The notes under the pieces: model-generated
Database searches by the model: none
The model's input: the letters and a program-made list of their open reading frames with translations, nothing else
Told to the model about the DNA's origin: nothing
DNA from: a virus
Direction: 5' to 3' (one strand)
DNA length: 32,438 bases
IMG/VR virus record: IMGVR_UViG_3300042691_010171
Coordinates: 1-32,438 of that record
Made by a program: the position numbers and the translations under genes
Part shown: in pieces, positions 1 to 32,438 of the stretch
How the letters are laid out: the number at the start of each line of letters is the position of its first letter
How positions within the stretch are numbered: the stretch's first letter is position 1

Positions 1-1688
1 GAACCTGCACTAATATAAAACATGTCTTGAGATGCGCCAGGAAGAAGAGTAAATATGGTGCTTGCAGTATTGGGGTCTGAGGATATTGATAATCCATTAC
101 CAGCTGTAGCTGACCAAGACAACATTATTAAACTTGTTCTTACTTTATACTCTATTGATGGAAGCAATCTAAGAGCAGATCCACTAGATGCTGGTGCAAG
201 GAAACATGATACGTTGTCACAATCCCACCCTATAGTACCTTTGTGAGTAAAGGTAAAGTTGAGTGTAGCTCCTGTTAAACTAAGAGTTAATATCCTACAT
301 GGTACCGTATCATAAAAGAACAGAATTGTTCCATAAGTAACACCAGGAGAACCTGTAAAATGTTCTATAGCGGGTATTGTAACTCCCCCAGAACCTAAAC
401 CGTAAAATGCAGCACTTTGACCTGCTAAAATACTTGCCCCCGGAGCAAAGGTCACCGTTCCAGCAGTGTATGTTAAAGAACCACCATCTCTAAACCCAAT
501 AATGGTTGAAAATGTTACTGACCCCGTTGTATTTATTTGTACTTGCCAAGATATCCCCCAAGCAGTAACAGTTGTGACGGCATTACTTTCAAAATAAGTT
601 ACAGAAGTTCCCTGCAACACAAGAACTGTGCTGGTTCCCGCCCTCATTCCAGCATTATGAGTAAAATTTCCGTTTAAATATATTGTACCTCCTGAGGTAT
701 AGAGTGGGGCTTTAGTAATAGATGTAGGTGTGGTGGTTAGATTGCCAACAACACAGATGTTACCTGTTATAATTATAGTCTGCGCACCAGATACTCCACC
801 TGTTCTAATCTCTAAATTATTAAAGTTTACTCCTGTCGAACTAGTCGTTGTGGCTGAGGTAGAACTACTTCCATTTAAGTTTAAGGTGTATGCTGGTACG
901 GTTTGAATACCCCCATATAAGTAAAAAGTTCCAACGGATACAACGGTTCCAGCTACATACAAAAATGTAGATCCTACTACTGTCCCTGGACCACCATACC
1001 CGGAACCATTTGCAAGGGTAACCGTTTGACCCGGAGCGTCTATTGTTAAATTTAATCCTAATCCCCCGCCATTAGTAATACCAGTGCTAGAGTATGTCCC
1101 AGTACCAGTCATCCTTATGGTTGATATAGAACCAGCAGTGGCAGCTATTCTACCATTTGTTCCAGTTATTTGTAGAGTAACATTTGCCCCAGCATTTATT
1201 GTAAACGCACCAGAAAATATAACAACAGAAGCTCCACCTGGTCCAATAAATAAGTTTCCACTTATTGTCCAGTTATCAAGTAAAGCAACATTTGAAGTTC
1301 CAAATGCTCCTGAATTATTTATACCAAAAGCATTTGGCCACACTCTCCCGTTGCTTCTAAGTGACGTGGTTCCATTAGCTCTTGTATTTATAGCACCAGT
1401 CCCTGCAATACCCATTCCGGCTGCAAGAGTGACCGAGTGGTTTGCTACAGTGCCTGAACCAACGCTTATCTGGTTAGTCATGGTAATGGTATTTGTATAC
1501 CCAGTACCGGAATTAAAATTTAAGTTACGGCAGACAGCTGTTGTTATATTGACAGTACAGTTAGGAGAAAGATCATCAAATATAGCATCAGTAGCTGCTG
1601 TTGGAACCCCACTATTACCAGAACCGTCTACAGCCCAGTTACTAGCTGTACCCCAGTTAGAATTTGTTGTACCCCTCCAAATTGGCAT
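1..1688 (-). CDS. Tail-fibre/adhesin-like protein, partial (C-terminus outside window)
   Basis: An open frame with no stop runs from an ATG at 1688 to the left edge, at least 562 codons. The start lies one base after the TAA of the upstream gene. The N-terminus reads MPIWRGTTNSNWGTASNWAV, an N-W-N-W pattern familiar from surface-exposed repeat proteins of phages and bacteria. The rest is very rich in Gly, Thr, Ser, Asn, Ile and Val with short alternating strands, as in beta-helix or trimeric fibre proteins. No enzymatic motif was found. By position, downstream of a 999-residue fibre-like gene in one operon, it is probably a structural receptor-binding or tail-decoration protein. A beta-helix adhesin of another kind would look the same, so the exact role is uncertain. 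Confidence 0.72.
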   Translation of the reverse strand, partial: MPIWRGTTNSNWGTASNWAVDGSGNSGVPTAATDAIFDDLSPNCTVNITTAVCRNLNFNSGTGYTNTITMTNQISVGSGTVANHSVTLAAGMGIAGTGAINTRANGTTSLRSNGRVWPNAFGINNSGAFGTSNVALLDNWTISGNLFIGPGGASVVIFSGAFTINAGANVTLQITGTNGRIAATAGSISTIRMTGTGTYSSTGITNGGGLGLNLTIDAPGQTVTLANGSGYGGPGTVVGSTFLYVAGTVVSVGTFYLYGGIQTVPAYTLNLNGSSSTSATTTSSTGVNFNNLEIRTGGVSGAQTIIITGNICVVGNLTTTPTSITKAPLYTSGGTIYLNGNFTHNAGMRAGTSTVLVLQGTSVTYFESNAVTTVTAWGISWQVQINTTGSVTFSTIIGFRDGGSLTYTAGTVTFAPGASILAGQSAAFYGLGSGGVTIPAIEHFTGSPGVTYGTILFFYDTVPCRILTLSLTGATLNFTFTHKGTIGWDCDNVSCFLAPASSGSALRLLPSIEYKVRTSLIMLSWSATAGNGLSISSDPNTASTIFTLLPGASQDMFYISAG

Positions 1689-1689
1689 A

Positions 1690-1926
1690 TTACAAATCGT
1701 TTAGAACCTGTTCAGTTATCTGACGGGCTAAGATTTTGTCTTTCTCTGTGACTATTCTGTTCTCTATATTTCCCTCTACCTCTTCCACACTTTGCGGTAG
1801 GAAATGGTAGATTGCAACATCAACCAGGTCGGTGATGTCACCAGCAAATTGAATAGACACGTCTGTTACAAGAGCATCTCCTTCTAGATACTTATTGTTA
1901 ATTGTATAGGTGTGAGTTATTGCCAT
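1690..1926 (-). CDS. Small tail-operon protein (78 aa), unknown function
   Basis: It begins at ATG 1926, overlapping the TAA of the 999-residue fibre gene by one base, and ends one base before the next gene, so it is tightly coupled in the tail operon. The sequence MAITHTYTINNKYLEGDALV followed by VTDVSIQFAGD looks like one small beta-rich domain. From memory it resembles short phage proteins that start M-A-x-T-x-T-W/Y and are found beside tail-fibre genes. The last third is a charged helix containing KDKILARQITEQVL. No signal peptide or catalytic motif is visible. A fibre chaperone or small tail accessory protein is plausible but is inference from neighbours only. Confidence 0.7.
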   Translation of the reverse strand: MAITHTYTINNKYLEGDALVTDVSIQFAGDITDLVDVAIYHFLPQSVEEVEGNIENRIVTEKDKILARQITEQVLNDL

Positions 1927-4925
1927 TATATCTTAGTTACTATTAGTTGCAAAATTACCCAAGAAACTGTATTAGCAGAATTCACGTTAAAGCCAATAAT
2001 ATCATTAGCTGCTACAGATGTAGTCCATCCGGTAAGTGTAGATGATGCTGCTGTCTGCTGAGAAGATAGAGTAGGTAAGGCTGACCCAGTTATCGTATTA
2101 GCTACTGTTGGGATTGTTGGAGCAGCTGTTTTCCAAACATCTATGACAATAGACCCCGCAGCATTAGCAATAATTCTCCAAGAGTTTATTGTACAAGCAT
2201 ATGGTACCTGAACATATCCTTTTTGACCGGGGGTAATAACACCACCAGATCCATCTATAGTAACACCTATAGTAGCTGCCCCACCACCACCTGCTGGTGT
2301 TGCCCAACTTCCATCTCCACGCAGAAAAGTAGTTGCAGATGGTGTACCTGTTGCAGTAATATTTGCAATAGGTACGGCTAGTGTTCCGCCAAGTGTAAGG
2401 TTACCTGATGTAGTGACTGTTCCTGATAAAGTTATACCAGCTACACTACCAGTACCACTAACTGAACTAACAGTACCTGGTGTATACCCTAAGATTGTAG
2501 CAATAGACGCTGTCTTCCATTGTCCGGGGGTAACCGTGTTGTCATACCACAAGGTGTCCTTGAGACTTGGACTCTGCGCTTGGACATTGTGAAGCTCGTC
2601 TAGTTCATAACCATTCTGTACGCGGACGTACATCCTTCCCGCTGATCCATTACTAGCACTTGCTACAACTCCAAGATATACTAAGTGGTTAGGAGCATAA
2701 GGTTTAGTCTTAGTTACTGCTCCAGGAGTTGTTGGACTTAAGTATACTGGATCTCCATCATTCCATGTTGCTGTTGGGAATAAACTAAGTCCGGTAAAGT
2801 AACCCTGGATGATAATTATACCCTTCTGATTGTCTGCTATAGATGTAGAGAAAACAAACCCAAGTGTCTGAGCTGAATTAGCATCATTGTTTGCTTGGGC
2901 AAGTTTAACCGTGATTCGGTTACCGGTACCACCAAAAGCAACTACAGCCTGACCTCTTGAAATGGTTGAACCATTTACATTTGTAACGTAAGCAAATAAA
3001 CTATTTGGTGATGTACCTACACATTCAAAGCTATTATCCGGAGCATTATATATGCAAAGCATTTCACCACCATCCCAAATATCACCGCCAATCAAAGGAA
3101 CTTGATTGTTTTGGTGTAGTGGTATAGCTCCCAGAGAATTGATATTAAGAGTAGCGGCATCCGTGTTTCCATTGGTAAATCGAATGATGTATGCATCACC
3201 ATCTGCATATCCAGTAACACCTGTAACTGTCGCAGTATAAGTATCTGTCCCACTTGCAACCGCAAACGCAATGCCTCCTCCACCACCAGTTGGTGTCTGA
3301 AACTCTACCTCTCCTGTAGCAGGATCTACCAGCGTTAGTACATCACCTACTGTTTTATTAGTATGATCGTTAGTAAGTACAAGAAGTTTGTCTGTGCCTG
3401 AATCATCTACAGCTTTTACACCCAGTTCTTTACCTGTGGTACAATTTTCTAAAATAACAGATGCTGTCGGTAAACTATTAGCTTGAGGATGTGCTCCCGC
3501 GTTGTCAAGCAAAGTATACGCTTTCTTACCTGTACCAAGTACCTGAGGTGTAAACTTAATTGTACACGCTAGGTTAGCCGTATCTATATTACAATCACCG
3601 CCACTTACATACAAAAGATTAGCATCGTAACTATTTACAAGAAAGCTGTCTAGATAAACGTCACTACTGTCATAAACGTCAACAGTATTACCTACCATGT
3701 ATGACTTCAACTCATCAGTCAAAAAAGGTATGCATCTGTTTATTCCTATAGCGCCTGCTAGGCAGTCTACATAACCAACAGCTGGACAAACAGGTCCATT
3801 TATCGGATAATAACCTAGATTAACTACGTGTTGTACAGGAGCTGGGACAGGAGATACCCAATAAGCATATACAGGTGTAGATAAAGTACTTCCTGGACCA
3901 GTACCAGTAACAGTAAAAGAAAGTTCGGTATCAGTAGCTGTACATGGTGTAATTACACCTGTGACATTTCCAACATTAATTATATTATTAACATTATCTA
4001 CTATTGTAATCTCATCTCCCGCAGCTACCAAATCATTGTAAATGGAGCAACTTAAATACGGAGGACGAGTATTTCTAAAAGAAACAATATAGTCTCCTAC
4101 ACCAGTCGTTACGCCTTGCACCCCGCTCCAAAACTGCTCATAATATATAGGAGGTGTGCAGGTAGTCGAAAGTGACTCATGATAGGTAAAGGAATTAGAA
4201 CTGGAGTCATACTCATTTAGATTGTATATGTTCCAGTTAAATCCTTGACCGTCAAAACTTGTATTCTTAACTAGTGGTCCACCTAGTTCTAGGAGACCAC
4301 CACCATACGTCAAACCATTCTGTGTAGTAAAGATCGGTTGGTATGTAATAGCCGCATTAGTAATTGTCAAGTAAGTACTAGCTGCTGCAGCTGTAGTCAG
4401 GTAGTTACTTAGTATCGTAGTTAATGCACTAGATGTAACATAGTTGCTAGGGTTAGCAGTAAGTGGGTAGTACAGCGTGTCCGCTGTAGCTTGACTAAGT
4501 GGGGTATACCCAAGCGCTGTAGTAATATCAGAAGCAACTAGTACAAGTGACCCACCTAGGGTAAGGGTAACCGAGGTAGTACCTGACCCTGTAAGGGTAA
4601 GTCCTGATACGGTCCCCGTACCTGTTACATCCGTAACTGTACCCCCTGCAGGTATGGTCCAGCTTCTATCAGCCGTCAGGTCATATGTGACTCCATTAAT
4701 AGTAAGAGTCCTTGTCTCGGGTACAAACCCGCTACCCACTTGTGAACTGATGTAGTTAATAAGATCTGTCTGGTTCAGGATGTTCCCGGTAATAGTTCCC
4801 CAGGTAGCACCACCCCCGCCCCCAGCACCAATAGCCTTCAATCTACCATCAGCACCATATACGCGAAAACTACCAAGTGGTCCCGCTAGGTATCCATTGG
4901 GGTTATTAATCGAAAATTCTGCCAT
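1926..4925 (-). CDS. Large phage tail-fibre protein (999 aa)
   Basis: This is a modular fibre protein. Near the N-terminus is a Gly run (GAGGGGGATWG, about residue 33). Two related tail-fibre repeats follow the plan G-T-G-x-V-x-G-(L/I)-T-L-(T/S)-G ... LTLGG: one near residue 100 and one near 840, each next to an LGYTP element. A central region has many paired Cys residues. A module around residues 640-800 containing ISRGQAVVAFGGTGNR and APNHLVYLGVV resembles a domain seen in many phage fibres. The segment TTFLRGDGSWATPAGGGG near residue 880 is a typical fibre linker before a C-terminal beta-sandwich-like domain. Start and stop overlap both neighbours by one base (TAATG), showing one operon. 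It probably forms the fibre that contacts the host. Confidence 0.9.
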   Translation of the reverse strand: MAEFSINNPNGYLAGPLGSFRVYGADGRLKAIGAGGGGGATWGTITGNILNQTDLINYISSQVGSGFVPETRTLTINGVTYDLTADRSWTIPAGGTVTDVTGTGTVSGLTLTGSGTTSVTLTLGGSLVLVASDITTALGYTPLSQATADTLYYPLTANPSNYVTSSALTTILSNYLTTAAAASTYLTITNAAITYQPIFTTQNGLTYGGGLLELGGPLVKNTSFDGQGFNWNIYNLNEYDSSSNSFTYHESLSTTCTPPIYYEQFWSGVQGVTTGVGDYIVSFRNTRPPYLSCSIYNDLVAAGDEITIVDNVNNIINVGNVTGVITPCTATDTELSFTVTGTGPGSTLSTPVYAYWVSPVPAPVQHVVNLGYYPINGPVCPAVGYVDCLAGAIGINRCIPFLTDELKSYMVGNTVDVYDSSDVYLDSFLVNSYDANLLYVSGGDCNIDTANLACTIKFTPQVLGTGKKAYTLLDNAGAHPQANSLPTASVILENCTTGKELGVKAVDDSGTDKLLVLTNDHTNKTVGDVLTLVDPATGEVEFQTPTGGGGGIAFAVASGTDTYTATVTGVTGYADGDAYIIRFTNGNTDAATLNINSLGAIPLHQNNQVPLIGGDIWDGGEMLCIYNAPDNSFECVGTSPNSLFAYVTNVNGSTISRGQAVVAFGGTGNRITVKLAQANNDANSAQTLGFVFSTSIADNQKGIIIIQGYFTGLSLFPTATWNDGDPVYLSPTTPGAVTKTKPYAPNHLVYLGVVASASNGSAGRMYVRVQNGYELDELHNVQAQSPSLKDTLWYDNTVTPGQWKTASIATILGYTPGTVSSVSGTGSVAGITLSGTVTTSGNLTLGGTLAVPIANITATGTPSATTFLRGDGSWATPAGGGGAATIGVTIDGSGGVITPGQKGYVQVPYACTINSWRIIANAAGSIVIDVWKTAAPTIPTVANTITGSALPTLSSQQTAASSTLTGWTTSVAANDIIGFNVNSANTVSWVILQLIVTKI

Positions 4926-5260
4926 TATCGAGGAGATGATCTGTTAAATCCACCATTAACTACGCACACGGTACCATCATCAGAGTTATCTACCGATATA
5001 GTATCATTGTACCCAAGTACATATCCAAAAGTATCTACCAGAACATCCCCCGCGGCAAGCGTATAACTATACACCTGTACACTATTACCATCAGTACGGT
5101 TAATACTTACCTTAACGGTAACAGAAACGGTAGGATTCGTAAGGGTAATCCGGGACACATTAGTAAGTCCACCAGCATATCCAATAAATACATCGGTAAC
5201 CCCCGTTTGTAGTGTACCCTCAAACGTATTGGTACTTATATAACCAGTTCTTGTAGGCAT
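4925..5260 (-). CDS. Tail-associated beta-rich protein (111 aa), first gene of tail operon
   Basis: This is the most upstream gene of the minus-strand operon; its TAA overlaps the ATG of the large fibre gene by one base. The sequence is rich in Thr, Val, Ile and Gly and looks like a single beta-sandwich: VTDVFIGYAGGLTNVSRITL followed by VKVSINRTDGNSVQVYSYTL and a DDGTVCVVNGGFNRSSPR end. No cleavage motif or membrane segment is present. The order suggests a small tail-tip or fibre-attachment protein, but no family is recognised with certainty. A CAAATATA (TATATTTG on the minus strand) lies about 25 bases upstream and could be its promoter -7 box. Confidence 0.72.
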   Translation of the reverse strand: MPTRTGYISTNTFEGTLQTGVTDVFIGYAGGLTNVSRITLTNPTVSVTVKVSINRTDGNSVQVYSYTLAAGDVLVDTFGYVLGYNDTISVDNSDDGTVCVVNGGFNRSSPR

Positions 5261-5284
5261 ACTATAAATATACTTATTATACTA

Positions 5285-5292
5285 CAAATATA
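5285..5292 (-). promoter_or_regulatory. Possible Bacteroidota-type -7 box for the tail operon
   Basis: On the minus strand this reads TATATTTG, matching the TAnnTTTG form of the Bacteroidota -7 element, 25 bases before the ATG at 5260. No TTTG is seen at the expected -33 distance, so the match is partial. Confidence 0.3.
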
Positions 5293-5300
5293 CAAATAAT

Positions 5301-5393
5301 CCCCCCGGGTATATCATTTTATCCAGAGATTGCAGAGAGAGGGGTGGTATTGTAACGATCCCCCCACCGCCGCCAGAGTGGTACCCACCCCCC
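5301..5393. other. G/C-rich tract region between divergent operons (possible G-quadruplex on minus strand)
   Basis: Runs of C on the plus strand lie at 5301-5306 (six), 5360-5365 (six), 5384-5386 (three) and 5388-5393 (six), giving closely spaced G runs on the minus strand upstream of the tail operon. GGGGTGG at 5341-5347 can also pair with CCACCCC at 5386-5392. Composition differs sharply from the A+T-rich surroundings. No convincing gene is present here. Confidence 0.4.
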
Positions 5394-5472
5394 TTGATTC
5401 TAGAGTGTGACCATGAAACATGGCAGCAAAGCAAAAAAAATCCTGTGCGGAAGTGCTGTGCAGCGGTGCGGG

Positions 5473-5682
5473 AACTAAACGACACATGAGCTGTGCTGTC
5501 TCACAAGGTTCATCGGAAGGGGTATATCTAACTTACTACCGAAACTAAACGACACAGTATATATGTGTGTGGTATGTTGGATGTATACCTTATAGGGTGC
5601 ATTAAACGACATAGTATTGCTAGTGTGGCGATAACTAAACGACACATTACCGTGAGTGTTGCGGTATTAAACAACACATTCC
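5473..5682 (+). promoter_or_regulatory. Array of five promoter-like motifs, consensus (C/T)TAAACGACACAGTAT
   Basis: Five copies lie in tandem on the plus strand before the gene at 5716: 5473-5486 (AACTAAACGACACA), 5543-5560 (AACTAAACGACACAGTAT), 5601-5620 (ATTAAACGACATAGTATTGC), 5633-5650 (AACTAAACGACACATTAC) and 5665-5682 (TATTAAACAACACATTCC). The last three are spaced about 32 bases apart. Three further copies lie at 6421, 6579 and 7327 before other genes. The layout resembles promoters of a single-subunit phage RNA polymerase (compare ATTTAGGTGACACTATAG of SP6) or operators for a phage regulator. Which of these it is cannot be decided from sequence alone. Confidence 0.5.
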
Positions 5683-5715
5683 AATTGTATGTTATACGCT
5701 CAGTATATACGCTCA

Positions 5716-6351
5716 ATGGAGATGGTATCTTCATTCGGCACCGCGTCAGTAAAGCTGACAGTAGCAGGCGACACTGCTAAGAGAATGCGTCACGAGTACG
5801 TTATTGGTGGCGACACCGCTGACCTCCTCGTCTTGATTGACAAGATCAAGAGACGGAAAGCTGACCCTTCGTTCAGGATTATACCTAAGACGTATGTCAA
5901 AGGTGGTACTGTACGCAACAGCGACCGTCCTGGACAGATTGTGTTCTACTCATATGTGCGCGTTGACTTCGGTGAACTGCACTACAATGGGGAGTACACC
6001 ATCAAGACACGTGAGCGCGTTGGTGAGGTGGTGTCTAGCTACAAGCTGGTTGCACCACAGCTGTGGTTGAACGTGGACAACCTGTTCAAGACAGACCGTT
6101 CACGATTCGATGCGCTGTCTGCTCACATCAGAGACAGTTATCTGATGGGAACGCTAGGTGCTCCTGGTAACGACTTCAAACCTGCTGTGTGTGATCCAGA
6201 CACAGGTGCACTCGTTCCACCAGTTCCCTCGTATGTCATGCCTACTGATGACGCTGACACACAGAGAGAGCAGGATGCTATCGATGACCTCAACAACCCT
6301 GAATACGGGGAAGAAGGGGACGACGATGACACACCATCGGCACCGTTCTAA
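5716..6351 (+). CDS. Unknown early-block protein with acidic C-terminal tail (211 aa)
   Basis: The ATG at 5716 (MEMVSSFGTASVKLTV) is preferred to the one at 5689 because it lies just after the last promoter-like motif and begins the protein-like sequence. The N-terminal two thirds are a mixed alpha/beta domain, with VFYSYVRVDFGELHYNGEYT near residues 80-100. The C-terminal 40 residues are strongly acidic and end EEGDDDDTPSAPF. A tail of Asp followed by a terminal Pro-Phe is also seen at the end of bacterial SSB proteins (DDDIPF), where it binds partner proteins. The match here is only suggestive. Codons are more G+C-rich (CGT/CGC for Arg) than in the rest of the window. A strong terminator follows. 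Confidence 0.7.
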   Translation: MEMVSSFGTASVKLTVAGDTAKRMRHEYVIGGDTADLLVLIDKIKRRKADPSFRIIPKTYVKGGTVRNSDRPGQIVFYSYVRVDFGELHYNGEYTIKTRERVGEVVSSYKLVAPQLWLNVDNLFKTDRSRFDALSAHIRDSYLMGTLGAPGNDFKPAVCDPDTGALVPPVPSYVMPTDDADTQREQDAIDDLNNPEYGEEGDDDDTPSAPF

Positions 6352-6366
6352 TGCATGTGCAAAGAG

Positions 6367-6394
6367 CAACACCCTTCGGGGTGTTGTTTTTTTT
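6367..6394 (+). terminator. Intrinsic terminator with TTCG tetraloop
   Basis: CAACACCC (6367-6374) pairs perfectly with GGGTGTTG (6379-6386) around a TTCG loop, followed by eight T. It ends the transcript of the gene at 5716. Confidence 0.93.
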
Positions 6395-6420
6395 CAGCGC
6401 ACTAGATTCTACGTGGTATA

Positions 6421-6445
6421 TATAATTAAACGTCACAGTATCCTG
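6421..6445 (+). promoter_or_regulatory. Promoter-like motif, sixth copy
   Basis: TATAATTAAACGTCACAGTA continues with TCC; it matches the family seen at 5473-5682 and sits right after a terminator. A CCCTGC-TGC-GCAGGG hairpin lies downstream at 6460-6474. Confidence 0.45.
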
Positions 6446-6499
6446 ACGGATCCTGTTCACCCTGCTGCGCAGGGATACACGCGTAGCTCTATTGTCACG

Positions 6500-6603
6500 G
6501 GTTACTCTATGTGTTACTACCGAGATTACTACCGACTCACGGGCGCTCACGGGCGTTCACAGTTATTTACGTGCAATATATATTTAAACATCATAGTATT
6601 GGC
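6500..6603 (+). promoter_or_regulatory. Upstream control module A (paired TTACTACCGA repeats plus promoter-like motif)
   Basis: TTACTACCGA occurs at 6514-6523 and 6526-6535, then ACGGGCG elements, then TATATTTAAACATCATAGTA at 6579-6598, running up to the ATG at 6604. The same order of elements recurs at 7249-7345, so this is a duplicated regulatory module. The motif ends within about five bases of the start codon, so if it is a promoter the transcript would have almost no leader. Confidence 0.5.
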
Positions 6604-6936
6604 ATGAGTACAAACACACAGTTTGGGGGACAGGTACAGGATGTGCCGTTTACCAATACCGAAGCGCACGGTATCATATGCGCAGCAATGTTTATTGACT
6701 ACAACGTTATCTTCAACGGTGCTGACAATGAGATACTTGTCGCAGCTCTCAATGGGGATATGCAGTTAGCACTACGCTTAGCAGTTATTAATCTCGCTAA
6801 CTATAAGCAGCAGATGCAGATGCACGATAGAGCAGATATCCGTATGGACCTGACTCTTGCTACTGAGACTGCTTGTTACCCTGATGGATTGGTTAACACT
6901 AACACTTACCACGATGACACATTTGGAGCACACTGA
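6604..6936 (+). CDS. Unknown early-block protein (110 aa)
   Basis: The ATG at 6604 (MSTNTQFGGQVQDVPF) is chosen because the longer frame from 6511 would run through the regulatory module. The protein has a helical middle (LAALNGDMQLALRLAVINLA-like, residues about 45-70) and no recognisable motif, signal or membrane segment. It belongs to the G+C-richer block of 5.7-8.0 kb and overlaps the next gene by 23 bases if that gene starts at 6914. Function is unknown. Confidence 0.6.
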   Translation: MSTNTQFGGQVQDVPFTNTEAHGIICAAMFIDYNVIFNGADNEILVAALNGDMQLALRLAVINLANYKQQMQMHDRADIRMDLTLATETACYPDGLVNTNTYHDDTFGAH

Positions 6937-7180
6937 TAAACCCATTGACATCTGTACTATAGTGTACGTGATGACTAAGCTCAAGGATAGAATGAGTGCC
7001 TTAGAGTACGCGTGGCACGATGCAGCACAAACATCTGATGAAGATAGTATGGCAGCACAACACGCGTATTGGGAGGTGAAGGCTATATACGATGAGCTGT
7101 ATGATGACATATGGCGGATAGCACACGGTGAGGTAAGAGAACCGTTGGAAGCAGAACCAGATGAGCTATTTGAAGGATGA
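6914..7180 (+). CDS. Unknown small acidic helical protein (88 aa)
   Basis: The start is taken at ATG 6914 (MTHLEHTDKPIDICTIVYVM), which overlaps the previous gene by 23 bases. A later ATG at 6971 (MTKLKDRMSALEYAWHD) is a reasonable alternative giving 69 residues. The body looks like a helical hairpin (MSALEYAWHDAAQ, then AAQHAYWEVKAIYDELYDDI), with an acidic end, EPDELFEG. No family is recognised. It is followed by a long hairpin at 7191-7235 and by the second regulatory module. Confidence 0.55.
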   Translation: MTHLEHTDKPIDICTIVYVMTKLKDRMSALEYAWHDAAQTSDEDSMAAQHAYWEVKAIYDELYDDIWRIAHGEVREPLEAEPDELFEG

Positions 7181-7190
7181 TACTGTGTGT

Positions 7191-7235
7191 GACACGATAG
7201 AGGGAGGCAGGGATAACCTGTCTCTCTCACGTGTC
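7191..7235 (+). terminator. Long hairpin after 6914-7180, possible terminator without T tract
   Basis: GACACG (7191-7196) pairs with CGTGTC (7230-7235), and the inner arms, up to CAGG and CCTG around a GATAA loop (7212-7216), pair with several G-T wobbles. No T run follows, so it may be a terminator of unusual form or an RNA-processing or stability element. Confidence 0.5.
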
Positions 7236-7248
7236 CTATTACGCACGG

Positions 7249-7345
7249 TTACTATCAGGGTTACTACCGATTACTACCGGTTTTATACGGGCGTTACGCG
7301 CATTCACTAGCATATACATCCATATATATTTAAACGTCACGTTAT
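7249..7345 (+). promoter_or_regulatory. Upstream control module B (paired TTACTACCG repeats plus promoter-like motif)
   Basis: TTACTACCGA at 7261-7270 is directly followed by TTACTACCGG at 7271-7280, then ACGGGCGTTA and TATATTTAAACGTCACGTTA at 7325-7344. It repeats the arrangement of module A. The gene start is 70 bases further on, at 7415. Confidence 0.5.
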
Positions 7346-7414
7346 CGTTGTGTAGATAGGTAAACAATTAACAGTTTTATATACAAGTTTCACAAATCAA
7401 ACAATTTCAGACAA

Positions 7415-7954
7415 ATGAAGTTAAAGTACGTAGACTACTACGAGAAGGGAGTTTCTCGCGTAGAAAATGGTGTTCCGGTTATCATCAATGGCAGAATTGC
7501 TATAGACAAAAAACCGATGTATCTGTATGCAGTGACTAATGCTACCCCTGAGGAGATTACACTGTATAAGCGCTTCAAGCGGGATAATCCTGACAATAAG
7601 GATTACTATCGTGAGAGCGAAAACGGTGTACCACTTTGGCATAGCACAGAGATGGTAGGGTTCACTGCTGACGTTAGTATGTTTAAGGACAAGGACGGTA
7701 GAGTACGTTTCCGCATAAACAAGGGTATGCAGGGTGCGTTAGAGGGTCTGCGTGCACAGTTTCCATCACTTAGCGAAAAGATTGATGACCAATTGTGGGC
7801 ATTACTCGCTAGTGGCGGACCAAGCGATATCACAAAGCTCGGTAGTGCTGTGGTTGCGGGTGATGAAGGTACCGATGAGATTGTAGAACACGACGACACT
7901 GCTACAGATAGCGGTGCAGACGATGACTCTACAGCACCTGAGTCAGAATCATAA
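7415..7954 (+). CDS. Unknown early-block protein with acidic tail (179 aa)
   Basis: ATG 7415 follows regulatory module B and an A-rich leader. Residues 1-135 form a mixed alpha/beta domain with YVDYYEKGVSRVENGVPVII at the start and SMFKDKDGRVRFRINKGMQG near the middle. The last 40 residues are acidic and of low complexity (DEIVEHDDTATDSGADDDST). It shares this type of tail with the gene at 5716. No known family is recognised. The codons again prefer C- and G-ending forms. A terminator at 7991 closes this unit. Confidence 0.72.
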   Translation: MKLKYVDYYEKGVSRVENGVPVIINGRIAIDKKPMYLYAVTNATPEEITLYKRFKRDNPDNKDYYRESENGVPLWHSTEMVGFTADVSMFKDKDGRVRFRINKGMQGALEGLRAQFPSLSEKIDDQLWALLASGGPSDITKLGSAVVAGDEGTDEIVEHDDTATDSGADDDSTAPESES

Positions 7955-7990
7955 GCGTAACGGACTGATGTTCAGCGTATAACAGAACAA

Positions 7991-8032
7991 AACGGTGAGA
8001 CACTCTTAGTGGGTGCTCACCGTTGTTGTTTT
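7991..8032 (+). terminator. Intrinsic terminator
   Basis: AACGGTGAG (7991-7999) pairs with CTCACCGTT (8016-8024); an inner CACTC/GGGTG helix extends the stem, and a T-rich tail follows. Confidence 0.85.
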
Positions 8033-8059
8033 CTATGCTGCCTCATCTGTCTCTCTCTA

Positions 8060-8069
8060 TTACTACCGA
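8060..8069 (+). repeat. Isolated TTACTACCGA repeat before the gene at 8094
   Basis: A further copy of the decamer found at 5533, 6514, 6526 and 7261. As in module A it is followed by AGTTATTTAC, but the promoter-like core motif is missing here. Confidence 0.5.
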
Positions 8070-8093
8070 CTTACAAAAGTTATTTACATAGCT

Positions 8094-8309
8094 ATGACAC
8101 AGCAAGAAGCAATCTCACGAACAGTTGATAGATTCACTAACCTTATGGACGGTAAGGTACTTCCTTATGTTACTGTACACTATATACTCTCTTACTATAT
8201 ATCTCTTATAGAGAATACAGAGACTTACCCGAAAAGTCATTCAGGGATTGTAGATAACTTTAAGGAAGAGTACTACCGCGATCTAGATGATGAGCTAGAT
8301 ACCTTATAA
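8094..8309 (+). CDS. Small unknown protein (71 aa)
   Basis: The start is ATG 8094 (MTQQEAISRTVDRFTNLMDG); the longer frame from 8013 would begin inside the terminator and is rejected. The protein is helical, with an aromatic stretch VTVHYILSYYISLIENTETY in the middle and an acidic end, DLDDELDTL. It could be a small soluble helical protein. No motif is recognised. It is the last gene of the early block. Confidence 0.6.
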   Translation: MTQQEAISRTVDRFTNLMDGKVLPYVTVHYILSYYISLIENTETYPKSHSGIVDNFKEEYYRDLDDELDTL

Positions 8310-8338
8310 CCCTATTACCCTTAATACCCCTTACACAC

Positions 8339-8485
8339 ATGAAAGAGATTACATTCTCTAATAAGACATTTAAGTCTTTGTCTTGTTCCTATAGTACTCT
8401 TAGTAGTAGATATAGGAGAGTTACCCTCAGGTTTGCTGTGGGTAGAGCAGGTTTGATATCCGGGACATTCGTTGTTACCGTTTGA
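8339..8485 (+). CDS. Possible small basic protein (48 aa)
   Basis: An ATG at 8339 opens 48 codons (MKEITFSNKTFKSLSCSYST, then a basic middle SSRYRRVTLRFAVGRAGLIS), ending TGA at 8485, 29 bases after the previous gene. No Shine-Dalgarno site or homologue is evident. Placement fits a small gene, but the frame could be chance. Confidence 0.3.
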   Translation: MKEITFSNKTFKSLSCSYSTLSSRYRRVTLRFAVGRAGLISGTFVVTV

Positions 8486-8551
8486 TATATTTTGGTGGTG
8501 GTTACAAGCGGCTTTGAGTATACACTCCGCTATATAAATTGTAATACCTAT

Positions 8552-8566
8552 CCAGTAAGATACTGG
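8552..8566. repeat. Palindrome CCAGTA-AGA-TACTGG, copy 1
   Basis: A perfect 6+6 inverted repeat inside TATCCAGTAAGATACTGGCG; the second copy is at 8633-8647. It may be an operator half of a pair or an RNA hairpin. Confidence 0.7.
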
Positions 8567-8632
8567 CGCGGGACTGTCCAGTGTAGATACAAGACAGTAG
8601 TATTGTTACCTTTTCTTTAACCGGGTAAATAT

Positions 8633-8647
8633 CCAGTAAGCTACTGG
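8633..8647. repeat. Palindrome CCAGTA-AGC-TACTGG, copy 2
   Basis: Same arms and flanks (TATCC before, CG after) as copy 1, 81 bases downstream. Only the central base of the spacer differs within the palindrome. Confidence 0.7.
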
Positions 8648-8777
8648 CGTGAACTCAACACAGTACATAATGAGTAGGGTTTGGTCCATATACCTTAAGG
8701 ACCTATTTAATGCACCACCACACAGAAATGTGTGTTCTTCTCACTTCCCAAGGGTGAGCAGTTGAGATAAGGATCAA

Positions 8778-9224
8778 ATGACTACCTACCTTACAACTGA
8801 GTTGCAGAGGGGATATAGCTATATAATCAATTCGCATATGGAAGTTATATACTACGCTCAATTTGTTCTGCTCATTGGTAACAATGCAGTAGACTTGTTT
8901 GATTACTACAATGTACAGGAGATGCATGGTGTCAATAGGACAGCATGTATTGCCCGTATTGCGGAAGGTGGTACCTACATAGAAGGCTTTGCTAACTATG
9001 ACCCGAGGGATACCACTTTATCTACTGAACCTTTGCCTTTTGTATTTATCAATAGGTCATCTATTAAGGGAGACTATAGGGATATTACCCTTATCAACCA
9101 CGAGATGACTCATATGTCCTTACTACTCCATAACTGGGATGTAGATAAAAAGGAGGAAGAGATAGTTACATGGGCTGAGGAGTATACCAATCTTATTTAC
9201 AAACAAAACTTTTATGAACAGTAA
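8778..9224 (+). CDS. Putative HExxH metallopeptidase-like protein (148 aa)
   Basis: The motif HEMTH at residues 108-112 fits the zinc-binding HExxH of gluzincin peptidases, and Glu residues at about 126-128 (KKEEEIVTWAEEY) could give the third ligand. The N-terminal half is helical and then beta-rich (PFVFINRSSI), as in small phage metallopeptidases. No signal peptide is seen, so it would act in the cytoplasm. The start ATG 8778 has a weak AAGGA six bases upstream and follows the multi-hairpin leader. The next gene overlaps its end by 11 bases. The short motif alone is not proof of catalysis. Confidence 0.68.
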   Translation: MTTYLTTELQRGYSYIINSHMEVIYYAQFVLLIGNNAVDLFDYYNVQEMHGVNRTACIARIAEGGTYIEGFANYDPRDTTLSTEPLPFVFINRSSIKGDYRDITLINHEMTHMSLLLHNWDVDKKEEEIVTWAEEYTNLIYKQNFYEQ

Positions 9225-9399
9225 AGAACAAAGACAACAGTCGGCTCTTGCGCGTTTGCAACAGCAACTACAGGTGGGTACCAAACCTGAGAAGATTAAC
9301 GGTAAGACTACCGGGAATCAAGTACCGCTCTCTAGTACTGATAAGGCTAGAATAGAGCGTGAGATTACAACCTTATCAAATAACCATCAAATACTATAA
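9214..9399 (+). CDS. Small polar protein (61 aa)
   Basis: It starts inside the end of the HExxH gene (ATG 9214) and codes for a Gln-rich, charged, probably helical or disordered peptide: MNSKEQRQQSALARLQQQLQ, then a Lys/Thr/Gly linker and TDKARIEREITTLSNN. The 11-base overlap upstream and the short gap to ATG 9404 support translation as part of an operon. No function can be assigned. Confidence 0.5.
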   Translation: MNSKEQRQQSALARLQQQLQVGTKPEKINGKTTGNQVPLSSTDKARIEREITTLSNNHQIL

Positions 9400-9403
9400 T
9401 CCA

Positions 9404-9895
9404 ATGGACCAAGGAAGTAACTTTAAGAAAGAGGTTATGGAGGCTTTATTCAATGCACCCACTAACCTGATTAGTACAAAGGCAATCAAGTGGGCAGCTA
9501 GTAATCTCCCAGATGAAGGCGGAATGGGTACACACAGTACAAAATTCAATGAAGGTCGTGGTGATTATGACCACAACAATGAATCATTCTGGAGAGCTAT
9601 TGGTATGCAAGAGGATGAACCTGATACTGTTAGTAACAAGGTTCGGGATGCTATTCTAGAAATCTGTACCAATGGTGTAGAGGGACGTAAGTCTATGATT
9701 CTAGAACACATCGAGAAGAAGTGTGGCTATGAGGGTATGATCTTTTTAGCTACTAAGGGTTTCTTTGAATGTTTGGAGCAACTTGAAGAAGCTAAAGCAA
9801 AAGCAATGGCTGTTAATCTTCGTGCTCCTGGTGACCTTGATGACCTTATCAAGGAACTTGAAGCTTTACGTAAAAAATTAGGAGGAGACAAATGA
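9404..9895 (+). CDS. Unknown conserved-looking phage protein (163 aa)
   Basis: ATG 9404 (MDQGSNFKKEVMEALFNAPT) is preferred to an upstream GTG that would overlap the previous gene. The N-terminal half contains polar loops and aromatic residues (NEGRGDYDHNNESFWRAIGM). The C-terminal third is a long charged helix, LDDLIKELEALRKKL, with coiled-coil spacing. It ends with a GGAGGAGACAAATG sequence that is the Shine-Dalgarno site and start of the AAA+ gene, whose ATG overlaps its TGA. The tight coupling suggests a partner or substrate of that ATPase, which is inference. Confidence 0.65.
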   Translation: MDQGSNFKKEVMEALFNAPTNLISTKAIKWAASNLPDEGGMGTHSTKFNEGRGDYDHNNESFWRAIGMQEDEPDTVSNKVRDAILEICTNGVEGRKSMILEHIEKKCGYEGMIFLATKGFFECLEQLEEAKAKAMAVNLRAPGDLDDLIKELEALRKKLGGDK

Positions 9896-10755
9896 TACTG
9901 AGTCAAGATAAACAGCTTGATATTCAGTATGTAAAGTATCTCCTCAGTAATCCTACTGTGTGTGTACCAAGTATGCTTCTATTCGGTGAGCCTGGTGCTG
10001 GTAAAACTAGTTTTGCTAAGTACCTCGCCACCGAATTGGAGGCAGAATTGATATTTGCACCCTGTTATGACGGGGTAGCAGCAGATCAATTGGTATACAA
10101 CTGGGATTTGGGTACACTTGTGGATGCTATGACTGATGAACAGACTAAGGGTAGAGAAGCCATGAAAGATGGTTACCTACTACAAGCTCTTCGTAAGTCT
10201 AATGACCACAAGGTTGTGCTGTTGATAGATGAAGTAGATAAAGCAAAGCCCTCTGTAGATACTTTCTTGCTGAGTTATATGCAGGAATGTATGCTGAATG
10301 ACCCACTCACGGGTGTAGTTAAAGGTAACAAGAATAACTTATTTGTTGTTCTTACCTCTAACAAGAGACGTGATTTGGAGGATGCACTTGACCGCAGGAT
10401 TAGTATGATCCGTGAGTTTACCTTCCCTGAGAAGAATGAACTTATACAACAGGTTAAGATGATGGTTAATGTAGACTACAATGAGAGTAAGTTTAACTTC
10501 CTCATTGACTTGGTATTGGAGTATAGGAAATTGGAGGTATCCAAGAAACCTAGTCAGAACCAAGTTGCTGATCTGATACAAGAGTTGTATTTCATTGGTA
10601 CACAAGCAATTGGGAGGAAAACCTCTCATGATATGAAGTATAGAGCATTTCTTTGGAAGATGTCGCAAGACAATGAAGACCAAAGTAATTTGTTAAAAAT
10701 GCTTCGTAATAAGTTTCCAAAGAATACTTCGCAGTATATTGGCTCCATGCTCTAA
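9892..10755 (+). CDS. MoxR-like AAA+ ATPase (287 aa)
   Basis: The Walker A motif GEPGAGKTS lies at residues 32-40, Walker B VVLLIDEVDK at 108-117, sensor 1 VVLTSN at about 152-157, and DRR at 167-169 fits an arginine finger. The length and order match single-domain MoxR-type AAA+ ATPases, which act as hexameric remodelling chaperones, usually with a VWA-domain partner. The ATG has a strong Shine-Dalgarno site (AGGAGGAG) inside the previous gene. The gene at 10829, after a terminator, could be the VWA partner. A DNA-related AAA+ role is the alternative. Confidence 0.85.
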   Translation: MILSQDKQLDIQYVKYLLSNPTVCVPSMLLFGEPGAGKTSFAKYLATELEAELIFAPCYDGVAADQLVYNWDLGTLVDAMTDEQTKGREAMKDGYLLQALRKSNDHKVVLLIDEVDKAKPSVDTFLLSYMQECMLNDPLTGVVKGNKNNLFVVLTSNKRRDLEDALDRRISMIREFTFPEKNELIQQVKMMVNVDYNESKFNFLIDLVLEYRKLEVSKKPSQNQVADLIQELYFIGTQAIGRKTSHDMKYRAFLWKMSQDNEDQSNLLKMLRNKFPKNTSQYIGSML

Positions 10756-10786
10756 CGAGAGCTTGGTATTTAGGTAATAGTGTTGG

Positions 10787-10816
10787 AAAGGGAGTGTAAC
10801 AGCTCCCTTTCTTTTT
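10787..10816 (+). terminator. Intrinsic terminator after the MoxR-like gene
   Basis: AAAGGGAG (10787-10794) pairs with CTCCCTTT (10803-10810), followed by CTTTTT. It lies only 12 bases before the next ATG, so it may attenuate transcription between the ATPase and its VWA-like partner. Confidence 0.88.
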
Positions 10817-10828
10817 ATACTAATTGTT

Positions 10829-11629
10829 ATGCATTTTAGACAAGACCCGTTGATAACCAAACATTTCATAGAGACTGGAGGTAGTTTTACTCATAAGTAT
10901 CTTGGTATAGAGTGCACTGTTACTCCCGAGAATGTCAATAACTTTAATGAGCAATTTATTCAGTCACTATCTACAAGACTTAGGAAGCTATATCCTCCAC
11001 CACCACAACCTGCTAGAGTTCCTAGAGGTCAAGGTAAAGCTGGTGGTAATGAGAAAGCACCTGGTTTTGATAGTAGAGAAGTAAAGAAGACAACTAAGGA
11101 AGCTCTCATTGAGAAGGAACTTAAGCGTCTTGCTACTACTGAAATTATGGTAGAGGATAAGTTAAATTATCCAAGAGTTTTTATGAAGCTTCTATCCCAG
11201 CCACATTTGGCATTAGAGGAGAAGCGGTTAGTACCTGAGGACAAGACAGAACTATACCTGTATGTGGATCAATCTGTTGGTTATAACCAAAAAGATGAGG
11301 GATTCCATCATACTATGGTGAATGTTGCTAAGAAGATTAAAGGTATACATGTGTTCTCCAGTTGGATGTTGAGGTTTAATGATGAGTATTACTGGGATCA
11401 CATAAGGAAAAATGTACCTAAGGGAAAGACTGTTCTTGTTTTTACTCAAGGTTGTGGCGGAGCTTATGGACAATTACCAAAAGGATACAATATCCACTTC
11501 TGTACTCATTTCAAACATGGTCACAACTGCGGTTGTTCTACCATAAGAGAACATGAGTCATATGGTAAACTCTTTAAGTTCCATTATGGTATAGATGTAC
11601 CGGAGAAACTCAAGTCTCTGGTCATCTAG
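10829..11629 (+). CDS. VWA-like protein with degenerate metal site, probable MoxR partner (266 aa)
   Basis: The N-terminal half is charged and helical, with a Pro run (LYPPPPQPARVPRGQGK, residues 54-70). From about residue 140 a VWA-like fold is suggested: ELYLYVDQSVGYNQ (141-154) aligns with the DxSxS metal site, but only Asp147 and Ser149 are kept. KTVLVFTQGCGG (200-211) fits a later core strand. Then a Cys/His-rich patch holds C225, H227, H230, H232, C234 and C236, which could bind zinc. Its position after a MoxR-like ATPase matches the usual MoxR/VWA pairing. The VWA call is inference from strand pattern and context. Confidence 0.62.
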   Translation: MHFRQDPLITKHFIETGGSFTHKYLGIECTVTPENVNNFNEQFIQSLSTRLRKLYPPPPQPARVPRGQGKAGGNEKAPGFDSREVKKTTKEALIEKELKRLATTEIMVEDKLNYPRVFMKLLSQPHLALEEKRLVPEDKTELYLYVDQSVGYNQKDEGFHHTMVNVAKKIKGIHVFSSWMLRFNDEYYWDHIRKNVPKGKTVLVFTQGCGGAYGQLPKGYNIHFCTHFKHGHNCGCSTIREHESYGKLFKFHYGIDVPEKLKSLVI

Positions 11630-11639
11630 TTTTAGATAA

Positions 11640-12210
11640 TGTTTGTAAGGCTTATACAATGAAAGTGTTTTAGCTAGTGAATGCCTACTACGCGAAGTAT
11701 ACATCTAAAGTTGCCATAGTAATATGGTTAAGTTTGGACTGTTAAGTTGTGACTATGCGGTCAGTAAATAAATCGTGATAACTAAAAGTGATGTAAAACA
11801 ATCATGTATAGTTTGCGAGAAAGTTACAAATAACAAAACAGACAAATCAGACTTGCGGGAGTAATCCTATTTGTATACCTAGGTATTGGACGGTCTCTTC
11901 ACAGATTAAAAGACAGTTGTATAAGTGCATAAGAGGGAGGGTTGAAATACCTTGTGGCAAAATGTAGTCCCGAGTGAGTATCGAGGCTGTTGTTAGTAGT
12001 CTATTCATGTTAGTACTGACATGTTGATAGAGAACCCAACGGGAGTGATGAGGCGGAGGTAAGTCAAAGTAGCTACATATCTCTATTAGAATATTGCACT
12101 ATGTGCTTGGTACCATTGTCATGGTAACGGGTTCTTATGTACTCTTACAAACATCTGGTGATGGATAAGAGGGGTGGTAATCAAAGAAATTCCACCCCTT
12201 TTATTTTATA
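11640..12210 (+). ncRNA. Candidate large structured noncoding RNA, about 570 nt
   Basis: No gene of useful size lies on either strand. Local hairpins seen: GCCATA-GTAA-TATGGT with a GNRA loop (11713-11728), CATGT/ACATG (12006-12023), GCAC-TAT-GTGC (12096-12106), TACCAT-TGTC-ATGGTA (12111-12126), and TCTTA...TAAGA enclosing CATC-TGGT-GATG (12143-12170). Two longer-range helices enclose others: ACT-CGGGA (11851-11860, TG bulged) with TCCCGAGT (11968-11975), and AGAACCC (12031-12037) with GGGTTCT (12129-12135), which neatly nests two hairpins. A strong terminator ends it. Size and setting (phage, tRNA about 570 bases downstream) recall giant phage RNAs such as GOLLD and ROOL; no sequence match to these is claimed. 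The 5' end is approximate. Confidence 0.6.
12171..12209 (+). terminator. Strong intrinsic terminator ending the candidate RNA
   Basis: GGGGTGG (12171-12177) pairs with CCACCCC (12192-12198), followed by TTTTATTTTAT. No gene ends nearby upstream, which itself supports a noncoding transcript. Confidence 0.93.
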
Positions 12211-12219
12211 TTTGTCATT

Positions 12220-12339
12220 ATGATGAGAAAATCAAGATTTGTCCCTAAATCAAGTAGGGAGCGGTACTACCGGAAATATTTCTTCAAATTACTTGGTACA
12301 TTTAAACCTAGAACGGTTAACTTTGAAGGCGATGAGTAA
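12220..12339 (+). CDS. Small basic protein (39 aa)
   Basis: ATG ATG at 12220 opens 39 codons ending TAA at 12339, between the terminator and the HTH gene. The product, MMRKSRFVPKSSRERYYRKY and on to a FKPRTVNFEGDE end, is strongly basic and aromatic, like small nucleic-acid-binding peptides. TATATTTG at 12207-12214 resembles a -7 promoter box but lies too close to be certain. Real translation is plausible but unproven. Confidence 0.42.
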   Translation: MMRKSRFVPKSSRERYYRKYFFKLLGTFKPRTVNFEGDE

Positions 12340-12359
12340 ACATTTAAAATTTAAAAATC

Positions 12360-12692
12360 GTGAAAACAGCAAGAGCAAAAAATTACACAAAAGCAGAGGT
12401 AAAAATCCTTAAGGATATGACTCTATCTGACCAACAGGTAGCTGAGATGGTCAACAGAAGCAGACAAGCAGTCTATTGTAAGAGATGGACTATGAAACTG
12501 TATGGCAACAAAAAGTCTAAATCTCTTGTTAGACATATAGTTTCTCAAGAAAAACCTGAGGTGCAATCTAACGATTCTATTCAGGTTAAAGCAGTTGTAG
12601 AACACATCATGAAAAGCAAGCAGTTCAAGAAACTGGTTGTAGGTAACATTACTATTGACCTTGAGAACAAGGTTGTTACCGTAAACATTTAG
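12360..12692 (+). CDS. HTH DNA-binding protein (110 aa), GTG start
   Basis: Residues 9-48 (YTKAEVKILKDMTLSDQQVA then EMVNRSRQAVYCKRWTMKL) look like a homeodomain/Myb-like or SANT-type helix-turn-helix, with the turn around residues 22-34. A flexible polar linker follows, then a C-terminal segment with a helix (AVVEHIMKSKQFKKLVV) and a short beta end, NITIDLENKVVTVNI. The start is GTG at 12360; no better ATG lies upstream in frame. It could be a regulator acting on phage promoters, possibly the tandem motifs at 5.5-7.3 kb, which is only a guess. Confidence 0.72.
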   Translation: MKTARAKNYTKAEVKILKDMTLSDQQVAEMVNRSRQAVYCKRWTMKLYGNKKSKSLVRHIVSQEKPEVQSNDSIQVKAVVEHIMKSKQFKKLVVGNITIDLENKVVTVNI

Positions 12693-12749
12693 AGTAGTAG
12701 TGCGCAATACCCCGGTGAGTAACATCATGAAAAATAGGGGTCTCTAGAT

Positions 12750-12780
12750 TTAGGTGGGTTAAACGCAAGCACCCACCTAA
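12750..12780 (+). terminator. 10-bp hairpin just before tRNA-Arg
   Basis: TTAGGTGGGT (12750-12759) pairs perfectly with ACCCACCTAA (12771-12780) around an 11-base loop. No T run follows, so it may be an unusual terminator or a processing signal; the tRNA begins three bases later. Confidence 0.55.
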
Positions 12781-12783
12781 TAT

Positions 12784-12857
12784 GCTCCTATAGCTCAATT
12801 GGATAGAGCAACAGATTTCTAATCTGTAGGTTTCAGGTTCGATCCCTGATAGGAGTA
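12784..12857 (+). tRNA. tRNA-Arg (anticodon TCT)
   Basis: All arms fold: acceptor GCTCCTA/TAGGAGT (first pair G-T), D stem GCTC/GAGC, anticodon stem ACAGA/TCTGT with loop TTTCTAA (anticodon TCT at 12818-12820), and T arm TCAGG-TTCGATC-CCTGA. CCA is not encoded. It reads AGA, the main Arg codon in most genes of this A+T-rich window, so it likely supports phage translation. Confidence 0.95.
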
Positions 12858-12880
12858 CTAACTTAAATAAATAAAGTAAC

Positions 12881-13153
12881 ATGCAGTTAAAAGGTAAAAG
12901 AGTTCTCATTGAGAAACCAGTAAGAAAAGAGTCAGCAGTAATCCTCGGTGAGGATGTTCAAGCAGGACTTGATGCTGATATGATGAAACAGTGGAGTCAT
13001 CTGACTGTGAATGCAGTTGGTGATGAGGTTACTAGCGTAAAAGCTGGTGATCAGGTATACATCGGGTCAGCACTCGCTAACTCCGAGATTGTGGATATTG
13101 ATGGTAAGGTATACTTTATAGTATACGAGTCTAACATTGCTATTATTTGGTAA
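12881..13153 (+). CDS. GroES-like (Cpn10) co-chaperonin (90 aa)
   Basis: The sequence follows the Cpn10 plan: an opening strand KGKRVLIEKPV, then a divergent loop region, LTVNAVGDEVTSVKAGDQVY (residues 41-60) matching the V-x-A-V-G ... V-K-x-G-D-x-V core, and an end IDGKVYFIVYESNIAIIW matching the D-G-x-x-Y-x-I-x-x-x-x-I-x-A-I end of GroES. At 90 residues it is slightly shorter than bacterial GroES (about 97). Where GroES has its mobile loop the sequence is KESAVILGEDVQAGLD, so GroEL contact may differ. It would cap host GroEL to fold phage proteins. The start ATG 12881 follows the tRNA. Confidence 0.8.
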   Translation: MQLKGKRVLIEKPVRKESAVILGEDVQAGLDADMMKQWSHLTVNAVGDEVTSVKAGDQVYIGSALANSEIVDIDGKVYFIVYESNIAIIW

Positions 13154-13154
13154 T

Positions 13155-13550
13155 ATGGGTAAGAAGAATAAAGAAATAGAGTACTCTCTAATGCCTGCAA
13201 ATTCAATAGATGATGTTAGAATATTTCATGTACTAGCAGACTCTGGTGATGGTTATCAGCATGATTATACTATTAAAGCTCTGGAAGTAGAATCCGGTAC
13301 TTTATATAGCATGCAGTATTCTGATCATATTACATGGTCTTCGGAACTACGTAATGTAAATATTTTTCATCTTCTTAATACCGGTGATGGTTACGAGTGG
13401 ATAAATACTAAACCAATGCGTAGTACTGTACAGTATGATGAATTTTATCTGTATTCTGTATTCTTCAGGTTAATCCAAGATGTGGAATCTCATGATAGAT
13501 TCAGTACTAAAATTCTAGAAATCAAAGAGTTAACTAAATTTAATTATTAA
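13155..13550 (+). CDS. Unknown protein with an internal repeat (131 aa)
   Basis: The ATG at 13155 (MGKKNKEIEYSLMPANSIDD) lies two bases after the GroES-like gene's stop; an upstream TTG is rejected. Two related segments, VRIFHVLADSGDGYQ (about residue 22) and VNIFHLLNTGDGYEW (about 67), suggest an internal duplication of a small alpha/beta unit. No catalytic or membrane motif is visible. The function is unknown. Confidence 0.62.
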   Translation: MGKKNKEIEYSLMPANSIDDVRIFHVLADSGDGYQHDYTIKALEVESGTLYSMQYSDHITWSSELRNVNIFHLLNTGDGYEWINTKPMRSTVQYDEFYLYSVFFRLIQDVESHDRFSTKILEIKELTKFNY

Positions 13551-13551
13551 A

Positions 13552-14061
13552 GTGAAAAAAGTATTTATTTCTTTGTTAATGGCGTTGCCATTGTTTTCTG
13601 CTGCTCAGCAGTGTATTGTAAAGGACTGTGATGATATGACCGATAAGTGTACATATTATCCCCGGCACAACATGATTGTAACCAATGAGACAAAAACCAT
13701 TGGTTTTACTATGGATGCCAGAATTGTAGAAAAAAATGGTCAGCTATCTGTAGCTGATATTATGGTACTTAGTGTAAACATTGGTAATTGCAATGAGAAT
13801 GATAAACTTATTCTCATGCTATCAGATAGCACTAAGCTTTCTTTGGTAAGCTGGAATAAGTTTAATTGTGAGGGTAATGCATGGTTTACTCTGAGAGAAT
13901 CAGATGTAAACCGATTAGCATCTAACAAGATTATCAAGGCTTATTTCCAAAATGGTAGATCTTATGACTCTTTTACTAAAGAGATAGAAGATGAAGACCA
14001 GGATTACTTTGTGAAGCTTATTGCTGATTGTAAAGAGAATAAGTTTACAGTAAAGCCGTGA
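13552..14061 (+). CDS. Secreted or periplasmic protein with signal peptide (169 aa), GTG start
   Basis: The N-terminus MKKVFISLLMALPLFSAAQQ is a typical type I signal peptide of Bacteroidota style, with cleavage likely after Ala or Gln near residue 19; the Cys at 21 is not in a good lipobox. The mature part is beta-rich and holds six or more Cys residues (CIVKDCDDMTDKC at 21-33, later C83, C103 and C163, approximate), which fits disulfides in the periplasm. The start is GTG 13552, directly after the previous stop. Its TGA overlaps the next GTG. A phage-encoded envelope protein of unknown role, perhaps altering the host surface. Confidence 0.68.
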   Translation: MKKVFISLLMALPLFSAAQQCIVKDCDDMTDKCTYYPRHNMIVTNETKTIGFTMDARIVEKNGQLSVADIMVLSVNIGNCNENDKLILMLSDSTKLSLVSWNKFNCEGNAWFTLRESDVNRLASNKIIKAYFQNGRSYDSFTKEIEDEDQDYFVKLIADCKENKFTVKP

Positions 14062-14351
14062 GCCGAATTAAAGTAACATATGTAGCAGTAGGTGCTGATG
14101 GGTGTAAACCCATAGCATCTGCTGAGACATTGGAAAATATAAAGCTAGGTTTAGACCATTACTACGCTGTAGATAAAGGGATGGCTAAATGTTTAAGCTG
14201 GAATCCATTTGACTCTAAGTACCCTGATAATTATGAGGGACACTATGAGTATGAATGGTTGAATGTAGTACGTGATAATGTTGAAGTAGAAATAGATACT
14301 GTTAAAGTATATTGTATAGATTTCTACCCAGAAACTAAATACGAGGTATAA
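14058..14351 (+). CDS. Unknown small protein (97 aa), GTG start
   Basis: It starts with GTG at 14058 in a GTGA overlap with the signal-peptide gene, and its TAA overlaps the next ATG by one base, so it is clearly operonic. MSRIKVTYVAVGADGCKPIA then an aromatic middle (DHYYAVDKGMAKCLSWNPFD) and GHYEYEWLNVVRDN. The C-terminus, VEIDTVKVYCIDFYPETKYEV, is beta-rich. No known family is recognised. Confidence 0.62.
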   Translation: MSRIKVTYVAVGADGCKPIASAETLENIKLGLDHYYAVDKGMAKCLSWNPFDSKYPDNYEGHYEYEWLNVVRDNVEVEIDTVKVYCIDFYPETKYEV

Positions 14352-14509
14352 TGCCGGACATAGCAATGTGTAATGGACAAACATGTCCCAAGAAAGATAC
14401 TTGTTTTAGGTATCTAGCTAAACCAAATGAGTTTAGGCAGAGTTATTTTCTAGGTATCCCATTGAGAGAAGATGGTACCTGTGAACACTATTGGGAGGTA
14501 AAGCTGTAA
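14351..14509 (+). CDS. Small Cys-rich putative zinc-binding phage protein (52 aa)
   Basis: It begins at ATG 14351, sharing one base with the previous TAA. The product holds five Cys: MCNGQTCPKKDTC (residues 6-18), plus the Cys at about 44 in DGTCEHYW. Three closely spaced Cys and a distal Cys-x-His could bind a metal ion. The pattern A-M-C-x-G-x-x-C-P-x-K-x-x-C-x-R-Y is one remembered from small proteins of many phages. No function is known to me. Confidence 0.68.
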   Translation: MPDIAMCNGQTCPKKDTCFRYLAKPNEFRQSYFLGIPLREDGTCEHYWEVKL

Positions 14510-14514
14510 AGTAT

Positions 14515-14661
14515 ATGAAAAAGCGAGCATCTAAGTTTAGAATATTCTTCGGAAACTTTTGGTGTTTGTTTTTTCATGCTTTTATCTTAGACAGACATGT
14601 CTACCGTGAGCCAAATGGACCACAGAAATGTACAAAGTGTGGTAGAATCTGGAACATTTAA
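14515..14661 (+). CDS. Small protein with CxxC motif (48 aa)
   Basis: ATG 14515 opens 48 codons, five bases after the previous stop: a basic N-terminus (MKKRASKFRIFFGNFWCLFF), a hydrophobic aromatic centre and a C-terminal KCTKCGRIW that resembles half of a zinc ribbon. It is shorter than the usual gene-finding cutoff but well placed in the operon. A membrane-associated or zinc-binding peptide is possible. Confidence 0.5.
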   Translation: MKKRASKFRIFFGNFWCLFFHAFILDRHVYREPNGPQKCTKCGRIWNI

Positions 14662-14670
14662 AATTTACAA

Positions 14671-14680
14671 AGGAGGTGAG
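14671..14680 (+). promoter_or_regulatory. Strong Shine-Dalgarno site AGGAGGTGAG
   Basis: One of the two best ribosome-binding sites seen by eye in the window (the other is AGGAGGAG before 9892). It sits two bases before ATG 14683 of a 14-codon frame, not at the following larger gene. Confidence 0.6.
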
Positions 14681-14682
14681 CA

Positions 14683-14727
14683 ATGAAAGTTTATCTTTTT
14701 TTACTAAACTTACTAAACTTGTTATAA
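14683..14727 (+). CDS. Possible 14-residue Leu-rich leader peptide
   Basis: After a strong Shine-Dalgarno site, ATG 14683 opens MKVYLFLLNLLNLL and a TAA directly abutting the ATG at 14728. Six of its fourteen codons are Leu. It could be a translational coupler or a leader peptide that controls the next gene; it could also be a remnant. Confidence 0.35.
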   Translation: MKVYLFLLNLLNLL

Positions 14728-14949
14728 ATGAGTAAAGCAATACTAGAATTTAATCTTCCTGAGGATGGTGATGATTTCCGTCATGCTGTTAATGGTGAGC
14801 AGTATTTCATTGCTCTTCACAATATTAGAGAAGATGTCAGACAAATCTGGAAATATAATAGCCTACCGGAAGAACAGTTTGATTTGGTAGATAGAATTTA
14901 CCAGATGATTAACCAAAGAATTAACGAAGGAGAAAAAGCCAATGATTAA
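14728..14949 (+). CDS. Conserved-type phage protein (73 aa), unknown function
   Basis: The start ATG 14728 abuts the stop of the leader-like peptide. MSKAILEFNLPEDGDDFRHA then VNGEQYFIALHNIREDVRQI and a C-terminal helix (EQFDLVDRIYQMINQRI). The opening A-x-L-E-F-N-L-P-E-D ... D-F-x-x-A-V-N-G is a pattern recalled from small proteins in many unrelated phages. The fold is probably a short beta pair plus helices. Its end overlaps the next gene by eight bases. Confidence 0.7.
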   Translation: MSKAILEFNLPEDGDDFRHAVNGEQYFIALHNIREDVRQIWKYNSLPEEQFDLVDRIYQMINQRINEGEKAND

Positions 14950-15400
14950 CAGTTTATGTACCCTTATTATATGGGGTGGTATGCACTATGCTAACCCTGA
15001 TTGGATGGATAAGCAAATCCCTGAATGGATGTGGTCTCGTTACGAGATAATTATTTATCCCTACGGTACACCATTAACTATGGACTATGACCCCAAAACT
15101 ACAGGGTTAATAGGATTTAGTGCCGGTGGACTAGATGTCCTGAAGAATTACAAGAAGGACTATGCCTTTATAGGACTAATAGATCCTAGTGCTCGAGAGA
15201 AGTTTGTAGATGTAGAGTATGGACCAAATACCTATATGATATACAACCAAAAGAACTGGGGAACTAGTAATACGTTTATGACACCACTAGCTAAAAAAAT
15301 TAACTCATGTGGTGGTACCGCTATTAGTGTTTCTATGAAGCATGCTGATATTCCAAGAAATTTCTTTAATAGCTATTTTAAAAATGATAAAGGAAGGTGA
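14942..15400 (+). CDS. Mini alpha/beta-hydrolase-like protein (152 aa)
   Basis: A nucleophile elbow GFSAG lies at residues 58-62 with Ser60 after a strand (TTGLIGFSAGGLDV). Asp81 follows the next strand (AFIGLIDPS), and His134 sits near the end (ISVSMKHADIP). Thus a Ser-Asp-His triad in the right order is visible. The opening LCTLIIWGGMHYA is a plausible first strand and oxyanion loop. At 152 residues it is shorter than usual alpha/beta hydrolases (over 200), so the cap is missing. It may be an esterase or peptidase-like enzyme; the substrate is unknown. It overlaps both neighbours. Confidence 0.68.
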   Translation: MINSLCTLIIWGGMHYANPDWMDKQIPEWMWSRYEIIIYPYGTPLTMDYDPKTTGLIGFSAGGLDVLKNYKKDYAFIGLIDPSAREKFVDVEYGPNTYMIYNQKNWGTSNTFMTPLAKKINSCGGTAISVSMKHADIPRNFFNSYFKNDKGR

Positions 15401-15680
15401 TCAAGTAGTATGCGTGGATGACGTGTTTGACCCACGTTCAATGGAGATAATACCCAATAGACCCAAGAAGGATAAGATTTATACTATTCGGGAGATGAGG
15501 TATTACGACATGCATGATAAAATGGGTGTAACTCTAGTAGAAGTAAAGAATGCTAAAAACGTAAAAGACTTTTTTGGTAAACTGCAGGAACCTAGTTTTA
15601 ATATCATTCGGTTTGTACCAATAGATAAGGTTCTAGATGAGATTAATATAGAAGAGATAGAAGAAGCATTTGCACTATGA
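15384..15680 (+). CDS. Small SH3-like conserved protein (98 aa)
   Basis: The ATG at 15384 (MIKEGDQVVCVDDVFDPRSM) is chosen over one at 15342 because the earlier segment is a shadow of the hydrolase gene. The pattern K-x-G-D-x-V-V-C-V-D-D ... K-I-Y-T-I-R-E ... V-T-L-V-E-V followed by EPSFNIIRFVPID recalls a small beta-barrel protein found in phages and Bacteroidota mobile DNA. No catalytic residues are seen. It overlaps the radical SAM gene by four bases. Confidence 0.65.
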   Translation: MIKEGDQVVCVDDVFDPRSMEIIPNRPKKDKIYTIREMRYYDMHDKMGVTLVEVKNAKNVKDFFGKLQEPSFNIIRFVPIDKVLDEINIEEIEEAFAL

Positions 15681-16570
15681 GTTTAGTAGAAGAAGTTACT
15701 CGGAAGTCTATGCAGATCAGACCTTCGGGTAGATCTACTGACTTCATTGCACCCAGTTTTGGGTACGGCTGTTTGTTTAACTGTGGTTACTGCTATATGA
15801 AAAGGCATAAACCTGAGGGGTTATCAGTAGCTAAGAATATAGAAGATGTTCTTACTGCTATTGACCATCACTCTTGGTTTGCTGATGTAGAGAAACCAAA
15901 TCAGACTCATGATCATTTTGTTACCTATGATATAGGTTGTAATGAGGACCTAGCTCTTCATTATAAGTTTTATGAGTTTCAGAAGATTGTAAAGTTCTTC
16001 AAGGAACATGATAAAGCATACGGTTCTTTTGCTACCAAGTATGTGAATCCTAAAATGTTGTCATTTAATCCTGGATATAAAATGAGGATTAGATTTAGTC
16101 TTATGCCAGAAACTATTAGACAAATTCTTGAGCCTAATACAAGTACTATAGCAGAAAGACTGCATGCTGTAAGGTTATTTCAAGATGCAGGATATGATGT
16201 ACATTTAAACTTTAGTCCTGTTGTTGTATATGATAACTGGTTGGAAGATTATAAAGAACTATTTCTTGATATCCATGATATGTCTGTAAGACAAGGATGG
16301 CATGAAGGATGTTGTGTTTATCCAGATAGACCGGTAAAAGCTGAGGTTATCTTCCTTACTCACAATAAGGATAAACACGAGTATAACCTGAAACATGGTA
16401 TACTAGGTGAGGAACTATTGTGGCGTCCTGATATACAGGAGGACAAAGTATCTGAGTATGGTGGAGAGAATATTAGATACAAGAGTGGTCTTAAAGAAGA
16501 CTACATTAGATCCTTTAGATCTCTCCATGATTTAATAATACCGTGGAATACAATTAGATACATTTTTTAA
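15677..16570 (+). CDS. Radical SAM protein of the spore photoproduct lyase type (297 aa)
   Basis: The iron-sulfur cluster motif C-x3-C-x2-C is present as CLFNCGYC at residues 32-39. Later segments IRFSLMPETIRQILEPNTST (138-157), ERLHAVRLFQDAGYDV and FSPVVVYDNWLEDY (179-192) follow the spore photoproduct lyase (SplB) family closely. That enzyme uses S-adenosylmethionine to reverse a UV-made thymine dimer. The length is a little under SplB (about 340). Other members of this group act on unknown substrates, so DNA-lesion repair is likely but not proven. The catalytic Cys of SplB (Cys141 in B. subtilis) has no clear counterpart by eye. It overlaps the preceding gene by four bases. Confidence 0.82.
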   Translation: MSLVEEVTRKSMQIRPSGRSTDFIAPSFGYGCLFNCGYCYMKRHKPEGLSVAKNIEDVLTAIDHHSWFADVEKPNQTHDHFVTYDIGCNEDLALHYKFYEFQKIVKFFKEHDKAYGSFATKYVNPKMLSFNPGYKMRIRFSLMPETIRQILEPNTSTIAERLHAVRLFQDAGYDVHLNFSPVVVYDNWLEDYKELFLDIHDMSVRQGWHEGCCVYPDRPVKAEVIFLTHNKDKHEYNLKHGILGEELLWRPDIQEDKVSEYGGENIRYKSGLKEDYIRSFRSLHDLIIPWNTIRYIF

Positions 16571-16572
16571 TT

Positions 16573-16998
16573 ATGCCGGAAAAACTTACAGGACCTTGTT
16601 ATCATCTGTTTTTAGATGATGAGAGATTAGCTAAGGATGCTTTTGAGTATACACAGAATCCTCTTTATGCAGATAGAAAATGGCATACAGTTAAGACCTA
16701 CGAAGAGTTTGTAGATTATGTAGCTAATATGTATGCTGAAGACAAGTTACCATTCATTATATCATTTGATCACGATCTTGGTGATAATACTCTTAGTGGA
16801 TATGACTGTGCAAAGTGGCTAATAAATTTTTGTATAGATACTGATAGTCCTTTACCAATATGTATGGTTCACTCTATGAATCCAGTTGGTAAGGCTAACA
16901 TAATTAGCTTGTTAAAAAGTTTTAAATGTGAATATTGTGAGGGCGAAGGCTATCACAAGATGAGCTGTGTTAAAAGTAAAAATCCTACTTTATATTAG
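16573..16998 (+). CDS. Cyclic-phosphate-processing receiver-like protein (141 aa)
   Basis: FLDDER at residues 13-18, a W-x-x-V-K-T-Y-E-E-F segment at 37-46, SFDHDLG at 64-70, SGYDCAKWLINFC at 75-87 and VHSMNPVGKANI at 99-110 together match the receiver-like domain predicted to work in cyclic-phosphate or nucleotide processing (cREC). Such domains are common in phages, often near RNA-repair or NAD-linked genes. The C-terminus adds CEYCEGEG, a possible metal-binding turn. It is not a normal two-component regulator: the acidic cluster is kept but partner kinases are absent. It lies two bases after the radical SAM gene. Confidence 0.75.
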   Translation: MPEKLTGPCYHLFLDDERLAKDAFEYTQNPLYADRKWHTVKTYEEFVDYVANMYAEDKLPFIISFDHDLGDNTLSGYDCAKWLINFCIDTDSPLPICMVHSMNPVGKANIISLLKSFKCEYCEGEGYHKMSCVKSKNPTLY

Positions 16999-17002
16999 CA
17001 AA

Positions 17003-17407
17003 ATGAAAACAAACACCTCTTCACCTATTACTAACGGTATTATGATGATGGCAGTTTCTGCTGGGTTTGCATTTATCGGAGGTTTAATAACCGACTGGTT
17101 ATTTTACGTAGGATTAGTAATGGGTTTTTTATTTGTTCTTCTATGGGCTCTTAGTTACAAGTTTAACTTGTTTATGGAGTCTAAGATTAAAATTTTTAAG
17201 TACATCAAGTTTGATTTTAAGAATGATCCTAAACATTATATAGGATTGATTCTTATCTGGCTTGTTGTATTATTCTGGTTATTCAAGGATATCCTTGAGT
17301 ACAGAGAGATAGGTACTGATGTTTTTTTAGGTTTGTTCAGTGTCTATTTAGTATCTTGTGTCATGATCCTTTGGGGTTACTTTAAAGATTATGACCGACT
17401 ACCCTAA
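17003..17407 (+). CDS. Integral membrane protein, about four transmembrane helices (134 aa)
   Basis: ATG 17003 (MKTNTSSPITNG) is preferred because the earlier frame start overlaps the previous gene. Hydrophobic segments lie around residues 13-32, 34-52, 80-97 and 107-126, separated by a basic loop (MESKIKIFKYIKFDFKNDPK) that should face the cytoplasm. No known transporter or holin pattern is recognised. It could be a host-envelope modifier; a holin is possible but there is no lysin next to it. Confidence 0.65.
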   Translation: MKTNTSSPITNGIMMMAVSAGFAFIGGLITDWLFYVGLVMGFLFVLLWALSYKFNLFMESKIKIFKYIKFDFKNDPKHYIGLILIWLVVLFWLFKDILEYREIGTDVFLGLFSVYLVSCVMILWGYFKDYDRLP

Positions 17408-17439
17408 ACTTATTTACATATACTGGGATGAACCCAGTA

Positions 17440-17511
17440 TTCCTGTTAGCTTAACTGGTAAAGCTCCTGATATTCAGGAAAATGTAGGTTCGACTCCTAC
17501 ACAGGAAACCA
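17440..17511 (+). tRNA. tRNA-like gene with a shortened anticodon arm, CCA encoded, identity unclear
   Basis: The acceptor stem TTCCTGT/ACAGGAA (7 bp), D arm GCTT-AACTGGTA-AAGC, T arm GTAGG-TTCGACT-CCTAC, discriminator A and encoded CCA (17509-17511) are all canonical. The anticodon region is TCCTGA-TAT-TCAGGA, four bases shorter than normal: either a 5-6 bp stem with a 3-base loop, or a 4-bp stem with loop GATATTC and TAT in the anticodon place (Ile, AUA), but with A instead of U at position 33. It is either a truncated, non-decoding tRNA or an unusual functional one. Confidence 0.65.
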
Positions 17512-17520
17512 AACAATCTT

Positions 17521-17847
17521 ATGACTGAGCTAGAAAAGGAAAAAATTCAGATTCTAAACTTACTTGTATGGTTACAAGTGTCTGTATTTAGTGCTGATGA
17601 GTGTTCTACAATCAAATGGTTTAATAGAAACCAAACCAAAATGTTATTAAACAGACTGGTAGATACTATTGACAAAGAACACGGAGTTGTTATAAAAGAA
17701 CTATGGAATGCAGAAGGTGTCAATATGGATGACGCTATGCGTGAAGTAGTAAAATTCAGCGAGCTTATATCTAGAATTCCTTATTACCGAATACCGGATT
17801 TAAATAAGGTTATCCAGCAGTATATGGACACAGAAGGTAAGGATTAG
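17521..17847 (+). CDS. Unknown protein (108 aa)
   Basis: The ATG at 17521 comes nine bases after the tRNA-like gene. The protein is helical: MTELEKEKIQILNLLVWLQV, then FSADECSTIKWFNRNQTKML and a long C-terminal helix. The stretch SVFSADECSTIKWF resembles SVYSADELSIMHWD in the gene at 20237, so they may be distant relatives. The stop overlaps the stop of the opposite-strand gene by four bases. Function unknown. Confidence 0.6.
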   Translation: MTELEKEKIQILNLLVWLQVSVFSADECSTIKWFNRNQTKMLLNRLVDTIDKEHGVVIKELWNAEGVNMDDAMREVVKFSELISRIPYYRIPDLNKVIQQYMDTEGKD

Positions 17848-18071
17848 TTCTTATCAATCTTTGCTTTTATAAACAAGTGTCTTTTCTCTTGTTCTGCTGC
17901 CATTATCGCCATTATACCTCTAAGTTCTTCATAGGTTATTTGTACGACCATGTTTTCTTCGGCATCAATAACTTGGAACACCTCTGAGTCTATGTAGATC
18001 TCAGGAGTATCGTACTCTCCATCCATTGTAAATGGAGGTTTGTATAGTCCAGCTTTGATGTAAGTAGGCAT
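17844..18071 (-). CDS. Small unknown protein downstream of the phosphoesterase (75 aa)
   Basis: Its ATG overlaps the TAA of the phosphoesterase gene by one base, so both form a two-gene minus-strand operon. MPTYIKAGLYKPPFTMDGEY then a beta-rich segment and a helix, ITYEELRGIMAIMAAEQEKR. The context suggests a helper of the phosphoesterase, without direct evidence. Confidence 0.65.
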   Translation of the reverse strand: MPTYIKAGLYKPPFTMDGEYDTPEIYIDSEVFQVIDAEENMVVQITYEELRGIMAIMAAEQEKRHLFIKAKIDKN

Positions 18072-19075
18072 TATCGTATCTCCCCATTGTCTATTGTAAG
18101 GTTTTGTACACTAAAGTTACCACCTGGTTTCATAGTTACAATAGCAAAACCATGTACCCACTCATTGTATGGGAGATAATCAGGAGATAACTCACACAGA
18201 CATCCTGTTGAGAAGCCTCCGTGGTATTGCCCATCCATGTTTTTATCTAGATAACTACTGGATCTGTGGTAGTGACCACAAAGAGTATTGACTTTTGATT
18301 TGCCATAGATATACTTGGCAGGGTATACACCACCGGCACCTTTATACTCATGACCGTGGATGATGTTAAGATTACCTGCTTTAATTACAGTGTACTTATC
18401 TATTAGTATCACATGGTGTTTAGCAAACTCTAGTAGTATCTCTAGTCTAAACTCCTCACAATCAAGTATTTCAGGAGCTTTGACCATTAGCCATCTCTCT
18501 AGTCTCATCTCATGGTTACCAATCTTGTAGTATATCTGTGCTTTTGGGAAAGCCATTCTGAGTTCATTGAGGAACCATTTACCTAGCTTAATTTCTTCAC
18601 GGAATTTAGGTTTACTTGGGTCTTTAGAGAAATCAGATAAACCATAAAAGTCTAGTATGTCTCCATTAAGGATAATGCAGTCTACTTCTTCTTTTATACC
18701 ATATGCTATTGCTGCTCTAAGCGCTTTCACATTATGGTAAGGAAAGTGGATATCAGATAGAACTAGAATCTTTTTGGTACTGGTGGCTAGTACGTAGGGT
18801 TCTCTTATCTCCTCAAATGATTCCGGGATATCATCAAATGGACTGTAGTTGTAGGTAGGCTCTCTGAGTATTTCTTTATTAGCTACCTTTTTTCTGTTTT
18901 GCTTTCCTTTAAGTCCAGTATAATACCTGAGAGTATCTCTAGCATGTTCTACACCATTAAAGTGCAGAGAATTTTCTTCGTATACTTTTTTAGCTAGAGT
19001 AAGAATGGGAGTTTTTGGGAACTTCTTTAAGGCTGCTGTACAAATTTCACCCTGTTTGGTTTGTTTTCTTGCCAT
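18071..19075 (-). CDS. Calcineurin-like metallophosphoesterase (334 aa)
   Basis: All signature motifs are present: SDIH (residues 107-110), GDILD (138-142), GNHE (186-189), HGHE (240-243) and GHYHR (267-271). These bind two metal ions and catalyse phosphoester cleavage. An N-terminal region of about 100 residues is basic and helical (LARKQTKQGE and KNRKKV-like segments), which could bind DNA or RNA. The start is ATG 19075 (MARKQTKQ); a TTG seven codons upstream is less likely. Such proteins occur widely in phages; substrates may be nucleic acid, cyclic nucleotides or protein. It is divergent from the gene at 19122. Confidence 0.88.
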   Translation of the reverse strand: MARKQTKQGEICTAALKKFPKTPILTLAKKVYEENSLHFNGVEHARDTLRYYTGLKGKQNRKKVANKEILREPTYNYSPFDDIPESFEEIREPYVLATSTKKILVLSDIHFPYHNVKALRAAIAYGIKEEVDCIILNGDILDFYGLSDFSKDPSKPKFREEIKLGKWFLNELRMAFPKAQIYYKIGNHEMRLERWLMVKAPEILDCEEFRLEILLEFAKHHVILIDKYTVIKAGNLNIIHGHEYKGAGGVYPAKYIYGKSKVNTLCGHYHRSSSYLDKNMDGQYHGGFSTGCLCELSPDYLPYNEWVHGFAIVTMKPGGNFSVQNLTIDNGEIR

Positions 19076-19121
19076 CAGTAAGTCTTTATTAATCAAAATA
19101 CTATAAATAACTCAATAAACA

Positions 19122-19571
19122 ATGAGAAAAGTGGATGTAAACCTTACAAGAGAAACTATTAAGCTGAAAATCAAGAAGTTAATGAAACAGTCTGTATTGG
19201 ATGAAAGCCCTTTACTTGTAGACTTTTTTGTAAATACGATAATCAGTCAGTCATTTGGTGTAAAGAATTTATTGTTGGCTGAAGCAGGTGAACTAGATAA
19301 AGATTATTACCCAGTAGGTACAGTAGTACAGTTTCCTTTTAAAAGAACGGGTGAGTATTATAGTACAAGTAGGAGGGATAAAATGGAACAAAACCCTGAT
19401 GACTATGGGCTCAAAGGTGAGTTCTTACAGGGTATTATTGTAGATGTGTATCCGTTTAGTTCTAAACATGATTATACGGTATTGTATAAAGGTTTAAACT
19501 ATCATGATGAACCAGAGGATGGTTTAGTAGAACTAGAAATATCCGACGTAAAAATTTATGAATATGAGTGA
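19122..19571 (+). CDS. Unknown protein (149 aa)
   Basis: ATG 19122 follows an A-rich 46-base divergent gap. The first half is helical and basic (LTRETIKLKIKKLMKQ). The second half is beta-rich: VGTVVQFPFKR then FLQGIIVDVYPFSSKHDYTV and LVELEISDVKIYEYE, like a small SH3-type barrel. No catalytic motif is seen. It overlaps the next gene by 14 bases. Confidence 0.62.
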   Translation: MRKVDVNLTRETIKLKIKKLMKQSVLDESPLLVDFFVNTIISQSFGVKNLLLAEAGELDKDYYPVGTVVQFPFKRTGEYYSTSRRDKMEQNPDDYGLKGEFLQGIIVDVYPFSSKHDYTVLYKGLNYHDEPEDGLVELEISDVKIYEYE

Positions 19572-19794
19572 AAGAATTCAAGATCAACGCCCTGTATACA
19601 TGGGCACGTTTAGTAAGTATACCCGAGCATTTGAATCGCGTGTAGCCTTATTAGAGAACGATGTGCAACAGCACAAAAGGTTAATTAAAAGACAAATAGA
19701 AAGAACAGAAAAAATAGAAAGGACTGCTAAAATTGCTGCTATTTCTAGCGCTATTATAACATTGATAGCTATATGTATGCTACAATTTTTGTAA
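19558..19794 (+). CDS. Coiled-coil protein with C-terminal membrane anchor (78 aa)
   Basis: Residues about 25-57 form a charged helix with heptad spacing (RVALLENDVQQHKRLIKRQI and ERTEKIERTAK). Residues about 58-77 are a hydrophobic segment (IAAISSAIITLIAICMLQFL) ending at the C-terminus, so this is a tail-anchored membrane protein facing the cytoplasm. Start may be ATG 19558 or the ATG at 19564. Spanin- or holin-like roles are possible but have no support here. Confidence 0.62.
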   Translation: MNMSERIQDQRPVYMGTFSKYTRAFESRVALLENDVQQHKRLIKRQIERTEKIERTAKIAAISSAIITLIAICMLQFL

Positions 19795-19805
19795 TAACTA
19801 TTTGA

Positions 19806-20153
19806 TTGTCACATAGTTTTTCTTATGAAAAGTGTACCTTTGATATAGAAACTATGTACTATCAGCTGCCGAATGGAAAAGTGGTGCAGATGTCTGTAGA
19901 AGAGTATCTTAATTTAACCAAAAGAGACATTCAATACTTACTTAGCATCAACGCTGGGGATTATATATCAAATCCCTGGACAGGTTCGGTTATCTCTAGC
20001 ATGAAAAAAGAGTTAGAAGACTCTGAAGATGAAGAGGAGTCAGATGCTGTAATCTTTGAAAACGCAGAAGAAATAGAAACATTCTTTGAGGAGTTCTTCC
20101 CCGAAGATTTTGATGATCCGGATCCTAGAATAGATCTAGACTTTAATTCTTAA
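19806..20153 (+). CDS. Unknown acidic protein (115 aa; TTG start, or 99 aa from ATG 19854)
   Basis: The frame opens right after an in-frame TGA with TTG at 19806; the first ATG is at 19854 (MYYQLPNGKVVQMSVEEYLN). The sequence just upstream of that ATG, FDIETMYYQLPNGK, looks protein-like, so the TTG start is kept. Residues 20-50 resemble a small phage domain with L-P-N-G-K ... V-E-E-Y-L-N-L-T ... D-I-Q-Y-L. The last 45 residues are strongly acidic (SEDEEESD and FEEFFPEDFDDPDPRIDLDF), possibly a partner-binding tail. Confidence 0.6.
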   Translation: MSHSFSYEKCTFDIETMYYQLPNGKVVQMSVEEYLNLTKRDIQYLLSINAGDYISNPWTGSVISSMKKELEDSEDEEESDAVIFENAEEIETFFEEFFPEDFDDPDPRIDLDFNS

Positions 20154-20170
20154 TGTGTCGTATAAATCCA

Positions 20171-20199
20171 TCATTAAGGGCTTTTTGTCCCCTTAATGA
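20171..20199 (+). terminator. Inverted repeat after 20153, likely terminator
   Basis: TCATTAAGGG (20171-20180) pairs with CCCTTAATGA (20190-20199). The T run is in the loop rather than downstream, so this is not a textbook terminator. Confidence 0.5.
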
Positions 20200-20215
20200 C
20201 GCATTATTCAGTCAG

Positions 20216-20223
20216 TAAATTTG
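20216..20223 (+). promoter_or_regulatory. Possible -7 box TAAATTTG before the gene at 20237
   Basis: It matches TAnnTTTG, lies between a hairpin and the ATG at 20237, and leaves a short leader. A clear -33 TTTG is not found at the expected distance. Confidence 0.33.
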
Positions 20224-20236
20224 TAAATCTATCTAT

Positions 20237-20710
20237 ATGAAAAAGCAATCCCGTGTTCAGCATACGGAGTATTCCGGTAAGCTGAGTGAGTATCAACTGT
20301 ATGGTAACCCTAGCCAGCGGTTTTTTGAGTATGAGAGGGATGAGTTCAATGCTTATCAGAATTTTCTGTATAAGCGAGCTCTATTTGGTTTATCTGTATA
20401 TTCAGCTGATGAGCTGAGTATAATGCACTGGGACAAGAAGAAACGTATCCAGAAAGTGCATCTGAGAACTCAGAACGTTCTTAATTTGTGGAAGCAGGAG
20501 ATTATTAACTCTACTGTAAACAAGATCTTCAGTACTTTGTTTCATCACAGTTCCTTTGCTAAGGACATGGTGGAGAAATTTGGTAATGATACAGATCCTA
20601 ACTACATTAGCAAGGTTAATTTTAAGGAACTTGGTATTGATAAGAGGCAGATTGTCACTAAATTAATACAAGAGAAAATCTTACCTGTTAACTTTTACGA
20701 ATTATCCTGA
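20237..20710 (+). CDS. Conserved-type phage protein (157 aa), unknown function
   Basis: The protein is basic and helical. Residues 47-85 (KRALFGLSVYSADELSIMHW then KKKRIQKVHLRTQNVLNLWK) form a pattern I recall from other Bacteroidota phage genomes. SVYSADELS is shared in form with the gene at 17521. The C-terminal half holds Phe- and His-rich helices (FSTLFHHSSFAKDMVEKF) and a short basic end. No nuclease or polymerase motif is visible. The gene starts a run of five tightly linked genes. Confidence 0.68.
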   Translation: MKKQSRVQHTEYSGKLSEYQLYGNPSQRFFEYERDEFNAYQNFLYKRALFGLSVYSADELSIMHWDKKKRIQKVHLRTQNVLNLWKQEIINSTVNKIFSTLFHHSSFAKDMVEKFGNDTDPNYISKVNFKELGIDKRQIVTKLIQEKILPVNFYELS

Positions 20711-20712
20711 GT

Positions 20713-21024
20713 ATGAGTAAGTACCACAATTTAGACAATGAGGAAGTAGTATTCCTGTATCTATCAAACAAAAAGTTTGTAGAGCAGTACAATATTATCT
20801 TTGAGCAAGGCGGTGTTGAGTCTATCATGGACTTGTCTGACAGCGCTTATGTAGTAGGATTCAAACAGATGTCTGAGCAAGATTTGCTAGACCTCATGGA
20901 TGACGCTCACTACAAGTATTGTTTAAGTGTGGATCAAAAACTAACACCTATTGTAGAGCTTATTAGGGAAACACTCCCTGAGCTCTACACTAAGGTGGAA
21001 AAATCATTTACAAACAAAACGTAA
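20713..21024 (+). CDS. Small acidic helical protein (103 aa), unknown function
   Basis: It starts two bases after the previous stop and shares its last base with the next ATG. MSKYHNLDNEEVVFLYLSNK opens it, followed by helices with EQDLLDLMDDAHYKYCLSVD and PIVELIRETLPELYTKVEKS. No motif is recognised. The packing supports a real gene. Confidence 0.58.
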   Translation: MSKYHNLDNEEVVFLYLSNKKFVEQYNIIFEQGGVESIMDLSDSAYVVGFKQMSEQDLLDLMDDAHYKYCLSVDQKLTPIVELIRETLPELYTKVEKSFTNKT

Positions 21025-21227
21025 TGAAATACCAATTTAACGTTAATGGGGTAGTATCACTAGTGTTAGTACCCGAGAATGAGCTAGAAAAGAACTTGTT
21101 AAAGTCACTGAGTGTGCAATCTAATGAGTTCAAAGAAACCACTAAAAGCTCTTCAGTAGGAGCTCAATACGCAGACGGGACAATTATAATTTCCGGATCA
21201 CATGGAACCAAAACTGAAGAAGTGTAG
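21024..21227 (+). CDS. Small unknown protein (67 aa)
   Basis: ATG 21024 shares its first base with the previous stop (TAATG); the end overlaps the HNH gene by 26 bases. MKYQFNVNGVVSLVLVPENE is beta-rich, then a helix and a polar end containing QYADGTIIISGSHG. It could be a short beta protein. No function assigned. Confidence 0.52.
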   Translation: MKYQFNVNGVVSLVLVPENELEKNLLKSLSVQSNEFKETTKSSSVGAQYADGTIIISGSHGTKTEEV

Positions 21228-21633
21228 TGGTTGTGATCAGTTAAAGCATATTTGGAAGAGACACGAGAAGCAGTTGTACTGCAAGGATTGTTGGGCACAA
21301 CATCCTGACAAGGGTAAGAAACCCTTACAAGCTAAGAAACCTATGAGTAAAAAGTCATCTAAGCAACAAAAGCTAGATGCACTCTATTCTGTGCTCAGGG
21401 AATCTTATCTTAAGAAGAATCCATTTTGTAAAGCTCGTTTGTCTGGTTGCCAGATTAATGCTACTGATGTGCACCACAAAGCAGGTAGGGGTAGATTTAT
21501 GTTAGATGAAACTACATTTCTAGCTGTCTGCAGAATTTGTCACAATCAAATTGAGGAGAACCCTGTAATGGCAAAAGCTATGGGATTCTCAGAATCAAGA
21601 GAAGAAGCACATGGAAACAAAGAACCGGACTGA
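21202..21633 (+). CDS. HNH endonuclease-like protein with N-terminal zinc ribbon (143 aa)
   Basis: An N-terminal zinc ribbon is formed by C8, C11, C27 and C30 (KKCSGCDQLKHIW and YCKDCWAQ). A basic linker follows (KKPMSKKSSKQQK). The HNH part has C76 and C83, HH at 91-92 (ATDVHHKAGRGRF), then C110, C113 and H114 (AVCRICHNQIEENP), as in compact HNH nucleases of phages; such enzymes nick or cut DNA, for example in recombination or packaging. It directly precedes, and overlaps by 23 bases, the SF2 helicase. The NinG-like recombination type is one alternative. Confidence 0.82.
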   Translation: MEPKLKKCSGCDQLKHIWKRHEKQLYCKDCWAQHPDKGKKPLQAKKPMSKKSSKQQKLDALYSVLRESYLKKNPFCKARLSGCQINATDVHHKAGRGRFMLDETTFLAVCRICHNQIEENPVMAKAMGFSESREEAHGNKEPD

Positions 21634-22696
21634 TGTCCAATCAGAAGCAGTGGAGTCACTGCTAAAAACTAAAAGATCCGGTGTAGCTGTATCTATGGGT
21701 GTAGGTAAGACTCTTATTGGTCTTAAGCACCTAGATACGCTAGCACCCGCTAGAGTTTTAGTAGTTGCTCCTAAGAAGTCTATCTTCCAATCTTGGAAAG
21801 ACGAGATGGTTAAACACAATCTACAGTATTTGGAACCATATATTACGTTTAGTACTTATATCTCGCTACCTAAGCAAGATTTAAACTATGATGTAATATA
21901 TCTTGACGAGTGTCATAATTTATTACCTAGTCACGAACCGTGGTTAGATAAGTTTAAAGGTAAAATTGTAGGTTTAACTGGTACTCCTCCAAGGTTTGAT
22001 AGTTCTACAAAGGGTAAGCTAGTAAAGAAGTTCTGTCCTATTAACTACAGCTATTTTGTTGATGATGCTGTTTCTGACGGTATTCTAAATGACTACAAAA
22101 TTGTAGTGCACATGCTAAAGTTAGGTACTGCTAAAAACATTATGGCTGGTGGTAAAACTAGAAAGTGGCCAACTAGTGAATTAGAATCATACGCTTATTG
22201 GTGTGATAGGATAGACAGATCTTTTAGTGGCAATGAAACTATGATGCTCAGAATACAGAGAATGAAAGCTATGATGAGTTATCCTAGTAAAGACAGCTAC
22301 GCTAAAAATCTGTTTAATAGTATTACCGATAAGTGTATACTATTTGCAAACACTCAGGATCAAGCTGATAAACTATGTCAGCATAGTTATCACAGTGAAA
22401 ATCCTGACTCTGAAGACAACTTACTTAAGTTCAAAGCAGGTGTAATTAGTAAACTGTCTGCTGTATTACAGCTAAACGAGGGTGTAAATATCCCAGAATT
22501 AAGACAGGGTATCATTATGCATGCTTACGGTAATGAGAGAAAGAGTTCCCAAAGAATCGGTAGATTATTGAGGTTAAACCCAGACGAGACTGCAGTGGTC
22601 CACATACTATGCTATGAAGGAACTGTAGACGAAACTTGGGTAAAGTCAGCACTATCTGTGTTTGACCAGACTAAAATTATCTACAAGTATCAATAA
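21611..22696 (+). CDS. Superfamily 2 DNA/RNA helicase (361 aa)
   Basis: Motif I SMGVGKT (residues 28-34), Ia VVAPKKS (51-57), II DECH (99-102), III GLTGTPP (121-127) and VI QRIGRLLR (314-321) are all readable, and a Q-type opening (TDVQSEAVESLL) precedes motif I. The protein is compact compared with most SF2 helicases (over 400 residues). The DECH box and the E-G-V-N-I-P segment (290-295) place it in the DEAD/DEAH-like phage group, like UvsW-type branch-migrating helicases. It lies just after an HNH nuclease, hinting at a joint role in recombination or replication restart. Confidence 0.88.
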   Translation: METKNRTDVQSEAVESLLKTKRSGVAVSMGVGKTLIGLKHLDTLAPARVLVVAPKKSIFQSWKDEMVKHNLQYLEPYITFSTYISLPKQDLNYDVIYLDECHNLLPSHEPWLDKFKGKIVGLTGTPPRFDSSTKGKLVKKFCPINYSYFVDDAVSDGILNDYKIVVHMLKLGTAKNIMAGGKTRKWPTSELESYAYWCDRIDRSFSGNETMMLRIQRMKAMMSYPSKDSYAKNLFNSITDKCILFANTQDQADKLCQHSYHSENPDSEDNLLKFKAGVISKLSAVLQLNEGVNIPELRQGIIMHAYGNERKSSQRIGRLLRLNPDETAVVHILCYEGTVDETWVKSALSVFDQTKIIYKYQ

Positions 22697-22727
22697 TTTG
22701 GAAATTTAGAAATCTTATCTATATTTG
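22697..22727 (+). promoter_or_regulatory. Bacteroidota-type promoter (TTTG-N19-TATATTTG)
   Basis: TTTG at 22697-22700 and TATATTTG at 22720-22727 are 19 bases apart, matching the -33 TTTG / -7 TAnnTTTG promoter of Bacteroidota. Transcription would start near 22734, about 10 bases before the ATG at 22745. Confidence 0.68.
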
Positions 22728-22744
22728 CTAAATAATTAAAGAAA

Positions 22745-23101
22745 ATGGGTTCATTTATCTCAACATTTATCACAGTCGGCATCTGCTTAGCAATTTATGC
22801 TTACATCAAAAGAAAGTACTCTAAGGAAATCCAAGAGTTGGAAAGTCAAATTGCTGATTTAAATCTTCAAGCTATAAAAGCTAACACGCGTATCAGAGAA
22901 CTAGATACTGTTATGTTTATGAAAGATAGAGAGCTCTCTGCTTTCAAAAGCAAGTTAGACGCAGCTGCTGAAATCAATAAAGAACTTACTGTAACCAAAA
23001 AAGCAAATACTTCAGCTACTGAAGCTCCAAAGAAAAGAGGTAGAAAACCAGGTTATAAAAAACCTTTCTACAAGAAAAAGTCTGGTGGTAACCCATCATG
23101 A
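22745..23101 (+). CDS. Membrane-anchored coiled-coil protein with AT-hook-like tail (118 aa)
   Basis: A single N-terminal membrane helix (residues 3-22, FISTFITVGICLAIYAYIKR) is followed by a heptad-rich coiled coil (about 27-78, with KEIQELESQIADLNLQ) and a basic C-terminus KKRGRKPGYKKPFYKKK. The core RGRKPG is a near-perfect AT-hook, which binds the minor groove of A+T-rich DNA. The protein could therefore hold phage DNA at the inner face of the membrane. It has its own host-type promoter and a terminator, so it is one independent unit. The DNA-tether role is inference. Confidence 0.78.
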   Translation: MGSFISTFITVGICLAIYAYIKRKYSKEIQELESQIADLNLQAIKANTRIRELDTVMFMKDRELSAFKSKLDAAAEINKELTVTKKANTSATEAPKKRGRKPGYKKPFYKKKSGGNPS

Positions 23102-23132
23102 TTAGATGATTAATAGATAAAAATGATTGCAG

Positions 23133-23160
23133 AAAAGGAGGGTAACACCTCCTTTTTTGT
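23133..23160 (+). terminator. Intrinsic terminator
   Basis: AAAAGGAGG (23133-23141) pairs with CCTCCTTTT (23148-23156), followed by more T. It closes the unit of the AT-hook protein. Confidence 0.92.
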
Positions 23161-23172
23161 TTATATTATAGT

Positions 23173-23568
23173 ATGGCTCTAGTCCTACTATCCTGTTTTT
23201 TTATTATCTTGGGCTCTTACTTTAAAGGTAAGATGGACAAGGTAATGTTCAGGGATAACAACTCTGGATGGAAGAACAAGTGGGATCTTAGTCCAACTGG
23301 TAAATTAGTTAGATACAATGAAAAAGACTGGTACTACTTTGGATTTTATCCTAGGTATAAGGAGAGCTTTCCTTACAGCAGCACTATTCTTGTTTGTTTT
23401 ACTGATGATTGGCATAAGTATCAGTTCTTATTTCTTCGGTGCATATACCTGGCTATTGCTATTCAACTGGTTGGGTTTATTACCGCTACCTTGTTAGCCT
23501 TTACTGTATTTCCTGTACTGTATGGTATAGGATTCTACTTTGGATTTGAGCGATACAGAAAAATCTAG
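23173..23568 (+). CDS. Membrane protein with three probable helices (131 aa)
   Basis: An N-terminal hydrophobic segment (MALVLLSCFFIILGSYF) and two more near residues 83-124 (FLRCIYLAIAIQLVGFITAT then LLAFTVFPVLYGIGFYFGF) flank a loop rich in Trp, Tyr and charged residues (NSGWKNKWDLSPTGKL). The ATG at 23173 lies 12 bases after the terminator. No family is recognised. It ends three bases before the next gene. Confidence 0.62.
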   Translation: MALVLLSCFFIILGSYFKGKMDKVMFRDNNSGWKNKWDLSPTGKLVRYNEKDWYYFGFYPRYKESFPYSSTILVCFTDDWHKYQFLFLRCIYLAIAIQLVGFITATLLAFTVFPVLYGIGFYFGFERYRKI

Positions 23569-23571
23569 TTT

Positions 23572-23949
23572 ATGAAACAACTGCCTATTAGTATTCTCTT
23601 TGAAATGAGAGACGGGGAACTTGTCCCCAAATCAGAGCTAGGTAAACACTCACTAGCTAATTATTTAAAGAATGTAGAGGAAGGTGCCATTATTCAGGTT
23701 ACCTATGAAGAGCAAAGTACAGATGGTACTTATGCACAGATAAGTAAACTCCAAGCATGTACTCGAGAGTTGTCGAAACATCTTGGATATACTCATGAAG
23801 AAGTAAAAGACATAGTAAAGCACAAAGCTAACTTATATACTCCTGAAGGAGAACTTAAGTCGTTTGCTCAGTGCTCGAAGGAGGAGTTGAGTTTGGCGAT
23901 TCAGTCTGCTCTTGATCTTGGGGAGCAGGTGGATTTTCCTCTTCTATAA
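23572..23949 (+). CDS. Conserved-type phage protein (125 aa), unknown function
   Basis: The second half (TYAQISKLQACTRELSKHLG then YTHEEVKDIVKHKANLYTPE and SFAQCSKEELSLAIQSALDL) has the pattern of a small helical phage protein seen beside replication genes; the layout loosely recalls NinB-like recombination proteins but the match is too weak to name it. Its last 95 bases overlap the end of the opposite-strand gene at 23855-24283, and the codons there are more G-rich than elsewhere. Confidence 0.62.
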   Translation: MKQLPISILFEMRDGELVPKSELGKHSLANYLKNVEEGAIIQVTYEEQSTDGTYAQISKLQACTRELSKHLGYTHEEVKDIVKHKANLYTPEGELKSFAQCSKEELSLAIQSALDLGEQVDFPLL

Positions 23950-24283
23950 CGCTTTCTTTTTCTACGTCATATTTGACAACTTTTGTGAGTTTTTGCTCAC
24001 GAGCTTCTTGTTCAAGACCTATTAGTAAACCCATGACTGTTTCAAAATGAAACTCGTCTTCGCTTTTATCGGTACGTTTTGGATCTAAAGCTCTAGTAGT
24101 AAATTCTTTAGGATCAACTCCGTTTGGAATTTTATAATAGTTAGTCATGAAGTTGTTAAGACGAGCATAGAATAAACCACTGATTTCTACTTTAATCATA
24201 GCTTCTGCAGGTATGATTTCTATTTCGTAGATCTTTGGTTTTTCTTCTTTATTCTCCTCTGGAGTTTTTACTTCTTCCGACAT
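23855..24283 (-). CDS. Unknown acidic protein, overlaps the previous gene antisense (142 aa)
   Basis: The middle of the protein (YEIEIIPAEAMIKVEISGLF then YARLNNFMTNYYKIP) is a compact beta-helix unit of a kind I recall from Bacteroidota phages. The C-terminal 30 residues are low complexity (PAPQDQEQTESPNSTPPSST) and lie in the 95-base tail-to-tail overlap with the plus-strand gene. The start ATG 24283 is 24 bases from the divergent UDG gene. No function is known. Confidence 0.66.
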   Translation of the reverse strand: MSEEVKTPEENKEEKPKIYEIEIIPAEAMIKVEISGLFYARLNNFMTNYYKIPNGVDPKEFTTRALDPKRTDKSEDEFHFETVMGLLIGLEQEAREQKLTKVVKYDVEKESVIEEENPPAPQDQEQTESPNSTPPSSTEQTT

Positions 24284-24307
24284 AACTAAAATTATTTAAA
24301 CAAAAAT

Positions 24308-25021
24308 ATGATAACTTCTGTAAACCTACAAGATGTAAAAGATAAACTTTATCTAGACCTTAAAGACACAGGCTGGGATGATAAACTTAAAAGTTTCTTA
24401 CAGGGTACTGAGATGGATAAAATCTTAGAGATGCTGTTAAAAGAAGCTATGGATGGTAAACGATTTACTCCTCCAGTAAAATATATTTTCCGAGCCCTAA
24501 AATTATGTCCTTTTAATAAAACTCGTGTTGTTGTTATAGGGCAGGATCCTTATCCACAAATAGATGTAGCAGATGGTCTAGCATTTTCATGCAGTAGACA
24601 AAATCGTACAGAAGTATCTCTGCAGTATATGCAGAAATGTATTATGGATACCGTACCTCAGGAAGATAGAGCTCCTGTTCAGTCAAATGACCTATCTAGG
24701 TGGGCTGATCAGGGTATATTACTTCTCAACACTGCGTTTACAACTTCTATAGGTAAACCAGGTACACATCAAATTCTATGGAGAAACATGATGGTCAACA
24801 TATTAGATGCTCTAGTGTGGAATAGTGACCCTCTTGTTTATGTTTTTTTGGGTAAAAAAGCTCAAGAATTTTCCGATTTGATACCTGATGTGAACTACAA
24901 AATTATAACTTCGCACCCCGCTAGCGCATCATACTCTGGTACCGAATGGGACTGTGGAGATCTATTCAATAAGATCAACAGTTATTTAGTAAAACAATCA
25001 AAACCCAAAATCGTATGGTAA
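24308..25021 (+). CDS. ung: Uracil-DNA glycosylase, family 1 type (237 aa)
   Basis: Motif A GQDPYP at residues 78-83 carries the catalytic Asp80, though the usual His of GQDPYH is Pro. GILLLNTAFT (136-145) matches the uracil-binding LLLN motif. SHPASASYS (202-210) matches the HPSPLS loop, with His203. The enzyme removes uracil from DNA. The length is normal for family 1 (about 225). It heads the replication cassette and overlaps the next gene by seven bases. Similar phage enzymes with GQDPYP occur in crAss-like phages as far as I recall. Activity is likely, but the changed motifs could also mean a UDG fold reused as a replication factor. Confidence 0.9.
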   Translation: MITSVNLQDVKDKLYLDLKDTGWDDKLKSFLQGTEMDKILEMLLKEAMDGKRFTPPVKYIFRALKLCPFNKTRVVVIGQDPYPQIDVADGLAFSCSRQNRTEVSLQYMQKCIMDTVPQEDRAPVQSNDLSRWADQGILLLNTAFTTSIGKPGTHQILWRNMMVNILDALVWNSDPLVYVFLGKKAQEFSDLIPDVNYKIITSHPASASYSGTEWDCGDLFNKINSYLVKQSKPKIVW

Positions 25022-25371
25022 GAGTAGAGTCGTCGTTTACCTTAGAGAAGCTTATGGAGTTTGCAAAACAGACTTATGAAGCTTTTAACGTAAAAAGCAG
25101 ATTACGCAAGTATGCTTACTACCGTCAAGTTGCAGCTTATATTGCAATAGAAGGTGGTTATAAGGTAGGTGAAGTAGCAAAAGCGTTTGGTGTTTCTCAT
25201 CCAACCATTATATGGTCTAGAGAAAATGCTATAAGTCGTTTAACTAGTAGAGAAGAAGAGTTTCTCCCCTACTACAATGATTTCGTAGATAAGTTTAACA
25301 AATACCTAAACACCGAAACTTCAAATGAACTTCCTACCACAGTTAATGCGGGAGAGTCAGTTAACGCCTAA
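25015..25371 (+). CDS. DnaA domain IV-like DNA-binding protein (118 aa)
   Basis: Residues 27-74 (KSRLRKYAYYRQVAAYIAIE then GGYKVGEVAKAFGVSHPTII) follow the plan of DnaA domain IV: K-S-R ... R-x-Y-x-x-x-R-Q-V-A-x-Y-x-A, then a helix-turn-helix with G-x-x-H-x-T-(I/V). The rest of DnaA (ATPase domain) is missing. Placed between UDG and a helicase-loader-like gene, it may recognise the phage replication origin or act as a small regulator. A Trp (IIWSRENAI) sits where DnaA has H-A. The gene overlaps the next by 47 bases. Confidence 0.72.
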   Translation: MVRVESSFTLEKLMEFAKQTYEAFNVKSRLRKYAYYRQVAAYIAIEGGYKVGEVAKAFGVSHPTIIWSRENAISRLTSREEEFLPYYNDFVDKFNKYLNTETSNELPTTVNAGESVNA

Positions 25372-25897
25372 TCAACTGTATCTTCTTTATTGCTTATATG
25401 TACAAGAAAAACCTCTGTATATAAACATGTATACAGAGTTGCGCGGACTACAGGTTGCTGGTTATGTTTCTGCTGATGGTAGAATTACTAACAAAGGTGT
25501 AGAAATCGCTGAGAAAATACCGGTCAGTAAGAAAGTCCCTAAAAAGACTTCTATGGTTATAACAGAGGACTCTATTACGCAGTACCTTGATTTATTTCCT
25601 AAGGGTAAGCTACCTAGTGGTAAGTTAGCAAGATCTGACCGCAAGAACATTAAAAGTAATTTTGAGTGGTTCTTTAAGAACTACGAGTATACTTGGGATG
25701 TAGTCATACGTGCTACGGCGCTGTATGTAGACGAGTATGAGAAAAAGAATTATTTGTATATGAAGACTTCTCAGTACTTCATAAGCAAGATGAATCCTGA
25801 TAGAACTCGAGACTCAGAACTTGCTAATTATTGCTCGTCAGTAGTTAACAATGATTATGAAACTGACGAGAACCATTTCTCGGAAAAAGTCGTTTAA
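25325..25897 (+). CDS. Winged-helix replication protein, possible helicase loader (190 aa)
   Basis: The N-terminal 75 residues look like a winged helix (LTPNQLYLLYCLYVQEKPLY then MYTELRGLQVAGYVSADGRI), followed by a basic linker and a helical C-terminal domain (DSITQYLDLFPKGKLPSGKL then FEWFFKNYEYTWDVVIRATA). The arrangement of a winged helix and a helical bundle just before a DnaB-type helicase gene is like DnaD/replisome-organiser proteins that bring the helicase to DNA. The family is not proven. It overlaps the upstream DnaA-like gene by 47 bases. Confidence 0.62.
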   Translation: MNFLPQLMRESQLTPNQLYLLYCLYVQEKPLYINMYTELRGLQVAGYVSADGRITNKGVEIAEKIPVSKKVPKKTSMVITEDSITQYLDLFPKGKLPSGKLARSDRKNIKSNFEWFFKNYEYTWDVVIRATALYVDEYEKKNYLYMKTSQYFISKMNPDRTRDSELANYCSSVVNNDYETDENHFSEKVV

Positions 25898-25925
25898 TTT
25901 AGTATATTGCAGAACCACAATAAAC

Positions 25926-26912
25926 ATGGAAACACCGGTACTCTGGAGAAGTCAGAAAGAATCTTTTGTCCAATCCCTCGAATACATGAAGGGGAGAATG
26001 GATGGGAAGATTAAAAGTATTAAAACCCCGTGGACCAAGTTTAATGATGCAACTACAGATGGTATAGAATGGAACTCACTTACAGTTATAGGTGGACGTC
26101 CTGGTGCAGGTAAAACTCTAATTAAAGATCAGATTATTAGAGAAGCATTTAACCTGAACAGTGACGAAGACTTTAGGGTACTAGAGTTTCAGTTTGAGAT
26201 GCTTGGTAGAACAAGCGCTATCAGAGAGTACTCAAGTGTTTTAGGTAAGTCCTATAAATACTTGTGTAGTGCAGACGGTAAGTTATCTGATGAAGATCTT
26301 ACCAAATGTTATGAGTATGCCAAGAAGAGAGTTGTTTTTCCTATTGACATCGTAGAGGATCCTTTGACGGTTAACGAGTTTAAGGAACAAATCGGACTGT
26401 ACATGAAACAGAATCTAGTTCAAACAGATACTGATTCTTACTACAGAAAGACTATTGTTACCCTAGATCACTCGTTGCTACTTAAAAAGGCACCTTTCGA
26501 GAAAGATAAGTACGACACACTTTACAATCTTGGTGAGGCTATTACAGAACTTAAGAGGAAATATCCCATAGCGTTTATTATCCTTAGTCAGTTGAACCGT
26601 AATATAGACAATCCTGAACGTAGTGAGGATGGTAAGTACGGTAATTACATTCTAGAGTCCGACATCTTTGGATCAGACGCATTGTTACAGCATGCTGACA
26701 CACTGATAGGACTTAACAGACCAGGTAAACAGAAGATTAGATTCTATGGTCCGGATAGATATGTAATAGAAAATGACAGAGTTCTTGTCATGCACTTTCT
26801 TAAGTGTAGGAACGGTGATAACCGGATGAGTTTTTTCAGAGCTGAATTTGAAAAAATGCGGGTATCGGAGATGGAAACTCCTGCCCAACAAGAAAGAAGA
26901 ATTAATAAGTAA
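25926..26912 (+). CDS. DnaB-like replicative DNA helicase, C-terminal type (328 aa)
   Basis: ATG 25926 (METPVLWRSQ) is chosen because a frame opening at 25851 would overlap the previous gene. Walker A GGRPGAGKT lies at residues 56-64, Walker B IVTLDH at 177-182 and the sensor-like ILSQLNR at 219-225. Later, LQHADTLIGLNRPG and VMHFLKCRNGDNR match the end of the DnaB RecA-like domain. The N-terminal domain of bacterial DnaB is absent, as in many phage helicases. It would unwind DNA at the fork together with the primase at 28950. Confidence 0.9.
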   Translation: METPVLWRSQKESFVQSLEYMKGRMDGKIKSIKTPWTKFNDATTDGIEWNSLTVIGGRPGAGKTLIKDQIIREAFNLNSDEDFRVLEFQFEMLGRTSAIREYSSVLGKSYKYLCSADGKLSDEDLTKCYEYAKKRVVFPIDIVEDPLTVNEFKEQIGLYMKQNLVQTDTDSYYRKTIVTLDHSLLLKKAPFEKDKYDTLYNLGEAITELKRKYPIAFIILSQLNRNIDNPERSEDGKYGNYILESDIFGSDALLQHADTLIGLNRPGKQKIRFYGPDRYVIENDRVLVMHFLKCRNGDNRMSFFRAEFEKMRVSEMETPAQQERRINK

Positions 26913-26916
26913 ACTT

Positions 26917-27432
26917 ATGATTAAAACACAAGAGAAAACAACGAAAGATTTAGTTGCAGAGCTAAGACAAAAGCATCAACCTGTATTTGAAGAAATAGGT
27001 AAACCTCACGCCTATTTCTATCCTAAAATTGCATATCGTCCTGTAGATAAGGATGAGTTATACGTAAGTTTTTTTCCTAGCGAATTAAGCAAAGGTGACG
27101 ATATCTACACAGAATTTATTAACCGGGAGTATACTCCTGAGGACAGTAACAGAACTCTATGGGTTTTGAAATACAATCCTCACTGGAAAGAAGAGTATGA
27201 ACCTACCCAAGTTAATGACTTATCTACTGCTAGATATCTAGTACCTGTAAGTGAGTTAAGTAAAGTAAATCTACCTAAGAAAGAACAGGAAGCTGATCCT
27301 TTTAAGTCATTAGTAGACTTTGTGGACGATTGTCCTATTAGTCAAATGACTGTAAGAGATTTTGCTACCATCATGTTAGGTAAACCTTTGAGCCATAAAA
27401 CATGGTTAAATAAATTAATTACAGATAAATGA
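26917..27432 (+). CDS. Unknown protein in the replication cassette (171 aa)
   Basis: The start ATG 26917 (MIKTQEKTTKDLVAELRQKH) comes five bases after the helicase stop; an earlier frame would overlap the helicase. The protein is rich in aromatic and charged residues (YFYPKIAYRPVDKDELYVSF, then LWVLKYNPHWKEEY). No motif is recognised. Its stop overlaps the Sak4-like gene's start by four bases, so it is probably part of the replication/recombination complex. Confidence 0.65.
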   Translation: MIKTQEKTTKDLVAELRQKHQPVFEEIGKPHAYFYPKIAYRPVDKDELYVSFFPSELSKGDDIYTEFINREYTPEDSNRTLWVLKYNPHWKEEYEPTQVNDLSTARYLVPVSELSKVNLPKKEQEADPFKSLVDFVDDCPISQMTVRDFATIMLGKPLSHKTWLNKLITDK

Positions 27433-28187
27433 GCGAAAATCCTGAAGAGCTAGTACTTCCCACCAAGAAAGTACCGGCAGAAACCAAAAGTCCAAAGAAT
27501 CTTATTATTTTTAGCAAACCCAAAGTAGGTAAAACTACTTTGCTAGCTAACCTCGATGATTGTCTTATCGTGGATCTTGAAGATGGTAGCGACTATGTAG
27601 ATGCTATGAAACTTAAAGCAAGATCTATTGATGACATCAAGAGGATAGGTAAAGCTATTAAAGATGCTGGACATCCTTACAAGTATGTTGCTATAGATAC
27701 TATTACTGCTCTAGAGGAGATGTGTATTCCTTTTGCTGAGGATCTATACTCTAAGTCTTCTATGGGTAAGAACTGGTTTACTGATGGTAAACCTAAGTAT
27801 GGTAGTATTCTAAACTTACCTAATGGTGCAGGTTATCCCTGGTTAAGGGAAGCTTTTACTAAAGTTATTGACTTTATCAAAACTTGGGCACCTCGTGTTA
27901 TACTTGTAGGGCACGTAAAAGATGTTGTATTAGAGAAAAACGGTTCAGAGTTTAATGCTCTTGACCTAGATCTCACTGGTAAATTAAAGAGAATCACAAG
28001 TTCGCAGTCAGATGCTATAGGATATCTGTATCGTAAGGGTAATAAAAACGTTCTTAGTTTTAAAACCACCGACGAGATATCTTGCGGCGCAAGACCTGAA
28101 CATCTTAGAAATCAAGAAATAGTATTGTCAGAACTAAACGAAGACAACACTATGACTATTAATTGGAATAACGTTTATATAGATTAA
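27429..28187 (+). CDS. Sak4-like RecA-fold ATPase (252 aa)
   Basis: Walker A SKPKVGKTT (residues 29-37), a strand VDLEDGSDY after it, Walker B YVAIDTIT (86-93) and VILVGHVKD (about 157-165) are the marks of the Sak4 (AAA_24) type of phage ATPase. This group resembles RecA/RadA cores and works in single-strand annealing or strand exchange with a phage SSB. The SSB-like gene follows after four bases. It lacks a clear DNA-binding N-terminal domain of RecA, as expected. Confidence 0.88.
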   Translation: MSENPEELVLPTKKVPAETKSPKNLIIFSKPKVGKTTLLANLDDCLIVDLEDGSDYVDAMKLKARSIDDIKRIGKAIKDAGHPYKYVAIDTITALEEMCIPFAEDLYSKSSMGKNWFTDGKPKYGSILNLPNGAGYPWLREAFTKVIDFIKTWAPRVILVGHVKDVVLEKNGSEFNALDLDLTGKLKRITSSQSDAIGYLYRKGNKNVLSFKTTDEISCGARPEHLRNQEIVLSELNEDNTMTINWNNVYID

Positions 28188-28191
28188 AATT

Positions 28192-28893
28192 ATGATTAGC
28201 ACAAAAGTTTCAAGCTCAACCGGTGGTGTAAGCAAAATCATCCAACCCGGTAACGTAAAATGTAAAATCAACTCTGTAACTCTAGATACAGTTCCTTACA
28301 AAGAAGGTGCATACCACGTATGTTTACACCTGGAGACCGAACCTATTACCGAAGAAGGTTTTGAAGGTTTGCTTGTAAATAAAGATGATGCAAATGGACC
28401 AAGATATGAAGGTCAAGTAGCTCGTGTTAAAACAAGCGAGTGGGCATATTCAGACGGTACTACAAAGAGTGGTATTAAGATTAGTCGTGATACAGAGATT
28501 GTACGCATCATTGAGAATATCTGTAAGCAAACAGGCAGCACAAAATGGTTGGAAGAGCATGACAATGTTTTTAACACCATCGAAGAATTTGTATCTGCTT
28601 TCAACAGTGACGCTCCTTTCAAAGACAAGTATATGAACTTCTGTATTGGTGCAAGAGAGTATGTAAACAAAGCTGGTTACAACAGCTATGACATGCATCT
28701 TATTCGCCCTGAAAGAGGACAACTATCTTTTCAAAGTGTTGATGCAGAATCTGTTAAAGTTCCAACATTTGATACAGATAAGCACATTAAAAAAGCTAAG
28801 TCAGAATCTGTAAGTTCTTTTAAGAGTAATGGTGATTCGGATTTCGATATCCCTACTACCTCAAAAGTTTCCGCTGATTTTAATTTAGATTAG
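28192..28893 (+). CDS. Single-stranded DNA-binding protein-like (233 aa)
   Basis: The protein follows the Sak4-like ATPase by four bases, the usual place of its SSB partner. The N-terminal part is beta-rich (IIQPGNVKCKINSVTLDTVP and GAYHVCLHLETEP), fitting an OB fold. A helical insert (residues about 95-140) and a second beta part (YMNFCIGAREYVN) follow. The tail is acidic or polar: DSDFDIPTTSKVSADFNLD, which ends like SSB tails but without Phe. It should coat single-stranded DNA at the fork. A terminator follows. Confidence 0.75.
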   Translation: MISTKVSSSTGGVSKIIQPGNVKCKINSVTLDTVPYKEGAYHVCLHLETEPITEEGFEGLLVNKDDANGPRYEGQVARVKTSEWAYSDGTTKSGIKISRDTEIVRIIENICKQTGSTKWLEEHDNVFNTIEEFVSAFNSDAPFKDKYMNFCIGAREYVNKAGYNSYDMHLIRPERGQLSFQSVDAESVKVPTFDTDKHIKKAKSESVSSFKSNGDSDFDIPTTSKVSADFNLD

Positions 28894-28910
28894 TTAAAAG
28901 GTTAACAAGT

Positions 28911-28944
28911 AAAGGGGGGAGTAATATCCCCCTTTTATATTTTT
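28911..28944 (+). terminator. Intrinsic terminator after the SSB-like gene
   Basis: AAAGGGGGGA (28911-28920) pairs with TCCCCCTTT (28927-28935), followed by TTATATTTTT. The primase ATG lies six bases later. Confidence 0.9.
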
Positions 28945-28949
28945 ATGCT

Positions 28950-29948
28950 ATGATAAGTACTAAACATATTGTTACCAGCATTGCTGAGGTACCTTCATCA
29001 TGGGTATTCGAGACTTATTGTAACCTAAGTGAAAAACTAGTAGGTCAAGATGTAAAGATTAGATCTCTGTTTAATTCTAGAGACAGTGTACCTTCTATGG
29101 TAATATTCTGTAGAGAAGATAGGTATTTCTTTAAAGACTTTTCTACCGATAATGGTGGTGATTCTACTCTATTTGTTGCTAAGTTTTTTAACCTTTCTAA
29201 AGGTGAAGCTATTAATAAGATTCTAGAAGATTATAGAGCTTATCTCAAAACTTCTGGTGGCAGAAGTCAAATAGAAATAAAACAAAAAGCAAGCTACAAA
29301 TTAGAGAGTTATGACACTAGGGGATGGACTCGTGGTGATGCAGATTACTGGCTAGCATATGGGATTGATTCTGATATACTAGAGAGGTATCATGTAAAAC
29401 CACTGAGCTCATTTACTTTTAGTAAAAATGATGAGGGTGTTTATGATTTTTTTGTCACCCAAAAGCCCTATGTATACGGTTATTTTAGAGAAGATGGTAC
29501 ACTCTACAAGATTTATCAGCCGTATAACAAAGACAAGAAGTTTATGAAACTAGCTACTTATATCCAAGGTATGGATCAGCTACAGTTTGATAAACCACAT
29601 CTTGTTATTACCAGCTCACTAAAGGACGGTATGTGTTTGAAGAAACTTGGATATCCTGTGGAGTTTATAGCTCCGGATTCTGAGGGTTCTGTTATTAGAT
29701 CGGAAGTCATCGATTACCTAAAAACCAAATATGAGGTAATTACTTGTATGTTTGACAATGACACCGCAGGTATTAAAGCTATGGAAAGGTATTATGAACT
29801 ATATAAATTACCTAGCATACTTTTGCCAATGGAAAAAGATCTTTCTGACTCTGTAAAAAAACATGGTCAAAAAGCGGTAAAACAAATACTAACCCCTTTA
29901 CTTAATGTACATGAACAAAGAACAAAAGAAAGCGATGGAACGCTTTGA
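28950..29948 (+). CDS. DnaG-type primase with TOPRIM domain (332 aa)
   Basis: The N-terminal part (SRDSVPSMVIFCREDRYFFK, about residues 43-62) is like the zinc-binding domain of DnaG but lacks its four ligands. Around residue 218 the TOPRIM domain begins: LVITSSLKDGMCLKKLG, then MFDNDTAGIKAME (267-279) with the D-x-D pair. The usual catalytic Glu (I-T-E-G) is replaced by Ser (T-S-S-L-K-D), a form I recall from crAss-like phage primases. It should make RNA primers with the DnaB-type helicase. The C-terminus overlaps the next small gene by 38 bases. Confidence 0.82.
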   Translation: MISTKHIVTSIAEVPSSWVFETYCNLSEKLVGQDVKIRSLFNSRDSVPSMVIFCREDRYFFKDFSTDNGGDSTLFVAKFFNLSKGEAINKILEDYRAYLKTSGGRSQIEIKQKASYKLESYDTRGWTRGDADYWLAYGIDSDILERYHVKPLSSFTFSKNDEGVYDFFVTQKPYVYGYFREDGTLYKIYQPYNKDKKFMKLATYIQGMDQLQFDKPHLVITSSLKDGMCLKKLGYPVEFIAPDSEGSVIRSEVIDYLKTKYEVITCMFDNDTAGIKAMERYYELYKLPSILLPMEKDLSDSVKKHGQKAVKQILTPLLNVHEQRTKESDGTL

Positions 29949-30057
29949 CGTATGGATGGATGGACTCTATCTACAAACTCTAACTGATGAGCTAAAGAAT
30001 GATATCATAGAAGCTGTCCGAGACTTGGTTGAAGAAATACAAGAACTAAATGACTAA
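29911..30057 (+). CDS. Small acidic helical protein (48 aa)
   Basis: ATG 29911 lies inside the end of the primase gene, and the stop overlaps the start of the RuvC-like gene by eight bases. MNKEQKKAMERFDVWMDGLY then a long helix, DELKNDIIEAVRDLVEEIQE. The tight overlaps on both sides support a real gene that would be missed by a length cutoff. Function unknown; a small partner of primase or resolvase is possible. Confidence 0.58.
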   Translation: MNKEQKKAMERFDVWMDGLYLQTLTDELKNDIIEAVRDLVEEIQELND

Positions 30058-30574
30058 AGGTTATATAGGTATAGACATTGGAAAGAAAGGTGCCATAGTC
30101 TACCAACATCCTGATGGGAAAATTGAAGCTTATGCTGTTCCCATGATTAAGGATGAAGTAGATTATGCATTTATGTATGACATCATACAGCACATGAATG
30201 CTAGACATTATGAGCTCTATGATTGTCATCCACATATGATTTTTGAGAAACTGGGAGTCATCTTTGGTAGTTCTAAGACTACCGCATTCTCTATGGGTCA
30301 CCAATCTGGTGCAGTAGAGATGATGGCTATTGCTCTTCGTATTCCTTACACAAAGATTCCTGCTAAACAATGGCAGAAAGAAATGTTTACAGGAGTAGAA
30401 GAGATTACTATTACTGGTAAAACTTCTAGAGATACTAAAGCAATGGCTCTAGTAGCTGCTAAAAGATTATTTCCTGGTAACACTTTTACATTTGGTGAAA
30501 GAGCTACTAAACCACATGACGGATATGTTGACGCATTATTGATGTCAGAATATGGAAAACGAAAAGGTCTCTGA
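30050..30574 (+). CDS. RuvC-like Holliday junction resolvase (174 aa)
   Basis: The RNase H fold is marked by YIGIDIGKKGAIV (Asp9 on the first strand), IFEKLGVIFG (Glu66), an active-site helix KTSRDTKAMALVAAKRLF and KPHDGYVDALLMSEY with Asp157 and Asp161. These are the four acidic residues expected in RuvC. The length matches bacterial RuvC (about 173). It would cut branched DNA formed in recombination or packaging. It overlaps both neighbours. Confidence 0.9.
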   Translation: MTKGYIGIDIGKKGAIVYQHPDGKIEAYAVPMIKDEVDYAFMYDIIQHMNARHYELYDCHPHMIFEKLGVIFGSSKTTAFSMGHQSGAVEMMAIALRIPYTKIPAKQWQKEMFTGVEEITITGKTSRDTKAMALVAAKRLFPGNTFTFGERATKPHDGYVDALLMSEYGKRKGL

Positions 30575-31163
30575 GAGAGCTGTACTTGATTACGATGGAT
30601 ATAAAAGTGTAAGGTCTATGTTGCTATCTGAATCTAAAGCAGATAGGGATATAGGTCTTGGTATACTAGAAGGAGCAGACGAAAAAAAATGCCTTCCTTT
30701 TATTTTGTTTACTGCTATAGAGTTTAGTCATATGGATAGGCACGTACCTAGAACTATTTTATGGGCTATGTATGGTAAACTCAGATGTCTAAGTGCCATT
30801 AATAAAATCATTGATGTAAAGACCAAGTATACTGCAGATCCTTTCGGTTACAATACCCCTGATGCTATTTTAAAACTTATAGATGAAAGGTCAAATACTA
30901 AAAAGTTTGACTGCTCTACAAGACAGTATCTAGATAGGATTGTAGAAAGAATGAGTATTACCCAGGTCATAGATGCTATCATAGTACAGGATGATCCGGA
31001 AAGATTCTATCCATTACAAAAAGACATCGAAGATTTTATAAAAACCCATATTGTAAAAAATAATAGGGTACACGAGTACAAACTGGATATTCCAGGATTT
31101 AGCATGACATTTAGTATGGAAACCGCAATTGCAATAAGAAGACATGAGCTTAACAAGAAATGA
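30552..31163 (+). CDS. Unknown helical protein (203 aa)
   Basis: It overlaps the resolvase by 23 bases and the metallopeptidase/VWA gene by 20. It is mostly helical: SMLLSESKADRDIGLGILEG, then CLPFILFTAIEFSHMDRHVP and LWAMYGKLRCLSAINKIIDV. The pattern may be alpha-solenoid-like (short helical repeats), a guess. Near the end PGFSMTFSMETAIAI is beta-like. No enzymatic motif is recognised. Confidence 0.68.
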   Translation: MENEKVSERAVLDYDGYKSVRSMLLSESKADRDIGLGILEGADEKKCLPFILFTAIEFSHMDRHVPRTILWAMYGKLRCLSAINKIIDVKTKYTADPFGYNTPDAILKLIDERSNTKKFDCSTRQYLDRIVERMSITQVIDAIIVQDDPERFYPLQKDIEDFIKTHIVKNNRVHEYKLDIPGFSMTFSMETAIAIRRHELNKK

Positions 31164-32322
31164 AAGTCTTTCTAAAGTTTGTAAAGAACTAATGTTGAAA
31201 GAGCCCTATTACGGGCTTTTTCTAGTTATGACAGAAAAGGAATGGTCTACTGAGTTACCTACAGCGGGTGTTGCTAAACACAACATCAACTATAAACTAC
31301 GGATCAATCCTGAGTTCTGGGATACACTGAGTCTAGACCATAGAATAGGTCTCACTAAACATGAGATGCTGCATCTAGCATTCTTTCATCCACTGATGAG
31401 AGATAGCTTCCAAGATGCTAAACTATTTAACATCGCTGCAGATATTGAGATCAATCAGTATATTGAGGATCAGTATTTACCAGAAGGTGGTCTAAATCTA
31501 GAATCATTCCCAGGTATTGATCTTCCTCCCAAAGCTGGTACCAGAGCTTACTATGATATTCTGAGTAAACAACAGGATAATCAGACTCTACAAAATCTTA
31601 TGGATGCTATGGATCAGGGACAACCTCAGTCTGAGGATGGTCTTAATAATCCTAACCATGATTGGAAAGAGTTTGAGAACATGGGTGAAGCTGAGAAACG
31701 TCTGCTTAAAACCCAGATGGAGTATCAGATGAAGGAACTAGCTGAAGAGGTTAGAAAGTCCCGTGGTTCAGTACCTGGTGAAATCAAAGAGCTGATAGAT
31801 AACTTCACAGCATTTGAGGAAGCTAAGTTTGACTGGCGTGGATATATTAGAAGATTTGTAGGTAGATCTGTAAAAGTTTATACCAAGAAACTAAGACGGA
31901 AGTTTAACAAAAGATTTGAGGATAACCCCGGTCTTAAGATTAAACAGAAGAAACACATCTTAGTGGCTATAGATACATCAGGTTCTGTTAGCACTGATGA
32001 ACTAAAAGAGTTTTTCTCAGAGGTTCATCATATGCATAAGACAGGATGTGATGTAACTGTTGTGCAGTGTGATACTGCAATTAGTGATATCAGACCATAC
32101 AAGAAGTCTAACAAGATTGAATTACATGGTCGTGGTGGTACCTCTTTTGAACCAGTTGTAGAGTATTATGACGCTAATCAAAAGAACTATACATGTCTGA
32201 TTTATTTTACAGATGGAGAAGCACCAGCTCCTGCTAAACCTAAGGGGCATATTCTGTGGGTACTTAGTTCCCGTTCAGAAATTAATAATAAATTACCAGG
32301 TCAAATTATCAAATTAAATTAA
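31144..32322 (+). CDS. HExxH metallopeptidase-like plus VWA protein (392 aa)
   Basis: Residues 73-77 are HEMLH, and a following NIAADIEIN (96-104) fits the third-ligand region, as in the putative metallopeptidase domain that precedes VWA domains in many phages and bacteria. A charged helical linker (about 150-265) follows. The VWA domain has a full metal site: DTSGS (277-281), Thr333 in RGGTSF, and Asp357 in YFTDGEA. This arrangement is usually paired with a MoxR-like ATPase, and a gene starting one base later may be that partner. It likely helps remodel a host or phage complex. Confidence 0.88.
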   Translation: MSLTRNESLSKVCKELMLKEPYYGLFLVMTEKEWSTELPTAGVAKHNINYKLRINPEFWDTLSLDHRIGLTKHEMLHLAFFHPLMRDSFQDAKLFNIAADIEINQYIEDQYLPEGGLNLESFPGIDLPPKAGTRAYYDILSKQQDNQTLQNLMDAMDQGQPQSEDGLNNPNHDWKEFENMGEAEKRLLKTQMEYQMKELAEEVRKSRGSVPGEIKELIDNFTAFEEAKFDWRGYIRRFVGRSVKVYTKKLRRKFNKRFEDNPGLKIKQKKHILVAIDTSGSVSTDELKEFFSEVHHMHKTGCDVTVVQCDTAISDIRPYKKSNKIELHGRGGTSFEPVVEYYDANQKNYTCLIYFTDGEAPAPAKPKGHILWVLSSRSEINNKLPGQIIKLN

Positions 32323-32323
32323 G

Positions 32324-32438
32324 ATGGCAAACATTAAGCAAGTAGTATTGAACACTACAGAATTGAAGGATTTTGTAAAGCATATTGTAGGAAATAACCG
32401 TTACCTCCAAGAGAACGGTAAGAATCCTGTGGCTATTA
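32324..32438 (+). CDS. Start of a gene, probably the MoxR-like ATPase partner (partial)
   Basis: ATG 32324 follows the VWA gene by one base. Only 38 codons are in the window: MANIKQVVLNTTELKDFVKH then NRYLQENGKNPVAI. The Walker motifs are not yet reached. N-L-Q-E-N-G-K-x-P-V-A-I is a common lead-in to an ATP-binding loop in such phage ATPases. The ATPase call is inference from position and this short segment. Confidence 0.5.
   Translation, partial: MANIKQVVLNTTELKDFVKHIVGNNRYLQENGKNPVAI

Follow-up and report, generated by a model that had tools for sequence, protein, structure and literature searches.

The sequence analysed here (the window) is a virus record of 32,438 bases, and an ORF and gene check of it left a gene-free stretch of about 570 nt (11630-12210) behind a gene for a VWA-like protein. 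An earlier note on this DNA had proposed a large structured noncoding RNA in this stretch. The locus comprises the following features.

9892..10755, plus strand: AAA+ ATPase gene (Pfam AAA_5, E 6e-15, above the cut-off), inferred to be MoxR-like within that family; present in all relatives
10785..10812, plus strand: terminator-like hairpin and U tail in the AAA+/VWA-like intergenic gap; similar at this place in L023, L024, L025, L027 and L028
10829..11629, plus strand: gene for the VWA-like protein, 266 aa with a basic linker; by synteny always directly 5' of the RNA
11639..12206, plus strand: structured RNA with its terminator; noncoding homologues at the same place, fold z = -3.4
12164..12206, plus strand: intrinsic terminator (hairpin plus U-rich tail), matched in position by one in every homologue covering the site

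The stretch 11630-12210 was predicted to fold more stably than all 100 of its shuffled versions (z = -3.4). That score is insufficient alone to show an RNA, and homologues were therefore sought. The gene at 10829-11629 led to one relative in IMG/VR, and alignment of the stretches behind both genes revealed several near-identical noncoding blocks; DNA-motif scans, and scans of IMG/VR with the AAA+ ATPase gene at 9892, supplied further relatives. Eight other contigs carry the same AAA+/VWA-like gene pair, making nine loci with the window. Clear homologues of the RNA were found in six other contigs of uncultured phages, derived from metagenomes (L023, whose copy is truncated by the contig end, L002/L024, L025, L026, L027 and L028), so that the clear members number seven with the window. 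These six share with the window a common order of motifs, namely AAUGCYUACYACGCGA (diverged in L028), a GUAC...CUCUGGC hairpin (lost from the window and L023), RGUCUCUUY, UGARAU, AUUGC and GUGAU. Two further contigs, L029 and L030, are near-identical to each other and count once; at the matching place they carry about 420 nt of noncoding sequence and a terminator, the sequence motifs are gone, and their VWA-like protein is only about 30% identical. We regard this pair as tentative members on the basis of a similar architecture at the same place; even including it, the family has only a small number of members. Membership of L026 and of L029/L030 was decided on motifs, helices and position. Other matches from the motif scans (L004, L005, L007 and L009-L013) and extra matches to the last DNA pattern (L041-L046 and L049) were judged by eye to be coding-like and unrelated to the RNA, and were discarded. 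A DNA search of an annotated-phage collection returned no match to the RNA region, the same collection held no match for the AAA+ or VWA-like proteins, and scans of genome collections with the AAA+ profile gave nothing, or short unrelated P-loop matches only.

The homologues also bear on coding capacity. Stop-to-stop peptides matched equally well in all frames of both strands, tracking the DNA conservation with no frame favoured. The claim that some 570 bases lack a usable ORF thus held, and a conserved small ORF, which the earlier note had named as evidence against an RNA, was not found. Every complete copy of the RNA ends in a terminator. What had been described as a perfect terminator belonging to no gene does have a strong hairpin and a U-rich tail, but it is the 3' end of the RNA, with a limit at about 12206. 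The RNA starts 9 nt past the stop codon of the VWA-like gene in the window, and its structured part of about 515 nt is followed by the terminator. Judged by these sequence comparisons, 11639-12206 is a noncoding RNA, not a protein gene.

Comparison of the homologues showed that the predicted fold is a three-way junction of helices P1, P2 and P3. P1 closes the 5' and 3' ends of the whole RNA; P2 abuts P1 without a gap and encloses the 5' domain; P3 comes after P2 and encloses the 3' domain. The arms, with the analyses that identified them, are as follows.

11639..11650, plus strand: P1 5' arm, AUGUUUGUAAGG, pairs with 12143-12154; unbiased three-helix search, arm swap
11651..11660, plus strand: P2 5' arm, CUUAUACAAU, stacked on P1, pairs with 11916-11925
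11916..11925, plus strand: P2 3' arm, GUUGUAUAAG; arm swap, unbiased search, hand alignment
11926..11935, plus strand: P3 5' arm, UGCAUAAGAG, pairs with 12132-12141; arm swap, search, covariance model
12132..12141, plus strand: P3 3' arm, UUCUUAUGUA; arm swap, search, hand alignment, covariance model
12143..12154, plus strand: P1 3' arm, UCUUACAAACAU; arm swap, unbiased search, hand-aligned covariation

In the arm-swap test each 5' arm was paired with its own 3' arm and with that of every other homologue, and swapping arms between homologues destroyed the pairing. When the search segments were placed by invariant motifs, the observed score was reached by 1 of 720 permutations for P1 (the identity being the best of the 720), by 2 for P3, and by 6 and 4 for two hairpins (UGARAU and 12111-12126); none of 2000 shuffles reached it in any of these four cases. 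In a seven-sequence version, out of 5040 permutations 1 scored at least as high as the observed pairing for P1, and 2 did so for each of P2 and P3; this is a weaker test, because the segments were placed once the helices had been seen. Searching without anchors for any trio of helices arranged in this way recovered P1-P2-P3, with P1 and P2 abutting, in the window, L002, L025, L027 and L028 (0 of 60 shuffles each), and detected a matching junction in L029 and L030 (1 of 60 shuffles each). The search missed P2 and P3 in L026, in which P1 is evident and guided segments allowed both P2 and a short P3 to be read. Unconstrained folding supported all three helices in the window, L002 and L029; it did not produce P1 and P2 in L025, P2 and P3 in L027, or P3 in L028. 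When the helices were aligned by hand, which also set the register, standard pairs filled 293 of 298 cells in sum and changes on both sides occurred at 38 of 50 pairs; for P2, all 69 cells were paired and all 10 pairs showed double changes. A covariance model built from L002, L025, L027 and L028, with the window excluded, matched the window at 11926-12163 (E 2.7e-13); it found nothing else convincing outside the training sequences in 281 kb, and L026 and L029/L030 did not rise above noise. The compensatory changes in six helices among homologous intergenic regions, which the earlier note had suggested looking for, strongly support its proposal of a large structured noncoding RNA in a phage. 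These analyses showed a conserved noncoding sequence with the predicted fold of a three-way junction bearing conserved hairpins. The local elements are listed below.

11680..11699, plus strand: conserved 5' motif, AAUGCCUACUACGCGAAGUA, a near-invariant block in seven sequences
11714..11727, plus strand: GNRA hairpin CCAUA-GUAA-UAUGG, window/L023 subgroup only
11882..11900, plus strand: conserved block, GGUAUUGGACGGUCUCUUC, with the invariant core GUCUCUU in matching position in 7 of 7 clear members
11940..11951, plus strand: hairpin GGU-UGAAAU-ACC with conserved hexaloop UGARAU; covariation of the stem in 7 of 7
11956..12079, plus strand: extra domain inside P3, in the window and L023 only; absent from L002, L025, L026, L027 and L028
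12093..12097, plus strand: invariant AUUGC, in all six sequences covering the site
12111..12126, plus strand: hairpin UACCAU-UGUC-AUGGUA, covarying in six sequences
12158..12162, plus strand: invariant GUGAU, between P1 and the terminator

The 5' block at 11680-11699 contains a UACU/AGUA hairpin with the loop ACGCGA, and its AAUGCC may pair with GGUAUU at 11882-11887. The invariant AUUGC (12093-12097) and GUGAU (12158-12162), which show no covariation, may form a pseudoknot. The secondary structure drawn in the earlier note proved mostly wrong: two of its six helices were supported, two were in conflict with covarying helices, and two are undecided or locally conserved. Its TACCAT-TGTC-ATGGTA hairpin (12111-12126) is paired in 36 of 36 cells, with double changes at 5 of 6 pairs in six sequences. 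A GNRA hairpin had been placed at 11713-11728; it lies exactly at 11714-11727, and the L023 counterpart, CUGUA-GAAA-UACAG, differs by two compensatory pairs and again has a GNRA loop, but the hairpin is absent elsewhere. The GCAC-TAT-GTGC hairpin is conserved among close relatives only: it is identical in three sequences, is unformed in L026, L027 and L028 and shows no covariation. Pairing of CGGGA (11856-11860) with TCCCG (11968-11972) is kept unchanged in L023, but would cross P2 and P3, making this contact a possible pseudoknot. The enclosing helix AGAACCC (12031-12037)/GGGTTCT (12129-12135) overlaps the covarying 3' arm of P3 (12132-12141) on its 3' side, and on its 5' side a helix of the window/L023 subgroup, read from the sequence, that pairs 12027-12033, within the extra domain, with 12080-12086. 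The two-part hairpin proposed at 12143-12170 is not conserved; the 3' arm of P1 makes up its 5' part. We dropped both in favour of P3 and P1.

Searches of Rfam with the window and the homologues, at gathering and permissive thresholds, gave only chance-level matches to unrelated families. Neither the window nor any homologue gave a match reaching the curated threshold of an Rfam family, in agreement with the earlier suggestion that the RNA may be new. The models for GOLLD (even at E up to 5), ROOL, OLE and the group I and II introns matched neither the window nor the homologues; membership in GOLLD or ROOL, which had been raised as a divergent relationship, is therefore unsupported. GOLLD is likewise a large structured phage RNA, but it is often >800 nt and near tRNA islands (PMC12286853), whereas the RNA described here has about 515 nt and lies behind an AAA+/VWA-like pair. 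ROOL, also a large structured phage RNA, is of similar length (659 nt in one example) and, like GOLLD, often near tRNA islands (PMC12286853), but it has other genomic partners. The window holds no such island next to the RNA. The downstream tRNA that the earlier note had linked to it does exist (a single tRNA-Arg at 12784, about 580 nt away), but the link is weak because the tRNA is elsewhere or absent in relatives, the constant neighbours being the upstream AAA+ and VWA-like genes. OLE is another large RNA, one that functions together with specific partner proteins; it differs in being bacterial and in having other partners. Ro60 with its Y RNAs combines a VWA domain with noncoding RNA; Y RNAs are much smaller, the resemblance is by analogy only, and no TROVE/Ro60 Pfam match was found in the VWA-like protein of five members. 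Pairs of a MoxR AAA+ and a VWA protein occur in other viruses, and the part of PMC7824862 used here proposes a role in virion assembly for those of jumbo phages and of the archaeal virus ATV, the latter without a peptidase. The same part of that source describes a metallopeptidase domain in the jumbo-phage VWA protein and reports no RNA, whereas a large RNA lies behind the pair studied here. These comparisons support assignment of the RNA to a new family of a known kind, the large structured phage RNAs, matching no described family. Its constant link to one gene pair sets the family apart, and it would fall outside all known kinds only if the link to the proteins holds.

The VWA-like protein had no significant Pfam match in five members and only weak VWA and Rossmann-like structure matches, none at E <= 0.001. 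Its AlphaFold model has a mean pLDDT of 76, and a degenerate D-x-S/A motif was seen by eye only; a VWA fold is weakly suggested. The linker is basic in 8 of 8 proteins examined (net +2 to +8), which would suit RNA binding and proves nothing, as such linkers are also widespread among proteins with no RNA-binding role. At each of the nine loci the AAA+ gene is followed by the VWA-like gene and then by the RNA, or candidate RNA, and wherever IMG/VR yielded a relative of the AAA+ gene, a VWA-like gene and a noncoding stretch lay directly behind it. Part of this linkage was established by searching with the AAA+ gene; the RNA-motif scans, which are independent of the proteins, gave true matches only behind the pair. 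The linkage may reflect nothing more than a shared transcription unit. Genes downstream of the RNA differ among loci, with tRNAs variably placed or absent, and we rejected a leader regulating the downstream gene because of these differences and the intervening terminator. The hairpin at 10785-10812, about 15 nt before the next start codon, suggests attenuation or processing. A second VWA-like gene lies at 31144-32322 of the window, fused to a putative metallopeptidase domain (DUF2201); profile comparison detected no relation between it and the VWA-like protein next to the RNA.

With about even confidence, we propose that the locus encodes a discrete RNA of about 515 nt with its own terminator that would act in trans, forming a ribonucleoprotein with the VWA-like and AAA+ proteins. 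The RNA would arise either from the 3' end of the AAA+/VWA-like transcription unit or by transcription from an internal promoter of the VWA-like gene; the VWA-like protein would bind it through the basic linker, and remodelling of the complex by the AAA+ protein would serve phage particle assembly or action on a host complex. As a tentative extension, the phage may possess a remodelling machine of the MoxR AAA+/VWA type of which the large RNA forms an obligate component; we know of no MoxR-VWA system that contains RNA. Very few classes of large structured phage RNA have been described, GOLLD and ROOL foremost, and these have no assigned function. What GOLLD and ROOL lack is the experimentally tractable lead offered here by two constant partner genes, one of which encodes an ATPase of a family known for remodelling protein complexes.

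Alternatively, the RNA might work without proteins, possibly by assembling into a homo-oligomer, and the AAA+ and VWA-like genes would then be mere neighbours. It shares its size class, phage origin, elaborate fold and terminator with GOLLD and ROOL, both of which form RNA-only cages, ROOL without an identified protein partner (PMC12286853). The cage of ROOL is octameric. We consider a protein-independent RNA somewhat unlikely in view of the missing Rfam match and of the constant location after a single gene pair at all nine loci, as against the frequent tRNA-island location of GOLLD and ROOL (PMC12286853). Unlikely, too, is a cis-acting 3' untranslated element governing stability, translation or location of the VWA-like mRNA. 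P1 begins 0-14 nt past the stop codon in every member, so that a ribosome terminating there would both cover the 5' arm and compete with P1 folding; the terminator-like hairpin before the VWA-like gene also makes gene and RNA look like one regulated unit. However, an RNA of more than 500 nt that has several domains as well as conserved loop motifs would exceed the needs of a 3' stability element, and a synonymous-site test at the end of the VWA-like gene found no extra constraint and no signal of overlap with the RNA. A self-splicing intron, ribozyme or other mobile RNA is very improbable: large phage RNAs are sometimes introns and paired 5' and 3' ends are common in ribozymes, but no Rfam intron or ribozyme model matched, and the RNA interrupts no gene, keeps a fixed position and ends in a terminator. 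Noncoding regions can be conserved as DNA, but a DNA regulatory sequence or decayed gene in place of an RNA is hardly credible, being contradicted by the covariation of six helices and by the terminator in every complete copy.

The phage is an uncultured, distant crAss-like relative. The terminase on the 103-kb contig L027 is about 25% identical to crAss-like phage terminases and also matched Flavobacterium and Cellulophaga phages, and the terminase, portal and head proteins on L023, the contig closest to the window, are 80-93% identical to those of L027. On these matches the host is probably a member of the Bacteroidota.

Several other observations were made in the window and its relatives. 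The noncoding segment 8509-8674 is 94% identical to relatives over 142 nt, above the surrounding genes, and contains TATCCAGTAAG(A/C)TACTGGCG twice, at an interval of 81 nt that is conserved in the relative L032; it had no Rfam match and no unusual fold stability, and may represent tandem small RNAs, binding sites or an origin. A tRNA-Leu lies directly behind the terminator of the tentative RNA in L029 (5062-5147) and L030 (7101-7186). ARAGORN assigned only a two-base anticodon to the tRNA gene at 17440-17511 of the window, which scored 55.9 bits with the Rfam tRNA model; a similar case occurs in L027 at 3868. A gene at 16573-16998 of the window encodes a cyclic-phosphate processing receiver domain (cREC_REC), with a possible link to RNA repair.
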